Assembly: GCF_945873775.1 (NCBI RefSeq)
Contig: NZ_CAMCEC010000001.1
Location: 124,001 to 188,000, forward strand
Direction: 5' to 3'
DNA length: 64,000 nucleotides
Source of the DNA: an uncultured Treponema sp.
GTDB taxonomy: Bacteria > Spirochaetota > Spirochaetia > Treponematales > Treponemataceae
A program made the translations under genes and the position numbers. The first letter of the stretch is position 1; every line of letters begins with the position of its first letter. The notes under the pieces are model-generated. The model was not told the origin of the DNA, made no database searches, and saw only the letters and a list, made by a program, of their open reading frames with translations. Of the stretch, positions 1 to 64,000 are shown piece after piece.

Positions 1-414
1 AGTAATCGAAGCAATGTCCGGCCATTTATCGTAATTTATTATATTGAAAGGAGTTATTTTTTGAATATCAGGAATTTTCTTTTCTCCAAGTGAAAGAGAA
101 GCTGAAATGTCCTTTAAATTCTCATAGTCAAAACTTCTAAGCAAAGTTAAAACAATGCCGTCCGGCTCTGAATAGTTTCCGACAAGTTTTTTGTAATCGT
201 AAATAAAACGTTCAAAGGCTTCCTGCTCCAAGGCATGGGCTAAAAGAGTTTCTGGAACAACAGGAACTTCTTTCTTGAACAAAAAAGCCCATAATTCCTG
301 CAATGTGTGAAAAGAAAACAACTGCCTTGCGCGTTCCCCGACATAAGAGCGGGCAAGCATACCGCTGGCTTTTGCATAAACATAAGAATCAGCGGCGGAC
401 TTATCCATTGCCAT
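1..414 (-). CDS. V-type ATP synthase subunit C (partial, N-terminal part)
   Basis: The reverse strand reads 138 codons without a stop from an ATG at 414, which is preceded by AGGAG, and runs off the window edge. The protein begins MAMDKSAADSYVYAKASGM and contains ARSYVGERARQL, like the AC39/subunit C family that links the V1 head to the membrane rotor of V-type ATPases. The next gene upstream encodes a small coiled-coil protein like the V-ATPase G/H (NtpF) subunit, which supports this reading. V-type rather than F-type ATPases are usual in spirochaetes. The family call rests on partial sequence and context, so it is fairly but not fully sure. Confidence 0.62.
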   Translation of the reverse strand, partial: MAMDKSAADSYVYAKASGMLARSYVGERARQLFSFHTLQELWAFLFKKEVPVVPETLLAHALEQEAFERFIYDYKKLVGNYSEPDGIVLTLLRSFDYENLKDISASLSLGEKKIPDIQKITPFNIINYDKWPDIASIT

Positions 415-423
415 ATCGCTCTC

Positions 424-732
424 CTATGAAAAAAGAATTTTATCCATAAGAGCGTTAAAAGACGAATAATCCTTTTCGCTTGAATTCAAATTCTGTTTAT
501 AAGATTCTAGGTCTGCGGAATGCTTTTTTTCTATAGCGGATTTTGTATCTTTTTCTTTCTGCTCAATTTCTGAAACGACAGAGGAATACTTGGTCTTGAA
601 TTCAGATTCAGCCTGAGCGCGTGCAGCTGCAATTTTTTCATCTGCCCTTTTTTGCGCGTCAAGCACTGTTGTAGAAGCTTCTTTTTCTACATCAAGAAGA
701 TGTGTAATAATATCAATTTCTTCAGCAGCCAT
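424..732 (-). CDS. V-type ATPase G/H-like coiled-coil subunit
   Basis: The product is 102 aa, almost wholly a charged helix rich in Ala, Glu and Lys (runs such as DAQKRADEKIAAARAQAESEF). This is the peripheral-stalk coiled-coil pattern of the V-type ATPase G/H (NtpF/AhaH) subunit. The start used here is the ATG at 732, six bases after GGAG; an upstream in-frame TTG at 744 would swallow that ribosome site and is less likely. The stop lies nine bases before the subunit C-like gene, consistent with one operon. The fold is generic, so the name depends on the neighbour. Confidence 0.6.
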   Translation of the reverse strand: MAAEEIDIITHLLDVEKEASTTVLDAQKRADEKIAAARAQAESEFKTKYSSVVSEIEQKEKDTKSAIEKKHSADLESYKQNLNSSEKDYSSFNALMDKILFS

Positions 733-764
733 TATGTACTCCAAACAAAAGTTTTACACTTACT

Positions 765-1223
765 CTATTGAGATTCAGCCTCACACAAAGCATCGAAGAC
801 TTCCTGCGGTGAAGTTTTTTCAAAAAGTTTTGTTATAAACAGAGGATCTTGCAGAACAACGGCAAGCTCTTTTAAAATCTCAAGAAGAAGATTGTTGTCA
901 TTCGGACCGCACAAAAGCATAAATACAAGGTTTACAGGAGAACCGTCCAAAGCGTCATAATCAATACCTTTGCGGCTTATTCCTATTGCTCCGACACAGC
1001 CTTTTACAGAACTGCAAATTCCATGCGGAACAGCAACACCATGCATTATGCCAGTGCTCATCTGAGCTTCACGTGCATGAAGAACTGCAAGCGCATCGTC
1101 CCTGCCTACTTCCGGATGTTCAGAATGGATAACTTGCACCATTTCCTCAAAAAGCTCGTCTTTATCTTCGCTTTCAAGGTTTACAATTATGCTTTTAGGA
1201 GAGAATATTTTTGCAAAAACCAT
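765..1223 (-). CDS. PTS fructose-type EIIA domain protein (PtsN-like)
   Basis: The 152-aa protein is a single EIIA domain of the fructose/mannitol/nitrogen-PTS class. The motif GVAVPHG contains His67, the expected phosphorylated residue, and the length matches stand-alone PtsN-type proteins. No EIIB or EIIC gene lies nearby, so a regulatory role in the nitrogen-type phosphotransfer chain is more likely than sugar uptake. In such chains EIIA-type proteins receive phosphate from HPr or NPr. The gene sits between secG and the V-ATPase genes on the same strand. The start has AAGGATGG just upstream. Confidence 0.8.
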   Translation of the reverse strand: MVFAKIFSPKSIIVNLESEDKDELFEEMVQVIHSEHPEVGRDDALAVLHAREAQMSTGIMHGVAVPHGICSSVKGCVGAIGISRKGIDYDALDGSPVNLVFMLLCGPNDNNLLLEILKELAVVLQDPLFITKLFEKTSPQEVFDALCEAESQ

Positions 1224-1264
1224 ATTACCATCCTTAACAATAGAGCCGCCAAAAACAAGCAGCT

Positions 1265-1606
1265 TTATTTTTCAGCCGGGCTAAGCTCCTCCTGAAGCCA
1301 GCTTCCGTTATCCTCAGAAGAAGTCTTTTCTCCCTGAATTTCCTTTACAGTGGAAGACAAGTCTTCTTTTGCAGGAGCTTTGTTCAAAAGTGAAATTCCA
1401 AAAGCAGTTACAAAGAACAATGCGGCAAGAACACCAGTTGTCTTTGTAAGAACACTCGCTGAGCGGGCGCCAAAAGCTGTAGACTGTCCGCCGCCAAAAG
1501 CGCTTCCCATGCCATTATTTTCTTCATTCTGAACAAGAACAAGAAGAACTAAAAGCACACAAATAATTACAAACGCAATGAGAAGGATTGTTTTTAAAAC
1601 AGCCAT
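1265..1606 (-). CDS. secG: preprotein translocase subunit SecG
   Basis: The 113-aa protein has two membrane helices, around residues 3-25 and 56-76. They are joined by the Gly/Ser/Phe-rich loop with AFGGGQSTAFGARSA that typifies SecG, the small accessory subunit of SecYEG. A charged Glu/Lys-rich tail of about 35 residues follows, longer than in E. coli. The ATG at 1606 has GGAG at good spacing. About 220 bases of noncoding DNA lie upstream (1607-1829) before a divergently oriented lipoprotein gene; no RNA gene was recognised there. Confidence 0.88.
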   Translation of the reverse strand: MAVLKTILLIAFVIICVLLVLLVLVQNEENNGMGSAFGGGQSTAFGARSASVLTKTTGVLAALFFVTAFGISLLNKAPAKEDLSSTVKEIQGEKTSSEDNGSWLQEELSPAEK

Positions 1607-1829
1607 TTTTTACTCCAAACACCGGACATTCCCGGTAAAATTCATTTTTAGTCTCATTATAATAATGAAATATTTCCGTTAGGTCAATTAAGAATCATAA
1701 AAACAATAGATTCCACGCAGCAAGGTTGAATCAGCCATTAAAGGAAATTATTCCTAATCTAACGATTTCTTAATCAGGATTTTACAAAGTGAATTTAATT
1801 TTTTTCCAGATTAAATCAAAGAGGTTTCT

Positions 1830-3143
1830 ATGAAAAGACAATTATTTTATGCGTTGGCTGCAACGGCCGCATTATTGCTGATTTCCTGCGCTTCAACATC
1901 AAAGGCGGGAACAACTGCAAATTCAGCGTTTGAAAAAGTCGGCTTGAACGGAAGCAAAGTTCCTTACACTGTTCTTGCAAAAACATCAGACGGCGTGGAA
2001 ATTCAAAACGGAGGATACGGCTCAGATGCGTGCGCTCATCCAACAGATTCAAATCTTTTCTATTTACTTACAGACCGCGGTCCGAACATCGACTTTAAGG
2101 GAAGCAACGGAAAAGGAAAAATGTTCCCTATTCCTTCTTATGCGCCAAGAATCGGGCTTTTTAAGATGAACGAGGACGGCTCGGTTTCGCTTGTAAAAGA
2201 AATTACGCTGAAAACTCCGGACGGAAAAGACATAACAGGGCTTCCAAATCCAGATGGAAAAGGCGCGACTGGAGAAATTGCCTATGACCTTGACGGAAAC
2301 ATTCTTGGAACAGACGAATATGGACTGGACAGCGAAGGAATTGTTGCAATGAAAGACGGAACTTTCTGGATTTCTGATGAATACGGTCCTCACATTGTTC
2401 ATTACGATGCGGACGGAAAGCAGATTGAAAGAATAAGCCCGTTTGGAATGGACACAGGAAAAAGACACCTTCCGGCAGTTCTTGCGCGCCGCCGTGCAAA
2501 CCGCGGAATGGAAGGTCTTTCAGTAACACCGGACGGAACAACTTTGGTTGGAATTATGCAGTCAACATTGTTCAATCCTTCAAAAAAAGAAATCAAAAAC
2601 AATCAGCTTGTGCGCATTGTAACTTTTGACATTAAAACTGGCAGCACAAAGCAGTACGCATATATTCAGAACAAGGAGACAGATTCCACCTGCGGAATTA
2701 CGGCTCTTTCAAGCACAGAATTTGTTGTAATTGAACGCGACGGAAAGTTTTCTGGCGAGAAGGAAGCGCATAAGTATCTTTTCAAAATCGACATTAAAGA
2801 CGCGACCGACATAACAGGAGAAAATCCTGAATCGAAAGAAGGACTTTTGATAAACGGAAAAACTCTTGAGCAGTGCAGCACAGATGAAATCGAGGCCGCT
2901 GGAATCAAGCCTGTAAAAAAAGAATTCCTTGTTGACCTTGTGGAATATCTTCCGAACAAATATCCCCACGACAAGCTTGAAGGCCTTTGGATTTTGGACA
3001 GCAGCACAATCGCCGTGGCGAACGACAATGACTTTGCAATCAATGTTGAAAACAACCAGCTTGTGCAGAAAATACTTCCAGGCACAACAAGCATTGATGA
3101 CGATGTGATTTATGTAATAAAGATTCCAAAAAGTCTAAAATAG
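1830..3143 (+). CDS. Lipoprotein with esterase-like phytase (Phytase-like) domain
   Basis: The 437-aa protein starts with a signal peptide ending in a lipobox (LLISC, Cys20), so it should be lipid-anchored outside the inner membrane. The rest resembles the 'esterase-like activity of phytase' beta-propeller family. Features seen are LTDRGPNIDF near the start, GLDSEGIVAMKDGTFWISDEYGPHI-type blade repeats, and EGLWILDSS near the end. Members are secreted proteins of poorly known substrate; phosphoesterase activity is only inferred. The gene stands alone, with AGAGG before the ATG and a strong terminator after it. Its Gly/Asp-rich repeats are normal for the fold. Confidence 0.8.
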   Translation: MKRQLFYALAATAALLLISCASTSKAGTTANSAFEKVGLNGSKVPYTVLAKTSDGVEIQNGGYGSDACAHPTDSNLFYLLTDRGPNIDFKGSNGKGKMFPIPSYAPRIGLFKMNEDGSVSLVKEITLKTPDGKDITGLPNPDGKGATGEIAYDLDGNILGTDEYGLDSEGIVAMKDGTFWISDEYGPHIVHYDADGKQIERISPFGMDTGKRHLPAVLARRRANRGMEGLSVTPDGTTLVGIMQSTLFNPSKKEIKNNQLVRIVTFDIKTGSTKQYAYIQNKETDSTCGITALSSTEFVVIERDGKFSGEKEAHKYLFKIDIKDATDITGENPESKEGLLINGKTLEQCSTDEIEAAGIKPVKKEFLVDLVEYLPNKYPHDKLEGLWILDSSTIAVANDNDFAINVENNQLVQKILPGTTSIDDDVIYVIKIPKSLK

Positions 3144-3155
3144 AAAAGTTTGCAA

Positions 3156-3199
3156 CAAAAAAGGAGCTAGCTATAAAAAATAGTTCAGTTCCTTTTTAT
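3156..3199. terminator. Bidirectional rho-independent terminator
   Basis: An imperfect stem (AAAAAGGAGCTAGCTAT pairing with ATAGTTCAGTTCCTTTTT) has A-runs on the left and T-runs on the right. It lies between the converging lipoprotein and tatD-like genes and can end transcription from both sides. Confidence 0.65.
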
Positions 3200-3214
3200 T
3201 AGATTAGAAGATTT

Positions 3215-3955
3215 TTAGGAACAATTTATTTCTGCAACGTTAAACACATTAAAGAAATTTTTCAGCACGCAATTTTCAAGTTCTTCCATATTCATGCTGC
3301 GGAATTCGCAAGTCTTTTCGTAAACCTGCTTGATTTGAAGCGGGGAAGTTTTTTCTTCTCCTTTTAAAGTCTGATACGGAGCGTCGGTTTCTAAAAGAAT
3401 TCTTTCTAGCGGAAGTTCTTTTACACAGCCAATTGATTTTTTGTTTCCGTTGAGCAAAGGCTTTCCAAAAGAAAAATATGCGTTTATTCTGTGGTTCAAA
3501 ATTGAAACGGCATCTCTTGCAGTAAAAGCGAATGAATGGAAAACAACCGAAGCGCATTTTTTTAGAGCAGAAGAATAATAAAACGCAAGATCCAATGCCT
3601 TTCTGTCGTGAATTACAAGAGGTACTTTATGCTCCGTGGCAAGTTCAAGGCACACTTCAAATGCTTTTTTCTGCTGAGCTGCGCAAGATTTTAGTTCCGG
3701 CGTAAAAAAATCAAAACCTGTTTCTCCAACTGCAACAATTCTTTTTTTAATCAAAAGGCTTTCTAAAAAATCAACATTTTCAAGCAAAGGCTTCTGCGGA
3801 TGAAGACCAAATGCGCATAAAACTTTTCCGCTGCTTTTTGAAGCAATTTCTTCCTGAATAAAAAATTCTTCTTTTGAATGAGCGCATGAACAGCAAAAAT
3901 GCGCCGGAACAAAATTTTCACATTCAGCAATATGCAAATGGGAATCGCAAAGCAT
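3215..3955 (-). CDS. TatD family metal-dependent hydrolase
   Basis: The 246-aa protein carries TatD-family metal-site motifs in order. DSHLHI is at the N-terminus (the HxH pair), then VAVGETGFDFF (the Glu ligand), VIHDRKA (His), FHSFAFT (His) and LLETDAPYQ (Asp). The family comprises TIM-barrel DNases and related hydrolases. The protein is slightly shorter than E. coli TatD (about 260 aa), mostly in loops. GGAGG precedes the ATG. The gene is monocistronic and converges on the upstream lipoprotein gene. The substrate cannot be read from sequence. Confidence 0.85.
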   Translation of the reverse strand: MLCDSHLHIAECENFVPAHFCCSCAHSKEEFFIQEEIASKSSGKVLCAFGLHPQKPLLENVDFLESLLIKKRIVAVGETGFDFFTPELKSCAAQQKKAFEVCLELATEHKVPLVIHDRKALDLAFYYSSALKKCASVVFHSFAFTARDAVSILNHRINAYFSFGKPLLNGNKKSIGCVKELPLERILLETDAPYQTLKGEEKTSPLQIKQVYEKTCEFRSMNMEELENCVLKNFFNVFNVAEINCS

Positions 3956-4077
3956 TAAAGCCTCCAGATAAATAAAAAGCTAAACACATTCATTAAAAAA
4001 CCGAAAATATAATAAGGCTAAGGAATTTTTCCATATTCAAGCAGCATTGCTTATAATACTAAAGCGAGGTGCAATTT

Positions 4078-4299
4078 ATGGCATACTACACACTTAAAAC
4101 CATAGCAAAGACAAATGACTACATGGCAGTTCTAAGAGAAACAGAAGACGGATACGTTGTGCGCATTGTAAGAGACAAAGACGGCTACGATGAAATAACA
4201 ACAGACTTCATTTCCCGCACATTGTTCGAATCCTGCCTTAGAACCGGCTATCTTACAAAAATTGAAGAGCCAGCCGTAAAGATGGCAGTAAACGCCTAA
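4078..4299 (+). CDS. Conserved hypothetical small protein
   Basis: This 73-aa acidic soluble protein begins MAYYTLKTIAKTND. No family was recognised. It has no signal or membrane segment, and a compact alpha/beta fold is plausible. The ATG at 4078 is preceded by GAGG eight bases away; a GTG at 4069 overlaps that ribosome site and is less likely. It stands alone on the plus strand, and its last four bases overlap the end of convergent miaA. Codon use resembles the core genes around it, so it is probably a genuine housekeeping-type gene of unknown role. Confidence 0.65.
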   Translation: MAYYTLKTIAKTNDYMAVLRETEDGYVVRIVRDKDGYDEITTDFISRTLFESCLRTGYLTKIEEPAVKMAVNA

Positions 4300-5252
4300 G
4301 CTTCCGGCACATACTTTTCAATCAATTCAACAGCAGCCAAATACCTAGCTTCCTTGCTTGTTTCGCGGGGAAGCCAATGTATTTTTACGCCTTTACGCTC
4401 CATTCCGCGGAACCAAGTTTCTTGACGTTTTGCAAAATGACGTATAGAAGCGCACAGCTGTTTTTCCATTTCTTCTTTTGAACTAATTTTTCCTTCCAAA
4501 TAGAAACTTACAAATCTGTACTCAAGCCCAAGTTTTTCAAGGCGTTCCCAAGAAAACTGCTTGTGAAGATTTTCAACTTCCTCAATCATGCCTTCTTGAA
4601 TTCTTTGGCGCAGGCGGATTTCAATATTTTTGTAAAGCTCATCTCTGTCCAATGTTGTGCCAAGTACAAGAGGCTCAATTTTTGGGCGGCTCAAAAGTTC
4701 GCTTCTTGCCTTTATTCCTTCAGGGCTTGTCTTAAAAAGCTCAATCTGCAAAGCCTTTACCACACGTTCCTTTATAGCAAGATCGCTTTTGTTGTGCAGT
4801 TCAGGCTTAAGAGACAAAAGCATAGCTCCAAGTTCTTCAAGTGATTTTTTTTCAAGCTCTTCTTTCTGCTCAAGATTTTCTGGAACTGTAAGAAGATCAT
4901 AGCCACGCACAACAGAGTCAAGATACATTCCTGTTCCGCCCGCCACAAATGCAAACTTTCCCTGTGCCTTAAGAGAATTGAATGTTCTATAAAAATCCTG
5001 CTGAAAACAAAACACGTTGTATTCAGAGTCCAAAGTTGCAATGTCTATAAGATGATATGGAATCTGCCTTCCGTTTATAGAATATTCAGATAAATCTTTT
5101 CCGCTTCCAAGATCAAGACCTTTATACACTTGCCTTGAATCCGCGGAAATTATGTCCCAGCCGAATCTGTCTGCAAGGCGCACCGCAATGGCAGTTTTTC
5201 CCACGGCGGTAGGTCCAAGCAGAACAACGCAGTTTACATTTTTTTCCTGCAT
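4296..5252 (-). CDS. miaA: tRNA dimethylallyltransferase MiaA
   Basis: The 318-aa product begins with the P-loop GPTAVGKT, followed by ISADSRQVYKGLDLGSGK, the DSRQVY signature of MiaA. MiaA adds a dimethylallyl group to N6 of A37 in tRNAs reading U-starting codons. The family's FVAGGTGMYLDSVVRGYD block is also present. The length is normal. The ATG at 5252 lies four bases after the stop of the upstream methyltransferase gene, so the two RNA-modification genes form an operon; a TTG one codon earlier is a possible alternative start. Confidence 0.95.
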   Translation of the reverse strand: MQEKNVNCVVLLGPTAVGKTAIAVRLADRFGWDIISADSRQVYKGLDLGSGKDLSEYSINGRQIPYHLIDIATLDSEYNVFCFQQDFYRTFNSLKAQGKFAFVAGGTGMYLDSVVRGYDLLTVPENLEQKEELEKKSLEELGAMLLSLKPELHNKSDLAIKERVVKALQIELFKTSPEGIKARSELLSRPKIEPLVLGTTLDRDELYKNIEIRLRQRIQEGMIEEVENLHKQFSWERLEKLGLEYRFVSFYLEGKISSKEEMEKQLCASIRHFAKRQETWFRGMERKGVKIHWLPRETSKEARYLAAVELIEKYVPEA

Positions 5253-5256
5253 CAAA

Positions 5257-6504
5257 TTAAATCACCCGGCACACGGCGCACTTAAGATATTCACTCTTAG
5301 GATAGCCCAAAAGAATTGGATGGTCAGGAGCTGCTCCAAGTTTTTCCAAAACCTGAACACGCTTGTGGCTGTCCATCGCTGAATGCATGAGCATTGAATA
5401 AAATGTATTTTCATCAAAATAATGGGAGCAAGAGCATGAAACAAGGATTCCGCCTTCATTAAGAATTCTCATGGCGCGCAAATTTATTTCCTTGTATCCG
5501 CCGTAAGCCTTTTCAATTTTTCCAGCTTTCTTGGTAAATGCCGGAGGATCAAGAATAATCACATCGAACTTTTCGCCGCTAGATTCATACTGCTTAAGAA
5601 GATCAAACACATCAGCGCAAACAGCCTTCATCTTGTCTTCAGCACCATTAAGCGCAATATTTTTTTCAACCATGTCCACGGCTTCTTGCGAAATGTCCAC
5701 GCTTATAACTTCACGTGCGCCGGCTTTTACGGCATTAAGACCAAAAGCTCCTGTATGTGTAAAAGTGTCCAGAACTTTTTTTCCGTGGCAGAACTTTTTA
5801 ATTTTTTCCCTGTTGAATTTCTGGTCAAGAAAGTAGCCAGTTTTTTGTCCGCGGGCAATGTCAACAAGCAAAAGAACTCCGTTTTCTTCTATTTCAATTA
5901 TTTCCTGCCCAGATTTTCCAATCCAGCCGGATTTTTCTTCAAGGCCTTCTTTTTCACGCACAGCCGCATCGCTTCTTTCATAAATAAAATCAGGCTTTAC
6001 AAAATCTTTGAGCGCGCCAAGAATTTCATCTCTGAACTTTTCACAAGCAAGAGCCAGAAACTGAACTACAAGATACACTTTGCCTTTTGAAACATATTTT
6101 TCCACAATAAGCCCAGGAATAAAATCTGCCTCGCCAAAAACAAGACGGCAGCTGTCATCGCTTTTAAAGCTAAGATTCCGGACATTTACAGCGTCCCGAA
6201 TTTTCTTTGCCCAAAATCCTTTCATGTCTTCCAAAATTTTATCCGCGTGCAAGGAAGAAATCATGCGCACAGTAATCTTTGACTTTTTGTTTATCACGCC
6301 GCTGCCAAGAAATCCTCCGGCATTAGAGCAGACTTCGACAATAGTTCCGTCCTCCACAGCGCATTCTTCAAGAGATGAAGTTTTCATTCCTTCATCAAGC
6401 GGAAACTTTACAGTTGAAATTTCATTATCGTACACCCACGGAAATCCCTGAGAAATCTCACGGTCTTCTTTAGGCTTTAACATAATTCTTACAGTTTTAT
6501 TCAT
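5257..6504 (-). CDS. Class I SAM-dependent rRNA methyltransferase, RlmI/PUA type
   Basis: This 415-aa protein has an N-terminal PUA-like part (residues about 1-80, with SQGFPWVYDNEI). A Rossmann methyltransferase core follows, with DTFTHTGAFGLNAVKAGA as the SAM-binding loop, VISVDIS, and DVIILDPPAFTKK as the DPPAF catalytic motif. This is the RlmI/YccW family, which makes 5-methylcytosine in 23S rRNA. A Cys-rich SCSCSH motif near residue 355 fits the family. AGGA precedes the ATG. It is co-transcribed with miaA. The exact rRNA position modified is not certain. Confidence 0.87.
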   Translation of the reverse strand: MNKTVRIMLKPKEDREISQGFPWVYDNEISTVKFPLDEGMKTSSLEECAVEDGTIVEVCSNAGGFLGSGVINKKSKITVRMISSLHADKILEDMKGFWAKKIRDAVNVRNLSFKSDDSCRLVFGEADFIPGLIVEKYVSKGKVYLVVQFLALACEKFRDEILGALKDFVKPDFIYERSDAAVREKEGLEEKSGWIGKSGQEIIEIEENGVLLLVDIARGQKTGYFLDQKFNREKIKKFCHGKKVLDTFTHTGAFGLNAVKAGAREVISVDISQEAVDMVEKNIALNGAEDKMKAVCADVFDLLKQYESSGEKFDVIILDPPAFTKKAGKIEKAYGGYKEINLRAMRILNEGGILVSCSCSHYFDENTFYSMLMHSAMDSHKRVQVLEKLGAAPDHPILLGYPKSEYLKCAVCRVI

Positions 6505-6516
6505 TTTTAATGTTCC

Positions 6517-6553
6517 TTAAAAAAAAGCCCTGCGGCTTGCGCAGAGCTTTTCT
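6517..6553 (-). terminator. Rho-independent terminator of pgk
   Basis: On the minus strand AAAAGCTCTGCG pairs with CGCAGGGCTTTT around a five-base loop, followed by a T-run. It lies directly downstream of pgk and upstream of the methyltransferase gene. Confidence 0.8.
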
Positions 6554-6562
6554 TTTTCTGCC

Positions 6563-6590
6563 GGATTCCCCTGTCAGGCAGGAGAATGAC
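6563..6590. repeat. Short REP-like inverted repeat
   Basis: The segment starts GGATTCCCCTG and ends CAGGAGAATGAC. It is an imperfect palindrome of the widespread intergenic type GTCATTC...GGAATCC. A relative lies at 26272-26298. Confidence 0.5.
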
Positions 6591-6616
6591 ATTTTGTTTT
6601 AAACGGAATTCCGCAA

Positions 6617-7888
6617 TTATTTTGTAGCCAAGATCGCGATTCCAGGAAGTGTTTTTCCTTCGAGGAGTTCGAGGGAAGCGCCGCCGCCTGTTGAAACGTG
6701 GCTCATCTTGTCCGCAAGGTGGAACTTGTTTACAGCGGCAACAGAATCTCCGCCGCCAACAACTGTCATTGCACCGCGTCCTGTAGCTTCCGCAACAAGA
6801 TGTGCGACTGCTTCAGTTCCCTTTGCGAATGCGTCGAATTCAAATACTCCGACAGGTCCGTTCCAGACGATTGACTTTGCCTCGCCGATTGCTTTCTTGT
6901 ATTCCTCGACAGTTTTAGGTCCGACGTCCATCGCCATAAGGTCAGCAGGAATATCAACTCCGTCAACTGCGACAGGTTTAGCGTCCGCGCTGAATTCAGT
7001 TGCTCCAATGTGGTCAACAGGAAGAAGAATCTTTACGCCCTTTGCGTCAGCGTCTGCAAGAAGCTTCTTTGCTGTGTCGATAAAGTCGTCCTCAACAAGA
7101 GATTTTCCTACATTGTGTCCCTGGGCCTTGAGGAATGTGTATGCCATTCCGCCGCCGATTACGAGATACTTCGCGTTCTTGAGAAGAGATTCCAAAACGG
7201 CAATCTTTGAAGAAACCTTTGCGCCGCCGATAATGGCAACCATAGGCTTCGGAGGATTTGTAACCATCGGCTCAAGATATTTCACTTCTTTTTCCATGAG
7301 GAATCCGCCGACCGGCTGCTCTTTCATGAATTTTGCGATTGTCGCTGTTGAAGCCTGATCGCGGTGAGCTGTTCCGAAAGCGTCGTTTACAAAGATGTCG
7401 CCGTAAGTTGCAAGCTCTTTTGCCATTGTCTCGCGCTCAGCTGTATCTTTTGAAGTCTCTTCCTTGTGGAAGCGCACGTTCTCAAGCATTGCGACTGCTC
7501 CGTCAGGAAGAGCGTCGATTGCGGCTTTCTGTCCGAGTGCGTCAGGAAGGAATGTAACTTCTTTTCCGAGCTTTTCAGAAAAATATTTTACGACTGGAGC
7601 CATGCGGTTCTTGCCGTTGATGAATTTTTCTGAATCTGCTTCAGTCCAAGTCTTTCCGGCTTTCTCAGCCTTTTCCTGCGCCTTCTTCACGTCCTTTTTA
7701 GGATCTCCGAGGTGGCTCATCAGAACGAGCGAGCGCGGATTCTGCTCAAGAATATATTTGATTGTAGGAAGAGCCGCCATGATACGTGTGTCGTCCTGAA
7801 CAACTCCGTCCTTCATAGGAACGTTGAAATCAACGCGCATGATAATGCGTTTGCCTTTAAGATCAACATCTTTTACTGTCTTAATCAT
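6617..7888 (-). CDS. pgk: Phosphoglycerate kinase
   Basis: This 423-aa enzyme transfers phosphate from 1,3-bisphosphoglycerate to ADP in glycolysis. Family marks are [12 protein letters not shown] near the N-terminus, [30 protein letters not shown], and the C-terminal nucleotide loop [11 protein letters not shown]. The reading frame extends 13 codons upstream, but the ATG at 7888 ([13 protein letters not shown]) gives the normal length and has AGGA eight bases away. The gene is monocistronic, with a recognisable promoter at 7930-7958 and its own terminator. It shows the GC-richer, highly biased codon use of a strongly expressed gene. Confidence 0.97.
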
Positions 7889-7929
7889 ATAAAATATCCT
7901 CCATGGAATTTTGTACTTAGGTTGCAAAA

Positions 7930-7958
7930 ATAATATAACAAATACGCAATTGTTTCAA
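7930..7958 (-). promoter_or_regulatory. Sigma-70-type promoter of pgk
   Basis: On the minus strand TTGAAA (7953-7958) and TATTAT (7930-7935) are 17 bases apart, about 42 bases before the pgk ATG. Confidence 0.6.
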
Positions 7959-7982
7959 CTTTTCAATATGAAGAAACTCATA

Positions 7983-10115
7983 TTAAATAATCGTTCTTAT
8001 CAAGTGAATCAAATCGTTTTCTCTTGAAGCAGGACGAAGCGATTCTTTTAGCGATTCAAGCTCCGCTTTTCTAGCTTCTTCTGTGGCAGGATCTCCGCTT
8101 GCATTTGCAGCCGGGCGGTTGTCCAGCGTAGAAGTTTCTTTTTCAGGATTCTTTGTAAGAACAATTTCATCGCCAACATTCAGAGTGTCATAAAATCCGT
8201 TTTTCTTATAAACGCCTTCTGAAATTTCCTCGTCCGCATTTTCAACTTTAAATGTTCCAAGAAAATCTTTTTTGTTATACGAAACTCCAGGACCCGAATC
8301 CTTTGTAATCACACTTCCCTTTCGAACAATATCAAATTCTGAATCTTTTGAAATGCCGTCATTTTTTCCAAGGTCAACAAGAAGCTGCCCATGAACATTT
8401 CGCAAAACTTTTCCGCGGATTGGAAGAATATCCAAAACTCCCTGCCGGAATCTCTGCAAAGCGCGCGCCATGCAATCGTTACCAGTTCTATAAACATGAA
8501 CTTCGGAAGTCTTAGTTCCAGTTCTAGCCGAATAAATAATGGCATCAAGCGAATATGTGCGTTCAGTTTCAGAAGCAGTCAAAATAACAAAATAGTCGCG
8601 CCCGGAATTTCTTGCAAGCCGGAACGCCTCGCCATAGCCGCTAACAGGCTCAGACTGAACATCAACATAAGCGGAAGGAACTCCGTTAAATACATCTTTT
8701 GCAGCCAGCGCAGAAATTTCCTCCAAGTCGGCATGAAACAGCTGGACAGGCTTTTTTGTATAATAGATTCCAATATTCCACCTTGTCTTGTCCAAATAAA
8801 ACGGCTCTACATTCCAGCGTGAAGCAATGTTGTTCCGCAAAAGACTTTCGTAAACTTCAATTGCGTCATCGTTCTTTATCTGCTCGCGCGTTCTTTTTGC
8901 CGCAGGAGAATTTTCATTTGTCTGAATTTCTGATTCTGCGGAAGTTTCATTTTCTTTTATGAATTTCAGCTGCTGAAGATAAAGTTCGTAGTGTCCGTCG
9001 CGCTCAAGCATATCGGCAAACGACTGCCTGATTTTACCGTTCAGCGGAGAAACAGAAAGCGCCTTTTGGTACTCGTAGCGTTCTGCAATTCCGTCAAAGT
9101 TGCGTCCATATTCTTCTGCCTTTGCCGAATGAAAAACAGCCCAAGTATTCCGCCTTGGATCTTCAATTGAAAGATAGCTTCCTGCAAGCTGCTCAAGGGC
9201 ATTCCGCATAACTTCATCTTGCGGCGCAATTGAAAGTCCAGTTTCATAAGTTTCAATCGCATCTTCGTTTTTGCCAAGCTTTTGAAGTGAAAGACCTTTT
9301 AAATACCAGGAGTCAACTGAATCTCTGTTCCGCCCGATTCTAAAGTCGCAAATATCAATAACTTCGTTGTACCGTTTTTGCGCATAAAGAATTCCAGCCA
9401 AAAGAGAATAGGCTTTGTCAAAATTTCCATTTATAAGAACTGCGCTTCTTGCGCGCTGCTCTGCAGTTTTATAGTCACCGTTTTTTGCAGAAAGGTAAGC
9501 CGCCATATAATGAACTTCCGGCTCACCGCTATAAAAAGAAAGCGCCTGCCTTATATAGTTTTCAGAAACATCGCTCTTTCCCATTTCCGCGCTTACAAGA
9601 GCAAGACTTAAAAGAGCTTTTCTATTTGAAGCGTCGCGCTTTAAAGCATCCTGGTAGCGGCTTTCCGCAACGGTAAGACGACCGTCAAGCAAATCAAGCT
9701 CGGCAAGTCCGAACCTTGCGTTTACATCGTTTGGATATTTTTTTAAAATCTGATTGAAAACATCTTTTGCCTCGTTCACTCTTCCAAGCGAAATCAAAGA
9801 CAAGCCTTTTAAATTTTGAATATCGCTGAAATTGCGCGCATATTTTGAAGCTTCGTCCGCATACTGAACAGAAAGATCATAGCTTCCAAGCGCGTAATGG
9901 CAAATCGCAAGATTATAAAGAGCGTCTCCGTACTGCGGATTCAGCAAAAGAGCTTCCTGGTAAAGGTCAACCGCGTCAAACCACCTGCTCTGCTGCTGAA
10001 GCTCCTGCGCCTGCTTAAAAAGCTCCAATGCGGATTTCTTCTGGGCGCATAACGGATATGCAAAAGTCAAAAGCAAAAAAGCAAGTGTAAAACTATGAAA
10101 AATATTTCTTTTCAT
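7983..10115 (-). CDS. Secreted/periplasmic TPR-repeat protein
   Basis: This 710-aa protein has a cleavable signal peptide (hydrophobic core FTLAFLLLTFAYPLCAQ). A long array of tetratricopeptide repeats runs from about residue 20 to 340, in units like ALYNLAICHYALGSYDLSVQYAD. A less regular C-terminal part of about 350 residues follows, with a beta-rich segment (VLRNVHGQLLVDLGKNDGIS). TPR arrays scaffold protein complexes; no catalytic motif is visible. The ATG at 10115 is preceded by GGAG. It sits 27 bases downstream of the CorC-like gene and may be co-transcribed with it. The role is unknown; envelope assembly is one possibility. Confidence 0.8.
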   Translation of the reverse strand: MKRNIFHSFTLAFLLLTFAYPLCAQKKSALELFKQAQELQQQSRWFDAVDLYQEALLLNPQYGDALYNLAICHYALGSYDLSVQYADEASKYARNFSDIQNLKGLSLISLGRVNEAKDVFNQILKKYPNDVNARFGLAELDLLDGRLTVAESRYQDALKRDASNRKALLSLALVSAEMGKSDVSENYIRQALSFYSGEPEVHYMAAYLSAKNGDYKTAEQRARSAVLINGNFDKAYSLLAGILYAQKRYNEVIDICDFRIGRNRDSVDSWYLKGLSLQKLGKNEDAIETYETGLSIAPQDEVMRNALEQLAGSYLSIEDPRRNTWAVFHSAKAEEYGRNFDGIAERYEYQKALSVSPLNGKIRQSFADMLERDGHYELYLQQLKFIKENETSAESEIQTNENSPAAKRTREQIKNDDAIEVYESLLRNNIASRWNVEPFYLDKTRWNIGIYYTKKPVQLFHADLEEISALAAKDVFNGVPSAYVDVQSEPVSGYGEAFRLARNSGRDYFVILTASETERTYSLDAIIYSARTGTKTSEVHVYRTGNDCMARALQRFRQGVLDILPIRGKVLRNVHGQLLVDLGKNDGISKDSEFDIVRKGSVITKDSGPGVSYNKKDFLGTFKVENADEEISEGVYKKNGFYDTLNVGDEIVLTKNPEKETSTLDNRPAANASGDPATEEARKAELESLKESLRPASRENDLIHLIRTII

Positions 10116-10142
10116 TTTAACTCCGTGGAAACCTTGGAACAA

Positions 10143-10925
10143 TCAGTCTTCTTTTTTCCGCATTATTTTTATTGTGTCAACCTTGTGTCCTTCCATTTCC
10201 TGAATAATAAAATCCCACTGATTCCATGAAATTTTTTCAAACTTTACAGGGATTTTTCCGAACAAGTCGAACACGAATCCGCCCAAAGTATCAAAGTTTT
10301 CTGTAGGAAAGTCCGAGCCGATTTCTTCGTTTAAAGTGTCAAGGTCAACACGCGCATCGCAAATCCAGGCATTTTCAGAAAGAGAAATTATGTCCTCATG
10401 CTCATTGTCAAATTCGTCCTGAATATCGCCAACAATTTCTTCTATAATATCTTCCATGCAGACAATTCCGGAAACTCCGCCGTACTCATCAATGCTTACC
10501 GCAATATGAACGTGCCGCCTTTTAAATTCGCGCAAAAGGCTGTCGATGTGCTTGCTTTCTGGAACAAAATAAGGCTTGCGGATTATTTTTTCCAAGTCAA
10601 TCGGAAGCTTTTCCGCAAGAGTTTTTATCAAGTCCTTTACATAAAGAATTCCAACAACATTGTCTATTGAGCCGGAATAAACTGGAATGCGTGAATGTCC
10701 GCTTTCTGTAACTTTTTTTAGAAGCTCTTCTTCTGGAGTTTCCATTGAAATAAAATCAACATCGATTCTAGGAACCATAACTTCCTTTACAGTTGTTACT
10801 GCAAGCTCTTCAACTCCCTGAATCATGTCGTTTTTTTCTTCAGCTAAAATTTCCTGCTGGGCTTCTTCTGCGGCAGAGATTTTCTGGTCGTTTTTCTTTG
10901 AATTTTCTTTTTTAAGTCCAAACAT
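10143..10925 (-). CDS. CorC/TlyC-type CBS-domain protein
   Basis: The 260-aa soluble protein has two CBS domains (about residues 45-175, with VKEVMVPRIDVDFI and EYGGVSGIVCMEDIIEEIVGDI). A C-terminal CorC_HlyC transporter-associated domain follows (about 185-255). It lacks the DUF21 membrane part, so it matches the short CorC/TlyC type once called hemolysin in Brachyspira. Current knowledge favours a role in magnesium or cobalt efflux. In many bacteria this gene follows ybeY and phoH, as it does here, which supports orthology. Confidence 0.85.
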   Translation of the reverse strand: MFGLKKENSKKNDQKISAAEEAQQEILAEEKNDMIQGVEELAVTTVKEVMVPRIDVDFISMETPEEELLKKVTESGHSRIPVYSGSIDNVVGILYVKDLIKTLAEKLPIDLEKIIRKPYFVPESKHIDSLLREFKRRHVHIAVSIDEYGGVSGIVCMEDIIEEIVGDIQDEFDNEHEDIISLSENAWICDARVDLDTLNEEIGSDFPTENFDTLGGFVFDLFGKIPVKFEKISWNQWDFIIQEMEGHKVDTIKIMRKKED

Positions 10926-10933
10926 ACAATTTC

Positions 10934-11428
10934 CTATTTTTCAGTTTCTTCTATTAAAATTTCCTGCTCAAAATCTTTCATCAGTTTTTTTTGAAGAACA
11001 AGCATTTCGCATTTTGGCTCCACATTTTTTTCAACGTGCTCTTCTCCGTGGTCATATCCGTTCAAATGAAGAATTCCGTGGATTATAAGCCGCTTAAGCT
11101 CTTCGTTCTGGCTCACTTCAAAATACTCTGAATTCTTTGGCAAAGTGTCAACGCTTATCGCAATGTCGCCAGCCTGAAGCCACACAACATTGTCTTCGTC
11201 AGTGTATTTTTCGCCGTTTTCAAAACTCAAGACATCAGTGGGGCTATCTATATTTCGGTAAGTTTTATTTAAATACTGAATATATTCATCGGAGCAAAAA
11301 AGAATAGAAAATTCCTCACCGTCCCAGCCGCATTTCTGCATGACTTTTTGCGCGAAAGGCTCAATTTTTTCTATCCAGGCAGGAGAAGTTTTTCCGTCTT
11401 CCATGCCCACAAAAATTTGGTTTCCCAT
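10934..11428 (-). CDS. ybeY: Endoribonuclease / rRNA maturation factor YbeY
   Basis: This 164-aa protein contains the zinc-binding signature HGILHLNGYDHGEEH (the family H-x3-H-x5-H triad) at about residues 122-136, and DSPTDVLSF upstream. YbeY acts in 16S rRNA 3'-end maturation and 70S quality control. The start codon overlaps the stop of the preceding HD gene by one base (TAATG), so translation is probably coupled. The order phoH, HD-phosphohydrolase, ybeY, corC is conserved in many bacteria. Confidence 0.95.
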   Translation of the reverse strand: MGNQIFVGMEDGKTSPAWIEKIEPFAQKVMQKCGWDGEEFSILFCSDEYIQYLNKTYRNIDSPTDVLSFENGEKYTDEDNVVWLQAGDIAISVDTLPKNSEYFEVSQNEELKRLIIHGILHLNGYDHGEEHVEKNVEPKCEMLVLQKKLMKDFEQEILIEETEK

Positions 11429-13260
11429 TACTTTTTTTCCTTTATAATTTTTTCAGCTTTGTCTTTTAAAGACTTCTTGGAATTTTTATCTTCCTTTACG
11501 CTTTTTTCTTTTTCTGTCTTTTCAGATTTTTTATCTTTTTCTTCGGAAGAAGAATTTTCCTGCTGGGCTTGCGCCTGAGGAGGAAGCGGAATCTGATGAA
11601 CTTCGTTTGTGTCCGGGTCTTTCTGGTCAGGATATTTTGTGCGGCTGTGATAGTAGCCTGCAAGAATCTGAACAAAAGCATCATGAATTTTTGTAAGGTC
11701 GCTGAATGTAAGGTTGCAGTTTTCAAGCTGCTTGTGCTCAATTTTTCCGTAAATCAGAGTTGTTATAAATTTTTCAAGGCGCGGAACAGAAGGCTTTTCC
11801 AAACTGCGGCAGGCGGCTTCAACTGTATCGGCAAGCATAACAATTGCGCTTTCTCTTGTTGTAGGCGGATTTCCTGTGTAAGAATAATCTTCCGGGTTTG
11901 CATCCGGATCAATAGCTTTTGCTTCATTGTAAAAATATGCGATAACTTGATTTCCGTGGTGCTCGATTATTATGTCGATTATCTGCTTTGGAAGACGCAA
12001 CGCACGTGCCTTTTCAACACCGCGCTTAACATGGCTTCTTATAATGCTCACAGAAAGCGACGGATTTATTTCCGTATGAATATTTTCTCCTGCAGTCTGA
12101 TTTTCCACAAAGTACTCAGGATTATCAAGTTTTCCAATGTCGTGATAATATGCGCCGACTCTGGCAAGAAGAGGATTCGCTCCGACCTCATTGCACGCAG
12201 CTTCAGCAAGACTTGCGACCATAAGCGAATGATTGTAAGTTCCGCTAGCAGTAACAAGCATCTTTTTCATCGTAGGATTATTCAAGTCGCTCAAATCCAT
12301 AAGACGGAAAAGAGAAGCCGTGTTCAGCAAAAGCTCCAGAGGCGTAAGAAGTCCAAGACAAAGAATGCCAGAAAAGAATCCGTTCAGGGCAACACCAACA
12401 ATCGCGCCAAGCCCGTCATACAAAGAATCGCTGAAAATAATCTTGAAAATCATCAGGAAAACAACATTCAGCAAAGACTGAAGCACAGAAACAAAAACCA
12501 TGTCAGTTCTTCTGTTGATTTTTCTTACAAGCCGCGCGGAAGCAAAAGAAGTTGAAAGCACAAACAAGAACGGAACAATCTGATAAGAAGACGCATTTAA
12601 AACTGAAAGTGAAATAATCAGCGAAAAGAAAACCGCATTGAGCTGCCCGAACAAAATCGCCACAAGAAACACGCATACAGAAGACGGAATAACAGCGCAG
12701 ATTGCATAAGGAGACGCAAAGTAAACGGATTTAGAGCCAAAAATCACGGAGCTAAAAATTATAATGTAAAAGCAACACTCGGTAACAAGCTCCTTGAATT
12801 CTATCATCTTGGCTTTAAAATAAATTTTGCTGCAGCAGAAGAAAAGCAAGGCGCACATCAATATATGGTAAATTACAGAATTCGCAAAAGCGCGGTAATC
12901 CACATAAACGGCGGACTCCGACATTTTCTTTAGCTTTGCGTAGCCTTCTTCTGTAATTGGAAATCCTTTTCTTATGACTTTTTCGCCAGCCTGAACTTCA
13001 ACAGGATTTTCATAGTCGGAAGGAAGCGACTTTACAGCTTTTATTGTAACATCAGAAATTTGCCCGATTTCATAGTCGTTTATATTAAAGGAAGAAACTG
13101 TAGAAGATGTGGAAATCTTTACAAAGACAAGTGCAACTGTAATAAGAAAAGTTGCAAAGGTCAAAATAACCATCGGATAATTCTTTTTAAGATATTTAAA
13201 AAAAGCTCCTGTTAAAACAGAAAAAAAAGTCTGTTTATTTTCATCTTTCTTCATTTTCAT
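11428..13260 (-). CDS. pgpH: 7TM-HD family phosphohydrolase (PgpH/YqfF-like)
   Basis: The 610-aa membrane protein starts with one hydrophobic helix (about residues 20-45). A short extracytoplasmic region and about seven membrane helices (130-330) follow, then a cytoplasmic HD domain with NHSLMVASLAEAA, AYYHDIGKLDNP and IIEHHG. This layout is that of PgpH, which degrades the second messenger c-di-AMP. The last 60 residues are an unusual Lys/Glu/Ser-rich tail. It overlaps phoH by 20 bases and ybeY by one, showing a tight operon. The c-di-AMP activity is inferred from the family. Confidence 0.88.
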   Translation of the reverse strand: MKMKKDENKQTFFSVLTGAFFKYLKKNYPMVILTFATFLITVALVFVKISTSSTVSSFNINDYEIGQISDVTIKAVKSLPSDYENPVEVQAGEKVIRKGFPITEEGYAKLKKMSESAVYVDYRAFANSVIYHILMCALLFFCCSKIYFKAKMIEFKELVTECCFYIIIFSSVIFGSKSVYFASPYAICAVIPSSVCVFLVAILFGQLNAVFFSLIISLSVLNASSYQIVPFLFVLSTSFASARLVRKINRRTDMVFVSVLQSLLNVVFLMIFKIIFSDSLYDGLGAIVGVALNGFFSGILCLGLLTPLELLLNTASLFRLMDLSDLNNPTMKKMLVTASGTYNHSLMVASLAEAACNEVGANPLLARVGAYYHDIGKLDNPEYFVENQTAGENIHTEINPSLSVSIIRSHVKRGVEKARALRLPKQIIDIIIEHHGNQVIAYFYNEAKAIDPDANPEDYSYTGNPPTTRESAIVMLADTVEAACRSLEKPSVPRLEKFITTLIYGKIEHKQLENCNLTFSDLTKIHDAFVQILAGYYHSRTKYPDQKDPDTNEVHQIPLPPQAQAQQENSSSEEKDKKSEKTEKEKSVKEDKNSKKSLKDKAEKIIKEKK

Positions 13261-14233
13261 AAGCCTGTATAATTTTTTTAACCAACCCGTTTCTTACAAC
13301 GTCTTCCGAAGTCAGCTCTGCAATCGAAATTCCTTCAACGCCTCTAAGAAGATTCAAGGCATGAAGAAAACCAGAAGGAGTCCTTTTGGGCAAGTCAACC
13401 TGCGAAGGATCTCCTGTTACAAAAACTTTAGAATTCTCTCCCATTCTAGTTAAAAACATTTTCATCTGCTCAGAAGTTGTGTTCTGGGCTTCATCAAGAA
13501 TTATAACGCTATTGCTTAAAGTTCGTCCACGCATATAGGCAAGAGGCGCAATTTCTATTATACCGTTTTCTGTAAGTCTTTTTACAGTATCTGAAGGCAA
13601 AACCGCATTTATTGAATCAAACAGAGGCCTTATATACGGATTTATTTTATCCTGCAAATCTCCCGGAAGAAAACCAAGACTTTCGCCGGCTTCAACAACA
13701 GGACGCGTCAAAACTATGGAATTTACTTTGTGGGAAAGCAAAAGACGCAAAGCTTCCGCAACTGCAAGAAAAGTCTTTCCAGAGCCTGCAGGACCACTTG
13801 CAAAAACCAAATCAAAAGTACGCATCTTTAAAATCAATGAAGACTGGCCTTTTGTACGCGGAAAAACTTTTTTTGTTCCGCCCGGAATAGAAATAGACAA
13901 ATCCAAAGCAGCGTCATTATTCAAGACAGACTGAATCAATTCTGAATCGGAAACATTTTGGCTTGCCGCAGAAAATTCATCAAGAATGCGGTCAACTGCA
14001 AAACGGAACTGCTGCTCAATGTAAGAATCTCCGCAGTCAATAGAAAGCTCGTTTCCTCTGGCAAAAACAGGAACTCCAAGAAAAGATTCCATGAGTTTTA
14101 AGTTGCTGTCATTTGTTCCGCAGATACGGGCAAGATAAGATGAATCGGGAACAATAATCGTATACGAGGGCACTGCGCAAAAATCTCCGTTCTCTATTTG
14201 AAGAATTGTACCATAAGAATTTGGAGAGCGCAA
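13241..14233 (-). CDS. phoH: PhoH-like ATPase
   Basis: This PhoH/YbeZ-type ATPase has the Walker A loop GPAGSGKT and VLTRPVVEAGESLGFLPGDL. It also has the Walker B-like segment SVIILDEAQNTT, then VFVTGDPSQVDLP. These proteins pair with YbeY in RNA metabolism, and ybeY lies two genes downstream. The listed start is a TTG at 14233 with no good ribosome site. A GTG at 14173, 11 bases after GGAG and just before the conserved SYTIIVPDSS, is a serious alternative and would give about 310 aa. Function assignment is firm; the start is not. Confidence 0.92.
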   Translation of the reverse strand: MRSPNSYGTILQIENGDFCAVPSYTIIVPDSSYLARICGTNDSNLKLMESFLGVPVFARGNELSIDCGDSYIEQQFRFAVDRILDEFSAASQNVSDSELIQSVLNNDAALDLSISIPGGTKKVFPRTKGQSSLILKMRTFDLVFASGPAGSGKTFLAVAEALRLLLSHKVNSIVLTRPVVEAGESLGFLPGDLQDKINPYIRPLFDSINAVLPSDTVKRLTENGIIEIAPLAYMRGRTLSNSVIILDEAQNTTSEQMKMFLTRMGENSKVFVTGDPSQVDLPKRTPSGFLHALNLLRGVEGISIAELTSEDVVRNGLVKKIIQAYENEER

Positions 14234-14242
14234 ACAAAAGGA

Positions 14243-14863
14243 CTACTCATCCCTTTCTTCTTTCCTGTCGAAATAGCCGGACTTTTCAAGATGCTCGCGG
14301 CGGCTTACAACAAGGCTTATAAGCTCCTGGTACATATTGAAATCAACTTCAACGGCAATAGGAAGAATAAAATATTCAGTTTCATCGCAATAGCGTTCAA
14401 TAAATTCATTGCTCGTTACAAAGCCCAAACTTATCATATTGGAAATTCTATCGGCGCATTTTAGAATTTTTGCGCGCTGGCTTCCGTTGTCTATAATCGA
14501 CTTTAAGTATTCGCTCTTTAGCTGCCCCGGTCTCTTTGTAACTTCTTTTACAAGCTCAAGAACTTCCGGGCCATCAGAATCTGCATTGCGGATAAGATTT
14601 TCATCAAACCCAGGAATATCTTCTATTGTATCATGCACGCAGCTTGCCTTCAAAAGGATATTGTCGATGTAGCCGTAGTCAATAAGAATGCTCATTGTGT
14701 CAAGCTGATGGCGGAACATATTTCCCCCTGCGAACCTTGCCTTGCCAATCAAAGCTGTGGCAATCTGCATATAAGGCGCAAGATAGATGTTCTTAAGCTG
14801 AAGCATGTGCTCGTTGTCCATCTGCTGTGGCTTTTCCACCGCCATTTCATATTTTCTTTTCAT
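14243..14863 (-). CDS. HD-domain protein of the SpoT/MESH1 hydrolase type
   Basis: The 206-aa protein resembles the hydrolase half of RelA/SpoT proteins. FRHQLDTMSILIDYGY supplies the first His, CVHDTIEDIP is the HD-[ST]-x-ED signature, and KCADRISNM is the ADR-type block. No synthetase or TGS domain is present, so it is a stand-alone, possibly (p)ppGpp-degrading enzyme like small alarmone hydrolases. A strong CAGGAGG precedes the ATG. It lies between valS and phoH on the same strand, nine bases before the longer phoH start. Substrate specificity is inferred from motifs. Confidence 0.72.
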   Translation of the reverse strand: MKRKYEMAVEKPQQMDNEHMLQLKNIYLAPYMQIATALIGKARFAGGNMFRHQLDTMSILIDYGYIDNILLKASCVHDTIEDIPGFDENLIRNADSDGPEVLELVKEVTKRPGQLKSEYLKSIIDNGSQRAKILKCADRISNMISLGFVTSNEFIERYCDETEYFILPIAVEVDFNMYQELISLVVSRREHLEKSGYFDRKEERDE

Positions 14864-14902
14864 AAGAATCCTCCTGAAGGCAAATCTTTTGAAAAAGTTC
14901 CG

Positions 14903-17641
14903 CTACAAATTCTTCAAGTACGAATTAAGCTTTTCTATGCGGCGCTGGGCTTCTTCCATGCGGTTTCTTTCTTCCTGAACAACTTCAGCTGGAGCGTGCT
15001 CGGCAAATTTTCCGTTCAGCTTGTTTGTGCTTCTGCGGACATTTTCCGTTTCGTATTCGATGTCGCGGGTAAACTTCTGCCTTAGCTGCTCTTTGTTCAC
15101 GCTTTCGTCAACCAAAAGGAACGCTTCGAATCCAGTACCGACTGCGCCAATTGATTTTTCAGGATTTGATTCCACAAAGTCAACCTTGCTGATTCCAGCC
15201 AAAAGGCAAACCATGTCAGTCTTTTCTTTTATTACTTCCGCGCTTGAGCCTTTGGAAATTTTTACTGCAATATGGAGTTTGCTTGCAGGATCGATTCCGC
15301 ATTCAACACGAAGTCCGCGCAAAGTTCTGATAAGCTCCTTTAAAGTTTCAAAACGCTCTGTGATTTCTTTGTTCACGCGGCTTGATTTTTCATCTGGATA
15401 CGGAGCTGTAACAAGAAGTCCTGTGTATTCATCGGAAGAAAGAATGTTCTGTTCTCCGGCTTTCTTGCGGTTTTCTACAATCTGAGCCAAAGGCAGCTTG
15501 GAATAAATTTCTTCTGTAACAAAAGGAATATACGGATGAAGCAGACGAAGGCTTTCTTCAAGAACATTCAGCAGAACAGAAACCGCGCGGTCTTTTTCGT
15601 GGTCATCGCCATTTTTAAACGAAAGTTTTGTGGCTTCAACATACCAGTCGCAGAAATCGTTCCAGAAATATTCATAGATTGCAGAAGCTCCGTCGTTGTA
15701 ACGGTAGCCTTCAAAAGCAGCCCTTGCATTTTTTACGGCGTTGTCAAGACAAGTATAAATCCACTTGTCAAGCTCGTTAAGGTCTGAGTCAGCAACAGGA
15801 ATAAGAGTTCTGCCTTCAAGATTGCCAAGAATATAGCGGCTTGCGTTCCATACTTTGTTGCAGAAGCGGCTTCCCATCTTGAAAGAATCCTTGTCTACAA
15901 GAACATCCTGCCCCTGGGCGCACATATAGCTCAAAGTGAATTTAAGAGCGTCTGCGCCGTAAAGGTCGATAATTTCAAGCGGGTCAATTCCGTTTCCAAG
16001 CGACTTGGACATTTTTCTGCCCTGCTTGTCGCGAACAAGTCCGTGAATGTAAATGTCATGGAACGGAGATTTTCCTGTGAATTCAAGACCAGCCATAATC
16101 ATTCGGCTTACCCAGAAGAAAATAATATCGTAGGCTGTAACAAGAGCCGTTGTAGGATAGAATTGCTCAAGGTCTTCAGTTTTTTCAGGCCAGCCCAAAG
16201 TTGAGAACGGCCAAAGCCAAGAAGAGAACCAAGTGTCAAGAACATCAGGATCTTGATTTAGATGAGAAGAATCCGCGCCGCACTTAGGGCATTTTTTCGG
16301 GTCTTCACGGCTGACGATTGTTTCTCCGCAGTCGCAGTACCAAACAGGAATTCTGTGTCCCCACCAAAGCTGACGGCTTATACACCAGTCGCGGATATTT
16401 TCCATCCAGTGAGAGAATGTGTTTTCCCATTTGCGCGGATAAAAAACAAATTCCTCGTTCTTCCAGGCGGCAAGAGCCTTGTCTGCAAGCGGTTTCATTT
16501 TTACAAACCACTGGTCGCTTAAATACGGCTCTACGACAGTTGAACATCTGTAGCAATGTCCAACTGAATGCTTAATTTTTTCCTCGCCCTTGTAAAGTCC
16601 AAGCTCCTTTAAATCTTCTATAATAAGCTTGCGTGCTTCTGGGCATTTTAAGCCGCGGTATTTTTCCGGGCAGTTATTGTTTAATGTTCCGTCCGGATTT
16701 AAAATGTTTATAACTTCAAGATTATTTCTTTTTCCAACTTCCCAGTCGTTAGGGTCGTGCGCCGGAGTGATTTTTACCATCCCAGTTCCGAATTCCTTGT
16801 CAACATAAGGATCTGCAATCAAGTCGATTACACGGTCTGTAAGCGGAAGCTTGAGTTTTTTTCCAACGATAGACTTGTAACGCTCGTCCTCTGGATTTAT
16901 AGCAACCGCAGTGTCGCCAAGCAAAGTTTCCGGGCGGGTTGTGGCGATTTCAATTTTTCCAGTGCCGTCCTCAAATTCATAGTAAATGTGATACATGAAG
17001 CCGTCTGTGTCTGTGTGCTCAACTTCATCATCAGCAAGAGCCGTTCCGCAGCGAGGACACCAGTTTACAAGATAATGACCTTTATAAATAAGACCGCGCT
17101 CATAAAGAGTGACAAAAACATTGCGCACAGCCTTAGAAAGACCTTCATCCATTGTAAAACGCTCGCGGTTCCAGTCAACGGAATTTCCAAGCTTGCGCTG
17201 CTGCTTAACAATTATGTTGTGATGGTCTTCTTTTACCTGCCAAGTGCGCTCAAGGAATTTTTCACGTCCAAGGTCATTGCGGGTCTTTCCTTCTTTTTTT
17301 AGCTGCTTTTCAACAACATTCTGTGTGGCAATTCCTGCATGGTCAGTTCCAGGAATCCAAAGAGTGTCGTCGCCTTTCATTCTGTGGTAGCGCACAACAA
17401 TATCCTGCAATGTATTGTTCAGTCCATGTCCCATGTGAAGAACGCCTGTAACGTTTGGCGGAGGAATTACGACTGTATACTTTGAAACCGCTGATTTTTT
17501 AGACTTGTTCAAGTAACATTCATGCACAGGAGAATCCTTGTCGGACGCAGGCTTAAAACATCCTGTCTGAACCCATTCAGCATAAATTCTATCTTCAAAA
17601 TCTTTTGGATTGTAGGATTTTTCAAGTTCAATAGCTTTCAT
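14903..17641 (-). CDS. valS: Valyl-tRNA synthetase
   Basis: The 912-aa class I synthetase has the HIGH variant HMGHG after PPPNVTGVL and the KMSKS motif (GRKMSKSLGNGIDPLE). It has a CP1 editing domain between them (ATTRPETLLGDTAVAINP) and zinc-knuckle-like Cys pairs (CPRCG, CYRCS, CPKCG). The C-terminal coiled-coil arm with ERNRMEEAQRRIEKLNSYL is typical of ValS. It charges tRNA-Val. A good promoter lies 54 bases upstream. It is full length, with GC-richer codon use than the island that follows. Confidence 0.97.
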   Translation of the reverse strand: MKAIELEKSYNPKDFEDRIYAEWVQTGCFKPASDKDSPVHECYLNKSKKSAVSKYTVVIPPPNVTGVLHMGHGLNNTLQDIVVRYHRMKGDDTLWIPGTDHAGIATQNVVEKQLKKEGKTRNDLGREKFLERTWQVKEDHHNIIVKQQRKLGNSVDWNRERFTMDEGLSKAVRNVFVTLYERGLIYKGHYLVNWCPRCGTALADDEVEHTDTDGFMYHIYYEFEDGTGKIEIATTRPETLLGDTAVAINPEDERYKSIVGKKLKLPLTDRVIDLIADPYVDKEFGTGMVKITPAHDPNDWEVGKRNNLEVINILNPDGTLNNNCPEKYRGLKCPEARKLIIEDLKELGLYKGEEKIKHSVGHCYRCSTVVEPYLSDQWFVKMKPLADKALAAWKNEEFVFYPRKWENTFSHWMENIRDWCISRQLWWGHRIPVWYCDCGETIVSREDPKKCPKCGADSSHLNQDPDVLDTWFSSWLWPFSTLGWPEKTEDLEQFYPTTALVTAYDIIFFWVSRMIMAGLEFTGKSPFHDIYIHGLVRDKQGRKMSKSLGNGIDPLEIIDLYGADALKFTLSYMCAQGQDVLVDKDSFKMGSRFCNKVWNASRYILGNLEGRTLIPVADSDLNELDKWIYTCLDNAVKNARAAFEGYRYNDGASAIYEYFWNDFCDWYVEATKLSFKNGDDHEKDRAVSVLLNVLEESLRLLHPYIPFVTEEIYSKLPLAQIVENRKKAGEQNILSSDEYTGLLVTAPYPDEKSSRVNKEITERFETLKELIRTLRGLRVECGIDPASKLHIAVKISKGSSAEVIKEKTDMVCLLAGISKVDFVESNPEKSIGAVGTGFEAFLLVDESVNKEQLRQKFTRDIEYETENVRRSTNKLNGKFAEHAPAEVVQEERNRMEEAQRRIEKLNSYLKNL

Positions 17642-17694
17642 CGTAACCTCTATCTACACACATATTTGCATAAAATCTTTTTTTATAAAGCAAA

Positions 17695-17723
17695 ATTATA
17701 ATATTTTTTTTTGATGTTTGCAA
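17695..17723 (-). promoter_or_regulatory. Sigma-70-type promoter of valS
   Basis: On the minus strand TTGCAA (17718-17723) and TATAAT (17695-17700) have a 17-base spacer, about 54 bases before the valS ATG. The intergenic region 17642-17903 is very AT-rich and showed no T-box or RNA gene. Confidence 0.68.
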
Positions 17724-17903
17724 TGAAAAGATAAAGATGGGGAACAAGGCTTCAATATAACAAAAAAAGATAAATAAAATCTTAACTGAATATTTTCTTT
17801 AATTGTAAGAAAACTTAACATCATGCACCATAGTATTTTTTACGATAAACTTAATATAGCATTTTTTGAAAATTGAAAACTTTAGAATTTTTCAAGGTAA
17901 ATT

Positions 17904-18521
17904 ATGAAAAAGATTGTTTTTGTTGATATTTCCATGAAGGAAAAACTTGAAGCCGTTTCTTACGAAAACACTGGCAATGCCTGTTGCGCTTACAAAGTAC
18001 CTGTCGTATATCCAATAAATGCGGTGCTTTCTGAAAAAATCAAAAAAAATGAAGAAATAAAAATTGTTCTAATTCAGACAAAAGGAAACAGCAGCCTTGT
18101 AGAAAAAAACACAAAAATTTTTCAGACTGAACTTGAAAACATAAATGCAAACATTGGAGCAAAAATCGAATATTCATTTATTGAAACAAATTACGAAGAG
18201 TTAAAATCAAATAATGAAAATCGATTAAAACTAATGCTTTCCCAGATTGAGGAAAATTCAGAACTATATGCAGATATAACTTTTGGTCCGCGCACAGTTC
18301 CAATGATTGTTCTATGTGCATTTTCGTTTGCTGAAAAATTCTACAATTCTGATATAAAAAAAATTATATATGGCAAAGTTGACTGGAAAGATGGAAAGCC
18401 AAAAAATCCAGAGCTTTATGATGTAACCTCGCTTTACTATCTAAATTCTTTCACTTATTCACTTGCATCAAATTCAAGACAGAAAGCATTAAAAAGTCTG
18501 GAAACTTTCTTTTCTCTGTAA
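17904..18521 (+). CDS. CARF-domain protein, TM1812-like (candidate cyclic-oligoadenylate sensor)
   Basis: This 205-aa protein resembles the TM1812 branch of the CARF superfamily. It has an N-terminal Rossmann-type strand (KKIVFVDIS) and the diagnostic ADITFGPRTVPM at residues 123-134, matching the D-[IV]-T-x-G-x-R motif. IIYGKVDW and LYDVTSLYYLNSFTYS follow at about 154-186, as in TM1812 proteins. CARF domains usually bind cyclic oligoadenylates made by type III CRISPR-Cas. No effector domain is fused, and no cas gene or CRISPR array is visible here. It is seven bases upstream of a sigma-like gene, so it may regulate transcription. The DNA is much more AT-rich than valS. Confidence 0.66.
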   Translation: MKKIVFVDISMKEKLEAVSYENTGNACCAYKVPVVYPINAVLSEKIKKNEEIKIVLIQTKGNSSLVEKNTKIFQTELENINANIGAKIEYSFIETNYEELKSNNENRLKLMLSQIEENSELYADITFGPRTVPMIVLCAFSFAEKFYNSDIKKIIYGKVDWKDGKPKNPELYDVTSLYYLNSFTYSLASNSRQKALKSLETFFSL

Positions 18522-18528
18522 ATTATAT

Positions 18529-19281
18529 ATGAACAGCTCAAGCAAAATTTTTTATTCAAAAATAAATTCCATTTTCTCTGAAATTCAGGAAACTTCAAAT
18601 CCGCAAGAAAAAAATAACTTGATAAGGAAACTCACTATTATTATTTGGAATGAATTAAACACCAGCTGGAACAGAAAATATAATATAGAAGAATATGCGT
18701 TAGAAATAACAAATTGTATTATTCAATGCACAAAACTTTTTGCAAAAGAAAAAGGTCGTGAGTTTTCAAATTATGTTATTGCGGCTTTAAAAAATGAACT
18801 TAAAAATACAAGGAAAAAAGAAAAGTCCTATTCGAAAAATCAAATCCCAATAGTTTCATGCAATGAAAAAGATGAAGAAAATTATATAACCGATTTTTTT
18901 CCACTTTCTGTAAATTATAAGAAAAACATTTCAGATGAAGAAAAGTATTTCATCTTTGAAGAATTAAAACAATCTCTAAAAATTTTAAATTCAGCTATTC
19001 AAAAAGAAAAAGAGAACAAGGAACTAAAATCAGCGTTTATAACAAAAGATGTTTTAACACAACTTGATAAAAAAAACTTTCTGGAAATAGACTTAGAGAA
19101 AATCATTGCACTAGAAAAACAATTTTCGTTTTTAAACAAAAAGATTTGGCAGGATTTTTTTTCAGAAAAAGAACTTCCTACCCAAGAAATGATAGCAGCA
19201 GTTTTCGGATGTTCAAAATCAAATGCAAGCAAAATGATGTCAAGATTCTATGAAAGATTAAAAAAAACTATATTAAAGTAG
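18529..19281 (+). CDS. Sigma-70-like transcription factor (small, divergent)
   Basis: The 250-aa protein looks like a divergent sigma factor. Residues about 35-100 resemble region 2, with KGREFSNYVIAALKNEL recalling the FxxYxxxxIKNEL pattern. The C-terminus (about 214-245) forms a region 4-like helix-turn-helix: PTQEMIAAVFGCSKSNASKMM followed by a basic helix. The middle is Lys/Glu-rich and unlike region 3. It starts seven bases after the CARF gene and is surely co-transcribed. CARF control of this factor is an attractive inference, by analogy with other cOA-to-sigma circuits, but nothing in the sequence proves it. Confidence 0.55.
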   Translation: MNSSSKIFYSKINSIFSEIQETSNPQEKNNLIRKLTIIIWNELNTSWNRKYNIEEYALEITNCIIQCTKLFAKEKGREFSNYVIAALKNELKNTRKKEKSYSKNQIPIVSCNEKDEENYITDFFPLSVNYKKNISDEEKYFIFEELKQSLKILNSAIQKEKENKELKSAFITKDVLTQLDKKNFLEIDLEKIIALEKQFSFLNKKIWQDFFSEKELPTQEMIAAVFGCSKSNASKMMSRFYERLKKTILK

Positions 19282-19300
19282 ATTCATGTTTAATTTAAAT

Positions 19301-19329
19301 TTCATAAAAACTATTTTTCATGTTATACT
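19301..19329 (+). promoter_or_regulatory. Promoter giving a leaderless Abi transcript
   Basis: TTCATA (19301-19306) and TATACT (19324-19329) are 17 bases apart. The ATG follows the -10 box after only six bases, so transcription would begin at or beside the start codon. No Shine-Dalgarno is present. Confidence 0.5.
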
Positions 19330-19335
19330 TTTAAT

Positions 19336-20292
19336 ATGTACAGTTTACAGGATTTAAAAACCCATCTGCAGGAAAAGCATAATCTGAAAATCAATCCAAA
19401 TCAGGAAAAAGACCTTAGGAAAATCGGATATTACCATGGCTACAAAGGCTACCGGTTCGTAAGAAAATCAAACAATCCTATTTCCTTTACAAATTTTTCT
19501 CAGGTAGTCGCGCTGAATGATTTTGACATGCAGTTGAAAGGTCTTTTTTATCCGAATCTTATGTTCATTGAAAATGCCCTGAAAAATTATGTTCTTGAGG
19601 CAACTCTTGCCGACAGCCAAAGCGAAAACCTTCAGGAAGTTTTCAACAAGTCGCTTACCTATTATAAGGAATTTAAAACCGGAACCGCGGCATACAAAAA
19701 AGAATTCAAAAGAAAAATGGATCTCCAGATGAAAATAAATTCCGCCCTTATCCGAGATTATATGTCAGGAAAAGAAATCGAGACTCATTTTTACGAAAAC
19801 GGACGTGAAGTTCCTGTCTGGGCTGCGTTTGAAAGCTTGTCGCTTGGAGAATTCGGCACATTTTTCGCCTGCTCAAATAAAACAATAAGGCTTGAAGTTT
19901 CAGAACTTTTAAAGCTTCCGACAAACTTAAACGCTGATGGATTTTTACTGAAAGACATTATTTTTGTTCTGAAGGATTTGCGAAATGCAATTGCCCATAA
20001 CGGAATAATTTTTGACACACGGTTTGCCACAAGCGAAGCCGGAAAAAACATCAAGACTCTTCTGGAAAACGAACTGAAAATAAAACAAATTGATTTTAAT
20101 TTTATCATTTCTTATGTCGCACTTGTCTGTTATATTTTAAAACAATTGGACGAGTCAAAAAGAATAAAAAGTTTCGTGAATGAATATCAGAAAATCCAAA
20201 AAATGACTGAAAGGCTTCCTGTAAGTCAAAACCTGATTTTCGGAACACAGGATAAAAGCATCGCAGAAAAACTGCATTCATTGTGCAAATAA
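19336..20292 (+). CDS. Abi_2-family (AbiD/AbiF-like) HEPN protein
   Basis: The 318-aa protein matches Abi_2 abortive-infection proteins. It has an N-terminal IGYYHGYKGYRF block (residues 30-41), NDFDMQLKGLFYPNLMFIENALKN (about 61-84), and VPVWAAFESLSLGEFGTFF (about 159-177). The C-terminal LRNAIAHN carries R216-x4-H221, the catalytic HEPN RNase motif. Abi_2 proteins give phage resistance in lactococci, and the HEPN fold is related to that of Cas13. It seems to be leaderless. GC content is higher than in the two genes upstream, suggesting a separate origin. Toxic RNase activity is inferred. Confidence 0.78.
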   Translation: MYSLQDLKTHLQEKHNLKINPNQEKDLRKIGYYHGYKGYRFVRKSNNPISFTNFSQVVALNDFDMQLKGLFYPNLMFIENALKNYVLEATLADSQSENLQEVFNKSLTYYKEFKTGTAAYKKEFKRKMDLQMKINSALIRDYMSGKEIETHFYENGREVPVWAAFESLSLGEFGTFFACSNKTIRLEVSELLKLPTNLNADGFLLKDIIFVLKDLRNAIAHNGIIFDTRFATSEAGKNIKTLLENELKIKQIDFNFIISYVALVCYILKQLDESKRIKSFVNEYQKIQKMTERLPVSQNLIFGTQDKSIAEKLHSLCK

Positions 20293-20368
20293 AATGCTTG
20301 ATTTTTTTGATTTTCTTTTGTAATCTTATAAATGAATTGAGTTAGGATGTCTTCGGACACTTAGCTGT

Positions 20369-20400
20369 GGGGGCGGATTTGTTCGGCCCCTTCATTTTTT
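20369..20400 (+). terminator. Rho-independent terminator after the Abi gene
   Basis: GGGGGC(G) and CGGCCCC form a GC-rich stem around GATTTGTT, followed by TTCATTTTTT. It separates the Abi gene from the convergent viaA-like gene. Confidence 0.65.
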
Positions 20401-20405
20401 TAAAT

Positions 20406-22424
20406 TCATTCTTGCCTATTTTTTACAATATTCAGCTGCTCAACTAAATGATATTCTGCCCTAGAATCATTCATGTTATAAAACCAGTTATGATTAAAGC
20501 GGTTTATTGTTTCTTGATTTCCGCCTGAACCGATTACAAGACTAAAAAAATCTGTATTCTTCTTTTTTTCAATTTCAATTTTATTTTCCAAATCTTCATC
20601 AAGATTGTCCATAACAAAATCACTAATCATAAGCACATCTGCATTTTTCCAGTTTTCAGTTTGCAAAAGTTTTACAGCATGTTCAAGAGCTAAACAGGGA
20701 TCAGTTCCGCCGTTAAATGATTTTCTCAAAAACTTAACAAGAGTAGATAAAACTTCACTGTTAGTTTTGTCTTTAAAACTCAAATCCAGTGTTTCAATAT
20801 CTGTAGAAAAACTGATTAAATAACAGCTGCATTTTTCTTGCAAAGCAATTTTAGAAAGCGCAAACGTTATTGTCTTTGCTATATTTTCTGGAGTTCCGTT
20901 CATAGAACCGCTTGTGTCTACGCATATTACAACAGGACCTTTTTGCTCTTGTTTTTCCTTGGTGATTTCTTCTGTTTGAATTTCATTTTTTTCTTCAGGA
21001 ACGAAAGTTTCATACTTGAATGACATAAGCTGATTTTGCGCAAACTTTAATTCAAAAAGTTTTTTTGTCGCTGGACTTGAAAACATTGCAAGTTCAGAAG
21101 GCAAAACAGAAGAAATATCGCTAGACATTCTAATGCCAGAGATTTGGCCTTTGTATGCAGGCTTGGGGTTCCATTCATTTTTTACAATTACTTTTTCACT
21201 AACTTCTTTTTCATATATCCGCTGAATTCTATTATGTTTTCCTAAAATTGCTGCAAATTCATTTAGAGATTTATCTTTCTCAAGAAAATCCGCATACTGT
21301 CTTAAAATTTCAAAACCACTTTCATTAAAAAGTCCTTTTGACAAGTCCCACAAAAATCCAGTTTCGTCAAAAATTCTGCAAAGAAGATTTTCAAGTTTCT
21401 TGAATTTTTCCAATTTCTCAAAAAATTCTTTTATAAATTTTTTCCGCATTTCTTCAATCAATTCAAGCTGCCATGCATTTTTTCTTTGTATCAAACTTGA
21501 CTCAAAATCTTCAATCAACTTATCTGAAACTGCTTGAATTTTTATTTTCAGTTCTTCTTTATACTTTTCAGATTTTTTTGAAATTTTAATTTTTTTGTTT
21601 ACAAACTCTTTTTTCTCTTTAATCTCTAAAAATTTCTTGTTATAAAAATCAAAATTAAATTTTTCATCAGATATTTTCTCATAATCCTTTTGAATCTGCA
21701 AAATAGAATCCGCAATTTCTTCTGACTTTTTATTTTTCAAAGAAGAAACAAATGCCGCTTCCTTTTCAAATGGATTTTCTTTTGAAAGACGGCTGTCAAC
21801 ATTTTTTATCCACTCAAGCAAATCATCTTGAATATTTTTTGCAAGCCCTTCATGCTTTTGAATGTATGCAGAATTTTCTTTTCTTGTGAATATTTCTTCA
21901 AGACTTTGCTTTGCAGCTTGGGAAAATTTATTTTCAGGAAAGTCAATTTTTTCTGATTCTGACAAACTTGAAGAACTGCAGAAATCCTCAATTGCGTCTA
22001 AAAGCTGCTGGCGTTCAGTTTCATCTCCACAAACAGGAGTTCCAAATTTTCTAAAACGACGGCGATTAGAATTTGAGTTTTCTTTTGGCAAAAGATTTTC
22101 AAGTTCCGATTTTATTTTAGGCAAGACAGGAAAAACATCCTTCCACAAATTCTCAAGTTCTGGCTGTGAAAATTCCTCTGTATTATGAGAAATGTTGTTT
22201 CTGATTTTTCGGAACATTCCAAGTTCTTTGATATTCGTCTTTTTGCGGACAAGTGGATTCTGAAGATTTTGCACCAAAATTCTTATTTGATCATTTATAT
22301 ATGCAGAATCTTTTTCATTTAATTTTTCTACACTGGAAATTTTATCCGAATACTCCAACAGTTTATTCAAAGGGTTTAAAGTTTTATATATCTGATTTTT
22401 AAATTCTTTGTAATTTTGTTTCAT
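20406..22424 (-). CDS. viaA: ViaA-like VWA protein with an N-terminal HEPN-like extension
   Basis: The last 350 of 672 residues follow E. coli ViaA closely. They contain ETGFLWDLSKG (about 354-364), a QYADFLEKDKSLNEFAAILG-like helix pair, SDISSVLPSELA (about 435-446), the MIDAS motif DTSGSM (503-508), FNGGTDP and MISDFVMDN. ViaA partners the MoxR-type ATPase RavA. The first 115 residues are absent from ViaA and look like a HEPN domain: helical, with MFRKIRNNISHN giving R75-x4-H80. Residues about 120-315 are coiled-coil. Such a HEPN-ViaA fusion is unusual. It lies eight bases after ravA, in one operon; Lys/Glu and AT content are very high. Confidence 0.82.
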   Translation of the reverse strand: MKQNYKEFKNQIYKTLNPLNKLLEYSDKISSVEKLNEKDSAYINDQIRILVQNLQNPLVRKKTNIKELGMFRKIRNNISHNTEEFSQPELENLWKDVFPVLPKIKSELENLLPKENSNSNRRRFRKFGTPVCGDETERQQLLDAIEDFCSSSSLSESEKIDFPENKFSQAAKQSLEEIFTRKENSAYIQKHEGLAKNIQDDLLEWIKNVDSRLSKENPFEKEAAFVSSLKNKKSEEIADSILQIQKDYEKISDEKFNFDFYNKKFLEIKEKKEFVNKKIKISKKSEKYKEELKIKIQAVSDKLIEDFESSLIQRKNAWQLELIEEMRKKFIKEFFEKLEKFKKLENLLCRIFDETGFLWDLSKGLFNESGFEILRQYADFLEKDKSLNEFAAILGKHNRIQRIYEKEVSEKVIVKNEWNPKPAYKGQISGIRMSSDISSVLPSELAMFSSPATKKLFELKFAQNQLMSFKYETFVPEEKNEIQTEEITKEKQEQKGPVVICVDTSGSMNGTPENIAKTITFALSKIALQEKCSCYLISFSTDIETLDLSFKDKTNSEVLSTLVKFLRKSFNGGTDPCLALEHAVKLLQTENWKNADVLMISDFVMDNLDEDLENKIEIEKKKNTDFFSLVIGSGGNQETINRFNHNWFYNMNDSRAEYHLVEQLNIVKNRQE

Positions 22425-22432
22425 AAAAAAGT

Positions 22433-24064
22433 TTAAATATATTGCCCGCGGATTTTATTCAAATCACATCCTGCCTTTTCAAGTTCCAACCTAGGCTTTT
22501 CAACTGCCTTTAAAATAACTTTACGCATTTTTTGATCTGCAAAAAGATTCTCTCTAAAAGGAGCAGATTTTTCAGAAATATAATTATCAACTTCTTGGAT
22601 GCTCGTTTTTATAGATTTTAAAATTGAATTATATTTTTCATCAGCTTTTTTTTGACGAGTTTCTTCAAAATCTGGATATTCTTCAAAAACTGGATTTTTT
22701 ACAAGTTTATCTGAATAATCATCTTCTACATAAAACTCTTTCTTTATTTCATTCTTAAACTCTTCTATCTCATCACATATATCATTAACTGCAATGTCAA
22801 CTTCTAGTCCGTTCTGCTCGACACAATCTTTTACAATTTGTTCTGCTTCTTCAATTTGATTTTCTGTGTTCCAGATACAATACTCAATAAGCTGACAGTC
22901 CATTAGGTCAACTGAATTTCGTCCATTCAGAAAGGCAGAAGTTTTTAGGATTTTTATAATTTTTTTCCAGCGGCGATCAGAAACATAAAACTTTTCGTTT
23001 TCTTGTCGTTTTTTTTCTTCATTTTTGCGAGACAATTCATGCCTTATTTTACTGATAACATTGCGGACTTCATCAGGAATTTTAATTTTTTCTATTTTCT
23101 CTGTCCAGTCTTCAAGCTCAGAAGTTGAAATAAGATTTTTTTTCATTGAATCAGTCGGCTCAAGTTCCGCTTTTACTTTTTCGCCATAAAGAAACTTTTC
23201 AAAACCCTCATCATCCTGAATTGGATTTACAATCGCACGAATCAAAAATCTGTCCCATAAAGCTTCAAGACCTTGATTTTTTACAGGAAGTTCGTTGCTT
23301 GCTGAAATCAAGGCTTTTAATGGAACTGCATTTACATTGTTTCCGTTGTGAAATTTCTTTTCATTCAAGATTGTCAAAAGAGTGTTCTGAATCGCAGGAC
23401 TTGCTTTCCAAATTTCATCCAAGAATGCAACATTTGCTTCTGGAAGAAAACCTTGTGTAATTCGCTCATATTTATTTTCTTCCAAAGCCTTTAGCGACAC
23501 CGGTCCAAAAATTTCATCTGGTGTAGAAAACTGGTTCATCAGATATTCAAAATAAGAAACTGACTTTTCATCTTCGTCTTTAAATGCCAACTTAAGGCGG
23601 CGGCTCACTAAACTTTTGGCAGTTCCTGGAGGTCCAAGAAAAAATATGCTTTCTCCAGCAATGCTTGCTAAAAGCGCCAAACGAACAGCTTCATCTTTTT
23701 CAATTAAATCTTTGCCTATAAATGAAAGAAGTTTTTTTATTCTCTCACGCAATGGAATTCTATCTTCTTTGTTTGTTTCTTTTTTCAAAACTTGACTTTC
23801 AGACTTTTGAATGTTTTTTACAGAATCATCTTGTTCTAAAGAATTTTTTAGTTTTACATACGATGTGCCATGCTCATCTTTTTCAAAATAAATTTCTGGA
23901 ATTGCTTTTAATATATCTGTAATGCTTTTTGTGCCGAACACCTGCTCTAAATTTTCAACAGTTATGCCTTTCTTTTTTAATTCATCTTTTATTGTAGACG
24001 GATTGCATTTTTGCTTTCCTGAAAGAAAATTTTTTATTTCTATTATAATTTCTTCTTTTTCCAT
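22433..24064 (-). CDS. ravA: RavA-like MoxR AAA+ ATPase with N-terminal LOTUS-like domain
   Basis: The 543-aa protein has a MoxR AAA+ module. Walker A GPPGTAKS is at 144-151, Walker B VAFLDEIWK has Asp-Glu at 216-217, and sensor ASNELP is followed by LWDRFLIR. After it comes the RavA hallmark VSDRRWKKIIKILKTSAFLNGR. The first 75 residues are extra and resemble an OST-HTH/LOTUS RNA-binding winged helix (VFGTKSITDILKAIPEIYFE, then SYVKLK). The ATG at 24064 has AGGAAG eight bases away; the in-frame ATG at 24091 overlaps the -10 box and cannot serve. RavA-ViaA pairs are chaperone-like; this one may act on RNA. Confidence 0.85.
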   Translation of the reverse strand: MEKEEIIIEIKNFLSGKQKCNPSTIKDELKKKGITVENLEQVFGTKSITDILKAIPEIYFEKDEHGTSYVKLKNSLEQDDSVKNIQKSESQVLKKETNKEDRIPLRERIKKLLSFIGKDLIEKDEAVRLALLASIAGESIFFLGPPGTAKSLVSRRLKLAFKDEDEKSVSYFEYLMNQFSTPDEIFGPVSLKALEENKYERITQGFLPEANVAFLDEIWKASPAIQNTLLTILNEKKFHNGNNVNAVPLKALISASNELPVKNQGLEALWDRFLIRAIVNPIQDDEGFEKFLYGEKVKAELEPTDSMKKNLISTSELEDWTEKIEKIKIPDEVRNVISKIRHELSRKNEEKKRQENEKFYVSDRRWKKIIKILKTSAFLNGRNSVDLMDCQLIEYCIWNTENQIEEAEQIVKDCVEQNGLEVDIAVNDICDEIEEFKNEIKKEFYVEDDYSDKLVKNPVFEEYPDFEETRQKKADEKYNSILKSIKTSIQEVDNYISEKSAPFRENLFADQKMRKVILKAVEKPRLELEKAGCDLNKIRGQYI

Positions 24065-24089
24065 ATTTCTACTTCCTGCACATTTCTTC

Positions 24090-24120
24090 ATTATAGTAAA
24101 ACTTTTTCGGGGGGGGGCAA
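24090..24120 (-). promoter_or_regulatory. ravA promoter containing a nine-G homopolymer tract
   Basis: On the minus strand TATAAT (24090-24095) lies 19 bases downstream of TTGCCC (24115-24120). Nine consecutive C (24109-24117; G on the plus strand) form the end of the -35 box and the start of the spacer. Changes in tract length would alter spacing; 17 bases would be optimal. In Treponema pallidum, poly-G tracts in such positions change transcription. Confidence 0.55.
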
Positions 24121-24224
24121 GAGGTATTTTGTTTTTTTATAAAAATTCAAAAATAATAAAAATTTGTGTCAACTTTTGAAAAATGCACAGCTATATATAT
24201 TTAGAAATAAAAACGGGAGGTTAT

Positions 24225-24758
24225 ATGTTTCTAAATATTTTGGTCTGGATTGGAATTGGAGCATTGTGCACACTGGGAGTTGCATTTGTAATTTTTTTAA
24301 CAAAAGTTTTACGCACTTTATATGAAAAAATTTTTAAAACCGACAAAAACGAACCTGAGTTTCAAATAGATTTTAAATCACAGTCAAAAAACATTATCAT
24401 CCTGCCGCCAAACTTTCACGCGTTTCTAAAAGAAACAGGACGAATTAAGCAAAAAGGATTTTCTGAAAGCATTTTGGAAATTGAAAGATTACGTTCAGAG
24501 TTTTGGAAAAAAGATGTTGTCTTGCCACAAGTAAGACTTTGTTATTACAACACAGAAAAATTTGAATTGAAAATCAAAATTGAAGGCAACGAAATTTTCA
24601 AAGGGAACTTCAAAGAAAATTTAAGCGATGAAGAAAAACTTCAATTTATTATACAAAAAATAGAAGAGTATCTTCTAAAAAAAGAAGAGCGTGTTAAAGA
24701 TTGTGTTAAAGATTTAAACATAAATATTATTAAAGAACTATCATACAAAGGATGGTAA
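24225..24758 (+). CDS. Membrane-anchored hypothetical protein, divergent from ravA
   Basis: This 177-aa protein begins at an ATG preceded by GGGAGG. It has one N-terminal membrane helix (FLNILVWIGIGALCTLGVAF), a basic stretch, then about 130 soluble residues rich in Lys and Glu. No family was recognised. The topology suggests a cytoplasmic domain held at the inner membrane. It is divergent from ravA across a 160-base AT-rich region with the poly-G tract and is four bases upstream of the next gene. Position suggests, but does not prove, a partner of the RavA-ViaA pair. Confidence 0.6.
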   Translation: MFLNILVWIGIGALCTLGVAFVIFLTKVLRTLYEKIFKTDKNEPEFQIDFKSQSKNIIILPPNFHAFLKETGRIKQKGFSESILEIERLRSEFWKKDVVLPQVRLCYYNTEKFELKIKIEGNEIFKGNFKENLSDEEKLQFIIQKIEEYLLKKEERVKDCVKDLNINIIKELSYKGW

Positions 24759-24761
24759 AAA

Positions 24762-25388
24762 ATGGATTGCACTTCAATTTTTGAAAAGAACGGACTGTTC
24801 TTTAAATGTTCACATTTAGAATCTGATATTTTCTTAAGCAAATTTAAAAACAATGATGCTTTCAGTTTTTGCAAAGGTTTACTTGAAGCTGGAAATGACT
24901 TTATTTTTGAAAAAACAATTTACGACATAAATAACTATTGGAACTATAATTTCATTTTTGGAATAAAGATAAAACCAGAGTCAAAAATTAAAGCACAATT
25001 TTTATTGAAGTATAAAAAAATTAAAGAAAAGTTTTTTGAAGGCTTCTGGAAATATCCCGGTATCGAAGTTCAAAATTGTTATTCTGGAACATTTTCAAGT
25101 ATTTTAAGGTATGAAATTCCCAAAGAAGAATTTTCCAGTGAATTTACTAAAATTAACAAAGCTTCAAATAATATTAATTTTGCTCATACTCATTTTTCTT
25201 TTGAACCGAAAAGCAAAATGATTTTAGTTGAAAATATTTTTTTAAGCTATGATTTATACGAGTTAAAACTTTCAGAAAAATTATTGTGCAGGAACGATGA
25301 AAAACAAAAGAAGTTTTTCCTGCAAGGCAATGAAATTATGCCGGTATTAGAAAAAATTCAGAAACTTGAATTTTCAAATATTGAATAA
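24762..25388 (+). CDS. Hypothetical protein of the RavA-ViaA island
   Basis: The 208-aa protein has no signal peptide or membrane helix and no motif that I recognise. It is rich in Phe, Lys and Asn with alternating hydrophobic strands, suggesting a beta-containing fold. The middle has FAHTHFSFEPKSK, whose two His residues might be functional. The start is three bases after the previous stop, with GGATGG upstream, so the two are co-translated. AT-rich codon use matches ravA and viaA rather than the core genome. Confidence 0.55.
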   Translation: MDCTSIFEKNGLFFKCSHLESDIFLSKFKNNDAFSFCKGLLEAGNDFIFEKTIYDINNYWNYNFIFGIKIKPESKIKAQFLLKYKKIKEKFFEGFWKYPGIEVQNCYSGTFSSILRYEIPKEEFSSEFTKINKASNNINFAHTHFSFEPKSKMILVENIFLSYDLYELKLSEKLLCRNDEKQKKFFLQGNEIMPVLEKIQKLEFSNIE

Positions 25389-25411
25389 ATTTTCAACTGC
25401 AATACATGAAT

Positions 25412-25443
25412 AAAACAGTTTTCCCCATCAAAGCTGTTTTTTT
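25412..25443 (+). terminator. Rho-independent terminator
   Basis: AAAACAG pairs with CTGTTTT around a 15-base loop, followed by more T. It ends the two-gene unit begun at 24225. Confidence 0.6.
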
Positions 25444-25473
25444 ATAAATAACTTTTATCCATGGAGATGAATT

Positions 25474-26109
25474 ATGAAAAATTTAAAATCACTTTTTTTA
25501 TTAACAACACTTACAATATCCTTATGCTTCAATTCTTTTGCATTAGAAACAAGCAACAGTAAATTCAAGACTTCCGTAGTATACAGCTCTTCAGAAGTAG
25601 TTGAATATGTTGATGAAATTGAACTTCCAATCAGACAAATGGATTATGGCATTTATTTTGATGACTTCAATAGAGTTGTTGCAAAATCAATTCGTAAAGA
25701 AGCAAAAAAGCTTTTTGAAGAACAGGAGAAATCAAAAGAAGTTTCAAGAATTGAAGACATTGTTACACCTATTTACAAAATCACTGAAGATCAAACTTCG
25801 TATTCAGACTGCTATAATTGCAATTATGAATATTTGAATTGCGACAAAAAAAGAGACATAACAAAACCAGTTCATTTCTATGATGATTTGGGCAGAAAGA
25901 TTTCTGATAACTTGAATATTGAAGCAAATAAAATTTATAACAAACAGCTTCGCCAAGAAGAATGGGAAAGCTGGAAAGATATTGATTTAAAACTGCTTTG
26001 GAATGGATTCTGGACTGTTATATCATTCGCACTCTGTACCGCAATAATAGTTCTTGGCATAACATTCGTAATAAAAAAATTAAAAGAAATAGACATCATA
26101 AACGAATAA
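25474..26109 (+). CDS. Exported protein with C-terminal membrane anchor, unknown function
   Basis: The 211-aa protein has a signal peptide (SLFLLTTLTISLCFNSFA) and one C-terminal membrane helix (about residues 177-202), followed by a short basic tail. The bulk should therefore face the periplasm and be held in the inner membrane. It contains a Cys/Tyr cluster, SDCYNCNYEYLNC, with three Cys that could bind metal or form disulfides. No family was recognised. GGAG precedes the ATG. It has its own terminator on each side, so it is a single-gene unit at the edge of the AT-rich island. Confidence 0.6.
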   Translation: MKNLKSLFLLTTLTISLCFNSFALETSNSKFKTSVVYSSSEVVEYVDEIELPIRQMDYGIYFDDFNRVVAKSIRKEAKKLFEEQEKSKEVSRIEDIVTPIYKITEDQTSYSDCYNCNYEYLNCDKKRDITKPVHFYDDLGRKISDNLNIEANKIYNKQLRQEEWESWKDIDLKLLWNGFWTVISFALCTAIIVLGITFVIKKLKEIDIINE

Positions 26110-26149
26110 TAAAAAAACTGAATAATATGATGGGAAGTTATTCAAAAAA

Positions 26150-26194
26150 GAGCTGCCTTTTACAACTTAAAAATTAACAAGGCAGTTCTTTTCT
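26150..26194 (+). terminator. Rho-independent terminator
   Basis: GAGCTGCCTT (26150-26159) pairs with AAGGCAGTTC (26179-26188), followed by TTTTCTT. Confidence 0.7.
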
Positions 26195-26225
26195 TCTATC
26201 AACAATAAACACTTTGCTTTATGAC

Positions 26226-26256
26226 CTAGAAAGCCTGCCTGTGCTTCAAAATTTCA
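26226..26256 (+). repeat. 31-bp direct repeat, left copy
   Basis: It starts CTAGAAAGCCTGCCTGTGCT and is matched with two mismatches at 27626-27656, exactly 1,400 bases away. The pair brackets the variable-protein gene and its upstream tandem repeat. Confidence 0.75.
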
Positions 26257-26271
26257 AACTATTACTTATAT

Positions 26272-26298
26272 GTCATTCCCGTGCTCGATGCGGGAATC
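26272..26298. repeat. REP-like inverted repeat
   Basis: GTCATTCCCG and CGGGAATC form a stem around TGCTCGATG. It is related to the element at 6563-6590. Here it lies just downstream of the DGR-like gene, where it could also act as a hairpin on the minus-strand transcript. Confidence 0.55.
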
Positions 26299-26330
26299 TG
26301 TCTTTTTTTTACAACAGCACCTGCCCGCCA

Positions 26331-27200
26331 TTACTTACCTGTGTTGCGGACAATGCGGAAGCCCAGGTTGAGGTAGGCGTTACAGGCGTAGTACCAGCCC
26401 TTGTAGCCCACCTCGCAGTAGTCGGCGTCGTCGTACCAGCTGCCGCCGCAGTCATAGCGTCCGCTGCTGTTGTTGGGGTTGCAATCCCAGAGATACTCGT
26501 CCAAATCTCCGCACCATTCCCACACGTTTCCGCTCATGTCATACAATCCGTAGCCGTTAGGAGCTTTCTGTGCAACGGTGTGTGTTTTTTCTTCGCTGTT
26601 GTCATTATACCAGGCAACTTCATCTAAGTTGTCGCTTCCGCTGTATTTGAAATCCTGTCCGCCTTTTTCCGCGTACTGCCATTCTTCAACTGTAGGCAGA
26701 CGGTAGCCGTTTGCTGTAAAGTCGCAGGCAAAGTCTTTGTTGAACTTTTTCCATTCGTTTTCCGACCAGTTGCCCATTTCATCATTGTCCAAATCCCATT
26801 GAGCAGCGTTCGCGCTTTCCTTGTATGAGTAGCAAGGATTCAAGCCGTCTTTTTCACTCAGTTTGTTGCAGAACTTAACTGCGTCAACCCAGCTCACGTT
26901 TTCCACAGGAAGGTTCTTTTCGCCATTGAACTCGCTTGGATTCTCGTCCGTTACAGACTCGTAAAGTTCCTGTGTAACTTCCGTTGCAAGAATAGAATAG
27001 TTCTGCCCCGGAACCGCAATCATAAGATCGCTTGCCTTGTAGTTTCCCTTTTCAAGAACTTTCTGCACGTCAAGCTTTTTCTGCCCGTATGCAGTACAGA
27101 GCGGAACTGCAAGCAGCGCAAGCCCGCACAACAGCTTTGCAAAAGACAGCCTACTCTTGTGGTTGCCAGCCAAGCTAAAAGATTTTTTCAAACTTTTCAT
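26331..27200 (-). CDS. Secreted FGE-sulfatase/SUMF1-fold protein, putative DGR variable protein
   Basis: This 289-aa protein has a long signal sequence (core LLCGLALLAVPLC) and a formylglycine-generating-enzyme (C-type lectin) fold. Marks include TEVTQELYESV, NLPVENVSWVDAVKFCNKLSE, GYRLPTVEEWQYA, GLYDMSGNVWEW and GGSW...LGFR. It is probably a binding protein, not an enzyme. The final 40 residues are rich in Tyr, Asp and Asn at the positions that vary in DGR targets such as Treponema denticola TvpA, and their DNA is far more GC-rich. AGGAG precedes the ATG. No reverse transcriptase or template repeat lies in the window. Confidence 0.82.
   Translation of the reverse strand: MKSLKKSFSLAGNHKSRLSFAKLLCGLALLAVPLCTAYGQKKLDVQKVLEKGNYKASDLMIAVPGQNYSILATEVTQELYESVTDENPSEFNGEKNLPVENVSWVDAVKFCNKLSEKDGLNPCYSYKESANAAQWDLDNDEMGNWSENEWKKFNKDFACDFTANGYRLPTVEEWQYAEKGGQDFKYSGSDNLDEVAWYNDNSEEKTHTVAQKAPNGYGLYDMSGNVWEWCGDLDEYLWDCNPNNSSGRYDCGGSWYDDADYCEVGYKGWYYACNAYLNLGFRIVRNTGK
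26345..26470 (-). other. Putative DGR variable region (VR) at the gene's 3' end
   Basis: Codons after GGCGGCAGCTGG run TAC GAC GAC GCC GAC TAC TGC, then later TAC AAG GGC TGG TAC TAC GCC TGT AAC, ending CTG GGC TTC CGC. Nearly all variable codons are NNC forms derivable from AAC by adenine mutation. GC is about 62% across 26341-26460 by direct count, against 47% at 26641-26700. Confidence 0.6.
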
Positions 27201-27389
27201 TTTTTTACTCCTCTTAATCAGCTGCTTTTTTTATAGAATAAACAACCAGCGACAACAAGTCAAATTTTTCTGTCTCTGTCATAAGATAAGACTCTTTGTA
27301 TCCACTGTCCTTACGCTAATAACAGTCTCTTCACTCCCTTACATACTGCTTTGGTTGCCCCTCTCCACTGCTTGTGAATCCCTAAAATC

Positions 27390-27580
27390 AACTTAATTTT
27401 GTTTTGTTTTTAACTTAATTTCATTTTAATTTTAAGTTGATTTCACTTTGATTTTAAGTTGATTTCATTTTTATTTTAACTTAATTTTGTTTTGTTTTTA
27501 AGTTGATTTCATTTTGTTTTTAACTTAATTTTGTTTTGATTTTAAGTTAATTCCATTTTGTTTTTAAGTTGATTTCATAA
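27390..27580. repeat. 22-bp T-rich tandem repeat, about 8.7 copies
   Basis: Eight consecutive 22-base units follow the pattern AA[CG]TT[AG]ATTT[TC][GA]TTTT[GAT][TA]TTTT, with a partial ninth. Units alternate between AACTTAA and AAGTTGA forms. T-tracts recur near the helical repeat, so the DNA is probably curved. It fills the middle of the 550-base gap 27201-27760 between the DGR-like gene and glyA; nothing else was recognised in that gap. Confidence 0.85.
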
Positions 27581-27625
27581 ACCATACATACCTCGTTCTA
27601 TACATATAAAGCATAACTGTGCAGA

Positions 27626-27656
27626 CTAGAAAGCTTGCCTGTGCTTCAAAAGTTCA
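27626..27656 (+). repeat. 31-bp direct repeat, right copy
   Basis: It starts CTAGAAAGCTTGCCTGTGCT and differs from the left copy (26226-26256) at two positions. The copies are in the same orientation. Confidence 0.75.
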
Positions 27657-27760
27657 GCTTACTTGCGGAAAGAGCTAGATTCAACTAGAATGCTAAAAAG
27701 ACTTTCAAATGTCTGTTAGTATTTGAAACTGTCCAAATTTCATAAAGCGAGGTGAGTCCA

Positions 27761-29266
27761 ATGCCTACTCCACTTGAAAACTATGTAAAGGAATGCGGCG
27801 GAAAATTGAATCCTGCCATGACTTCCTATGTTGCGAATCTTCAGCTTGTTTCTGATGTAGCCCCGGAAATTGCAGAAGACATTGTAAAGGAGCTTGCAAC
27901 CCAGCGCCGCCATTTAAAGCTTGTGGCAAGTGAAAACTACTGCTCTCTTAATGTTCAGGCCGCAATGGGAAATCTTCTTACAGACAAATACGCGGAAGGA
28001 TTTCCAGAGCACCGTTACTACGGCGGATGCGAAAACATCGATTCAGTAGAAAAAACTGCCGCAAAAGAAGCCGCAGAGCTTTTTGGAGCAGACTACGCTT
28101 ACGTTCAGCCTCATGCCGGATGCGACGCGAACCTTGTCGCTTACTGGGCAATCCTTTCAAAGACAATAGAAACTCCGACACTTGAGGAAATGGGCGTAAA
28201 GTCCCTTGCAGAGCTCAATGCCGAGCAGTTCGATATTCTGCGCAAAAGATTCGGCAACCAGCGTCTTATGGGACTTGACTATTCATGCGGCGGACACCTT
28301 ACCCATGGATACAAGATGAATGTCTCTGCCCGTATGTTTGAAAGCCATCCTTACGGAGTTGACAAGGAAACCGGCCTTTTGGACTATGACGCAATCGAAA
28401 AGCAGGCAATGGAAGTAAAGCCTCTTATTCTTCTTACAGGATTCAGCGCGTATCCAAGAAAAATCAACTTTAAGAAATTCCGCGAGATTGCAGACAAATG
28501 CGGAGCAGTTCTTATGGTGGACATGGCGCACTTTGCAGGACTTGTGGCAGGAAAAGTTTTCACAGGCGACTATGATCCTGTAAAATGGGCTGATGTCGTT
28601 ACAACCACAACACACAAGACTTTACGCGGACCACGCGGCGCGCTCATTCTTTGCAAAAAGGAATTTACAGACTACGTGAACAAAGGCTGCCCTATGGTTC
28701 TAGGCGGTCCTCTGAACCACATTGTAGCGGCAAAGGCTGTGGCGTTCAAAGAAGCAAAAACTCCTGCATATCAGACTTATGCGCAGAATGTTGTAAAAAA
28801 TGCCCAGGCACTTGCAGCAGCCTGCATTGAAAAAGGAATGAAGCTTCAGACCGGCGGAACAGACAATCACCTTATGCTCGTTGACGTTACAACTTACGGA
28901 CTTACAGGAAAACAGGCGGAAGCGGCACTGTTCAAATGCGGTGTTACAGCAAACGCGAATGCTCTTCCTTATGACAAGAACGGCGCCTGGTGGACTTCTG
29001 GAATCCGCATTGGAACTCCAGGGCTTACAACTTTGGGCATGGATGAAAACGACATGAAGAAAGTTGCGGAAATTATTGACCTTGTTCTTAAGGGAACAAA
29101 GCCTGGACTTACAAAGGACGGAAAGCCTGCAAAAGGAAAAATTGAACTTGACGGCTCTGTTCAGGCAAAGGCAGAAAAAGAAGTCCAGGAGCTTCTTTCA
29201 AAGCACGTTCTTTATCCAGAGCTTGACCTTGACTTCCTAAAAAAAGAATTTGTAAAAGGATTTTAA
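27761..29266 (+). CDS. glyA: Serine hydroxymethyltransferase (long spirochaetal form)
   Basis: The 501-aa PLP enzyme converts serine and tetrahydrofolate to glycine and methylene-THF. Visible marks are LVASENYCSLNVQAAMG, DKYAEGFPEHRYYGG, the PLP-lysine block VVTTTTHKTLRGPRGA, and the C-terminal GIRIGTPGLTTLGM. It is about 80 residues longer than E. coli GlyA, mainly by an N-terminal addition and an insert around residues 145-165, as known for some spirochaetes. The ATG at 27761 follows GAGG; a GTG three codons earlier is less likely. It is monocistronic with a strong terminator. Confidence 0.96.
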   Translation: MPTPLENYVKECGGKLNPAMTSYVANLQLVSDVAPEIAEDIVKELATQRRHLKLVASENYCSLNVQAAMGNLLTDKYAEGFPEHRYYGGCENIDSVEKTAAKEAAELFGADYAYVQPHAGCDANLVAYWAILSKTIETPTLEEMGVKSLAELNAEQFDILRKRFGNQRLMGLDYSCGGHLTHGYKMNVSARMFESHPYGVDKETGLLDYDAIEKQAMEVKPLILLTGFSAYPRKINFKKFREIADKCGAVLMVDMAHFAGLVAGKVFTGDYDPVKWADVVTTTTHKTLRGPRGALILCKKEFTDYVNKGCPMVLGGPLNHIVAAKAVAFKEAKTPAYQTYAQNVVKNAQALAAACIEKGMKLQTGGTDNHLMLVDVTTYGLTGKQAEAALFKCGVTANANALPYDKNGAWWTSGIRIGTPGLTTLGMDENDMKKVAEIIDLVLKGTKPGLTKDGKPAKGKIELDGSVQAKAEKEVQELLSKHVLYPELDLDFLKKEFVKGF

Positions 29267-29287
29267 GCCGTTATCCTGAAAAAAATT

Positions 29288-29323
29288 GCCGCTAGGAACT
29301 AAAACACCTGGCGGCTTTTTTTT
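29288..29323 (+). terminator. Rho-independent terminator of glyA
   Basis: GCCGCTAGG pairs with CCTGGCGGC, followed by nine T. Confidence 0.85.
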
Positions 29324-29407
29324 GCAGATAGAATAAAAACTTGCCGGAAGAGCGTTATAAGTTCCATTCATTTTATCAAATGGCACAGTTTCTTTTGTTA
29401 TGAAAAA

Positions 29408-30127
29408 TTATTCTATTACTCCAAAATTCTTAAAATAATCTTCGCGATTGGATATATACTCTCCAAATATCCAGCATATAGGATATCCATCCAGTTGTAT
29501 TTGATACCAACAATTATTTTTGCCATCAGCTATATATGGTTCTGATTGCTTTATTATTTTTACATTTGTTCCAGTTTGTACCTTGCCTAAAACAAGACTT
29601 TTCGTATTTGGTTCAAGCCTAATTCTTACATTTAAATCATTTACAACGCCGTCTTCCATTTTTATACTTGAATTCTTGCCGAAACTCTTTCTATACAAAG
29701 TTTTTCTGTATATGCAAAGCGGAGGATTTACAAGAATCAAAGTATTTTCATTCTGAATATAAACTGTACATATATTAGGTTCAGACAGTTTTACAGGTTT
29801 CTCATTTTGGTCGCTGGAAGAAGGAAAATAGCCATATTCGAAAATAAATTTATTTTCATCTTTTTTTGATACTGAATAAATAGCTCCGACTCCTCCTATT
29901 CCCGAAATACTGTAATATCCCCAGTCTTTATAATCAGGCGAATTATTTTTCTTAGGAAACCTAAAGCTTACAATATCGTATTTATCAAAAACCGGCTTTT
30001 GGTAATTAATGATGTATTCCACAGATATATTATCAAACCATTCACAATCTGAAAAATCGTTAATTTCATACGCAAATACCTTTGAGAATAATAAAAGTGC
30101 TAATATGAAATTAATGATTTTTTTCAT
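29408..30127 (-). CDS. Exported SH3b-domain protein
   Basis: The 239-aa protein has a signal peptide (NFILALLLFSKVFA). It ends with a bacterial SH3 type 3 domain (about residues 165-230): LNVRIRLEPNTKSLVLGKVQTG, then WYQIQLDGYPICWIFGEYI. Such domains often bind cell-wall or surface ligands. The first 150 residues are unassigned and rich in Tyr, Asn and Lys. GGGAGG precedes the ATG. It is a single gene on the minus strand, AT-rich, and probably periplasmic. No partner is obvious from context. Confidence 0.72.
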   Translation of the reverse strand: MKKIINFILALLLFSKVFAYEINDFSDCEWFDNISVEYIINYQKPVFDKYDIVSFRFPKKNNSPDYKDWGYYSISGIGGVGAIYSVSKKDENKFIFEYGYFPSSSDQNEKPVKLSEPNICTVYIQNENTLILVNPPLCIYRKTLYRKSFGKNSSIKMEDGVVNDLNVRIRLEPNTKSLVLGKVQTGTNVKIIKQSEPYIADGKNNCWYQIQLDGYPICWIFGEYISNREDYFKNFGVIE

Positions 30128-30198
30128 GTATTTTCCTCCCGAATCAATTTCAATATATAAAAAAATCCATTCATTTTTTCAAATCCGTGTGGCAACTT

Positions 30199-31209
30199 TT
30201 ATTCAATCGTATAACAGTCTATGCCGGCATTTTTTAGTTTTTGACCCATTGTCATGCTGGAGTTTTCGTCTACGGCGACTATAAAATATGTAGTTCCACT
30301 GGAGCGGGTTTCTGTGTAGCAGTATGCATCGAAGCCTTTTTGTTTTGCTTTTCTTATGCAGTCGTCAGCGTTTTCTTTTTTCTTAAAAAGACCAAGCTGC
30401 TGTTTTTTTCCAGGATGTTTTTGCGACAAAGGAATTTCAGACTGAACAGAAGATTCTTTCGCTGGCACTTCTGAATTTTCAGCGTAGCGGTTTTGTGAAG
30501 ATGAAGCGGAATTTTCTTTCGGCACAAAGTACCAAAACGGAACGCGCATTATCTGGCTTTTTCCATTTGCAACAGAAGATTCCGGGCTTAAAGGAAATTC
30601 GCGGTTAAGTTCTTCCGCATATACTCTTGCAGAAGTCAAATGCCACAAAGTAAAAAGAACCTGCGCCTTTACACTTTTCATGGACTGCATTGAACTGTAC
30701 GCTTTTAAAAGCTCCACAGAATCTGAAATATCCGCGCCGGGAACAGAAGATGCCTTGCACAGATCGCTCCAAACAGAATAAAGCTTTACTGTGGCTGAAA
30801 CTGTTTCATTCTTGGAATTCCTGACCGCGCTGTTCAAGTAAGAGTCGGCTGTTTCCCAGTTGCCAGCACAAAGATTCGCGCGCACTGCATTCAGCACAAG
30901 TTGCTCAGAAGTAACCTTTGGCATATTTGAAGCGTCGTGCGCCGCAATGCCAGCTGCCTTTGCATAGGAATTTCCGGCGTCAGTATAAAGCCCAAGCTGT
31001 TCCTGCAAAGTTCCTGTATAATATAGAAGAGAACGAGTGTCCGCAGCAGTATCGGCAAAGTCAAGATTGCGCTTTAAATAGTCAATTGAATCAAGGACTG
31101 TTTCCTGCTTTAAGGCTTCCCGTTTTATTATTTCCGCGGATTTTTTATTCTGCGCAAAAAGTGAGACGGAAGAAACACAAACGAAAAATGCAAGCAATAA
31201 TTTTTTCAT
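30199..31209 (-). CDS. Periplasmic SPOR-domain protein
   Basis: The 336-aa protein has a signal peptide (LLLAFFVCVSSVSLFAQ). A helical TPR-like middle (about residues 25-205, with LLYYTGTLQEQLGLYTDAGNSYAKAA) is followed by a linker and a C-terminal SPOR domain (about 262-336; QLGLFKKKENADDCIRKAKQ). SPOR domains bind denuded peptidoglycan at division sites, so a cell-envelope or division role is likely. Its start overlaps the stop of the LapA-like gene by four bases (ATGA), so the two are translationally coupled. Confidence 0.75.
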   Translation of the reverse strand: MKKLLLAFFVCVSSVSLFAQNKKSAEIIKREALKQETVLDSIDYLKRNLDFADTAADTRSLLYYTGTLQEQLGLYTDAGNSYAKAAGIAAHDASNMPKVTSEQLVLNAVRANLCAGNWETADSYLNSAVRNSKNETVSATVKLYSVWSDLCKASSVPGADISDSVELLKAYSSMQSMKSVKAQVLFTLWHLTSARVYAEELNREFPLSPESSVANGKSQIMRVPFWYFVPKENSASSSQNRYAENSEVPAKESSVQSEIPLSQKHPGKKQQLGLFKKKENADDCIRKAKQKGFDAYCYTETRSSGTTYFIVAVDENSSMTMGQKLKNAGIDCYTIE

Positions 31210-31502
31210 TCAGCGTTTTCCTGCGGCTGCTGCAAAGGAACTTCTTCTTGCAGAATATTCTGCTTGGATTTTTTTTCTTTCTTTTTTGTTTCAGGAAGAG
31301 ATTCCGTTTTTCTTTTTTTTCCAAATGTGAACGGAAGCGTAATTACAACGCCAGCTAAAAAAGCGGAAAGCAGAGCTGCAAAAACCGGAATATCTTCAAA
31401 GCTATGAAAAAACCAAATTGAGCATTTGTTCGAAAGATTGAATCCAGTAAGAAGAGCGACAAGCACAACCAAAAATAAAATTCCTATAAGTTTTAACGGC
31501 AT
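31206..31502 (-). CDS. LapA-like (DUF1049) small membrane protein
   Basis: The 98-aa protein has two hydrophobic helices (LIGILFLVVLVALLTGFNL and VFAALLSAFLAGVVITLPF) with a short loop. A Lys/Glu-rich cytoplasmic tail follows. This resembles LapA-domain proteins involved in envelope or LPS assembly. The ATG at 31502 is five bases after GAGG and is preferred to an upstream start at 31523. It is co-transcribed with the SPOR-domain gene. The family call rests on topology and a few residues. Confidence 0.6.
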   Translation of the reverse strand: MPLKLIGILFLVVLVALLTGFNLSNKCSIWFFHSFEDIPVFAALLSAFLAGVVITLPFTFGKKRKTESLPETKKKEKKSKQNILQEEVPLQQPQENAE

Positions 31503-31598
31503 ACAAACCTCGCAAAAATTCAAAATTAGAAATCAATTAAATTATAATTGCATTCAAGGAAAATTGCAATTTTATATTTATCATGCGCTTCGTTGCCG

Positions 31599-32738
31599 TT
31601 ACTTTTCTGCGTCTTCTTTTTGTCCGAGGTATTTTCCAGTTGCTTCAAACAAAGCATTTTCAATTTCTTCAATTCTGAAATTCCGCTTCTGGATAAAGTC
31701 CCTGATTGTCATGTCGAATTTGCTTTTTTCATCAAAAGCGTAGCCCGCACTGAACAGCAGCTGCTCGGTCTGTTCAACTGTAAGGTTCATTCCAAGGGCA
31801 AGGAGAAAGACAGTGTTCTTTTTGGGATGATAGTTCGGATTTTTCTGGCTTCTGATTTTTGAGAAGGCTCGCTTGTCAATTCCACCCTCGCCGCCGATGC
31901 TCGTGTTCTTGTAGATAAGGCTTGGTTTTCCGCGTCCGTTCAAAGTGAACTGCGAAATAAAATATTCCAAAGTCTGGTTAAAAGTAAGCTTTGCTTCTGG
32001 AGTTTTTGAGTTAAGGCAGATGTTGTCAGTCCGTGCGCCCGCATCCCGCAGTATTTTTATTATCTCGGTATAGCGGTCGTCCTTGTTGTTCATAATTGCA
32101 AGAAGAAGAATTGAAGTGCCGCGGTTCGTGCAGTAATTCACGTCCGAACCATTTTTTATAAGAAACTCAACCATCTCCTTGTTTCTGTTGAAAACCGCAA
32201 TCATAAGCGGAGTAATGCCATCATTGCCATGGCAGTTCACATCATTTTTTTCAGCGATATATTCTTTTACAGACTCTTGCGAATTCATCATTACGGCCAT
32301 CATAAGAGGAGTCCAAGAATTTTGCTCTGCAAGCTTCTTAAGATTTTCAGTTCCCGCTATGTCTTCTTTTATCCGATGCATTTGTTTTTCCAGCACAGAA
32401 TTAAAAGGAAGAAGCTCATCAAGCCGAACATAATAAGGGCGAGGAGAATTCTTAGTCCAGAAATTCAGGATACTTGTGCCATGGGAAAACGTCATAGAAA
32501 AACAGCAGCCAAGCTCAACCATTTTGTCTCGGACAGATTGTGCAAGCGATGAATTAAGCCTCCAGTCAGATTCTTTAACATTGCGATAACCTAGCTCGCA
32601 AAGTTTACCACAAAGAACATCGATATCATCCGTCATAAAATATTCATAGCTTTTGCCGCGGTCTTCAATGCAGACCTTAACATTTTCAAAAACAACAGGC
32701 TCTTTTTTCTTGTCAGTTTTTTCAGCATTCTCGGACAT
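31599..32738 (-). CDS. Ankyrin-repeat protein with C-terminal helical (HTH-like) domain
   Basis: The 379-aa protein has an N-terminal domain of about 130 residues with no recognised family. Three or four ankyrin repeats (about 138-240) follow, in units like DGITPLMIAVFNRNKEMVEFLIKNGSDVN. The C-terminal 110 residues contain FSKIRSQKNPNYHPKKNTVFLLALGMNLTVEQTEQLL and DMTIRDFIQKR. This pattern recurs at the ends of regulatory proteins in Firmicutes and is probably a DNA-binding-type helical domain. There is no signal peptide, so it is cytoplasmic. The function is unknown; it borders an accessory gene cluster. Confidence 0.72.
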   Translation of the reverse strand: MSENAEKTDKKKEPVVFENVKVCIEDRGKSYEYFMTDDIDVLCGKLCELGYRNVKESDWRLNSSLAQSVRDKMVELGCCFSMTFSHGTSILNFWTKNSPRPYYVRLDELLPFNSVLEKQMHRIKEDIAGTENLKKLAEQNSWTPLMMAVMMNSQESVKEYIAEKNDVNCHGNDGITPLMIAVFNRNKEMVEFLIKNGSDVNYCTNRGTSILLLAIMNNKDDRYTEIIKILRDAGARTDNICLNSKTPEAKLTFNQTLEYFISQFTLNGRGKPSLIYKNTSIGGEGGIDKRAFSKIRSQKNPNYHPKKNTVFLLALGMNLTVEQTEQLLFSAGYAFDEKSKFDMTIRDFIQKRNFRIEEIENALFEATGKYLGQKEDAEK

Positions 32739-32828
32739 AAACTAATCTCTCTTTTCTTTTAAGTTTTGACAAATTGTACGGCAATGCAAACTAAAAAAGT
32801 CGCAAAACGGGGGACTTTTGAAAACTAA

Positions 32829-33800
32829 TCATTCTGGAATTTTGCAGACGAGTTTTACAAGTCCTGATGTTTTCCAATTTCTATATTTAGTTGAATGAAT
32901 GTTTCCCAATAAATTTGAATCAACTTTAAAACTATATGCATTCCAAAAATCTTCTTCAGTTTGACCATTGTTATAATACCAAAAACGTTTTGCAGATTTT
33001 TTTTGTAAAAGTTTGTCTTTAAATTCCCTAGGCTCAACTTCTCTGTCTCCAATTAACAACACTACTTCAGGCGGAGTTTCATTTTTATTGTAAGATGAAT
33101 TTCCCGTATTTTGTATTATGTTTTTCAACATTCCAGCATCATTCATACTCTTTCTTTCGGAGCAAATAAATGAAAAACCTTTCAGCGCGGACTCAACGAC
33201 ATCTTTGTCATAAATTTTTATGAAATGTTCCGTCAAAAGATTTTTTACAAGCTCCTCTGAAATTTCTGTTTTTATGTTGGAAATATCATTTTTGTTTTTG
33301 GTTTCAGATTGAATAAAATCTCTTGCCTTCTCTACATCAAAATTGTTTTTATTGAAAAGCTCCATGAATTTTATTCCAAGCTCGTTGTCCTTTTCAAAAG
33401 GAATTTCAAGGCAATCATTTTTGTTGTCAGAATGATTGTAGAAATACAGATAAAGTTTTTCACAGACAAGAACACCGATTGAAAGTCTGAGATCTGTGTG
33501 ACTCATGTAGTTTAAAAGTTATTTTTCAAAATCATCATTTTTTGCAAGAGAATACTGCTTCAGCTCCACAATGAATAAATCTTTACTGTCTTTTTTCAGA
33601 ATTATGTCAGGAATTTCTCTGTCACTAGAGCCGATATGAAGTTTTCGATGGGAGTCGATTTCATTAAATATCTTGCTAAAGCCGAATATTTCAGAAAAGT
33701 AACTTTCCCAAATATTTTGAATTTTACATTCAGGCTGATTATAGAATTGTGAATGCTGAGATACCAACAAATTCCAATTTTTAATATAACTGCCACTCAT
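32829..33800 (-). pseudogene. PD-(D/E)XK-like nuclease gene interrupted by one in-frame stop
   Basis: Two reading pieces, 33800-33522 and 33518-32829, lie in the same frame and are separated only by a TAA at 33519-33521. Read through, the junction is DDFEK-stop-LLNYMSHTDLRLSIG; a CAA (Gln) would give the usual EKQLLNYM-type nuclease helix. The N-terminal part ends with PDIILKKDSKDLFIVELKQ, a D-x(n)-E-x-K nuclease core. The intact protein would be about 323 aa. Internal reinitiation at the ATG at 33506 could still make the C-terminal part. Likely a recently inactivated defence-type gene, or a sequencing error. Confidence 0.7.
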
Positions 33801-33872
33801 CGCCAATCATCTCCTGTTTCTATGAGTTGAAAATATAAAATCAGTTTTTAAATAAATGAAATATTTTATAAA

Positions 33873-34295
33873 TCAGTAATTATAAGTTACTATTCTTGAT
33901 TGACTAAATCCGTATTCACTTGGAATTTCCATTCCTAGATATGGAGAATCATCAACAATTTCGCCAGAAAACGCATATCTGGAAAGCAAACTAGGACATT
34001 CAATTATTTCAGCGTCATTCTTAAAACCATTTCTTAACTGACTGTCCTCTGAAATTTTTCTCCAGCCTCTGTTGTCCATTTTGCATACTGCTACAATTTC
34101 TTTGTGGCAAACACCCAAGATGAAATCTGCCTCGTTCGCCTTTTTTACGTCATCAATCGGCCAGTATTTGCGAACACAGTCCCAACGAGATGCCCTTCCT
34201 GCAACTTTTATTCCTTTGCTCAATTTTTCGTATGATTTGTTTATACATACAAAAATCACCTTTCCATTTTTTGAATCAAAAATACCATTTGCCAT
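33873..34295 (-). CDS. PUA/EVE-like small protein
   Basis: The 140-aa protein contains RKYWPIDDVKKANEADFILGVCHKEIVAVCKM followed by a Trp-rich stretch. This resembles PUA-superfamily (ASCH/EVE-like) proteins, where A-x-x-ADYVLAV-type strands line a base-binding pocket. Related small proteins often sit beside restriction or modified-base-sensing nucleases, and a PD-(D/E)XK-like gene is next door. GGAGG precedes the ATG. The assignment is from pattern only and could be wrong. Confidence 0.5.
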   Translation of the reverse strand: MANGIFDSKNGKVIFVCINKSYEKLSKGIKVAGRASRWDCVRKYWPIDDVKKANEADFILGVCHKEIVAVCKMDNRGWRKISEDSQLRNGFKNDAEIIECPSLLSRYAFSGEIVDDSPYLGMEIPSEYGFSQSRIVTYNY

Positions 34296-34339
34296 ATTTA
34301 CCTCCGTATAAAATACATAAATATTAATTTCAATGAAAC

Positions 34340-34501
34340 TTATAAAACAACATTGCCATAATTATTTACAAAAAATGTCCGTCCGCAAATAGAACAACGA
34401 TAAACCGAACACATTTCATTTCCATAAAAACTCATGCCACTAAAAATCATAAGTCCAGGACACGGAAAATTAGTCATTGGATTGATATGTGAAATATTCA
34501 T
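34340..34501 (-). CDS. Small zinc-ribbon-like protein
   Basis: A 53-codon frame starts at an ATG six bases after GGAG and ends in TAA. The protein begins MNISHINPMTNFPCPGLMIF and contains CSVYRCSICGRTFF, a C-x4-C-x2-C cluster that, with Cys14, could hold zinc. It lies between the PUA-like and Sel1 genes, all on the same strand, with only three bases to the end of the Sel1 gene. Short length and good ribosome site favour a real gene; the function is unknown. Confidence 0.6.
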   Translation of the reverse strand: MNISHINPMTNFPCPGLMIFSGMSFYGNEMCSVYRCSICGRTFFVNNYGNVVL

Positions 34502-34504
34502 GGC

Positions 34505-35671
34505 TTACTCCTTTTGTGAGGTATTATTATTTTTGAAGAAATTCGGATCTTTTAAATATTGAAGAGAATAAATAGCTCCGTCATCACCTTGTTCACCAGC
34601 TTTTTCAAACCACTCAATTGCTTTGTCTATATCTTTTTCAACATGCAGACCAGTTTCATACATTTTTCCTAATTCATACTGAGCTTTATCATATCCCATT
34701 TCTGCTGATTTTTTAAGGAAACGTATGTATCTTTCAGGATTCCTCTCACCCTTAAAACCTGTAAATTCTTGAGAAAGGTAATAAAAAACAGCAGGGGAAT
34801 CAATGCAATTTTCAATATCTTCTAAATCTTTGTAATCTTTTATTATGTGTAAAGCTTCATCAAAATTATAGTGCTCTGGATATAATATTTCTATATTTAG
34901 TATTTCACAATATAACTTTATTGCTTTTTTTATATTTTTCTCCACTCCATTTCCTTTTTCGTAGCATCTAGCAAGTTCCATAACTGCTGATGAATCTTTT
35001 TGCTTTGCAGCTCTTTCTAAATAGAAGAAAGCTTTTTCATAATCTTGTTGTACATTATCTCCATCTAAATATCTACTTCCAAGTTCAGACTGCGCTTCTG
35101 AATCTCCCATTTCAGCAGCAACAATAAGATATTCCAAACCTTTTTCAAAATTCATATATATTTCATCTCCATACATATATTCAACTCCAATACGTGTGTA
35201 AATTTGAGCAATCTTCAACATATAAGTCCCGTCATCAACTTCATTAAGTATTTCTAAAAAAGAAATAGCCATTGAAAAATCATTTTTAGATACAAAAAAT
35301 ATAGCAAGTTGTAATAAAGCTTTTTTATCACCAAATTCTGCAGCTTTGTATAAATAATCTTCTGCTTTTTTTATATTCTTTTTCACTCCAATACCATGCT
35401 CAAAACAATTGCTAAGCATAAAAAAAGCACCAGCATTATTTTGTTCAGAGGATTTTAAAAACCAGTAGAAAGCTTTATTATTATTTTTAATCACGACCAC
35501 AGCATCATCAGTATCTATCCCATATCCATTTAGATATAACTTTCCAACTTCTAATTGAGCATAAGAATTTCCAGATTTAGCTAAACGCAAACTTCTTTCA
35601 AACGCATCTTCTCGAATTGATACAACCAAATCAAGCGCTTTGTCAAAAATACTACTTCCAGTTACTTTCAT
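34505..35671 (-). CDS. Sel1-repeat protein
   Basis: This 388-aa protein is built of about six to eight Sel1-type repeats, in 36-residue units such as AQYELGKMYETGLHVEKDIDKAIEWFEKAGEQGD. It has no signal peptide. Sel1 proteins act as protein-interaction scaffolds and are common in accessory and pathogen-associated loci. The frame opens at 35713, overlapping the FRG gene by 23 bases; the ATG at 35671 (MKVTGSSIF), with AAAGG upstream, is a likelier start. It forms one transcription unit with the FRG and LRR genes upstream. Confidence 0.72.
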   Translation of the reverse strand: MKVTGSSIFDKALDLVVSIREDAFERSLRLAKSGNSYAQLEVGKLYLNGYGIDTDDAVVVIKNNNKAFYWFLKSSEQNNAGAFFMLSNCFEHGIGVKKNIKKAEDYLYKAAEFGDKKALLQLAIFFVSKNDFSMAISFLEILNEVDDGTYMLKIAQIYTRIGVEYMYGDEIYMNFEKGLEYLIVAAEMGDSEAQSELGSRYLDGDNVQQDYEKAFFYLERAAKQKDSSAVMELARCYEKGNGVEKNIKKAIKLYCEILNIEILYPEHYNFDEALHIIKDYKDLEDIENCIDSPAVFYYLSQEFTGFKGERNPERYIRFLKKSAEMGYDKAQYELGKMYETGLHVEKDIDKAIEWFEKAGEQGDDGAIYSLQYLKDPNFFKNNNTSQKE

Positions 35672-35690
35672 AAAATCTACACACCTTTTT

Positions 35691-36839
35691 TCATTGATTT
35701 TCAAATTTTTCATTCAAATATAACGCAATATGTTCCATTTCAGGATACATTGTGCATTCATTTATATTCATGGTATTAAGCTCTTCAAGGATTTTCTTTT
35801 TGCAGTCCGGCGGAATAAAAAACACGATGCGTTTTCCATTTTTATCAGTGTAAAAAAGACGTTTTAAGTCAAATGGATCATCTCGGAATTCTTTGTATTT
35901 GTTCTCAAGAGAATACGGTTCAACCTTGCGAAAAAGAAACTTCCACCGTTTAAAGTCCTTGAATTCGGAATGAAACTTGTTTTTACAGTTTTCCTGAATA
36001 TCAGTAAAATTCGACTTTCTGCCCTCAGTCATCATCCATTTCATGAAGTCAGCAGAAGAAACATCTGATGGCTTTTCATTGCTATTCTCAATTTTTATAA
36101 GTTCATTTGCATTTACAAGAATAAACGCGCCGCTCTGATTTATTATTCTTGGATTTTCGCAAGATGTGCGGATTATAATTGAACGACGGACAATATCCTC
36201 AAAATAAATAAAATCACGAAGCCACTCTGCAGAATAGTCCTCATAAAAACGTTGTTGAAGTTTTTTATAGTCAAAATCTTGCTCCACAAGAGCGGTATTC
36301 GCAATCACCTTTGCTGTAAGACTATTCGGATATTTCAATTCGTCAGGATTCTGCTCGTAAAAAATCATGACGCATCCGTATTTAGAGTCCTGTTTTTCTA
36401 TTGGAAATTTCTGTTCTTGATAACAGGCAAAAAACAAGGCGACCAGTGGATTTTCCGTAATATCCAGAAGTCTTGTATTCAATCTGTAATGCTGCATCAG
36501 AATCAACTTATCCAAAGTTGAAGGCAGAACGTTTATTTTTGAGGAAAAACGTTTGGAAAATTCATTAAATAACAAATGTTCATTTTTCATGCCATTCCGC
36601 ATGATTCCTGGAATCGGAATATAATTTGAATTGTTGTGACCACGATAGAAAAAAGGATTTTCGTGAACGCCATTCAACTCACTTAGCTTTGAACAGAAGT
36701 CAGCCAAACTACGGATTTCAATTCCTTTAATATCACTTTTTAACTCGAGAGAACTTCCAGAATATTCTTTCTGCTGCCATCCATTTATACGAAAGGACAG
36801 TTCGCTTTGGAATTCAGAATTTAACATATCGAATTCCAT
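35691..36839 (-). CDS. FRG-domain protein
   Basis: The 382-aa protein contains the FRG signature. SLADFCSKLSEL is followed by FFYRGHNNSNYIPIPGIMR (about residues 60-78) and LILMQHYRLNTRLLDITENPLVALFFAC (about 108-135). FRG-domain proteins are widespread in phage-defence and mobile loci; the biochemical function is unsettled. The C-terminal half has a cluster of basic and aromatic residues. The frame extends to 36872, but the ATG at 36839 has AAGAGAAA upstream. It overlaps the end of the LRR gene by 26 bases, an unusually deep overlap within an operon. Confidence 0.75.
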   Translation of the reverse strand: MEFDMLNSEFQSELSFRINGWQQKEYSGSSLELKSDIKGIEIRSLADFCSKLSELNGVHENPFFYRGHNNSNYIPIPGIMRNGMKNEHLLFNEFSKRFSSKINVLPSTLDKLILMQHYRLNTRLLDITENPLVALFFACYQEQKFPIEKQDSKYGCVMIFYEQNPDELKYPNSLTAKVIANTALVEQDFDYKKLQQRFYEDYSAEWLRDFIYFEDIVRRSIIIRTSCENPRIINQSGAFILVNANELIKIENSNEKPSDVSSADFMKWMMTEGRKSNFTDIQENCKNKFHSEFKDFKRWKFLFRKVEPYSLENKYKEFRDDPFDLKRLFYTDKNGKRIVFFIPPDCKKKILEELNTMNINECTMYPEMEHIALYLNEKFENQ

Positions 36840-37371
36840 TTTCTCTTGCATAGAGTTCCGCATCGGAGCCATCTTTTACAGCAAGCGTAAGATTTTCTGC
36901 GCCGGAAAACGCCCCGCCGCTTATTTTACATTCAGAAGAATTCAAATAGACTGCACGCAATGATGTACAGCCTTCAAATGCACCTTTTTCAATTGTTAAT
37001 TTCTTCAGAGGTTTCTTCAATCCGAAAATTACAGAGTCAAGTTTTTCACACTCCTTGAAGGCATTTAATTGGATTGTAAGTTCAGACTCTTCTTTTCCTT
37101 CAAATTGGACAACTTTAAGGGATTTGCAACTTTTAAAGGCTTCTTTTTCTACGATATGCAGATTGGAAGGCAGTTTTATTTCCGAAATATCAGGTTCATT
37201 TGCAAAAGCAGATTCAGCAATTCTTCTCAATGTATCATAAATGGTCAAATCAATTTTGTTTCCTGCATGATTTTCCTTTACTTCAGAATTAAATTTTCTA
37301 ATATAAAGCTTAAGCTTTTTATCATTTTCAGAAAAAACAAACTTATAATTTTCTGCATCACTCATACTCAC
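36814..37371 (-). CDS. BspA-type leucine-rich-repeat protein (LRR_5), cytoplasmic
   Basis: The 185-aa protein has four or five Treponema/BspA-type LRR units of about 23 residues. Examples are IAESAFANEPDISEIKLPSN, VEKEAFKSCKSLKVVQF and IEKGAFEGCTSLRAVYL. Unlike surface BspA proteins it has no signal peptide, so it is probably intracellular. The final GSDAELYARENGIRYVKF is the usual BspA-repeat C-cap. AGGATG precedes the ATG. It is first in an operon with the FRG and Sel1 genes and may supply the recognition part of a complex; that is inference. Confidence 0.72.
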   Translation of the reverse strand: MSMSDAENYKFVFSENDKKLKLYIRKFNSEVKENHAGNKIDLTIYDTLRRIAESAFANEPDISEIKLPSNLHIVEKEAFKSCKSLKVVQFEGKEESELTIQLNAFKECEKLDSVIFGLKKPLKKLTIEKGAFEGCTSLRAVYLNSSECKISGGAFSGAENLTLAVKDGSDAELYARENGIRYVKF

Positions 37372-37416
37372 ATCCTTGATAAAAATTATATCTCACTCAC
37401 TTTATCAGTTTCAATA

Positions 37417-37456
37417 AAAAATCTTCTGCATGGCTTCTTTTTGAGGAAACCATGCA
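37417..37456 (-). terminator. Terminator of the poly-G lipoprotein gene
   Basis: On the minus strand TGCATGG pairs with CCATGCA, followed by GAAGATTTTTTATT. Confidence 0.55.
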
Positions 37457-37467
37457 AAACAAAAAAA

Positions 37468-37810
37468 CTAACTTTGTTTTTTTAAGTATATAGATTTTCC
37501 ATCTTTTGAAAGTATCATTGTATCACTAGAAATTTCATAAGTATAATAAATAGAAACAGGTGATGTTATATGTATAGTTTTTGTGGACTCATCATAAGTT
37601 CCTGGCTGAGCCGATCCTGCCACCAAAGAGCATATCCCATCCTCATATAAATACAGGTATACACCTCCAACTTCCCAAACAGTTCCAGCTAATGATGATG
37701 TGGAATTTTCATCACTACTGTCGCCCCCCCCCGGAACTTCCGTTGGAACAGCTAGCAACCATTACAGCAACAAGAAAAGCCGCCATAATACTTTTAAAAA
37801 CTTTAATCAT
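37468..37810 (-). pseudogene. Lipoprotein gene out of frame at a nine-G tract (likely phase-variable)
   Basis: From the ATG at 37810 the frame encodes a lipoprotein signal peptide with MAAFLVAVMVASC (lipobox Cys21), then SNGSSGGG. With nine G (37724-37732, C on the plus strand) it runs into CGA CAG TAG and stops after 31 codons. With eight or eleven G the frame would continue into GDSSDENSTSSLAGTVW and a beta-rich domain of about 85 residues ending KSIYLKKQS. The product would be a 113-aa surface or periplasmic lipoprotein of unknown function. AGGAG lies upstream. A sequencing error in the homopolymer is the alternative. Confidence 0.75.
37724..37732 (-). repeat. Nine-G homopolymer within the lipoprotein coding sequence
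   Basis: Nine consecutive C on the plus strand lie directly after the signal-peptide region. The downstream frame is restored if one G is lost or two are gained. Confidence 0.85.
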
Positions 37811-37943
37811 AAAATTCTCCTTGCGTTCCTGCATTTTCTATGCAACCACGCCGTTTTATTAGCTAATAGACTATATTTTAGCACAATTTAACCATGCGTC
37901 AAGCGTATACAAAAAGAAAAAAGTAGCTTTTAGAATATAAACA

Positions 37944-38258
37944 ATGGATTTACAAGACACATTTATTAGCAATCTGAAAAGATTCCGCAAAGAACAGAAT
38001 ATGACGCAAGAAAAACTTGCGGAACTCTGCAAGACAGATACTTCCTACATCGGGCAGATTGAAACAAAGAAACGTTTTCCTTCACTTTCATTTGTTGAAA
38101 GAATCGCCGCCTCACTTAAAGTTGAGCCTTACAGACTTTATATGCCGCAAGACTCAAATAGTTCAGTTTCAGCAGAAGAACTAAAATTGATTGAATCTGA
38201 AATCCTGCGCGCATTAAAGACCGACATAAAAAAAATCGTAAAAAAGCACGGTCTGTAA
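37944..38258 (+). CDS. XRE-family transcriptional regulator
   Basis: The 104-aa protein has an N-terminal helix-turn-helix of the Cro/XRE type (about residues 9-62): NLKRFRKEQNMTQEKLAELCKTDTSYIGQIETKKRFPSLSFVERIA. A short helical tail (EELKLIESEILRALKTDIKK) follows and probably mediates dimerisation. There is no good Shine-Dalgarno, and the gene stands alone between two poly-G loci, divergent from the lipoprotein gene. Whether it controls those neighbours is unknown. Confidence 0.82.
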   Translation: MDLQDTFISNLKRFRKEQNMTQEKLAELCKTDTSYIGQIETKKRFPSLSFVERIAASLKVEPYRLYMPQDSNSSVSAEELKLIESEILRALKTDIKKIVKKHGL

Positions 38259-38277
38259 AGACGCAGAATTTTCAATC

Positions 38278-38940
38278 CTAGAACTTCGCAGTTCCGCCGA
38301 TTTTTATAAGCTGAGGATAGCCTACTTCAATATTCGCACCAAATTTTTCAGTAAAGAAATATGAAGCTCCAAGGTTTATTCCCGCATAAAAATTTGTTCC
38401 GTTTTTCTTGATTGATTCTTTTTCAGTTTTATATTTATAGCTGGAAATATAGCCATAACTATTATAAACTGGTTCGTAACTAGGCCATTTGTAATCGACT
38501 TTCCAGTTCCAGAATTCAAGTCCAACGCGAAGTCCAGCATAAACATCAAGTTTTTCTACAGGAACTTGAATATGATAATTTGCAAGCACGCCCAAGTTGA
38601 TGTAATTCATCTCGCCTTTCCATTCGTAGTCAGGAACTCCATCCACTCCGAATGAAGTGGTTTCTTTCATCTTGTCCTGCGAATATCCGATGAATCCGCC
38701 GAATCCAAAAGGAAGCTCATTGATTTTTTTTGTGTACTCAACGGACGCTTCAAGATACGGAACTTTCATAGAGCCGTCATAAGGCAGCGCTTTCCAGTGC
38801 CTAGAAAATCCAATGTCGCCACGGACAATAAAATCTCCTTCCTCAATTCCAGCTCCATAGTTCTTCCAGTCAACATTCTGCGCCTGCATAAAGCACAAAA
38901 CTCCCAAAAGACAAAACCCAGCAACCAATAGCTTTTTCAT
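38278..38940 (-). CDS. Outer-membrane beta-barrel-type protein
   Basis: The 220-aa protein has a signal peptide (LLVAGFCLLGVLCFMQAQ). The mature part has alternating aromatic strands (FIVRGDIGFSRHW, YLEASVEYTKKI, FGFGGFIGYSQDK) and ends KIGGTAKF with a terminal Phe, all typical of small outer-membrane barrels. There is no close family match. GGAGG precedes the ATG at 38940; longer frames to 38997 would start inside the promoter. Expression is probably governed by the poly-G promoter just upstream. Confidence 0.72.
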   Translation of the reverse strand: MKKLLVAGFCLLGVLCFMQAQNVDWKNYGAGIEEGDFIVRGDIGFSRHWKALPYDGSMKVPYLEASVEYTKKINELPFGFGGFIGYSQDKMKETTSFGVDGVPDYEWKGEMNYINLGVLANYHIQVPVEKLDVYAGLRVGLEFWNWKVDYKWPSYEPVYNSYGYISSYKYKTEKESIKKNGTNFYAGINLGASYFFTEKFGANIEVGYPQLIKIGGTAKF

Positions 38941-38971
38941 AAAAGCCCTCCAATAAAAATAATATAACTTC

Positions 38972-38997
38972 ATTCTACCCCCCCCAACTTTTGTCAA
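38972..38997 (-). promoter_or_regulatory. Promoter with an eight-G tract filling its spacer
   Basis: On the minus strand a perfect TTGACA (38992-38997) and TAGAAT (38972-38977) are only 14 bases apart, and eight of those are G (38978-38985). Gaining three G would give the optimal 17-base spacer, so tract length can switch the barrel gene on or off. Confidence 0.65.
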
Positions 38998-39129
38998 GAG
39001 GAAGAAATCGATTTTTTACAAATTATAAGAACATTTTTTCATAAAAGGTCGCAAAACAAGCGACTTTTTTACAATTAAACTGGCAATTTCAACCTTGACG
39101 ATAAAAATTCTTTTGAATAGACTAAAAGA

Positions 39130-41514
39130 ATGAAAGATAGAATTTATTTTAACAACGGCTGGGAATTTTCTCCGTCATTCAATGAAAAAATGTTGGATTC
39201 AAAATACAAGGGAAAATTCGAGCAAGTAAGAATTCCACATTCGGTTTGCGAAACTCCTTTTAACGGCTTTGATGAAAGCGAATATCAAAAACTTAGCGTT
39301 TACAGAAAAATTTTTAAAACAGAAAAAGAATGGGCAGGGAAAAAAATTCTTCTTACAATAGAAGGCGCGGCTCATCAGTGCGATGTTTTTCTAAACGGAA
39401 AATTTCTTGCAAGGCACAGCTGCGGCTACACGGCTTTTACTGTTGATCTAACAGATTCACTTTTGCCGGCAGGAAGAAACAACTTGCTTGCATTAAAACT
39501 GGACAGCCGCGAGTCTTTAAACATTCCGCCGTTTGGATTTGTAATCGACTACATGACTTATGGAGGAATCTACAGAGACGTTTATCTTGATATAAAAAAT
39601 CCTATTTATATAGAAGACATTTTTATAAAAACAAAGGCGAGCCATTTTGAAACAGAAATAACTTTGAATTCTTCTGACGCGGAAGGATATTCAATTGTTC
39701 AGCGAGTTGAAAGCTCAAGCTCTGTTGTGGCGCAAATAAACACAGGAGTTCCGGGAAACAAAATTCTTACTGCGGCGGACGCACAGCCGGTTCATCCGTG
39801 GACTCTTGAGCAGCCGGTTCTTTACAATCTTGTTACAGAGCTTATAAATCCAAAGGGAAAAATTGCAGACAGAAAAACTGTAAGATTCGGATTCAGGGAA
39901 ATAAAATTTGATGAAACAGGATTTTATCTCAACGGAAAAAAAATAAAGCTTCGCGGACTGAACAGACATCAGTCATACCCTTACGTGGGATACGCAATGC
40001 CAAAGAACATCCAAAAAGAAGACGCTGACATTTTGAAATTCGAGCTTGGCGTAAACTACGTAAGAACTTCGCATTATCCGCAGAGCAAATATTTTATAGA
40101 CAGATGCGATGAGCTTGGAATTCTTGTGTTCACGGAATTTCCGGGTTGGCAGCATATTGGAGACGATGCCTGGAAAGCACAGGCTCTGGAAAATGAAGAT
40201 GAAATGATTTCGCAGTACAGAAACCATCCTTCAGTCTTTATGTGGGGTGTAAGAATAAATGAAAGCAAGGACGATGACGAATTCTACAAGGCAACAAATT
40301 TCCTTGCGCACAAAATAGATTCAACTCGTCCAACTGGCGGCGTAAGATGCATCAAGAACAGCAACTTGCTGGAAGACGTATATACTTACAACGACTTTAG
40401 CCATTCAGGTAAAAACGCCGGAAGCCTTGACAAAATCAAAGTTACAAAAAGCCACGGCGGATATTTAGTAACAGAACATTCAGGCCACATGTTCCCAACA
40501 AAATCATTCGACACTGAGCAAAGAAGAACAGAACACGCAATAAGGCACGCTACGGTTCTTGACAGCGTTGCAGGACACGATGACTGCGCAGGCTCAAGCG
40601 GCTGGTGCGCCTTCGACTACAACACTCACAAGGAATTCGGTTCCGGGGACAGAATTTGCTATCACGGCGTAATGGATATGTTCAGAAATCCAAAGCTAGC
40701 GGCGGCAGTCTATAAAAGCCAGGAAGATTTTACCGGGGATTTTATTGAAGTAAATTCCAACATGAGCATCGGAGAATACAACGAAGGACTTTTAGGCGAC
40801 CTATGGATTTTTTCAAACGCTGATTCCGTAAAACTTTTTGTAAACAACATTTTTATCAAGGAATTCAAAGCATCTGATTCGCCGTTTAAAAATCTTGCGC
40901 ACGGACCGATTCTTGTTGACGACATAATTGGAAATAGGCTCGTCGACGAAGACGGAATTTCTGCAAAGCACAGTGAAAAAATAAAAGAGCTAATTTTTGC
41001 AATAAAGAAATTCGGGCAGAACAATCTCCCTGCAAAGTATAAGCTGGAAGCCGCAAAACTTTTTGCAATGCGCATTATTTCAAAAGAAAAACTCATCGCG
41101 CTCTTTGGAAAGTACATAGGCAACTGGGGCGGAGAATCTTCTTCTTATAAATTTGAAGCGATTAAAAACGGCAAGACTGTAAAAACGCTCGTAAAGTCAA
41201 TGTGCAAAAATGCCTCTTTAAAAGCGCAAGTCAGCCGCACAATTTTAATAGAAGAAGAAACTTACGATGTTGCAGAAGTTCATTTGCGGGCAGAAGACGA
41301 AAACGGAAATCTTCAGCCTTTTATGCAGGAAGCTGTAATTGCAGAAGCGGAAGGCGCAATTGAAATAATCGGTCCAAAAGCAGTTTCTCTTAAGGGCGGA
41401 ATGTCTGGCATTTACGTAAAAACAACTGGAACTGCCGGAAGAGGAACTTTAAAGATAACCGACTGGCAAGGAAAAGAATCCAAGATTAGTTTTACTGTAA
41501 AAATTAAAAAATGA
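39130..41514 (+). CDS. Glycoside hydrolase family 2 protein (beta-galactosidase/glucuronidase type)
   Basis: The 794-aa enzyme has the GH2 layout. A sugar-binding jelly roll comes first (LTIEGAAHQCDVFLNGKFLARHSCGYTAF; about residues 70-105), then an Ig-like domain. The TIM barrel has LRGLNRHQSYPYVG, VRTSHYPQSKYFIDRCDELGI, the acid/base region FMWGVRINES and a nucleophile region VTEHSGHMF. Extra C-terminal beta domains follow. There is no signal peptide, so it acts in the cytoplasm on imported oligosaccharides. The substrate cannot be fixed from sequence. It is monocistronic and fits a gut or rumen habitat. Confidence 0.88.
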   Translation: MKDRIYFNNGWEFSPSFNEKMLDSKYKGKFEQVRIPHSVCETPFNGFDESEYQKLSVYRKIFKTEKEWAGKKILLTIEGAAHQCDVFLNGKFLARHSCGYTAFTVDLTDSLLPAGRNNLLALKLDSRESLNIPPFGFVIDYMTYGGIYRDVYLDIKNPIYIEDIFIKTKASHFETEITLNSSDAEGYSIVQRVESSSSVVAQINTGVPGNKILTAADAQPVHPWTLEQPVLYNLVTELINPKGKIADRKTVRFGFREIKFDETGFYLNGKKIKLRGLNRHQSYPYVGYAMPKNIQKEDADILKFELGVNYVRTSHYPQSKYFIDRCDELGILVFTEFPGWQHIGDDAWKAQALENEDEMISQYRNHPSVFMWGVRINESKDDDEFYKATNFLAHKIDSTRPTGGVRCIKNSNLLEDVYTYNDFSHSGKNAGSLDKIKVTKSHGGYLVTEHSGHMFPTKSFDTEQRRTEHAIRHATVLDSVAGHDDCAGSSGWCAFDYNTHKEFGSGDRICYHGVMDMFRNPKLAAAVYKSQEDFTGDFIEVNSNMSIGEYNEGLLGDLWIFSNADSVKLFVNNIFIKEFKASDSPFKNLAHGPILVDDIIGNRLVDEDGISAKHSEKIKELIFAIKKFGQNNLPAKYKLEAAKLFAMRIISKEKLIALFGKYIGNWGGESSSYKFEAIKNGKTVKTLVKSMCKNASLKAQVSRTILIEEETYDVAEVHLRAEDENGNLQPFMQEAVIAEAEGAIEIIGPKAVSLKGGMSGIYVKTTGTAGRGTLKITDWQGKESKISFTVKIKK

Positions 41515-41594
41515 CAAAAAAATTGCCGTGCATATCAACTTTGCGATTTGCACGGCAACAATATTTAAATACCAATAACAAAAATATTATTCAG

Positions 41595-42641
41595 TTATTT
41601 TGCTTCTGGATGTTTTTTAAACCAAGCGTCCCATGCAGAATCAACATTCTTGCAATAGTTATCTTTTTCTTCTTGAGAAATAAAAGCAGCCTTGTAGCCG
41701 TTCTTTATAATCTCTTTTATTTCATCCAAAGAGAAATTCTGATCTTTATAAATATTCCAGTATTCATCAATAAGCGAAACTTTAAAGAATGTAGGATCAT
41801 CTGTATTCAGCGTAACAAAAACACCTGCATCGTAAAGTTTTTTTACAGGATGATTTTTCATATCGCCGTTGAATTCTTTTAGGATAAAAATGTTGCTTGT
41901 AGGGCAAACTTCAAGCGGAATTTTATTTTCTGCAAGATACTTCATAAAATCTGCATCCTGCGCTGCGGCGATTCCGTGGCCAAGACGTTCAGCCTTGCAA
42001 AGCTCCAAACTGTCTTTCATGGAAAAAACGCCGCAGCTTTCTCCTGCATGAGTTACAACATGAAGTCCGTTTTCTTTTGCCTTTACAAAAACATCTTTGT
42101 ATTCCGCGGCAGGTCCTTTTTTTTCATCGCCCCCAAGCCCGATTCCAACTATATAAGGACTTTTTTCAGCAAGCACAAGATCCAAGTTCTTCATTGCGTT
42201 TTCCACGCCAAACGAACGGCTCACATCAACAATGAGTTTTACAGTGCGCCCGGAATTTTCTTTTATGCGCTCAATGCTTTTTTGAACAATGCTGATCATG
42301 TCATGGAAACTCCAGCCTTTCTTTAAATGAGAAGTCGGACTGAAAAAAGTTTCGCAATAGACAATATTGTTTTTATCCAAGTAGTCTTCAAAATCCTTGA
42401 ACATATATTCAAAGTCATTTATGTTTGTAAAATAAGATTGAATTTTTATAAAGGAAGAAAGAAAGCCCGTCAAATCATCGTATTCAAAAAGAGAGTTGAA
42501 TTCCTCATCTGACATATCCTGATTAAAATTACGCTTATAAACTTTCTTTACGGTTTCCCTGCTTAAAACAGCCTCCTCATGAACATGGAGCTCGGCTTTT
42601 GGAATACTTTCCAGCAAATCATAAAATTCTTCTTTCTTCAT
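41595..42641 (-). CDS. add: Adenosine deaminase family protein
   Basis: The 348-aa protein follows adenosine deaminase. It has AELHVHEEAVLS with the HxH metal pair, VTHAGES (His and catalytic Glu region), ERLGHGIAA, PLEVCPTSN and LNTDDPTFF with the metal Asp. The usual HLEG after the first motif is changed to HEEA. It would deaminate adenosine to inosine in purine salvage. The ATG at 42641 follows a TATAAT (42650-42655) by only eight bases, and no Shine-Dalgarno is seen, so the mRNA may be nearly leaderless. A start at 42677 is less likely. Confidence 0.88.
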   Translation of the reverse strand: MKKEEFYDLLESIPKAELHVHEEAVLSRETVKKVYKRNFNQDMSDEEFNSLFEYDDLTGFLSSFIKIQSYFTNINDFEYMFKDFEDYLDKNNIVYCETFFSPTSHLKKGWSFHDMISIVQKSIERIKENSGRTVKLIVDVSRSFGVENAMKNLDLVLAEKSPYIVGIGLGGDEKKGPAAEYKDVFVKAKENGLHVVTHAGESCGVFSMKDSLELCKAERLGHGIAAAQDADFMKYLAENKIPLEVCPTSNIFILKEFNGDMKNHPVKKLYDAGVFVTLNTDDPTFFKVSLIDEYWNIYKDQNFSLDEIKEIIKNGYKAAFISQEEKDNYCKNVDSAWDAWFKKHPEAK

Positions 42642-42686
42642 GTAAAAGATATTATAACACAGAATGTTAAAAATCAACAGGATAAA

Positions 42687-42925
42687 TTTATCAAAGGCAG
42701 GGCAAACGCATTATAAATAATTTAAGTAAAGTTTGCGGGAAGGAACGGTTCCCGGGGCAAAAACACTCTGATTGTTGCGACCGCGTGAGCGGGCAATTCT
42801 ATAGTTGCTTTGCAACAATCAGCGTGCAGCGCATTATTGCGCGGTTTTGAACCAGGAAACCGTGCATGGCAGCCAGTTTTGTGCTGAATACATTTATAAT
42901 GCGTTTGGTCCGTTTATCAAAGGCA
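42687..42925. repeat. Structured MITE-like repeat region
   Basis: The segment is bounded by 13-bp direct repeats TTTATCAAAGGCA (42687-42699 and 42913-42925). Inside these are 16-bp inverted repeats CAAACGCATTATAAAT / ATTTATAATGCGTTTG (42703-42718 and 42892-42907). Within that is an 11-bp perfect stem, CTGATTGTTGC / GCAACAATCAG (42768-42778, 42812-42822). No coding frame is supported. It could be a miniature mobile element or a structured RNA. Confidence 0.65.
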
Positions 42926-42932
42926 ATTTTAC

Positions 42933-42961
42933 TTGACAGCGCATTTTTTCCATAGTATTTT
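42933..42961 (+). promoter_or_regulatory. Promoter of the RRM protein gene
   Basis: TTGACA (42933-42938) and TATTTT (42956-42961) are 17 bases apart, about 50 bases before the ATG. Confidence 0.6.
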
Positions 42962-43012
42962 AATATTGCATGATTCCTTGCCAAGGCTTTGTGAATCTGC
43001 AAGGAATTATTT

Positions 43013-43342
43013 ATGTCAAAAAGACTTTACGTTGGAAACTTGAGCTATGCAACAACACAAGATACATTGAGTTCATTGTTTTCTGCTTACGGAAATGTTG
43101 TTTCTGCAACAATTATTATTGACCGCGACACAAACCAGTCAAAAGGTTTCGGCTTTGTTGAAATGGAAAATTCTGCGGAAACAGACAAGGCAATTGCCGA
43201 GCTTGCAGGAAAAGAAGTTGACGGACGCAAAATCCGCGTAAACTATGCAGAAGAAAAAAAGCCTCGTGAACGTTCAGGATTTTCAAGAGACGGCGGAAGA
43301 AGATTCGGTTCAAACGATCGCCGCAGAAACGGAGACTACTAG
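43013..43342 (+). CDS. RRM-type RNA-binding protein
   Basis: The 109-aa protein has a single RNA-recognition motif (residues 3-80) with RNP2 LYVGNLS and RNP1 KGFGFVEM. A short Arg/Gly-rich tail (SGFSRDGGRRFGSNDRRR) follows. Such small RRM proteins occur in cyanobacteria, spirochaetes and other bacteria, often linked to cold or translation control. AAGGA precedes the ATG, and a near-consensus promoter sits about 50 bases upstream. Specific RNA targets are unknown. Confidence 0.92.
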   Translation: MSKRLYVGNLSYATTQDTLSSLFSAYGNVVSATIIIDRDTNQSKGFGFVEMENSAETDKAIAELAGKEVDGRKIRVNYAEEKKPRERSGFSRDGGRRFGSNDRRRNGDY

Positions 43343-43348
43343 AATAAC

Positions 43349-44245
43349 ATGGGATTCCTTCCGAATGAGTTTTCAGAATATCTAGCTCAAGACTGCAACC
43401 GGGCGGACTTTATACAGGAATGGCTTGAAAGCCGCGGTGTAAATTCCAACCGAGTTGTAATAGACGGAAAGAATCATATTTTAGTTCAGTTCGCTCCTTC
43501 AAGCTACAATCCCCAGTTTAAAATAAAAACTGTAATTGCCCACCATGACAGAGTTCCAGAAAGTCCCGGTGCAAACGACAACAGCGCGGCAGACTGGCAG
43601 CTCATGAACTGGGCAGTGTGGCTTAAAAATTATCCTTCGTTCCATAATGTAAGAATTTTTTTTACAGACGGAGAAGAGCTTGGCTGGACTGTAACAAACC
43701 AAGGCGCATTTGGAATTGCAAAAACTTTTCAGCGTCTTGGAATTACAAACGATGATGTTTATGTTTTTGATGCTTGCGGACGCGGTGAAATTCCAATTCT
43801 TTCAAAAAGCGGATTAAGTTCCCTTGCTTCTGCAAAATTCAAATCGCAGTTCAATGACCTTTACACAAGAACACAGAATATTTTAAAGCGCGCCACAGAC
43901 GGCAGATGGATGACGCTTCCTGTTCCGTATAGCGACAACGCATCTTTTCTTGCCTGCGGAATTCCAGCAGTCGCAATCACACTTTTGCCAGCAGAAGAAG
44001 CTTCTCTTTATGCAAGAAAAATCAACAGCGACAAATCTCTTGAAGATGCGGTAATGAACAGAGAATCTTCAAAGCAAAAACGTCTTAAAGAAAACATTCC
44101 AGACTTTTCATACAAAGAGCACCTGCCCTACACTTGGCGGCTTTTCCACACACAGAATGACAATATAGACTCGCTGACTCCTGCAAGCTTTAAGGTAATG
44201 GAATCAATTTTAAAATCCCTTGCAGAAAGCAAAACTCCCTGTTAA
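43349..44245 (+). CDS. M28-family zinc peptidase-like protein
   Basis: The 298-aa protein resembles M28 aminopeptidases. VIAHHDRVPESPGANDNSAADWQL has the HxD and NDN-type metal ligands, FFTDGEELGW has the catalytic Glu pair, and VFDACGRG has an Asp ligand. A late His lies in the SDNASF / LFHTQNDN region. No signal peptide is present, so it is cytoplasmic. It starts six bases after the RRM gene stop, with weak ribosome signals, and may be co-transcribed. The peptide substrate is unknown. Confidence 0.8.
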   Translation: MGFLPNEFSEYLAQDCNRADFIQEWLESRGVNSNRVVIDGKNHILVQFAPSSYNPQFKIKTVIAHHDRVPESPGANDNSAADWQLMNWAVWLKNYPSFHNVRIFFTDGEELGWTVTNQGAFGIAKTFQRLGITNDDVYVFDACGRGEIPILSKSGLSSLASAKFKSQFNDLYTRTQNILKRATDGRWMTLPVPYSDNASFLACGIPAVAITLLPAEEASLYARKINSDKSLEDAVMNRESSKQKRLKENIPDFSYKEHLPYTWRLFHTQNDNIDSLTPASFKVMESILKSLAESKTPC

Positions 44246-45141
44246 TTTTCGGCCTGAGTTTTAGCCGCATTTTTTGAATTGTAAATAAAAACAAGAACTG
44301 CAGTTCCGATTATAATAAAATATCCTGCAATGCTAAAAATGTCTGGAACCTGCCCAAGAAAAATAAATCCAAGAATTCCCGCAAAAACAATATTCGAATA
44401 ATCATAAATTGAAATTTTTGAAGCCGGCGCATTGAAGTAAGCGTTTGTCATTCCGAACTGACCGCAAGCAGCTCCAATTCCTGCGCAAAGCAAAATCAGA
44501 ACTTGAGGCAAACTCATAGGCGCATGGAAAAAGAAAACAAAAGGAACTGCAAGCAAGCTCGAAAAAAGCGAAAAGAACACAATTATAAAATCGCCGCAAA
44601 CATTGTACGAATGAAGTTTTCTTACAAAGCAAGACGCAAAGCCAGCTCCCATTCCGCCGACAAAAGCAAACAATGCAGGAAAAACTTTTACAAAATCAAA
44701 TGTAGGTTTAATTACAAAAAGCGAGCCTGCAAAAACAACAATCAATGAAAATGCCGAAACAAAATTTGGTTTTTCACCAAGAATAAAAATGCTTGCAACC
44801 ACCGCAAAGAATGGAGACATTTTATTCAGCATGGCGGCATCAGAAATATTCATAAAACCCAAAGCATAAAAGTTTCCAAAAATCCCAAGAGAGCCGACAG
44901 CCGATCTTAAAAGCAAAAATTTCCAAGCTTCACGCGGAACATAAAGAACCGACTTGTCTTTTTTAGCCTTCATGCACAAAGTTGAAAAAGCAACAAAAAA
45001 CGCAATGAGATTTCTAAAAAGAGTTTTTTGAACAAAAGGAAGATTTCCCGCCAAACGCACGCAAAGTCCCATTACAGCAAATCCAAATGCGGAAAATAAA
45101 ATCCAGCAAACTCCAAGCTTTAAATTTTCTTGCTTTTCCAT
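44242..45141 (-). CDS. EamA/DMT-family transporter
   Basis: The 299-aa membrane protein has ten predicted helices in two five-helix EamA halves, typical of drug/metabolite exporters. Examples are CWILFSAFGFAVMGLCVRLAG at the start and IFAGILGFIFLGQVPD near the end. The final helix is followed by a short polar tail. The substrate is not predictable. It converges on the M28 peptidase gene with a four-base overlap of stop regions. No ribosome site stands out. Confidence 0.85.
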   Translation of the reverse strand: MEKQENLKLGVCWILFSAFGFAVMGLCVRLAGNLPFVQKTLFRNLIAFFVAFSTLCMKAKKDKSVLYVPREAWKFLLLRSAVGSLGIFGNFYALGFMNISDAAMLNKMSPFFAVVASIFILGEKPNFVSAFSLIVVFAGSLFVIKPTFDFVKVFPALFAFVGGMGAGFASCFVRKLHSYNVCGDFIIVFFSLFSSLLAVPFVFFFHAPMSLPQVLILLCAGIGAACGQFGMTNAYFNAPASKISIYDYSNIVFAGILGFIFLGQVPDIFSIAGYFIIIGTAVLVFIYNSKNAAKTQAEN

Positions 45142-45227
45142 ATCCGAAGATTATAAAACCTTGCATTTTTTTTGTAAATTAAAAACCGGCGGAAATTGAA
45201 TTTATTCAAAATGCAGTTTATTATAAA

Positions 45228-46154
45228 ATGATGATTGAAAAAATTTGGACAGCAAACAAAAAAGAAACCCTAAATGAATTTTTAAGGCAAAAAATTCCAG
45301 AGCTTCTTGAAGGTGAAATTTCCAACAGCAAAATCCGGCGCTTAATTGTTTCCGGCGCAGCTTACATAAATTCCAAGCAATGCAGAATTCCTTCGTTTAA
45401 AATAAATTCTGGAAGCACAATAAAAGTTTTAATTGACAAAGATAAATTCTTTTTTGAAAAGCAGCCCGAAGACGCAGACTTTGAACTTACAGAAAACGAT
45501 GTGCTTTTTGAAGATGAATATTTAATCGCAATAAACAAGCCGCCTTTTCTTCCGACTGAACAGACAATTACAGGCCAAAGAAAAAATGCCCACGACTGCA
45601 CAGTAGAATATTTGTGGAAAAAAAATCCTTCGCTTAGAAATCCGCCTTACGTTGGAATAATGCACAGGCTAGACAGAGAAACAAGCGGAATTCTTTTGTT
45701 CACAAAGAGCCGGAGCGTAAACAAAGACATTTCTGAAATGTTTAAAAACCGCGGAATAAAAAAAATTTACAGAGCGGTTTGCACAGGAAAAATTCCTGAA
45801 CAAAAAGAATTCACAGTTGAAAATTTTATTGCGCGAATTTCACCAAAGAGCTCGGCTTGCAAAATGGGAATTGTTCCAGAATCAAAAGGCGGACTTTTTG
45901 CAAAAACTGACTTTAAAATAATTTCAGAAAAAAATGGTTTTATTCAAATTGACTGCCAGCTGCACACAGGGCGGACTCACCAAATAAGAGTTCAGCTTTC
46001 AAGCTTGAATCTTCCAATTGCAGGCGATGAACTTTACGGCGGAATAAAGTCAGACAGAATAAAACTTCATGCAAGGAAAATGGAATTCGTGTATCCAGTT
46101 TCAAAAGAAAAAATTACAATTGAATCAGAAATTCCAAAAGACTTTTTCAGCTGA
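45228..46154 (+). CDS. RluA-family pseudouridine synthase
   Basis: The 308-aa protein has an N-terminal S4-like part (residues about 12-70). The RluA catalytic core follows with IMHRLDRETSGILLFTKS, whose Asp in HRLDxxTSG is catalytic, and CQLHTGRTHQIRVQLSSLNLPIAGDELYGG near the end. It isomerises uridines in rRNA or tRNA; the target site is uncertain. Two adjacent ATG codons (45228 and 45231) could serve; no Shine-Dalgarno is seen and an AT-rich promoter-like stretch abuts the start. It converges with rsgA, four bases apart. Confidence 0.9.
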   Translation: MMIEKIWTANKKETLNEFLRQKIPELLEGEISNSKIRRLIVSGAAYINSKQCRIPSFKINSGSTIKVLIDKDKFFFEKQPEDADFELTENDVLFEDEYLIAINKPPFLPTEQTITGQRKNAHDCTVEYLWKKNPSLRNPPYVGIMHRLDRETSGILLFTKSRSVNKDISEMFKNRGIKKIYRAVCTGKIPEQKEFTVENFIARISPKSSACKMGIVPESKGGLFAKTDFKIISEKNGFIQIDCQLHTGRTHQIRVQLSSLNLPIAGDELYGGIKSDRIKLHARKMEFVYPVSKEKITIESEIPKDFFS

Positions 46155-46158
46155 AAAA

Positions 46159-47115
46159 TTAGTCGCCCCAAACACCAGTTTTTAATTCTTCAAAAGTTTT
46201 TTTCCAGCTTTCGTAGCGCGCCTTTGAAATTTTTCCTTCTTCAACAGCTTTGCAAATTGCGCAGCCTTTTTCTTTTATATGTGAACAGCTCATTCCAAAA
46301 CTGCACTTTCCAATAAATGGGAAAAATTCTTTGTAATAAAGCGCAAGATTTTCCGCAGAAATTCCATGCAGCAAAAAAGTTTTTACGCCCGGAGTATCGA
46401 TTATATTTGCAACTGCATCTTTTCTTCCGCCCATTAGAGCTTCATTCAACTGAAGATGAATCAAAGTTCCTTTTGTTGTCGTGTGAGTTCCCTTGCCGTA
46501 TTTTTTAGAAAGACTGCCAGTTTTTAAAACAACATTGTTGTCAAGAACATTTATTATAGAGCTTTTTCCAACGCCGCTTTTTCCAACAAAGGCGCAAGTT
46601 TTATTTTCAATGAAATTTGCAAGCTCCTCGATTCCTTCTCCAGTTTTTGCGCTTGAGCGGATTACCTTGTAGCCCATTTCTTCCCAGTTCAAAAGCCTCT
46701 CTTTGAATTCGTCCGTCTGTGGAAGCTCGTATTTATTGCAGACAATCACTGGAGTTATTTTTTGAAAATCAGCCTGGACAAGAGCACGGTCAATAAAACG
46801 CGGCTTAAACGGAGGCTCGTCTGGAGTTGTAACAATCAGAAGATAATCCAAGTTCGAAGCAAGAACCTGAGGCTGCCTTTTTTTTACATTCCAGCGGACA
46901 AATTCATTTTTCCGGGGAACAAGATTTTTTATAAGACCTTTTTCTTCTTCAAGGGAATCATCGTCAAGCACAACAATGTCTCCCGGCGCAAGCGGATTGT
47001 AATAGCCTTTTCCGTCCTTTAAGATTTTTCCTTTTAAAGAACATTCACGGATAAAGCCGTCATCGCATTCAACCTGAAAAACATTTTTACTTCCGTCTAA
47101 AACAAGTCCATTCAT
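46159..47115 (-). CDS. rsgA: Ribosome small subunit-dependent GTPase A
   Basis: The 318-aa circularly permuted GTPase has, in order, an N-terminal OB fold, the G4-like PVIVCNKYELP, and the G1 loop GKSGVGKSSIIN. Next come KGTHTTTKGTLI and the G3-like IIDTPGVKTF. A C-terminal zinc finger follows (CSFGMSCSHIKEKGCAICKAV). RsgA helps 30S maturation. The length and order are standard. It is a single gene with a weak upstream region shared with the tRNA-Lys locus. Confidence 0.95.
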   Translation of the reverse strand: MNGLVLDGSKNVFQVECDDGFIRECSLKGKILKDGKGYYNPLAPGDIVVLDDDSLEEEKGLIKNLVPRKNEFVRWNVKKRQPQVLASNLDYLLIVTTPDEPPFKPRFIDRALVQADFQKITPVIVCNKYELPQTDEFKERLLNWEEMGYKVIRSSAKTGEGIEELANFIENKTCAFVGKSGVGKSSIINVLDNNVVLKTGSLSKKYGKGTHTTTKGTLIHLQLNEALMGGRKDAVANIIDTPGVKTFLLHGISAENLALYYKEFFPFIGKCSFGMSCSHIKEKGCAICKAVEEGKISKARYESWKKTFEELKTGVWGD

Positions 47116-47202
47116 ATAACTAATAAAAGTAAAAAAGAAAACTCGAACTGTGTCAAGGGGAAAATTTTGTTAGAATTATTTTGAAAAAACGATAAAATGC
47201 TC

Positions 47203-47231
47203 TTGACCAAATTTGTTTTAGAGTATATGAT
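47203..47231 (+). promoter_or_regulatory. Promoter of tRNA-Lys
   Basis: TTGACC (47203-47208) and TATGAT (47226-47231) have a 17-base spacer, with the tRNA 5' end 23 bases further on. Confidence 0.65.
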
Positions 47232-47254
47232 ACTAATCACGTTGAAAAACGGAT

Positions 47255-47327
47255 GGGCTACTAGCTCAGTAGGTAGAGCAACGCCCTTTTAAGGCGTGGG
47301 TCACTGGTTCGAATCCAGTGTAGCTCA
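47255..47327 (+). tRNA. tRNA-Lys(UUU)
   Basis: The 73 bases fold as a cloverleaf. The acceptor GGGCTAC pairs with GTAGCTC plus discriminator A, and the D arm contains AGCTCAGTAGGTAGAGC. The anticodon stem ACGCC/GGCGT encloses loop CTTTTAA with anticodon TTT. The T arm is ACTGG-TTCGAAT-CCAGT. No CCA is encoded. Its 3' half is a likely phage attachment site, because an integrase gene follows about 200 bases downstream. Confidence 0.95.
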
Positions 47328-47328
47328 G

Positions 47329-47365
47329 AAAAAGGACTTCTGGTATCAGAAGTCCTTTCTTTTTG
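47329..47365 (+). terminator. Terminator after tRNA-Lys
   Basis: AAAGGACTTCTG pairs perfectly with CAGAAGTCCTTT around GTAT, followed by CTTTTTG. Confidence 0.85.
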
Positions 47366-47475
47366 TTTAAATGCAAATAATACAATAACTTAGGTAAGTT
47401 TTACCTAAAATTTTAGTGAACCTTCCTTTGTCGGAACGGTAGCTAAAACTGCCAAATCTAACAAAAAACGCCCCT

Positions 47476-47524
47476 ATTGGATAGTAAACTGGACAGTTCA
47501 TTGGATAGTAGCGTTGGACAGTGA
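47476..47524 (+). repeat. 24-bp spaced direct repeat upstream of the integrase gene
   Basis: ATTGGATAGTA occurs at 47476-47486 and 47500-47510, each followed by a GGACAGT element (47491 and 47516). The spacing and place suit integrase arm-type or regulator binding sites. The remainder of 47366-47532 shows nothing else recognisable. Confidence 0.6.
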
Positions 47525-47532
47525 GGTGTTTT

Positions 47533-48915
47533 ATGCAGCCGTTCTATCTCGCTAAAAACTCAAGTGGGTATTACAAAGTTTGTTTTGTAAATACTGAAAC
47601 CGGTAAAGTAACCAACACAAAAAGCACTCATTCTAAAAACAAGTTTGAAGCTAATATGATTGCTTCTTCCTGGGTTACTAAAGGTGCTCCTGAAAAACGT
47701 ACTTCTCCCAGCCGTGCTTTTAATTTGCAACAGGCTGATTCTTCGAGTATTGATCTTAATTCTGTTGCGCAACGATTGACCCGCGAAGAAGCCTCTTTGC
47801 TTATTGATTTACTTAATAAGCGTTTTAATTTTGTTTCTTCTGCTGATTGCTTAAATACGATTCCTAATAATTCTGTAAATCTTGTTCCAAATGTTCAATC
47901 TGCAAACGCAGAAAAAGTTTCTGATTCGACAAAGCCTATTTTTCTGATTGAAACCCTTAGTAATTTCTGGGATTTTGAAAATTCGGAGTATGTAAAAAAG
48001 CGTATTGCGCGCGGTTATGATATTAAGCAGAGAAACTGCAAGGAAAAGCTTGGAATTGTAAAACGCTATTGGGCAAAGTATTTTGATGCTGACAGGACTG
48101 TGCAGAGTTTGACTTCGCGAGAATTGGATGACTTTTTGATGTACCTGCGTATTGAAAAGAATCTTAGTGCTGACACTGTTAATAAAACAATGACTGCCGG
48201 AAACATGGCTTTTGAGTTTTTGATTAAAGAGGGGCTTATTACTTCTAACCCACTTACGAGTGTTGAACGCTTTAAGGTAAATGCTAAGAAACGTGGAATA
48301 CCAACAGAAACTGAAATGAAAAAGCTGATGGAGCTTAATTGGGATTGGACTGACAGTGTGAACAAACTTGCCTTTAAGGTTGCTGCTTTGTTTGGACTTC
48401 GTGCTGGTGAGATTAGTGGTTTACAGGTTTGCGATATAGACGCAAATGCAGATTTGCTTTACATACGTCACAGCTGGAATGATACGGACAAACTGAAAGA
48501 CACAAAAAACGGTGATGACAGAATTATTCCGATTGAACATGGTGTTGCACTTGAACTCCTTATGAATGCAAGACGGAATCCGGATTATTCAGATACGAGC
48601 TTTGTTTTCTGGTCTCCAAAGGTTGCGGGACAGCCTATGTGGCCTAGCAGTTTCGAAGATGATTTTTATATTGCGATGCAGAAGATTGGCATAAGCGAAG
48701 AACAGAGAAAAGAGCGCAATATTGTATTCCACAGCCTGCGACATTACTGTGCTACACAGATTGCTCAGAGAGCAAGCCTTGAAATTGCGATGAAGATTCT
48801 TGGTCACAGAACTGAAGAAATGACACGTCTTTATTCAGAACATGAAACTCAGATGAAACTGAATAATGCAAAAGAGGTTCTTGCTCAAGGCTGGAATGTT
48901 TTGATTGCGGCATAA
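47533..48915 (+). CDS. int: Phage tyrosine integrase
   Basis: The 460-aa protein begins with an arm-binding segment (YLAKNSSGYYKVCFVNTETG) and a core-binding SAM-like domain (about residues 140-250). The catalytic domain has FGLRAGEISGL (first Arg), HSLRHYCATQ (His-x2-Arg), LGHRTEEMT (His) and the nucleophile Tyr in RLYSEHE. It catalyses site-specific recombination, here presumably at tRNA-Lys. The ATG at 47533 is six bases after GAGG. It reads away from the tRNA and has its own terminator at 49042-49077. Confidence 0.93.
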   Translation: MQPFYLAKNSSGYYKVCFVNTETGKVTNTKSTHSKNKFEANMIASSWVTKGAPEKRTSPSRAFNLQQADSSSIDLNSVAQRLTREEASLLIDLLNKRFNFVSSADCLNTIPNNSVNLVPNVQSANAEKVSDSTKPIFLIETLSNFWDFENSEYVKKRIARGYDIKQRNCKEKLGIVKRYWAKYFDADRTVQSLTSRELDDFLMYLRIEKNLSADTVNKTMTAGNMAFEFLIKEGLITSNPLTSVERFKVNAKKRGIPTETEMKKLMELNWDWTDSVNKLAFKVAALFGLRAGEISGLQVCDIDANADLLYIRHSWNDTDKLKDTKNGDDRIIPIEHGVALELLMNARRNPDYSDTSFVFWSPKVAGQPMWPSSFEDDFYIAMQKIGISEEQRKERNIVFHSLRHYCATQIAQRASLEIAMKILGHRTEEMTRLYSEHETQMKLNNAKEVLAQGWNVLIAA

Positions 48916-48942
48916 GTTTTGTGCCTTCAAAAGTATGATAAT

Positions 48943-49022
48943 TTGACAATGTTTACATTTTGTTTATGTTTTATTAGGAAACATATTCAGAATGTAAACA
49001 ACTATAAACACAATGTAAACGC
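48943..49022. promoter_or_regulatory. Phage promoter/operator with GTAAAC repeats, first cluster
   Basis: A TTGACA (48943-48948) with TATGTT 16 bases later overlaps GTTTACATTTTGTTTATG (48951-48968). Three direct elements TGTAAAC, ATAAACA and TGTAAAC then lie at 48993-49020. The same elements recur at 57581-57621. They look like binding sites of a phage regulator. Confidence 0.5.
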
Positions 49023-49041
49023 TTGTTGGTTTTAATATAGA

Positions 49042-49077
49042 GCCATAGCAGATTGATGAGTCTGCTGTGGCTTTTTT
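49042..49077 (+). terminator. Terminator downstream of the integrase gene
   Basis: GCCATAGCAGA pairs with TCTGCTGTGGC, followed by six T. Confidence 0.82.
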
Positions 49078-49095
49078 AGTTTAACGAGGTGCTTT

Positions 49096-49296
49096 ATGGC
49101 AGAAGAACAAAAAAAAGATGAAAACATGGAATTACTTTCGATTGAGGAAGCTGCTGCATATCTTCGTTTCAGCACTACATATCTTTACAAGCTTGCTCGT
49201 GCGAATGAGATTCCGCATATGAATTTTGGACGTCATATTCTTTTTAGAAAAGCTGATTTATATGCTTGGGTCGGATCTAAGATTCAGGGGGCTTAA
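49096..49296 (+). CDS. Excisionase-like helix-turn-helix protein
   Basis: The 66-aa protein is a single winged helix-turn-helix of the excisionase/MerR-like type (HTH_17): LLSIEEAAAYLRFSTTYLYKLARANEIPHMNFGRHILFRKADLYAWV. Proteins of this kind direct integrase toward excision or act as small phage regulators. GAGG precedes the ATG. It is the first gene after the integrase terminator and probably opens the main prophage operon under the GTAAAC-repeat region. Confidence 0.78.
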   Translation: MAEEQKKDENMELLSIEEAAAYLRFSTTYLYKLARANEIPHMNFGRHILFRKADLYAWVGSKIQGA

Positions 49297-49297
49297 G

Positions 49298-49483
49298 ATG
49301 GATTACCGAATTTCTAAAGCTGCGAAGGCTGCTTCTGAATACATTATTCAAAAAGCTTCTGAGAAAAAATTTGGCGATATTACCGTAAGGGTAAGTTTGA
49401 AGGATGGCGTTCCGGTAAAGATTGAGAAGACTTACTGTGAATATTATGTTGAGCGCAAGTCTGAAAGAATTGTCGAAAAATAA
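49298..49483 (+). CDS. Small phage protein of unknown function
   Basis: The 61-aa protein starts at an ATG one base after the previous stop, with AGGGGGC upstream. The sequence MDYRISKAAKAASEYIIQKA is a helix, followed by a basic strand-rich half (DITVRVSLKDGVPVKIEK). No family was recognised. Tight spacing with its neighbours supports a real gene. Confidence 0.6.
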   Translation: MDYRISKAAKAASEYIIQKASEKKFGDITVRVSLKDGVPVKIEKTYCEYYVERKSERIVEK

Positions 49484-49528
49484 TTTTTTCTGACTTTTGA
49501 AATTGAATCAGGCAAGGAGGATTTTTAG

Positions 49529-50053
49529 GTGGGCGGTCAGGACACTGTAATACCTACTAACAGTGAACTGGAAAAAACAGAACCTTTTAAGTCTTGGGAG
49601 ATACGTTTACCAGAAGAGCCTCCCAAGGCTTTTAAGGCTTTCTGTTTGTTTCGTGCTATGGGTTACAAGCGGAGCATTAAGGCTTGTATTGAATTGAACG
49701 GAATTGAGCCTAAGAAATATGGTTCTTGGGCTCGATATGCACGGCTTTATCGGTGGAATGAGAGGGCTGCTGCCTATGATGAATATATTGCAAAGGAGAC
49801 AGAAAGAGAGCTTGTAGCAGAACGGGTTGAGCGCCGCAAAAGACAGATGGAGATGTTGAACGGCTTTGACGAGCTTGTAGCAAAACGCCTTAAAACTCTT
49901 GAGCCTGAAAAGCTGGATGCAGATGGCGCAATGGATTTGCTTGAGCGTTCCGTAAAGTTGGATTCGTTTATTGCGGGTGCAGACAAAGAAAACAATAAGC
50001 CTGTACAAGGCGAGCTTGCAATTACTTTTGCTGATTCCTTTAAGGACTTATGA
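49529..50053 (+). CDS. Phage terminase small subunit-like protein
   Basis: The 174-aa protein starts at a GTG eight bases after AAGGAGG. It has a helix-turn-helix-like N-terminal half (FKAFCLFRAMGYKRSIKACIELNG, then YGSWARYARLYRWNERAAAYDEYI). A long charged helix follows (ERELVAERVERRKRQMEML). This is the layout of small terminase subunits, which bind DNA and assemble rings. It overlaps the large terminase gene by four bases, and position is the strongest evidence. Confidence 0.75.
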   Translation: MGGQDTVIPTNSELEKTEPFKSWEIRLPEEPPKAFKAFCLFRAMGYKRSIKACIELNGIEPKKYGSWARYARLYRWNERAAAYDEYIAKETERELVAERVERRKRQMEMLNGFDELVAKRLKTLEPEKLDADGAMDLLERSVKLDSFIAGADKENNKPVQGELAITFADSFKDL

Positions 50054-51261
50054 GAGAGCTTTTTAAGCCGACGGCGGTTCAGAAAAAAGCTTTAAAGCTG
50101 CTTAGTTCTTCTGCGAAACACGTTCTGCTTTTTGGCGGTTCGCGTTCTGGAAAAACTACTGTGCTTGTAATGGCGATTATTTTCCGTGCCTGTCGTTATC
50201 CTGGAAGCAGACACCTTATTTGTCGTTACAGAGCTAAAGATGCCAGAAGTTCTGTTTTGCATGAGACTTTGCTTCCGTGGCTTAACAAGACGATTGGAGC
50301 GAACAATTACAAAGCCAATGTACACGACGGTTTGATTACCTTGTGGAACGGCTCAGAGATTTGGATTGGCGGCTTGGGCGACAAGGAACAGGTAGACCGC
50401 ATTCTTGGTCATGAGTATGTGACTATCTATTTCAACGAAGTAAGTCAGATTTCTTATTCTGCAATTACTACTGCCTACTCGCGACTAGCGATGAAAGTTG
50501 AAGGCTGCAAGAATAAGTTTTTTTATGACTGCAATCCTTGTTCGCCTATGCACTGGGCTTACAAGGTGTTTATTCGAAAGATTGAACCGAGAACGGATGA
50601 AAAGCTTTTGAAGCCTGAACTTTATGCTTCTGAAGTTTTGAACCCGATGGATAACGCTGAAAATCTGGATGAAGACTACATAACAGATATTCTGGACAAC
50701 ATGCCGGAAAAACAGCGTGCGAGATTCCGCGACGGTCTTTGGGTAAAACCAGAGGGCTCGGTTTATGAAAAGTTTGAAGAATCTATGATTCTTCCACGCG
50801 AGAAATTGCCAGAAGAGTTTGACCGTTTTACAGGTGGTCAGGATTTTGGACTTCATATTGCAGCTGTTAAGGTTGGCTGGGTTGGAGAGACGGTTTATGT
50901 TGTTGCTGATTTTGGCGGTTTTAACATTACAACTAAAACCTCTGTCGAGCAGCAGCAGGCAAAGAACTGGTATGACGACTGCTTTGTGACTTACTGCGAC
51001 CCTGCAGGCGGTGAAAGAATTCAGGAAGTACCGGGAGGCGTAAAAGCAAACAACTCTGTGGATGCTGGAATTGATTACATAATTGCAAAGATTGAGCGCG
51101 GACAGTTTTTTGTTTGCAAAGACTGTACCGGAGTTCTTGGGGAGATTTGGGATTACTCTCGTGATGAGAATAATCAGATTGTAAAAGTTAATGACCACTA
51201 CATGGATGCGATGAGGTACGCAATATTCTCTGCTGCTTCCAGTGGTGTTGTTATGGCATAA
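50050..51261 (+). CDS. Phage terminase large subunit
   Basis: The 403-aa packaging ATPase/nuclease has Walker A FGGSRSGKTT, a Walker B-like strand VTIYFNEVSQIS, and the coupling segment KFFYDCNPCSPMHW. The nuclease part has GGQDFGLH (Asp), YCDPAGGER (Asp) and HYMDAMRYAIF (late Asp). The pattern fits PBSX-type/Terminase_3-like large subunits. It cuts and pumps phage DNA into the prohead through the portal encoded next. Confidence 0.92.
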   Translation: MRELFKPTAVQKKALKLLSSSAKHVLLFGGSRSGKTTVLVMAIIFRACRYPGSRHLICRYRAKDARSSVLHETLLPWLNKTIGANNYKANVHDGLITLWNGSEIWIGGLGDKEQVDRILGHEYVTIYFNEVSQISYSAITTAYSRLAMKVEGCKNKFFYDCNPCSPMHWAYKVFIRKIEPRTDEKLLKPELYASEVLNPMDNAENLDEDYITDILDNMPEKQRARFRDGLWVKPEGSVYEKFEESMILPREKLPEEFDRFTGGQDFGLHIAAVKVGWVGETVYVVADFGGFNITTKTSVEQQQAKNWYDDCFVTYCDPAGGERIQEVPGGVKANNSVDAGIDYIIAKIERGQFFVCKDCTGVLGEIWDYSRDENNQIVKVNDHYMDAMRYAIFSAASSGVVMA

Positions 51262-51324
51262 AAGCGCGTTTGAATGTGTACGTTACGTGCATAGTCAAAT
51301 AATAAGGGAGTACCGATAATATAA

Positions 51325-52533
51325 ATGGGACTTTTTAAGAAGAGGAACCAGAAAGAAAAAAAGTTACGAAGCTTTTCTGAGATAAACAGTGAAACTGTTG
51401 CGGACGACTTTTCAGTACCTGAAAAGAAAGCCTGTACAGATCCTTATCTTCAGCACGCGTGGGTATCGGTATGTATTGATATTTTAACTCGAAACGTAGC
51501 GCGTGCTGAATTCGAAATAAAGAAAAACGGTAAAACAGAAAATGATTCCAAACTGGCTAAGCTCTTTATGTACCCGAATAAAAGTTTGTGCCGGTTTGAT
51601 TTATGGAAACAAACCTGTGCTTGGTGGTGCCTCGATGGGGAGTCGTTCTGGTGGTTCGGCGAGGACTACTGCTGCGGTATACCGGATGAAATTTATATTC
51701 TGAATCCGAGAAACATGCAGCACGTTGTTGAAGGCGGAAAGATTACCAAGTGGGTTTATACAGATAGTGCTACAGGCAAACCGGTCATAATTCTTCCTGA
51801 CGAGCTTATTCATTTTAAGGACTGGAATCCGTGGAATGAATATCGTGGGGTAAGCCCTTTGGTAAGCTTGGGTCTTGAAGTCGAACAAGATTTGCTCGCC
51901 GCCAAGCAGAATTCAGGACTTTTAAAAGAAGGTGGGGTTCCAAAGGGACTTTTAAAAACAGACCAGATTCTCACTGAGACAGAAGCAGAAATCCTTGCTC
52001 GTACCTGGGACTCAAAATACGGCCACGGGATGAAGAACCGCGTGGCTGTACTGGGTAAAGGTACAGAATACCAGCCTCTTACGTTCAGCCCCGACGTTCT
52101 GAAACTTTACGATATGAAACAATGGAACCTCTATACACTGTTAGCGAAATTCGGCATCCCACCGAGAGTTGCAAATATTCAGGATTCCAAGTCTTCTTTG
52201 AGCGGCACCGATACGGATTCACAGCATCGGGCGTTCTGGAATTTTACGCTTATTCCGCTTTTGAGAAACTACGAACAGATTCTCGAAGTTCAGTTTTTTC
52301 GCCGGTTTAATCTATCTCAAACTGGTGAGTTCAACCTTAACAATATACCTGAGTTGCAGGAATCTGAGGATGCCCAGAGTAACCGGGATATTGCAGAAAT
52401 CAACGCCGGACTTAAGACAATCAATGACGTTTTAAGAGAACGGGGCGCGAAAGAAAAGTCCTGGGGTGATAACTGGTGGAAGCCCAATAACGTTTCGGCC
52501 TTTGGTTCTGATGAAAATAATGAGGGTAATTAA
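51325..52533 (+). CDS. Phage portal protein (HK97 family)
   Basis: The 402-aa protein has portal-family features: QHAWVSVCIDILTRNVA near the N-terminus, then DELIHFKDWNPWNEYRGVSPLVSLGLEVE. Later come RVAVLGKGTEYQPLTFSPDVLKLYDMKQW and FGIPPRVANIQDSKSSLSGTDTDSQHRAFW. Portals form the dodecameric DNA gate. GGGAG lies upstream. The 63-base gap before it contains no obvious element. It is full length for the HK97 portal family. Confidence 0.92.
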   Translation: MGLFKKRNQKEKKLRSFSEINSETVADDFSVPEKKACTDPYLQHAWVSVCIDILTRNVARAEFEIKKNGKTENDSKLAKLFMYPNKSLCRFDLWKQTCAWWCLDGESFWWFGEDYCCGIPDEIYILNPRNMQHVVEGGKITKWVYTDSATGKPVIILPDELIHFKDWNPWNEYRGVSPLVSLGLEVEQDLLAAKQNSGLLKEGGVPKGLLKTDQILTETEAEILARTWDSKYGHGMKNRVAVLGKGTEYQPLTFSPDVLKLYDMKQWNLYTLLAKFGIPPRVANIQDSKSSLSGTDTDSQHRAFWNFTLIPLLRNYEQILEVQFFRRFNLSQTGEFNLNNIPELQESEDAQSNRDIAEINAGLKTINDVLRERGAKEKSWGDNWWKPNNVSAFGSDENNEGN

Positions 52534-52535
52534 AA

Positions 52536-53192
52536 ATGAAGTTTTTCATTGCAACAAACAACTATGTTGTTAAGGGTACTGTTCGCGAATATTTGAAAAA
52601 GCAATTTCCTATGGTTGAAATCTTTGACGTAATGAAAGATGAGGACTTTTTGTATCATCTGGAAGGTCAGGATGAAACATTCTTTTTAGTTGAAAAGTTT
52701 TTCCTTGGACTTTGTATTCAGGAGAAAATGGCCTGTCTGAATGGTATTAACAAGAATATTCATTTCATTTTTTTTGAGACAGGTTTGGTTTGTGCAGGTG
52801 GTTTTGGGCTTCGTGTGCGAAAGCTTGGAGCTTCTGGTTTTATTTCTAATGCTGAGAACAAGGATGTTCTTCTTTCTTCCATCACAAAAATTTTACAGGG
52901 TGATAAAGATTTTCCTGAGGCTGTGAATTATGCCGTTGAACATGGAGAGCATTTAAGTACACGGGCAACCGGAGAGCTGACAGATATTGAATTTGATATT
53001 GCGGTAATGCTTGCCCATGGTCTGACTAATAAAGAGATTGCTTATGAGCTTAGTATAACACCTGATTGTGTTAGAGCTCATGTTTATTGGATTAGAAAGA
53101 AAATTGGATATCACAATCCGGAGGATTATGCGGAAGTGTATAAACAGATGGTTGCCAGAGTTACGGGAGGATGGAATGGTTATCAAAATTGA
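52536..53192 (+). CDS. LuxR-type regulator with degenerate receiver, inside the head operon
   Basis: The 218-aa protein looks like a NarL/FixJ response regulator. The N-terminal half has a receiver-like alternation (FFIATNNYVVKGTVREYLKK, then VRKLGASGFISNAENKDVLLSSITKIL). The C-terminal LuxR helix-turn-helix is clear: LTDIEFDIAVMLAHGLTNKEIAYELSITPDCVRAHVYWIRKKIG. The phosphoacceptor position (FFLVEKFF) has Glu instead of Asp, and the acidic pocket is not conserved, so it probably does not use phosphorylation. It starts two bases after portal and overlaps the protease gene by 17 bases. A regulator here is very unusual. Confidence 0.75.
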   Translation: MKFFIATNNYVVKGTVREYLKKQFPMVEIFDVMKDEDFLYHLEGQDETFFLVEKFFLGLCIQEKMACLNGINKNIHFIFFETGLVCAGGFGLRVRKLGASGFISNAENKDVLLSSITKILQGDKDFPEAVNYAVEHGEHLSTRATGELTDIEFDIAVMLAHGLTNKEIAYELSITPDCVRAHVYWIRKKIGYHNPEDYAEVYKQMVARVTGGWNGYQN

Positions 53193-53808
53193 CGGTATTG
53201 AAAACAAGGAATTTGGAAAGGACAAGAATCTTTTCTTGAAGTTTCTTAAGGAGAACACGAGCTCTGGAAAGGTTGCGGCACAGGTTGAAGTTTTTAAGAC
53301 TGTGGATGTTCAAAAGGATTCTTTTCACTGGGTAATGAGTACCTTTGACACGGACCGCGACTTTGAAAAAGTGGATCCGTGCGGCTGGGATTTGAAAAAT
53401 TATCTTGCAAATCCTGTCGTGCTTTGGAGTCATGACTATTCTATTCCGGCGATTGGATATGCTAAAAATGTTAAGGCTTCTTCTGCTCTTGAGGGCGATA
53501 TTGTATTTAATGATAAAGAATATGATGAGTTTGGGTGGAGTATTGGTCAGCGTGTAAAAGCTGGAGCTTTGCGTTGTGGCTCTGTGGGATTCCGTGTAGA
53601 TGAACTAGAGTTTCTGGAAGCAAAAGACCGTGACTGTGATTTGATATACAGAAAGCAGGAGCTTTTGGAATTCAGCATTTGCTGTGTTCCTGCGAATCCG
53701 TTTGCGATTCATGTACCATCTAAAAAGTTGGAGATTACGGAAGTAATTCAGGAAGATGAGCTTTCGTATTGGGATAAAGTTTGTATGGGTTTGAAAGCTC
53801 GTGCATAA
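53176..53808 (+). CDS. HK97-type prohead protease
   Basis: The 210-aa protein has the U35 protease pattern. ASTFDTDRD-like VMSTFDTDRDFEKVDPCGWDLKNYLANPVVLWSHDYS contains the catalytic His in SHD. GALRCGSVGFR has the Ser region, and LLEFSICCVPANPFA is the conserved E-[FV]-S-x2-x-VPANP block. It matures the prohead by cleaving the scaffold part of the capsid protein. The ATG at 53176 is five bases after GGGAGG and lies inside the end of the regulator gene. Confidence 0.88.
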   Translation: MVIKIDGIENKEFGKDKNLFLKFLKENTSSGKVAAQVEVFKTVDVQKDSFHWVMSTFDTDRDFEKVDPCGWDLKNYLANPVVLWSHDYSIPAIGYAKNVKASSALEGDIVFNDKEYDEFGWSIGQRVKAGALRCGSVGFRVDELEFLEAKDRDCDLIYRKQELLEFSICCVPANPFAIHVPSKKLEITEVIQEDELSYWDKVCMGLKARA

Positions 53809-53817
53809 ATAAAAAAA

Positions 53818-53854
53818 CAGGGCTGCTTGCAATTGGAACCTGAAAGCAGTCCTG
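53818..53854 (+). other. Strong hairpin between protease and capsid genes
   Basis: CAGGGCTGCTT (53818-53828) pairs with AAGCAGTCCTG (53844-53854) over 11 positions with one G-U pair. No T-run follows, so it is more likely an mRNA stability or processing element than a terminator. Confidence 0.6.
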
Positions 53855-53880
53855 ATTCAAGACAAACTTGGAGGTTTAAC

Positions 53881-55188
53881 TTGAACGAAGTTATTGTAAA
53901 CTTGCAGCAGAAACTTAGCAATATGAAAAGCTTAGTTCCAACAGAAGCTGCAACACCGGAGCAGATTTCTAAGTATTTCAATGAAAGCGAAGAAATAATT
54001 GCCGGAATCTTGAAGGCTGCAGAAAATCAGGAAACTGCAACTACCACAGAGCTTGAAGGTATTAAGGATGCCATTAAGGAATTGAGAAATCTTTTCCGTA
54101 AGGCTGATTCTGAAATGAAGCCTTTAAGCTATCGCGATGTTTGTTTCAATCTTGGTAAAGCTTTGTGCGCAGCCTGGAACAAAGACCATGAAACTTTGGG
54201 GCAGCTTAAGTTCTGCCCGAACATCAGAGCTGAAAAATGGAATAACCCGAAAGACTTTAAATGGGAAGCCGGCAAAGGTTTTGTACCACAGAAAGCAGTC
54301 CTTGGTGAACCGATTGGCAACCTTGCCAATAATGACCAGTATCTTATCAATCCGATTTACGAAGAAACCATCATGCAGGAAGCTGCAAAGCAGTCTGTAA
54401 TGATGAATCTTGTAACCCATCGTCCTATGAACGGACCTTCAATCTTCATCCCAGAGCGTGACCGCGGCGGAATTGAATTGAAGTGGCTGACTTCTTACGG
54501 ACAGAAAATCGACGCTACAAAATCAAACATGCCTACACGCACAGAGCTTAAAGCTTACACCCTTGCAGGTTATGTTCCATTCTTTGACGAGTTCGGAGAA
54601 GATGTTTTTGTTGACCTTGGAAAGATGTTCCTGGAAGACTTTACAGAAGCTTACGGCCAGGAGTTTGACCGCCAGTGTCTTATCGCTGATGACGACCCTT
54701 TCACAGGTGCAATCAATATGGCACAGGCAGAAGTTTGCAGAATCGAAAGCACAGACGAAAGCAAGCTTACATACCTCGACTTTAGAGCTGCAGAGCTTAA
54801 AGTTGAACCAGAAGAAAGAAAGTATTGCAAATGGTTCTTAAACGAAACAGTTTTGAATCATATCGCAAACATTCAGGACGACAACCACAACCCAATCTGG
54901 AGAAAGCTAGGAGATGGAATGCCGGGAAGAATCGACGGCTACGACGTTGTTGAATCAAGACTGATGCCGCAGCTTGCCGACCTTGAAGCCGACAAGGTAA
55001 TTGCCATCTTTATGAATCCAAAGAGAATCATACATGGAAATCGCAAGGGAATCGAAATCAAACGTTTCGACGAAACAACAGAATCACTTGAATATGGTGA
55101 ACTCTTTATGCGTTTCAGAAAACGTGACGGCTTCTTGGTTACCCGACCTAAAAAGAATATGGTATTGCTCAAAACAGCAACTGAATAA
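53881..55188 (+). CDS. Phage major capsid protein (HK97 fold)
   Basis: The 435-aa protein starts at a TTG seven bases after GGAGG; the in-frame stretch before it overlaps the hairpin and is unlikely to be translated. The N-terminal helical part (about residues 1-80, KLSNMKSLVPTEAATPEQ) looks like the scaffold-type delta domain removed by the protease. The rest has HK97-capsid features: ETIMQEAAKQSVMMNLVTHRPM, LAGYVPFFDEFGEDVFVDL, and RIIHGNRKGIEIKRF near the end. Codon use is more GC-rich than its neighbours, as expected for the most expressed head gene. Confidence 0.9.
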   Translation: MNEVIVNLQQKLSNMKSLVPTEAATPEQISKYFNESEEIIAGILKAAENQETATTTELEGIKDAIKELRNLFRKADSEMKPLSYRDVCFNLGKALCAAWNKDHETLGQLKFCPNIRAEKWNNPKDFKWEAGKGFVPQKAVLGEPIGNLANNDQYLINPIYEETIMQEAAKQSVMMNLVTHRPMNGPSIFIPERDRGGIELKWLTSYGQKIDATKSNMPTRTELKAYTLAGYVPFFDEFGEDVFVDLGKMFLEDFTEAYGQEFDRQCLIADDDPFTGAINMAQAEVCRIESTDESKLTYLDFRAAELKVEPEERKYCKWFLNETVLNHIANIQDDNHNPIWRKLGDGMPGRIDGYDVVESRLMPQLADLEADKVIAIFMNPKRIIHGNRKGIEIKRFDETTESLEYGELFMRFRKRDGFLVTRPKKNMVLLKTATE

Positions 55189-55223
55189 GTTATTGCACAA
55201 AGCGTGACTTATAGAACTTAATT

Positions 55224-55334
55224 CCAAAAGCATATTTATATATGCCTTTGGAAAGTGGGGGCGAAATTTATAAAACCGAAGTGAAGACAAATGCAAGGCT
55301 GCGTAGCACCGCGAAGCGGCTTGGCCTTGCATTT
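55224..55334 (+). other. Two RNA hairpins downstream of the capsid gene
   Basis: The first pairs CCAAAAGCATA with TATGCCTTTGG (55224-55251). The second pairs AAATGCAAGG (55289-55298) with CCTTGCATTT (55325-55334), enclosing a smaller GC-rich stem (CCGCGAAGCGG). The 200-base gap 55189-55388 holds these and no supported gene. Confidence 0.6.
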
Positions 55335-55388
55335 GACTGAACGAAGGTTACAATGGCCTTAGCCCCGCTTTTCCGATTGCGAGGATTT

Positions 55389-55883
55389 ATGAATCCATTT
55401 CCATTTGAAGAACTACAAAAGATTCTTGAGCTTAACGCAACAGAATTAACAACTGATGAATTTATATTCAATTCTACCATTACTTATCTAGAAAGACTTC
55501 TAGGGTATCAGCTGGCGGATAAGAATTACAACGAACTTCAGACTATCAGAGACTGTAAGGTTTATACCAATCAAAATCATATTTCTGAAATGATTAACAT
55601 AATTGATATGAATACAAAACTTCGTGTTCCAAACTGTGTGATTGACGGAAGAACAATTCATTTTATTGATCCGAAGCTTGAAAATCATGTTGTTTTCTTA
55701 AACTATAATGCCGGATTTACGGAAGAAACTTTCCCAGATGATTTGAAAGAAGTAATCATTAAGCTGTTTCTTTTGAAAAAGAAAGAGTTTATCAAGCAGC
55801 AGAACAATGAAGATGATACCGGTTTTGAAATTCCAAAGAATATTCAAAATGTTATTAATTCATATAGAAGGAAAAGTTTATGA
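55389..55883 (+). CDS. Phage head-tail connector-like protein
   Basis: The 164-aa protein starts at an ATG six bases after GAGG. It begins MNPFPFEELQKILELNATEL and ends with a helix-rich part (DDLKEVIIKLFLLKKKEF). Position directly after the capsid gene, size and the DLKEVI[IV]KL-type helix resemble gp6-like head-completion (connector) proteins. It overlaps the next gene by four bases. The assignment is by position and general pattern, not by strong motifs. Confidence 0.5.
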   Translation: MNPFPFEELQKILELNATELTTDEFIFNSTITYLERLLGYQLADKNYNELQTIRDCKVYTNQNHISEMINIIDMNTKLRVPNCVIDGRTIHFIDPKLENHVVFLNYNAGFTEETFPDDLKEVIIKLFLLKKKEFIKQQNNEDDTGFEIPKNIQNVINSYRRKSL

Positions 55884-56278
55884 AAAGTTTTGAACCTGTT
55901 TTCAAAGAGTTGGAATACCTCTTAATCAAAAAACTTCCTGAGAAAATTGAAAAAATCAATCAGGAGCATAATGACGGAATCATCTTAGAACCATTTGAGA
56001 ATAAGAGCCTGGAAGAAAACTGTATAAAAATGCCTTCCTTATCTTTCAAGCTTGAAGAAACAGAGTATGAAGAAAAAGACAGAATTATTGAAAACGAAGT
56101 TTATAAAATAAGTATTGAAATAAAAATACATTCAAACACACAGAACAAAATTATATTCTTATGGCGATACCTTGAAGCTATACAACTGATTTTTAATGAA
56201 GAAGATTCAGCCTATCTTTATAGAATTGAAAACATGCAAGGCGGAAAAGTCTATATCCGCATAGAGCCAGATGTATAG
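55880..56278 (+). CDS. Phage structural protein, unknown (connector or tail-completion type)
   Basis: The 132-aa acidic protein starts with AAGGA upstream and an ATGA overlap with the previous stop. It shows a helical N-terminus followed by alternating strands (IENEVYKISIEIKIHSN). Size and place match neck or tail-completion proteins in siphophages, but no family was recognised. Confidence 0.5.
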   Translation: MKSFEPVFKELEYLLIKKLPEKIEKINQEHNDGIILEPFENKSLEENCIKMPSLSFKLEETEYEEKDRIIENEVYKISIEIKIHSNTQNKIIFLWRYLEAIQLIFNEEDSAYLYRIENMQGGKVYIRIEPDV

Positions 56279-56325
56279 AATTTTGTGATAAACGGCGGTA
56301 TATTAAAAAGTGAAAGATAGTTATT

Positions 56326-57501
56326 ATGGCAAAAGATATGGATTTTGATAAACTTTATAAATCGGTTGAAAAGCTGGATGCTGCTTTTGAAGATAACACT
56401 GCAAAGGCAATAAACAGAAATATTACTGCAAGAAACTGGCTCATAGGCTTTTATATTGTGCATTATGAGCAGAAAGGTCAGGACCGTGCAAAATACGGAG
56501 AAAAGACATTGCAGACTTTGGCTGAACGCTTGAATAAAAAATCGCTTTCATACAGGAATCTTCGTCTATACAGACAGTTTTATCTGGAATTTCTTTCACT
56601 TGAGAAACCGATTTTTGATTATGTGCTTAATGAATTTGGAAGCGAAAAGGCATTGATTTCTGGAATTCAGAAAAATCTTATAGAAGATAAAACTACTTCT
56701 AAAGATTTGGCAATCAGTGATTGCCAAATTGGGCAAACAGCGTCTACCCAATTCGATGATTTACAGATTTCACCGGAAAAGCTTTTTACACATCTTTCAT
56801 ATACTCATTTTACATTGATTATGGGTGTTGAAGATGCTGTTGCAAGAATTTTTTATGAACTTGAAACAATAAAAGGTGTTTGGACTGTACGCGAACTTAA
56901 ACGTCAGATTGATACCAATTATTTTGAACGCTCTGCAATCAGTTCTAATCCTCAAAAGATGAGTGAATATGTTCAGTCAAAAACTCAGAAAATGACTGTT
57001 ACTGATATTGTTAGAAATCCATATGTTTATGAGTTTTTGGGACTGAAAGACAGAGAAATTGTAGAAGAAAGTGAACTTGAAGAAGCCTTGATAAATCACT
57101 TAGAAGAGTTTTTGCTGGAGCTTGGGCAGGGTTTCTGTCTTGAAGCACGTCAGAAAAGAATTCTTGTTGATGATGATTATTTCTTCTGTGATTTGGTTTT
57201 CTATCATAGAATTTTGAAGTGCCATGTTCTTGTAGATTTGAAAGCTTCAAAAATTAAATATGATGATATTGCACAGATGAACCTTTATCTTTCATATTAT
57301 AAGAAAAACATAATGCAAGAAGATGATAATCCTCCTGTAGGTATTCTTATGTGTACTCAAGCTGGAAAAGAGCTTGTCGAATATGCAAAAGAAGGAATTG
57401 ATGAAAATCTTTTTGTAAAGAAATATAAACTTGCTCTTCCTAAAGAATCTGAACTTACTAAGTGGCTTAAGAAAGAAGTAAAAGATTTTGGTGGAAAATA
57501 A
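56326..57501 (+). CDS. YhcG-type PDDEXK nuclease (DUF1016), prophage cargo
   Basis: The 391-aa protein has the DUF1016 N-terminal part (ARNWLIGFYIVHYEQKGQDRAKYGEKTLQTLAERL; about residues 44-78). Its C-terminal PD-(D/E)XK domain has DDDYFFCDLVFYHRILKCHVLVDLKAS, with the family's Asp and D-x-K variant. YhcG-like proteins are linked to defence and mobile elements. It interrupts the structural genes, has its own terminator and is followed by the GTAAAC repeats, so it looks like a separately expressed moron. Nuclease activity is inferred. Confidence 0.88.
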   Translation: MAKDMDFDKLYKSVEKLDAAFEDNTAKAINRNITARNWLIGFYIVHYEQKGQDRAKYGEKTLQTLAERLNKKSLSYRNLRLYRQFYLEFLSLEKPIFDYVLNEFGSEKALISGIQKNLIEDKTTSKDLAISDCQIGQTASTQFDDLQISPEKLFTHLSYTHFTLIMGVEDAVARIFYELETIKGVWTVRELKRQIDTNYFERSAISSNPQKMSEYVQSKTQKMTVTDIVRNPYVYEFLGLKDREIVEESELEEALINHLEEFLLELGQGFCLEARQKRILVDDDYFFCDLVFYHRILKCHVLVDLKASKIKYDDIAQMNLYLSYYKKNIMQEDDNPPVGILMCTQAGKELVEYAKEGIDENLFVKKYKLALPKESELTKWLKKEVKDFGGK

Positions 57502-57533
57502 AAACTGTATTTAAAGAACATCACGGATGATAC

Positions 57534-57561
57534 GAGCACCCCTTGTTAGGTGCTTTTTTTT
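57534..57561 (+). terminator. Terminator of the YhcG-type gene
   Basis: GAGCACC and GGTGCTTTTTTTT form a stem (AGCACC/GGTGCT) with a long T-run. Confidence 0.82.
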
Positions 57562-57580
57562 ACGCCAATCTTAAAAAAAA

Positions 57581-57621
57581 CATAAACAAAACGTAAACAC
57601 TTATAAACACTTTGTAAACGG
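57581..57621. promoter_or_regulatory. GTAAAC repeats, second cluster
   Basis: CATAAACAAAACGTAAAC, ATAAACA and TGTAAAC lie in a row. This nearly copies the 48993-49022 cluster, and its first element is the reverse complement of 48951-48968. It lies just upstream of the tail genes. Confidence 0.5.
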
Positions 57622-57644
57622 GGTGTGGGTGTATGCTTTGAATC

Positions 57645-58424
57645 ATGAAGATTCAAGGTAGAGACTGCACACTGACGGTGGCAAAAGACGGGACATTTTA
57701 TCCATTACCATACAGCGAGGAAACTGTAAGAACTGCGTCCAAAGGCTATTCTTTGCCTTGCGTGATTGGTGGAAGGAACAGGGAAAAGAGAATTGAAACA
57801 AAGAAAGAGATTACAGGCTGCTTTGTAACACGGCTTGAAGCTCTGAATGTTTCGGCTCTGTTCCTTTTACTTTTCTATAATGACCAGACTTTTGATATTT
57901 ACACTGACAGAGTTTTTGAAAAGAAAGTTTATAAAAACGTACTCGTAAGAAGCTTTGAGCTTCGTGCAACAAACGGTGATGCCTTTAAGTTCCGATTTGA
58001 TTTGAGAGGCTCGGAAGATTCTTATGAAGACAGCTGGCCTGGAAATATGCCATCACTCTCCTGGGAGCGCGACCGCACTTATCATTATAACGGACACAAC
58101 GTTACTGCTGATTTAAAAGTGCTGCCGCTTATTTATAAGTTTGAACTCACAGGTGATTACACAAACGATTCGAAATATCAGATTACTTTGTACTTTCCTA
58201 TGAGTACAGAGTTTTATCCTTCAAATAAAAAGATAGACAGACTCACAATCCCGCTTGATACAGAAGACGGCGTAAGCCTTGATCTTTATGACTTAGAGCC
58301 TCTTGATGATTTATGCGACATCAACTGCGCTGATACAGTTTTATGCTTTCAGAAGTTCAACGTAACTTCCATTATGGTTTTGAATATCCGTAATGAAAAA
58401 GAAAAGCTGGAGGTGGTTCTGTGA
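57645..58424 (+). CDS. Phage tail-region protein, unknown
   Basis: The 259-aa protein begins MKIQGRDCTLTVAKDGTFYPL and is rich in beta strands and aromatic residues (YKFELTGDYTNDSKYQITLYFP). No family was recognised. It opens the block after the cargo gene and overlaps the next gene by four bases. Size and strand content would suit a tail-tube or baseplate component. There is no strong Shine-Dalgarno. Confidence 0.55.
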   Translation: MKIQGRDCTLTVAKDGTFYPLPYSEETVRTASKGYSLPCVIGGRNREKRIETKKEITGCFVTRLEALNVSALFLLLFYNDQTFDIYTDRVFEKKVYKNVLVRSFELRATNGDAFKFRFDLRGSEDSYEDSWPGNMPSLSWERDRTYHYNGHNVTADLKVLPLIYKFELTGDYTNDSKYQITLYFPMSTEFYPSNKKIDRLTIPLDTEDGVSLDLYDLEPLDDLCDINCADTVLCFQKFNVTSIMVLNIRNEKEKLEVVL

Positions 58425-59926
58425 AATTCTATGAGCTGCCACCGGCAATCTCTTCTGTTATTGAAGATACAGGTACAAGACCTTTTGCCCGAGTCTGCTT
58501 TTTGAAAGCAGATGGAACAGAAGTTTATGTAAAAGATTCTGACATTATCTCTTGTGTGATTACCTCATATAAAAGCTCTGAAGGTGGAATAATTAACGGC
58601 GGTGAAATCATTCTTGATAACTATAAAGGCTTATATTCAATTGAGGCTGACAGTGAATACACAACAGACTTGAATGTTTTAATCTGGTATGCCTTCGGAA
58701 ACTCTGAGAACTGCTATCTGCGTTTTAATCTCTTTGTAGATAAGAACGGCTTTCAGGTTCAGGAAACAGGATTCAATGAAAAGATAACAACTATAAAACT
58801 TGTGGACCTTTCTGTAAAAATGGATAACGCAAGCCTGCAGAAAAACTGGACTGACAGTGAAGTTGCTGTTCATAAAGTTGTATGTGATAAAACACAGCCT
58901 GAAAAATCTCTTGTTCATATCATCGCAAAACGAGCCGGTATAGAAGCTCGCGACATAAATTGCGGAGAGCTTCCTTTTAATATTGCTTATGTAGTAATTG
59001 AGAACACTGCCTGGAAAGAATTGTGTGCACTGGCACGTGCTTATAATGCCTGCGTGGAATGCGGTAAAGACCAGACTTTGAGTTTTATTGAAAGTCCATA
59101 CGATTTGGAAAATGAGTTCAGTGAAGATTCCGGATTCTTTTTGAATGAGAAAAATATTACTCACTACAGATTCTTTAATAACAATGAAAGTTACGCAAAT
59201 AACATCCGTCTGAAATATACACGATATGTTGAGACTGGAAGACAGGAGCTCTGGACTTATACTGACGCTCCTGTGTGGTATGACGAGAACATGACTCCAT
59301 ATTATCCGTTTACTGGAGATACAAGAGAAATCATAAAGGATAACGATTATCAGGCAATCTACACTGCAAAGAACAATGAAGGAAAAAGCCGCAATGTAGT
59401 TTATGCAGAAGAAGTTACGACTGCAGAAGAATTTCTGCACGATATGGTTGTAGATGACGAGAATGGATTTTCTCTTGTTCAATACGACACTACGACTTAC
59501 CGTGACAGAGCTGTTATCCAGCTGGACAGAAACGAAAATCTGATTGGACTTTATAAAGCCTCTATCTACGGTAAAGCAATTATCAGTGAAACAAACTTCT
59601 GTGTATTTGTAAAAGATGAAAATGAAATTGCAGAACACGGACAGATTTCTAAAAACGTTACTTCTAAATATTTGAGTGATGACGAGTTTGACGGTATTCC
59701 TTTTTATGAAAGAAGAGCAAGAGATTATCTTGCAGAAAGTAAGAAAGACACTAAGGGCTATTACGTTACAACTTTTCTTCCTTTGATTCATGCCAGGGTG
59801 GATGCCTGTATGGATATGAGGCTTAAGGAAAATGGAAATATTAAAAAAGTAAGAATTGAGCAGCTGACCTTTCGCTATAAAAAAGATGAAGCGTTCAGCT
59901 CTGAGTTCTTTGTAAAAACTGTTTAG
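58421..59926 (+). CDS. Phage tail/baseplate-type structural protein, unknown
   Basis: The 501-aa protein starts at a GTG seven bases after GGAGG. It has a beta-rich first half (SCVITSYKSSEGGIINGGEIILDNYKG). The middle contains VHIIAKRAGIEARDINCGELPFNIAYVVIENTAWKELCALARAYNACVE, a pattern seen in hub or tail-spike-associated proteins with LysM-like or gpD-like folds. It ends in strands (VRIEQLTFRYKKDEAFSSEFF). No firm family match; position indicates a tail role. Confidence 0.55.
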   Translation: MKFYELPPAISSVIEDTGTRPFARVCFLKADGTEVYVKDSDIISCVITSYKSSEGGIINGGEIILDNYKGLYSIEADSEYTTDLNVLIWYAFGNSENCYLRFNLFVDKNGFQVQETGFNEKITTIKLVDLSVKMDNASLQKNWTDSEVAVHKVVCDKTQPEKSLVHIIAKRAGIEARDINCGELPFNIAYVVIENTAWKELCALARAYNACVECGKDQTLSFIESPYDLENEFSEDSGFFLNEKNITHYRFFNNNESYANNIRLKYTRYVETGRQELWTYTDAPVWYDENMTPYYPFTGDTREIIKDNDYQAIYTAKNNEGKSRNVVYAEEVTTAEEFLHDMVVDDENGFSLVQYDTTTYRDRAVIQLDRNENLIGLYKASIYGKAIISETNFCVFVKDENEIAEHGQISKNVTSKYLSDDEFDGIPFYERRARDYLAESKKDTKGYYVTTFLPLIHARVDACMDMRLKENGNIKKVRIEQLTFRYKKDEAFSSEFFVKTV

Positions 59927-59929
59927 GGG

Positions 59930-60235
59930 GTGTGGGAAATAGAAAACATTGAATTACTGGTTAAGTCTATGAACGGCTTACAGATTGAGCTTTCTGGATT
60001 CAGATCTGAAATGAAAGAATTTAAGAAAGCTGTTGAAAAAAGGATGGATTGTCTTGATACAAGAAGTACGGCGTGTCAATACAATCCGAATGTGTGTGCG
60101 ACTGCCAGACGGCTTGAGGAACACATAAAGGCAGACAACGGAAAAGCAGGAAGAAACATGGCTGTAATTGCCTGTGTGATTTCCTGCTTTAATGTGGCAG
60201 TTACAGTAATAACTCTTGTAGTTCGGGGGATATGA
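59930..60235 (+). CDS. Small coiled-coil protein with C-terminal membrane helix
   Basis: The 101-aa protein has a helical N-terminus (LLVKSMNGLQIELSGFRSEMKEFKKAVEKRM), a Cys-containing middle, and one C-terminal membrane helix (MAVIACVISCFNVAVTVITLVV). This layout resembles hemolysin XhlA-type phage lysis proteins. The listed start is a GTG at 59930 inside GGGGGTG. It overlaps the lysin gene by four bases, supporting a lysis role. Confidence 0.55.
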   Translation: MWEIENIELLVKSMNGLQIELSGFRSEMKEFKKAVEKRMDCLDTRSTACQYNPNVCATARRLEEHIKADNGKAGRNMAVIACVISCFNVAVTVITLVVRGI

Positions 60236-60810
60236 TGGATAACCATAATTTAAGAATGAGACTAATGCTTGAGGCAGAAAAAGAAATTGTTGAAGGACTT
60301 ACTGAGACTGAACGCTACAGATATTTCTTAGGACGTATGCAGTTTTTGAAATATGAAAGCGGAAAAGAAAACCTGACAAGCTCTGACTGTTCGGGTTCTG
60401 TTTGTCTTGCTTTACTTTTGGCTACAGGCTGTGCAATCCGTGTTACGGCTGATAGCCTCTACCGTAAGTATTTTACAAAAAAGAATCCGGACAAGAACGA
60501 TATTCAGGCAGCCTTCTTTATAACTCTTTATGACAGAAAACTTGGTTCAAGAGTTTATAAGGAAAATGAAGTTTGCCATGTGGCCGGAGTTTGCGGAAAG
60601 GATGTTGTTCTGAACTGCGTGGAGCCTTATTCGGAGCTTAGAAGCTTGAATGATATGAAGCCTTATTACCAGGCAAACGATTACAGAATTATTGTACGTG
60701 GTCTGGACCGTGAGACACTACAGAAAGCAAGCGATGACAACGTGGATTTGTTTGGAGCTGATTATCAGTTTGAACAGATTAGAGAAGCAATTGACGGAGT
60801 ACGCGAATGA
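60232..60810 (+). CDS. Putative endolysin, NlpC/P60-like cysteine peptidase
   Basis: The 192-aa protein has SSDCSGSVCLALLLATG (about residues 50-66), matching the catalytic Cys region D-C-S-G of NlpC/P60 peptidases. CHVAGVCG about 60 residues later would supply the His. It lacks a signal peptide, as phage endolysins often do. Placement between two small membrane-protein genes fits a lysis cassette. GGGGG precedes the first of two adjacent ATG codons. Peptidoglycan cleavage is inferred. Confidence 0.65.
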   Translation: MMDNHNLRMRLMLEAEKEIVEGLTETERYRYFLGRMQFLKYESGKENLTSSDCSGSVCLALLLATGCAIRVTADSLYRKYFTKKNPDKNDIQAAFFITLYDRKLGSRVYKENEVCHVAGVCGKDVVLNCVEPYSELRSLNDMKPYYQANDYRIIVRGLDRETLQKASDDNVDLFGADYQFEQIREAIDGVRE

Positions 60811-61025
60811 TTAGTTTTAGATTTCAGAGATTGATAGAAAAGCTTCTTAGCGTGAAGTTTGTAATCTTTATTGTTGCAACTGTACTTCTTTGCTGCGGAG
60901 TTCTTGGTGGAGCTGAATGGCTGACCGTTGCTCTTACTGTAATTGCTGGAAGAGAAATTCAGAAATTTAAGGATTTCAAAATTCCAAGGAAGGTATCTGA
61001 TGAAGAAGCTTTGGGAAGTGATTAA
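60807..61025 (+). CDS. Small membrane protein, holin-like
   Basis: The 72-aa protein has one or two hydrophobic stretches (VKFVIFIVATVLLCCGVLGG and AEWLTVALTVIAG) and a basic cytoplasmic tail. It overlaps the lysin gene by four bases. Length and topology suit a small holin, but such sequences are too variable to be sure. Confidence 0.55.
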   Translation: MISFRFQRLIEKLLSVKFVIFIVATVLLCCGVLGGAEWLTVALTVIAGREIQKFKDFKIPRKVSDEEALGSD

Positions 61026-61290
61026 AAAGATTTTCATCTGGTTGGGTGCGATTCTTTCTGCAGTGTTCGTTGTGTTGTTCATTGGAGATAAGAAACGCTA
61101 CGAGGAAAAAGAAGTCATTGATGACAGCGAGGAGATAAATGCAAAAGCTGCTAAAAAACGTGAGGAAGCGATTGAGCGTATTTCTAATACTGATGCCCGT
61201 ACTTTGTGTGATTCTTACGGCTCAGTCTGTGACACAATTACCGACGGAAAAGAAAGATTTAGAAGACGCTGCAAGAGAGCTGACAATTGA
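61000..61290 (+). CDS. Membrane-anchored coiled-coil protein (i-spanin-like)
   Basis: The 96-aa protein starts at an ATG six bases after AAGGAAGG. It has an N-terminal membrane helix (IFIWLGAILSAVFVVLFIG) and a charged helical remainder (DDSEEINAKAAKKREEAIERI). This is the layout of an inner-membrane spanin. It overlaps the holin-like gene at its 5' end, and the next gene starts inside it in another frame, as in Rz/Rz1 pairs. Confidence 0.58.
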   Translation: MKKLWEVIKKIFIWLGAILSAVFVVLFIGDKKRYEEKEVIDDSEEINAKAAKKREEAIERISNTDARTLCDSYGSVCDTITDGKERFRRRCKRADN

Positions 61291-61567
61291 GGAAGTTATG
61301 AAAATTGCTGAAGAAGAAATTGAACGTACTGCTCAAGAGGCAGTTAAGGCTGCTTTACTGGAAGTTGGTGGCGAGCTTGCTTTTGAAAAAGAGAGAGCTG
61401 ACCAGATGGAAGCTGCAAAGCTTAATCTTGAATTGGAAAATCAGAAATTAAAAAAAGAGCTTTGTAAAAAGAATAATCAATTTTTTTATGGAGCTTTGAT
61501 TGGTGGAACTGGCGGAGTGATTGTTACTTCGCTTGTATTTGGATTAGTAATGGGGATTTGCAAATGA
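61139..61567 (+). CDS. Out-of-frame overlapping coiled-coil membrane protein (spanin partner?)
   Basis: The 142-aa frame starts within the previous gene in the +1 frame at an ATG four bases after GAGGAG, and continues 277 bases beyond its end. It has an N-terminal hydrophobic stretch (LSVFLILMPVLCVILTAQS), a Glu-rich coiled coil (about residues 38-110) and a C-terminal membrane helix (FFYGALIGGTGGVIVTSLVFGLV). The strong ribosome site makes the overlap real. An outer-spanin role is only suggested by gene order, because the lipobox is poor. Confidence 0.58.
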   Translation: MQKLLKNVRKRLSVFLILMPVLCVILTAQSVTQLPTEKKDLEDAARELTIEEVMKIAEEEIERTAQEAVKAALLEVGGELAFEKERADQMEAAKLNLELENQKLKKELCKKNNQFFYGALIGGTGGVIVTSLVFGLVMGICK

Positions 61568-62118
61568 TAACAAGTAAAGGAAAGTTTAAGGGATTGGTGA
61601 CTGTTACTGTTCGCGATTGTAACGGTCGTATTAAGTATTACAAGAATGGATTTTGGAGAAGTTTTTTAAGACTTCCTCAAAGACCAATGATTACAAAACA
61701 TCATAACACAATCACAACTCTGGGCGACAATCTGATTGCGGATATGATGATTAGTAATCCGACACAGAACAAGGTGGATGCAACAAACGGCTACATGCTT
61801 GTTGGAACCGGCTGGACTGGATCTACACCAAAGAATAACACATCCGTAAATACTGCAACCGGAACTTACAAAAAACTTGATACAGGTTATCCAAAAATTA
61901 AAGGAACATTCGGAGCAAGTGACGGCAACGTTGTTTTGTACAGAGCTTCTTTTGCTGCAGGAGATTTAAACGCTAACGGAATTAATGAAGTTGCTTTGAT
62001 GAACGGAAACACAGCTGCGGCAAAGTGCCTTGCTTATGCTCAGATTACTCCTTCTGTAAACGTAACTTCTGCAGATAGTCTGCAGATAGACTGGCAGATT
62101 ACTGTAAGCGGTTCATGA
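61564..62118 (+). CDS. Phage tail-fibre/appendage-like protein
   Basis: The 184-aa protein has a basic N-terminus and then a Gly/Asn/Thr-rich beta part (NGYMLVGTGWTGSTPKNNTSVN, then INEVALMNGNTAAAKCLAYAQITPSV). Similar sequences form the distal beta domains of tail fibres or receptor-binding proteins. The ATG at 61564 overlaps the previous stop. There is no clear family match. Confidence 0.58.
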   Translation: MITSKGKFKGLVTVTVRDCNGRIKYYKNGFWRSFLRLPQRPMITKHHNTITTLGDNLIADMMISNPTQNKVDATNGYMLVGTGWTGSTPKNNTSVNTATGTYKKLDTGYPKIKGTFGASDGNVVLYRASFAAGDLNANGINEVALMNGNTAAAKCLAYAQITPSVNVTSADSLQIDWQITVSGS

Positions 62119-62119
62119 T

Positions 62120-63529
62120 ATGAGTAACTCGATTGTTGGTAACAACGCTAATCCGACTGAGTGTTATACATGGTACGAAACTGAAGTTGGTGATGATGAA
62201 TATGAAGATTTAGAAGGTGAACTTGTTGATGAAGAGAATGTCTTTGGACACAGAGCTATCGTTCCAAAGAATTCTAATTCAACAAGTGTAACTATCTTCT
62301 ATTATTATTTAGCTCCAACTTCATCCTGGTATTGGGACTATAGCTATGGTGACCCATATAAGCCTGTAATACCAGTAGTGTTTGCAGCAGATTCTAACTG
62401 GCAGCTTACGCAATGCCTCAATACAACTTTTGTTGAACATACACTGACTGGACAAAGTAACGGCTGGAAAAGTTTTACTATTACACTTACTAGAAAACTT
62501 GTAGAAGGGGAACGGATCTTTTTTGGTGTGTATTCTGATCTTCTTGGCTATACGTCAACAGGAGAAATTGAAAGTTCAGAAACAACTACGAGTTACTTTT
62601 ACTGGACCAGGGCTAGAAGACGGGATTATGCAAATCAGATTACTTATCTTAGTTCTCCAGAGTTTATAAACCAGCAGAGAAACATATTTTGTGATTATGA
62701 AATGTGTATTTATATGCAATACGAAAATGAGCCGGATGGATTTTTCTATACTCGTACTGTACTTGGTAATGTGGGAGCTGCGGCAAGATTTAGCGGTAGA
62801 AGACTTGGAGCTGTAAGAAAGCCTACAGGACTTTGTGCACTTGGAAGTTCAAACAGAAGGATTGCTTTCTTTAAGTTTTCAAAAAATGAAAGCCTAAGTT
62901 TTTTAGATTCTGTTCAGAAGCTTCTTATTTTAATACGTTCATGCCTTTCCGGATTTTATTCAAGTGACAGCACAAGCCACATTGGAAATTATAAAAAAGA
63001 AATTGAAACAACGGCTGGAAACTATGAAAGTCTTACACGCTTTGGAGAGAACAAAAGAAGCTTTGAGGATGAGACAGAAATTATAGCACATCCATTTGCT
63101 TCGAGAATATTCTTCCGCACTGTTGAAACTGTAATGAGCTTTTGGGATTGGCTGAGAGGAAAAATTCGTGAAGCTAATTACGTTGTTACTTTATATACTC
63201 CTGTGGTTCTGGAAATTTCTTTGGGGGAAGACAATATGAAAAGGATTTATAAAGGGAAAAGTAAGCTTCGTGTATTGCTGAATTGTGGAGTTGATTTGAA
63301 CGGTTATGCGAGTGTGAATCTTGTTTGCCGTAAGCCTGATGATACTGTGGTGAGTTTTCCTTCTGTTGTAAAGGATGCGGATAATGGAATCATCTTTTAT
63401 GATGTTCAGTCTGCAAATGATTTTGACCAGAGTGGCTGGTGGACCTTTTGGCCAGAGTTTGTTTTTGATGATGACAGAACAAGCTGCGGAAAAGCAATCA
63501 GACGTTTTGTTTACGAGGTCGGAACATGA
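62120..63529 (+). CDS. Phage baseplate/tail protein with BppU-like C-terminal domain
   Basis: The 469-aa protein has a first half rich in Tyr, Trp, Ser and Thr (beta-sandwich-like, VTIFYYYLAPTSSWYWDY). A middle part is rich in Arg and Ser (about residues 230-340). The last 100 residues resemble a BppU-type N-terminal domain: GKSKLRVLLNCGVDLNGYASVNLVCRKPDDT, then NGIIFYDVQSANDFDQSGWWTFWPEF. BppU domains link receptor-binding proteins to baseplates. It overlaps the next gene by four bases. Confidence 0.58.
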   Translation: MSNSIVGNNANPTECYTWYETEVGDDEYEDLEGELVDEENVFGHRAIVPKNSNSTSVTIFYYYLAPTSSWYWDYSYGDPYKPVIPVVFAADSNWQLTQCLNTTFVEHTLTGQSNGWKSFTITLTRKLVEGERIFFGVYSDLLGYTSTGEIESSETTTSYFYWTRARRRDYANQITYLSSPEFINQQRNIFCDYEMCIYMQYENEPDGFFYTRTVLGNVGAAARFSGRRLGAVRKPTGLCALGSSNRRIAFFKFSKNESLSFLDSVQKLLILIRSCLSGFYSSDSTSHIGNYKKEIETTAGNYESLTRFGENKRSFEDETEIIAHPFASRIFFRTVETVMSFWDWLRGKIREANYVVTLYTPVVLEISLGEDNMKRIYKGKSKLRVLLNCGVDLNGYASVNLVCRKPDDTVVSFPSVVKDADNGIIFYDVQSANDFDQSGWWTFWPEFVFDDDRTSCGKAIRRFVYEVGT

Positions 63530-63870
63530 CAAAACGAAAAATCAAAATGCCTGATGATTATATTCCCATAGACATCTGGCATGAGGCAAAAGACTTTGTT
63601 GTAAATATTGGTGACGATATTACGATTTATAAGTCATTCAAAAATTTTCCAAACTGGAAACCAAGTGAGGAAGCTGACAAGTTTTGTGCCTGGTGGGATT
63701 TTGGACGATTCCGGGATTATCCACATTCTTTGATTCTTCTTTATGAAAAACTCGATGAGATTTATAAAACGATTGGAAGTGATGACGTTATGAATGGATA
63801 TGAACAGCTTATTTTTAAGCTTGTTCAGTTTTACAGAATCTTAAAAGAAAATGGAATGATTGATGACTGA
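63526..63870 (+). CDS. Phage protein of unknown function
   Basis: The 114-aa acidic protein begins MTKRKIKMPDDYIPIDIW and is rich in Trp, Asp and Phe (WKPSEEADKFCAWWDFGRFRDYP). It has no membrane segment. It overlaps both neighbours by a few bases, so it is translated as part of the late operon. No family was recognised. Confidence 0.55.
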   Translation: MTKRKIKMPDDYIPIDIWHEAKDFVVNIGDDITIYKSFKNFPNWKPSEEADKFCAWWDFGRFRDYPHSLILLYEKLDEIYKTIGSDDVMNGYEQLIFKLVQFYRILKENGMIDD

Positions 63871-64000
63871 TAAAGAACTTGAGAACATGGCTAGAGAAGC
63901 AGCCGTTGCAATTGGTCGTGATATGAAAACAAATAAGTTTGTTACAGGTGAAATGCAGTTTACAGACCTGACTAACGCAACTTATTTTATTAAGACATAC
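63863..64000 (+). CDS. Phage protein, partial at window end
   Basis: The frame opens at an ATG overlapping the previous stop by eight bases and runs 46 codons to the end of the window. It begins MTDKELENMAREAAVAIGRD. It continues the late operon; too little is present to name it. Confidence 0.5.
   Translation, partial: MTDKELENMAREAAVAIGRDMKTNKFVTGEMQFTDLTNATYFIKTY

Follow-up and report, generated by a model that had tools for sequence, protein, structure and literature searches.

The question raised by this locus is what a RavA-ViaA pair, of a kind that has been investigated as a chaperone of respiration and membranes, might be doing with extra N-terminal regions on both of its proteins. 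A sequence-only reading had described a RavA body with an added LOTUS-like domain and a ViaA core with an added HEPN-like domain carrying R75-x4-H80, and had proposed that the chaperone-like pair delivers an RNase to RNA. The best explanation we can offer is that the locus is likely an accessory, partly mobile system of the abortive-infection type, made of a CARF-sigma switch and an AAA+/VWA machine that bears a HEPN RNase, with RNase activity, ligand and defence role inferred. Most of the earlier proposal is supported, with RNA cleavage still an inference, but it missed the CARF-sigma switch, so that a chaperone delivering an RNase becomes a signal-controlled RNA-targeting defence system. The window, as used below, is the whole 64-kb stretch of DNA that was analysed.

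The two proteins and their N-terminal domains

The ATPase is encoded on the minus strand at 22433..24064, and its 3' end directly precedes the ViaA start. This LOTUS-RavA is a MoxR AAA+ ATPase of 543 aa matching NF010054 (E = 3.4e-98), bpMoxR PF20030 (E = 1.2e-52) and AAA_lid_8. The start at 24064 is favored over an ATG at 24091 because AGGAAG lies upstream of 24064. The RavA AAA+ core and lid occupy about aa 105-420 (22805..23752, minus strand), with intact Walker A GPPGTAKS and Walker B DEIW; in the numbering of the longer ORF these fall at 144 and 216, and the NF010054 match covers aa 114-429. The NF010054 score is below the full-length cut-off of that profile, and the match ends at model position 307 of 498, leaving the LdcI-binding (LARA) C-terminal region unmatched. 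Ahead of the RavA body there are about 100 additional residues.

The first 74 of these (23843..24064, minus strand) form the LOTUS (OST-HTH) domain, modeled by AF2 with a pLDDT of 82.6. Foldseek against the PDB with aa 1-86 returns LOTUS domains as all 21 best matches (probability 0.98-1.00), including Oskar 5a48 (E = 0.013, probability 1.00) and TDRD5, and VIA-align scores Z = 10.2 against TDRD5. Sequence matching to PF12872 (LOTUS/OST-HTH) reaches only 1 of 11 members, at E = 0.016, and a PDB profile search with a LOTUS profile gave nothing usable, an absence that is not evidence. With LOTUS as the best match of the AlphaFold model, we predict a winged-helix LOTUS fold here, as had been claimed. 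One correction to the earlier reading is that among relatives LOTUS, missing in about half of them, is the optional module and HEPN the constant one.

The VWA protein, HEPN-ViaA, is confirmed as an ORF of 672 aa at 20406..22424 (minus strand). Its ViaA core with the VWA/MIDAS domain, aa 177-651 (20472..21896, minus strand), aligns to NF008230 at E = 1.3e-71, again scoring below the full-length cut-off, and the MIDAS motifs are intact as DTSGS (503), GGTD (572) and SDF (601). Some 150 surplus residues precede the core and contain RNNISH at 75-80, the single R-x4-H in the whole protein. The HEPN domain is placed at about aa 1-120 (22065..22424, minus strand; R75 codon 22200-22202, H80 codon 22185-22187), with an AF2 pLDDT of 84.8.

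Across 15 aligned ViaA homologues, only R9, L16, R75, N76 and H80 are conserved at 90% or more within aa 1-124. In 23 full-length homologues from three phyla (17.3 effective), R75 and H80 are invariant and N76 is 94% conserved. Most of these homologues share 17-29% identity with the window protein in this region, yet R, N and H belong to its most constrained positions; such conservation of the motif is more than chance. In the HEPN active-site signature as published (PMC3710099), Rx4-6H, the R is followed by a polar residue, most often N, D or H.

The fold evidence is weaker. With aa 1-145, the six best VIA-align entries are all HEPN toxins, at Z up to 9.9, which is modest beside the 13 that helical bundles typically reach. 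A Pfam scan of homologues ranks HEPN families first (HepT-like at 1e-5). Foldseek gives no significant HEPN match for this region (E above 1), and a PDB profile search with a HEPN profile yielded nothing usable, which again is not evidence of absence. Because the Foldseek E is not significant and the Z of 9.9 is modest, the assignment to HEPN needs both the motif and the fold; on that basis the N-terminus is predicted to be a HEPN-type bundle with a conserved active-site motif, the metal-independent RNase activity of the superfamily being inferred for it. The sequence-only reading would have been refuted by models showing neither fold or by an R-x4-H pair not conserved among homologues; neither is the case, and its account of both cores and both extensions is borne out by ORFs, profiles and motifs. 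The HEPN-ViaA clade holds 25 sequences from Spirochaetota, Fibrobacterota and Bacteroidota (support 100/98). One relative (L021/L135) keeps the pair with the R-x4-H lost and with SH3-like and TM segments on RavA.

The CARF operon, a promoter shared in relatives and the distribution of the system

Convergent with the pair is an operon at 17904–20292 (plus strand) whose genes encode first a CARF sensor, next a sigma70-like protein and last an Abi_2/AbiD HEPN protein. The CARF-domain signal sensor (17904..18521, plus strand; 205 aa, DITFGP signature) matches PADLOC CARF2--CARF over its whole length (E = 5.2e-77) and NCBIfam TIGR02221 (E = 1.9e-12). The sigma70-like factor that follows (18529..19281, plus strand) scores E = 2e-4 to TIGR02937 on its own, below cut-off, and a profile of its family matches SigA/RpoD/RpoS structures at E from 1.9e-7 to 1e-3. 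The third gene (19336..20292, plus strand) encodes RNAIAH and matches Pfam Abi_2 (E = 3.2e-28) and PADLOC AbiD (E = 1.3e-22). In 36 of the 40 loci known from the genus, the gene after CARF is sigma-like, and Abi_2 again adjoins CARF-sigma or ViaA in six loci (L057, L058, L065, L080, L106, L130).

The linkage of CARF-sigma to RavA-ViaA is shown by gene order: CARF, sigma, RavA, (small HEPN) and ViaA lie at one locus on the same strand in ten distinct loci (L059, L062, L067, L070, L072, L073, L077, L094, L123, L130), and in a set of 200 genomes CARF and ViaA tend to be found together (p = 1.6e-5). In most relatives the small HEPN gene separates RavA from ViaA, with R and H retained in L019, L059 and L123 and a degenerate product that has lost R in L070, L072 and L118; the window has none.

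In relatives, CARF operons and RavA operons have a non-canonical promoter, TGTCAACT-N16-CTAATA, in common. The pattern [AG]TCAACT-N16/17-CTAAT[AT] was observed 21 times in 914 kb versus 0.45 expected from shuffles, and a search of whole genomes places its exact N16 form ahead of RavA or CARF in eleven (G125, with both, and G073, G120, G013, G114, G087, G181, G024, G212, G218, G258). No copy faces RavA in the window. A variant, TGTCAACT-N16-CTATAT at 24167..24196 (plus strand), faces not RavA but a divergent gene starting at 24225, and the genome-wide control for its loose pattern was not significant.

The RavA-ViaA system is accessory, patchy and partly mobile. It occurs in 28 of 200 genomes and is plasmid-borne on pTS2 of T. 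saccharophilum; in the window, a low-GC block at 18-26 kb runs at 0.28-0.34 against 0.37-0.48 in most flanking kilobases. No RNA families or tRNAs were found in the island. RavA-ViaA is linked to restriction genes and to CARF, sigma and Abi_2 rather than to genes of respiration.

Proposed mechanism and rival explanations

Computation shows the domain architecture, the predicted folds, the conserved R, N and H, the intact Walker and MIDAS motifs, the CARF-sigma linkage, the promoter common to relatives and the patchy, plasmid-borne distribution. No experiment stands behind the steps that follow; the nature of the signal, the activity of the sigma factor, the cleavage of RNA, the pairing of HEPN domains and the defence role are all inferred. 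The single-domain CARF protein would bind a nucleotide or RNA-end signal produced in infection and then free or activate the co-encoded sigma70-like factor, which would use the dedicated promoter to transcribe the operon that encodes it and, in relatives, the RavA-ViaA operon as well. RavA, a MoxR AAA+ ATPase taken to be hexameric and bearing LOTUS at its N-terminus in this lineage, would act in partnership with ViaA, whose VWA domain may bind RavA or substrate via the MIDAS metal and whose N-terminus would be the HEPN ribonuclease. ATP-driven assembly would pair these HEPN domains among themselves or, in the many relatives that have the small HEPN gene between RavA and ViaA, with its product; once paired, R75 and H80 would build a composite site that cleaves RNA, leading to dormancy or abortive infection, with LOTUS holding structured RNA or an RNA-bound partner. 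A caveat is that the window pair is convergent with the CARF operon rather than downstream of it, with no promoter copy facing RavA.

A bolder reading, which we regard as slightly more doubtful than probable, is that CARF controls a dedicated sigma70-family factor transcribing the LOTUS-AAA+/VWA-HEPN machine, turning a nucleotide alarm into ATP-gated RNA degradation by way of transcription, and that the same switch is reused before other defence cassettes (TerY-P, Card1, Abi_2, type III CRISPR). If true, a RavA-ViaA pair with a conserved RNase motif under CARF-sigma control would link MoxR/VWA chaperones with immunity that targets RNA. The VWA partner would then have a defined catalytic cargo, and sigma70-type transcriptional signaling would be an output that CARF sensing can reuse. 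With its dedicated promoter, the regulon can be tested directly.

One rival is that HEPN serves for pairing or RNA binding without being catalytic, and that the pair is a chaperone of some respiratory or RNA-containing complex, without a defence role. Both cores are intact, the targets of the E. coli pair are fumarate reductase and membranes (PMC10585395, PMC9489729), the small HEPN is degenerate in three loci, and L021 keeps the pair without the motif. We nevertheless think it unlikely, given the constraint on R, N and H in a domain otherwise so divergent, the linkage to defence-type rather than respiratory genes, and the patchy, partly plasmid-borne distribution. We think it also unlikely that the CARF-sigma-Abi_2 operon and RavA-ViaA are unrelated defence modules that merely share an island, with no functional tie in the window. 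Their convergence here and the missing promoter would suit that view, as would CARF-sigma-Abi_2 without RavA-ViaA in L057 and L065 and HEPN-ViaA without nearby CARF in five loci (L098, L100, L102, L103, L104). Against it stand the same-strand order in ten relatives, the common promoter, and the recurrent convergence of Abi_2 with ViaA (L080, L106, L130 and the window).

Two further rivals we hold very unlikely. RavA-HEPN-ViaA might be an ancillary effector of type III CRISPR-Cas, triggered by cyclic oligoadenylate from Cas10; the CARF-sigma module does lie upstream of a Cas6-Cas10-RAMP operon in L087 and of a like-organised operon in L091, and CARF and Cas10 co-occur weakly (p = 0.03). Since PF22335 also matches apparent diguanylate cyclases, we judged only matches below about 1e-8 to be strong Cas10. 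A PF22335 search finds no Cas10 in the window genome, which is 99.9% complete, ViaA and strong Cas10 matches occur together in 1 of 28 genomes, and the CRISPR-linked CARFs diverge from the window CARF, at about 38-44% identity to seeds. With Cas10 absent here and not tracking ViaA, a CRISPR effector was rejected as the main reading. Alternatively, HEPN-ViaA and the small HEPN could be a toxin-antitoxin-like pair, with RavA dismantling the inhibited complex. The placement of the small HEPN gene in most relatives and its lost R in three loci favor this; the window without such a gene, and the small HEPNs that keep R and H, do not.

Comparison with known systems

The window pair resembles E. coli RavA-ViaA in its ATPase core and lid (NF010054), its ViaA core with MIDAS (NF008230) and its adjacent genes, and differs by the LOTUS and HEPN N-termini, the CARF-sigma neighbors, the patchy occurrence and the unmatched LdcI-binding part beyond position 307 of 498. 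CoCoNuTs, the McrBC-derived RNA-targeting systems (PMC11090510), likewise combine, within a single defence locus, an AAA+-fold motor and a HEPN RNase with CARF regulators and VWA/TerY-P modules. The motor here, however, is MoxR/RavA rather than McrB, and the regulator is CARF plus a sigma70-like protein rather than an RtcR-type CARF-AAA-HTH with sigma54; none of the eight genes tested from 17.9 to 26.1 kb matches McrB-like GTPase, McrC or the coiled-coil nuclease. In CalpL-CalpT-CalpS, the type III CRISPR sigma-factor switch (PMC11229360), a nucleotide-sensing domain also governs a sigma factor, but through a SAVED-Lon protease and an anti-sigma factor, whereas the window has a bare CARF next to sigma and its genome no Cas10. 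Csx1/Csm6, the CARF-HEPN RNases, place both domains in one pathway as well; in the window they are on separate proteins, joined, we infer, via transcription and the AAA+/VWA machine. MoxR-VWA is also the core of conflict systems (Kaur et al. 2020, PMC7159879), and the window MoxR matches Pfam bpMoxR. A CARF-, HEPN- or LOTUS-linked RavA-ViaA is not described in the text of that paper, where CARF and HEPN appear in the reference list only. This predicted RNA-attacking immune machine of Treponema-related spirochaetes appears to be previously undescribed.

The viral contigs searched gave distant VWA matches only. One distant CARF match among phages lies on an unverified faecal scaffold that also has sigma-, VWA-, phosphatase- and kinase-like ORFs. 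A G9 homopolymer tract lies 45 nt upstream of the RavA start (24109..24117, plus strand); it is one of two G/C runs of at least 9 in the 64 kb, and is possibly a site of phase variation.

The RavA–ViaA pair and its added domains

The ATPase is encoded on the minus strand at 24064–22433 and resembles RavA from residue ~105 onward (NF010054, E = 3.4e-98; bpMoxR, E = 1.2e-52), with an N-terminal extension of about 100 residues beyond that part. The VWA protein, at 22424–20406 on the same strand, is ViaA-like over residues 177–651 (E = 1.3e-71) and carries about 150 extra residues at its N-terminus. The sequence-only reading had named both ORFs this way, and both held as described; the Walker A/B motifs of the ATPase and every MIDAS motif of the VWA protein are intact in the window sequence. 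The architecture is shown by computation. The closest named relatives of the VWA protein in public genomes are Treponema species.

That reading had also proposed a HEPN-like N-terminus on the VWA protein, with R75 and H80 as the motif to check in homologues, which were gathered from genus genomes and public genomes. An alignment of 15 proteins has just five columns within residues 1–124 conserved at ≥90%: R9, L16, R75, N76, and H80. In 23 homologues picked for full-length N-termini (17.3 effective), among them proteins of Fibrobacter, Bacteroidales, and Leptospiraceae that are only 17–29% identical to the window protein in this region, R75 and H80 are conserved at 100% and N76 at 94%; the published HEPN signature includes a polar residue after the R (PMC3710099). 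The known exception is L021/L135, where the motif is lost. Across the homologues, the Pfam matches are led by HEPN_Swt1, RiboL-PSP-HEPN, and HepT-like. In VIA-align, the six best entries for the AF2 model (pLDDT 84.8) are all HEPN toxins, with Z up to 9.9, a range (under 13) that can arise by chance for helical bundles, and Foldseek E-values for the same model are above 1. On motif conservation, modeled fold, and Pfam families, we conclude that the domain is HEPN, its fold being a prediction; catalysis by it is likely but unproved, and RNA cleavage is inferred. In L021/L135, RavA starts like a signal peptide and also carries SH3-like segments plus a transmembrane helix, and its partner ViaA is without R-x4-H.

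The LOTUS-like start claimed for the ATPase held at the level of predicted structure: for the model of residues 1–86 (pLDDT 82.6), the first 21 Foldseek matches are all LOTUS domains, with Z = 10.2 to TDRD5. The module is not constant among relatives, and because the RavA homologues of L019, L072, L073, L077, L094, and others begin at the ATPase core, we regard LOTUS as exchangeable. The C-terminus is variable as well, with Lcl_C, FGE-sulfatase, or CBM48 domains on the RavA homologue or on the next AAA gene in L020, L129, L101, L132, and L130.

In most relatives, RavA and ViaA are separated by a gene for a ~92–108-aa protein akin to the HEPN domain. Its motif reads RNRLVH or RNRLLH in some relatives and is degenerate elsewhere; the gene is absent from the window. 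In the mechanism we propose, HEPN domains would pair on the RavA hexamer and cleave RNA, leading to abortive infection, all of which is inferred. The nearest analogue of the locus is the CoCoNuTs; no paper joining RavA–ViaA to HEPN, LOTUS, or CARF was found in the open-access literature searched.

The CARF-sigma operon and the promoter shared with RavA in relatives

Next to the pair, an operon at 17904–20292 on the plus strand encodes CARF, sigma70-like, and Abi_2 proteins. The CARF gene is present in 45/200 genus genomes, and a sigma-like gene directly follows it in 36 of the 40 loci with readable downstream sequence, a count that is partly circular since these same loci supplied the sigma profile; independent support is that the family matches SigA/RpoD structures. 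Sigma activity and the CARF ligand are inferred. Linkage is shown by ten distinct loci in which a RavA–ViaA cassette lies downstream of CARF and a complete sigma gene, with further CARF–RavA–ViaA loci in L019 (truncated sigma gene) and L080. Other downstream cassettes are Abi_2 (L057, L058, L065), a TerY-P-like VWA–PP2C–kinase with helicase genes (L068, L081), VWA–Card1 (L060, L064), DnaJ–VWA (L084), MoxR–DUF2201 (L079), and type III CRISPR genes, Cas6–Cas10–RAMP (L087, and L091 on gene sizes and a Cas10 match), with a striking recurrence of VWA proteins. Standing ahead of so many cassettes (L060, L064, L068, L079, L081, L084, L087, L091), the module could possibly be a general transcriptional defense switch. 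On an unverified human-faecal "phage" scaffold (L200, MT835511.1, 8001-15548), a CARF match stands ahead of sigma-like, VWA, phosphatase-like, and kinase-like ORFs.

In relatives, the sequences upstream of CARF and RavA genes contain a common promoter, [AG]TCAACT-N16/17-CTAAT[AT], found 21 times in 914 kb of locus sequence versus 0.45 in dinucleotide shuffles, with near-fixed spacing (24/31 loose matches at one spacing). Because the motif was spotted by eye in these same regions, the shuffle test counts in part as post hoc, and the better evidence is placement in 32 whole genomes, which hold 0–3 exact N16 copies each: in carriers repeatedly ~35–75 nt before RavA or CARF (before both in genome G125), in non-carriers ~0.5 scattered matches per genome. 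The window has only a variant, facing a divergent gene at 24225, and no promoter facing RavA, so the regulatory tie in its genome is inferred from relatives. Running divergently from RavA at 24167-26109 are three small unknown genes, which may belong to the same regulon; a TGTCAACT-N16-CTATAT element precedes the first of them. Poly-G runs, rare in the sequence examined, lie just upstream of RavA genes (G9 at window 24109-24117; G14 at L109 3945); as phase variation through poly-G tracts is a subject of study in Treponema pallidum (PMC7864442), RavA–ViaA expression may, by analogy, be phase-variable.

Distribution and surroundings

ViaA relatives, fragments counted, occur in 28 of the 200 genus genomes and share 16 with CARF (p = 1.6e-5); no such association of ViaA with Cas10 was seen in these 200 (1 genome shared), both without correction for common ancestry. 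HEPN–ViaA sequences form a supported clade of 25 (100/98), and three more make up a second, small HEPN lineage. In T. saccharophilum the set is carried on plasmid pTS2, and restriction genes of types I, IIG, and III are among the neighbors at other loci. In the window, the block that holds the system is AT-rich. Ahead of a glyA-like gene at 27752 is an AT-rich array (27368-27609) of AAGTTGATTTC-like units with an 11-bp period, and a 31-nt direct repeat (94%; 26226-26256 and 27626-27656) flanks a gene at 26331-27200.
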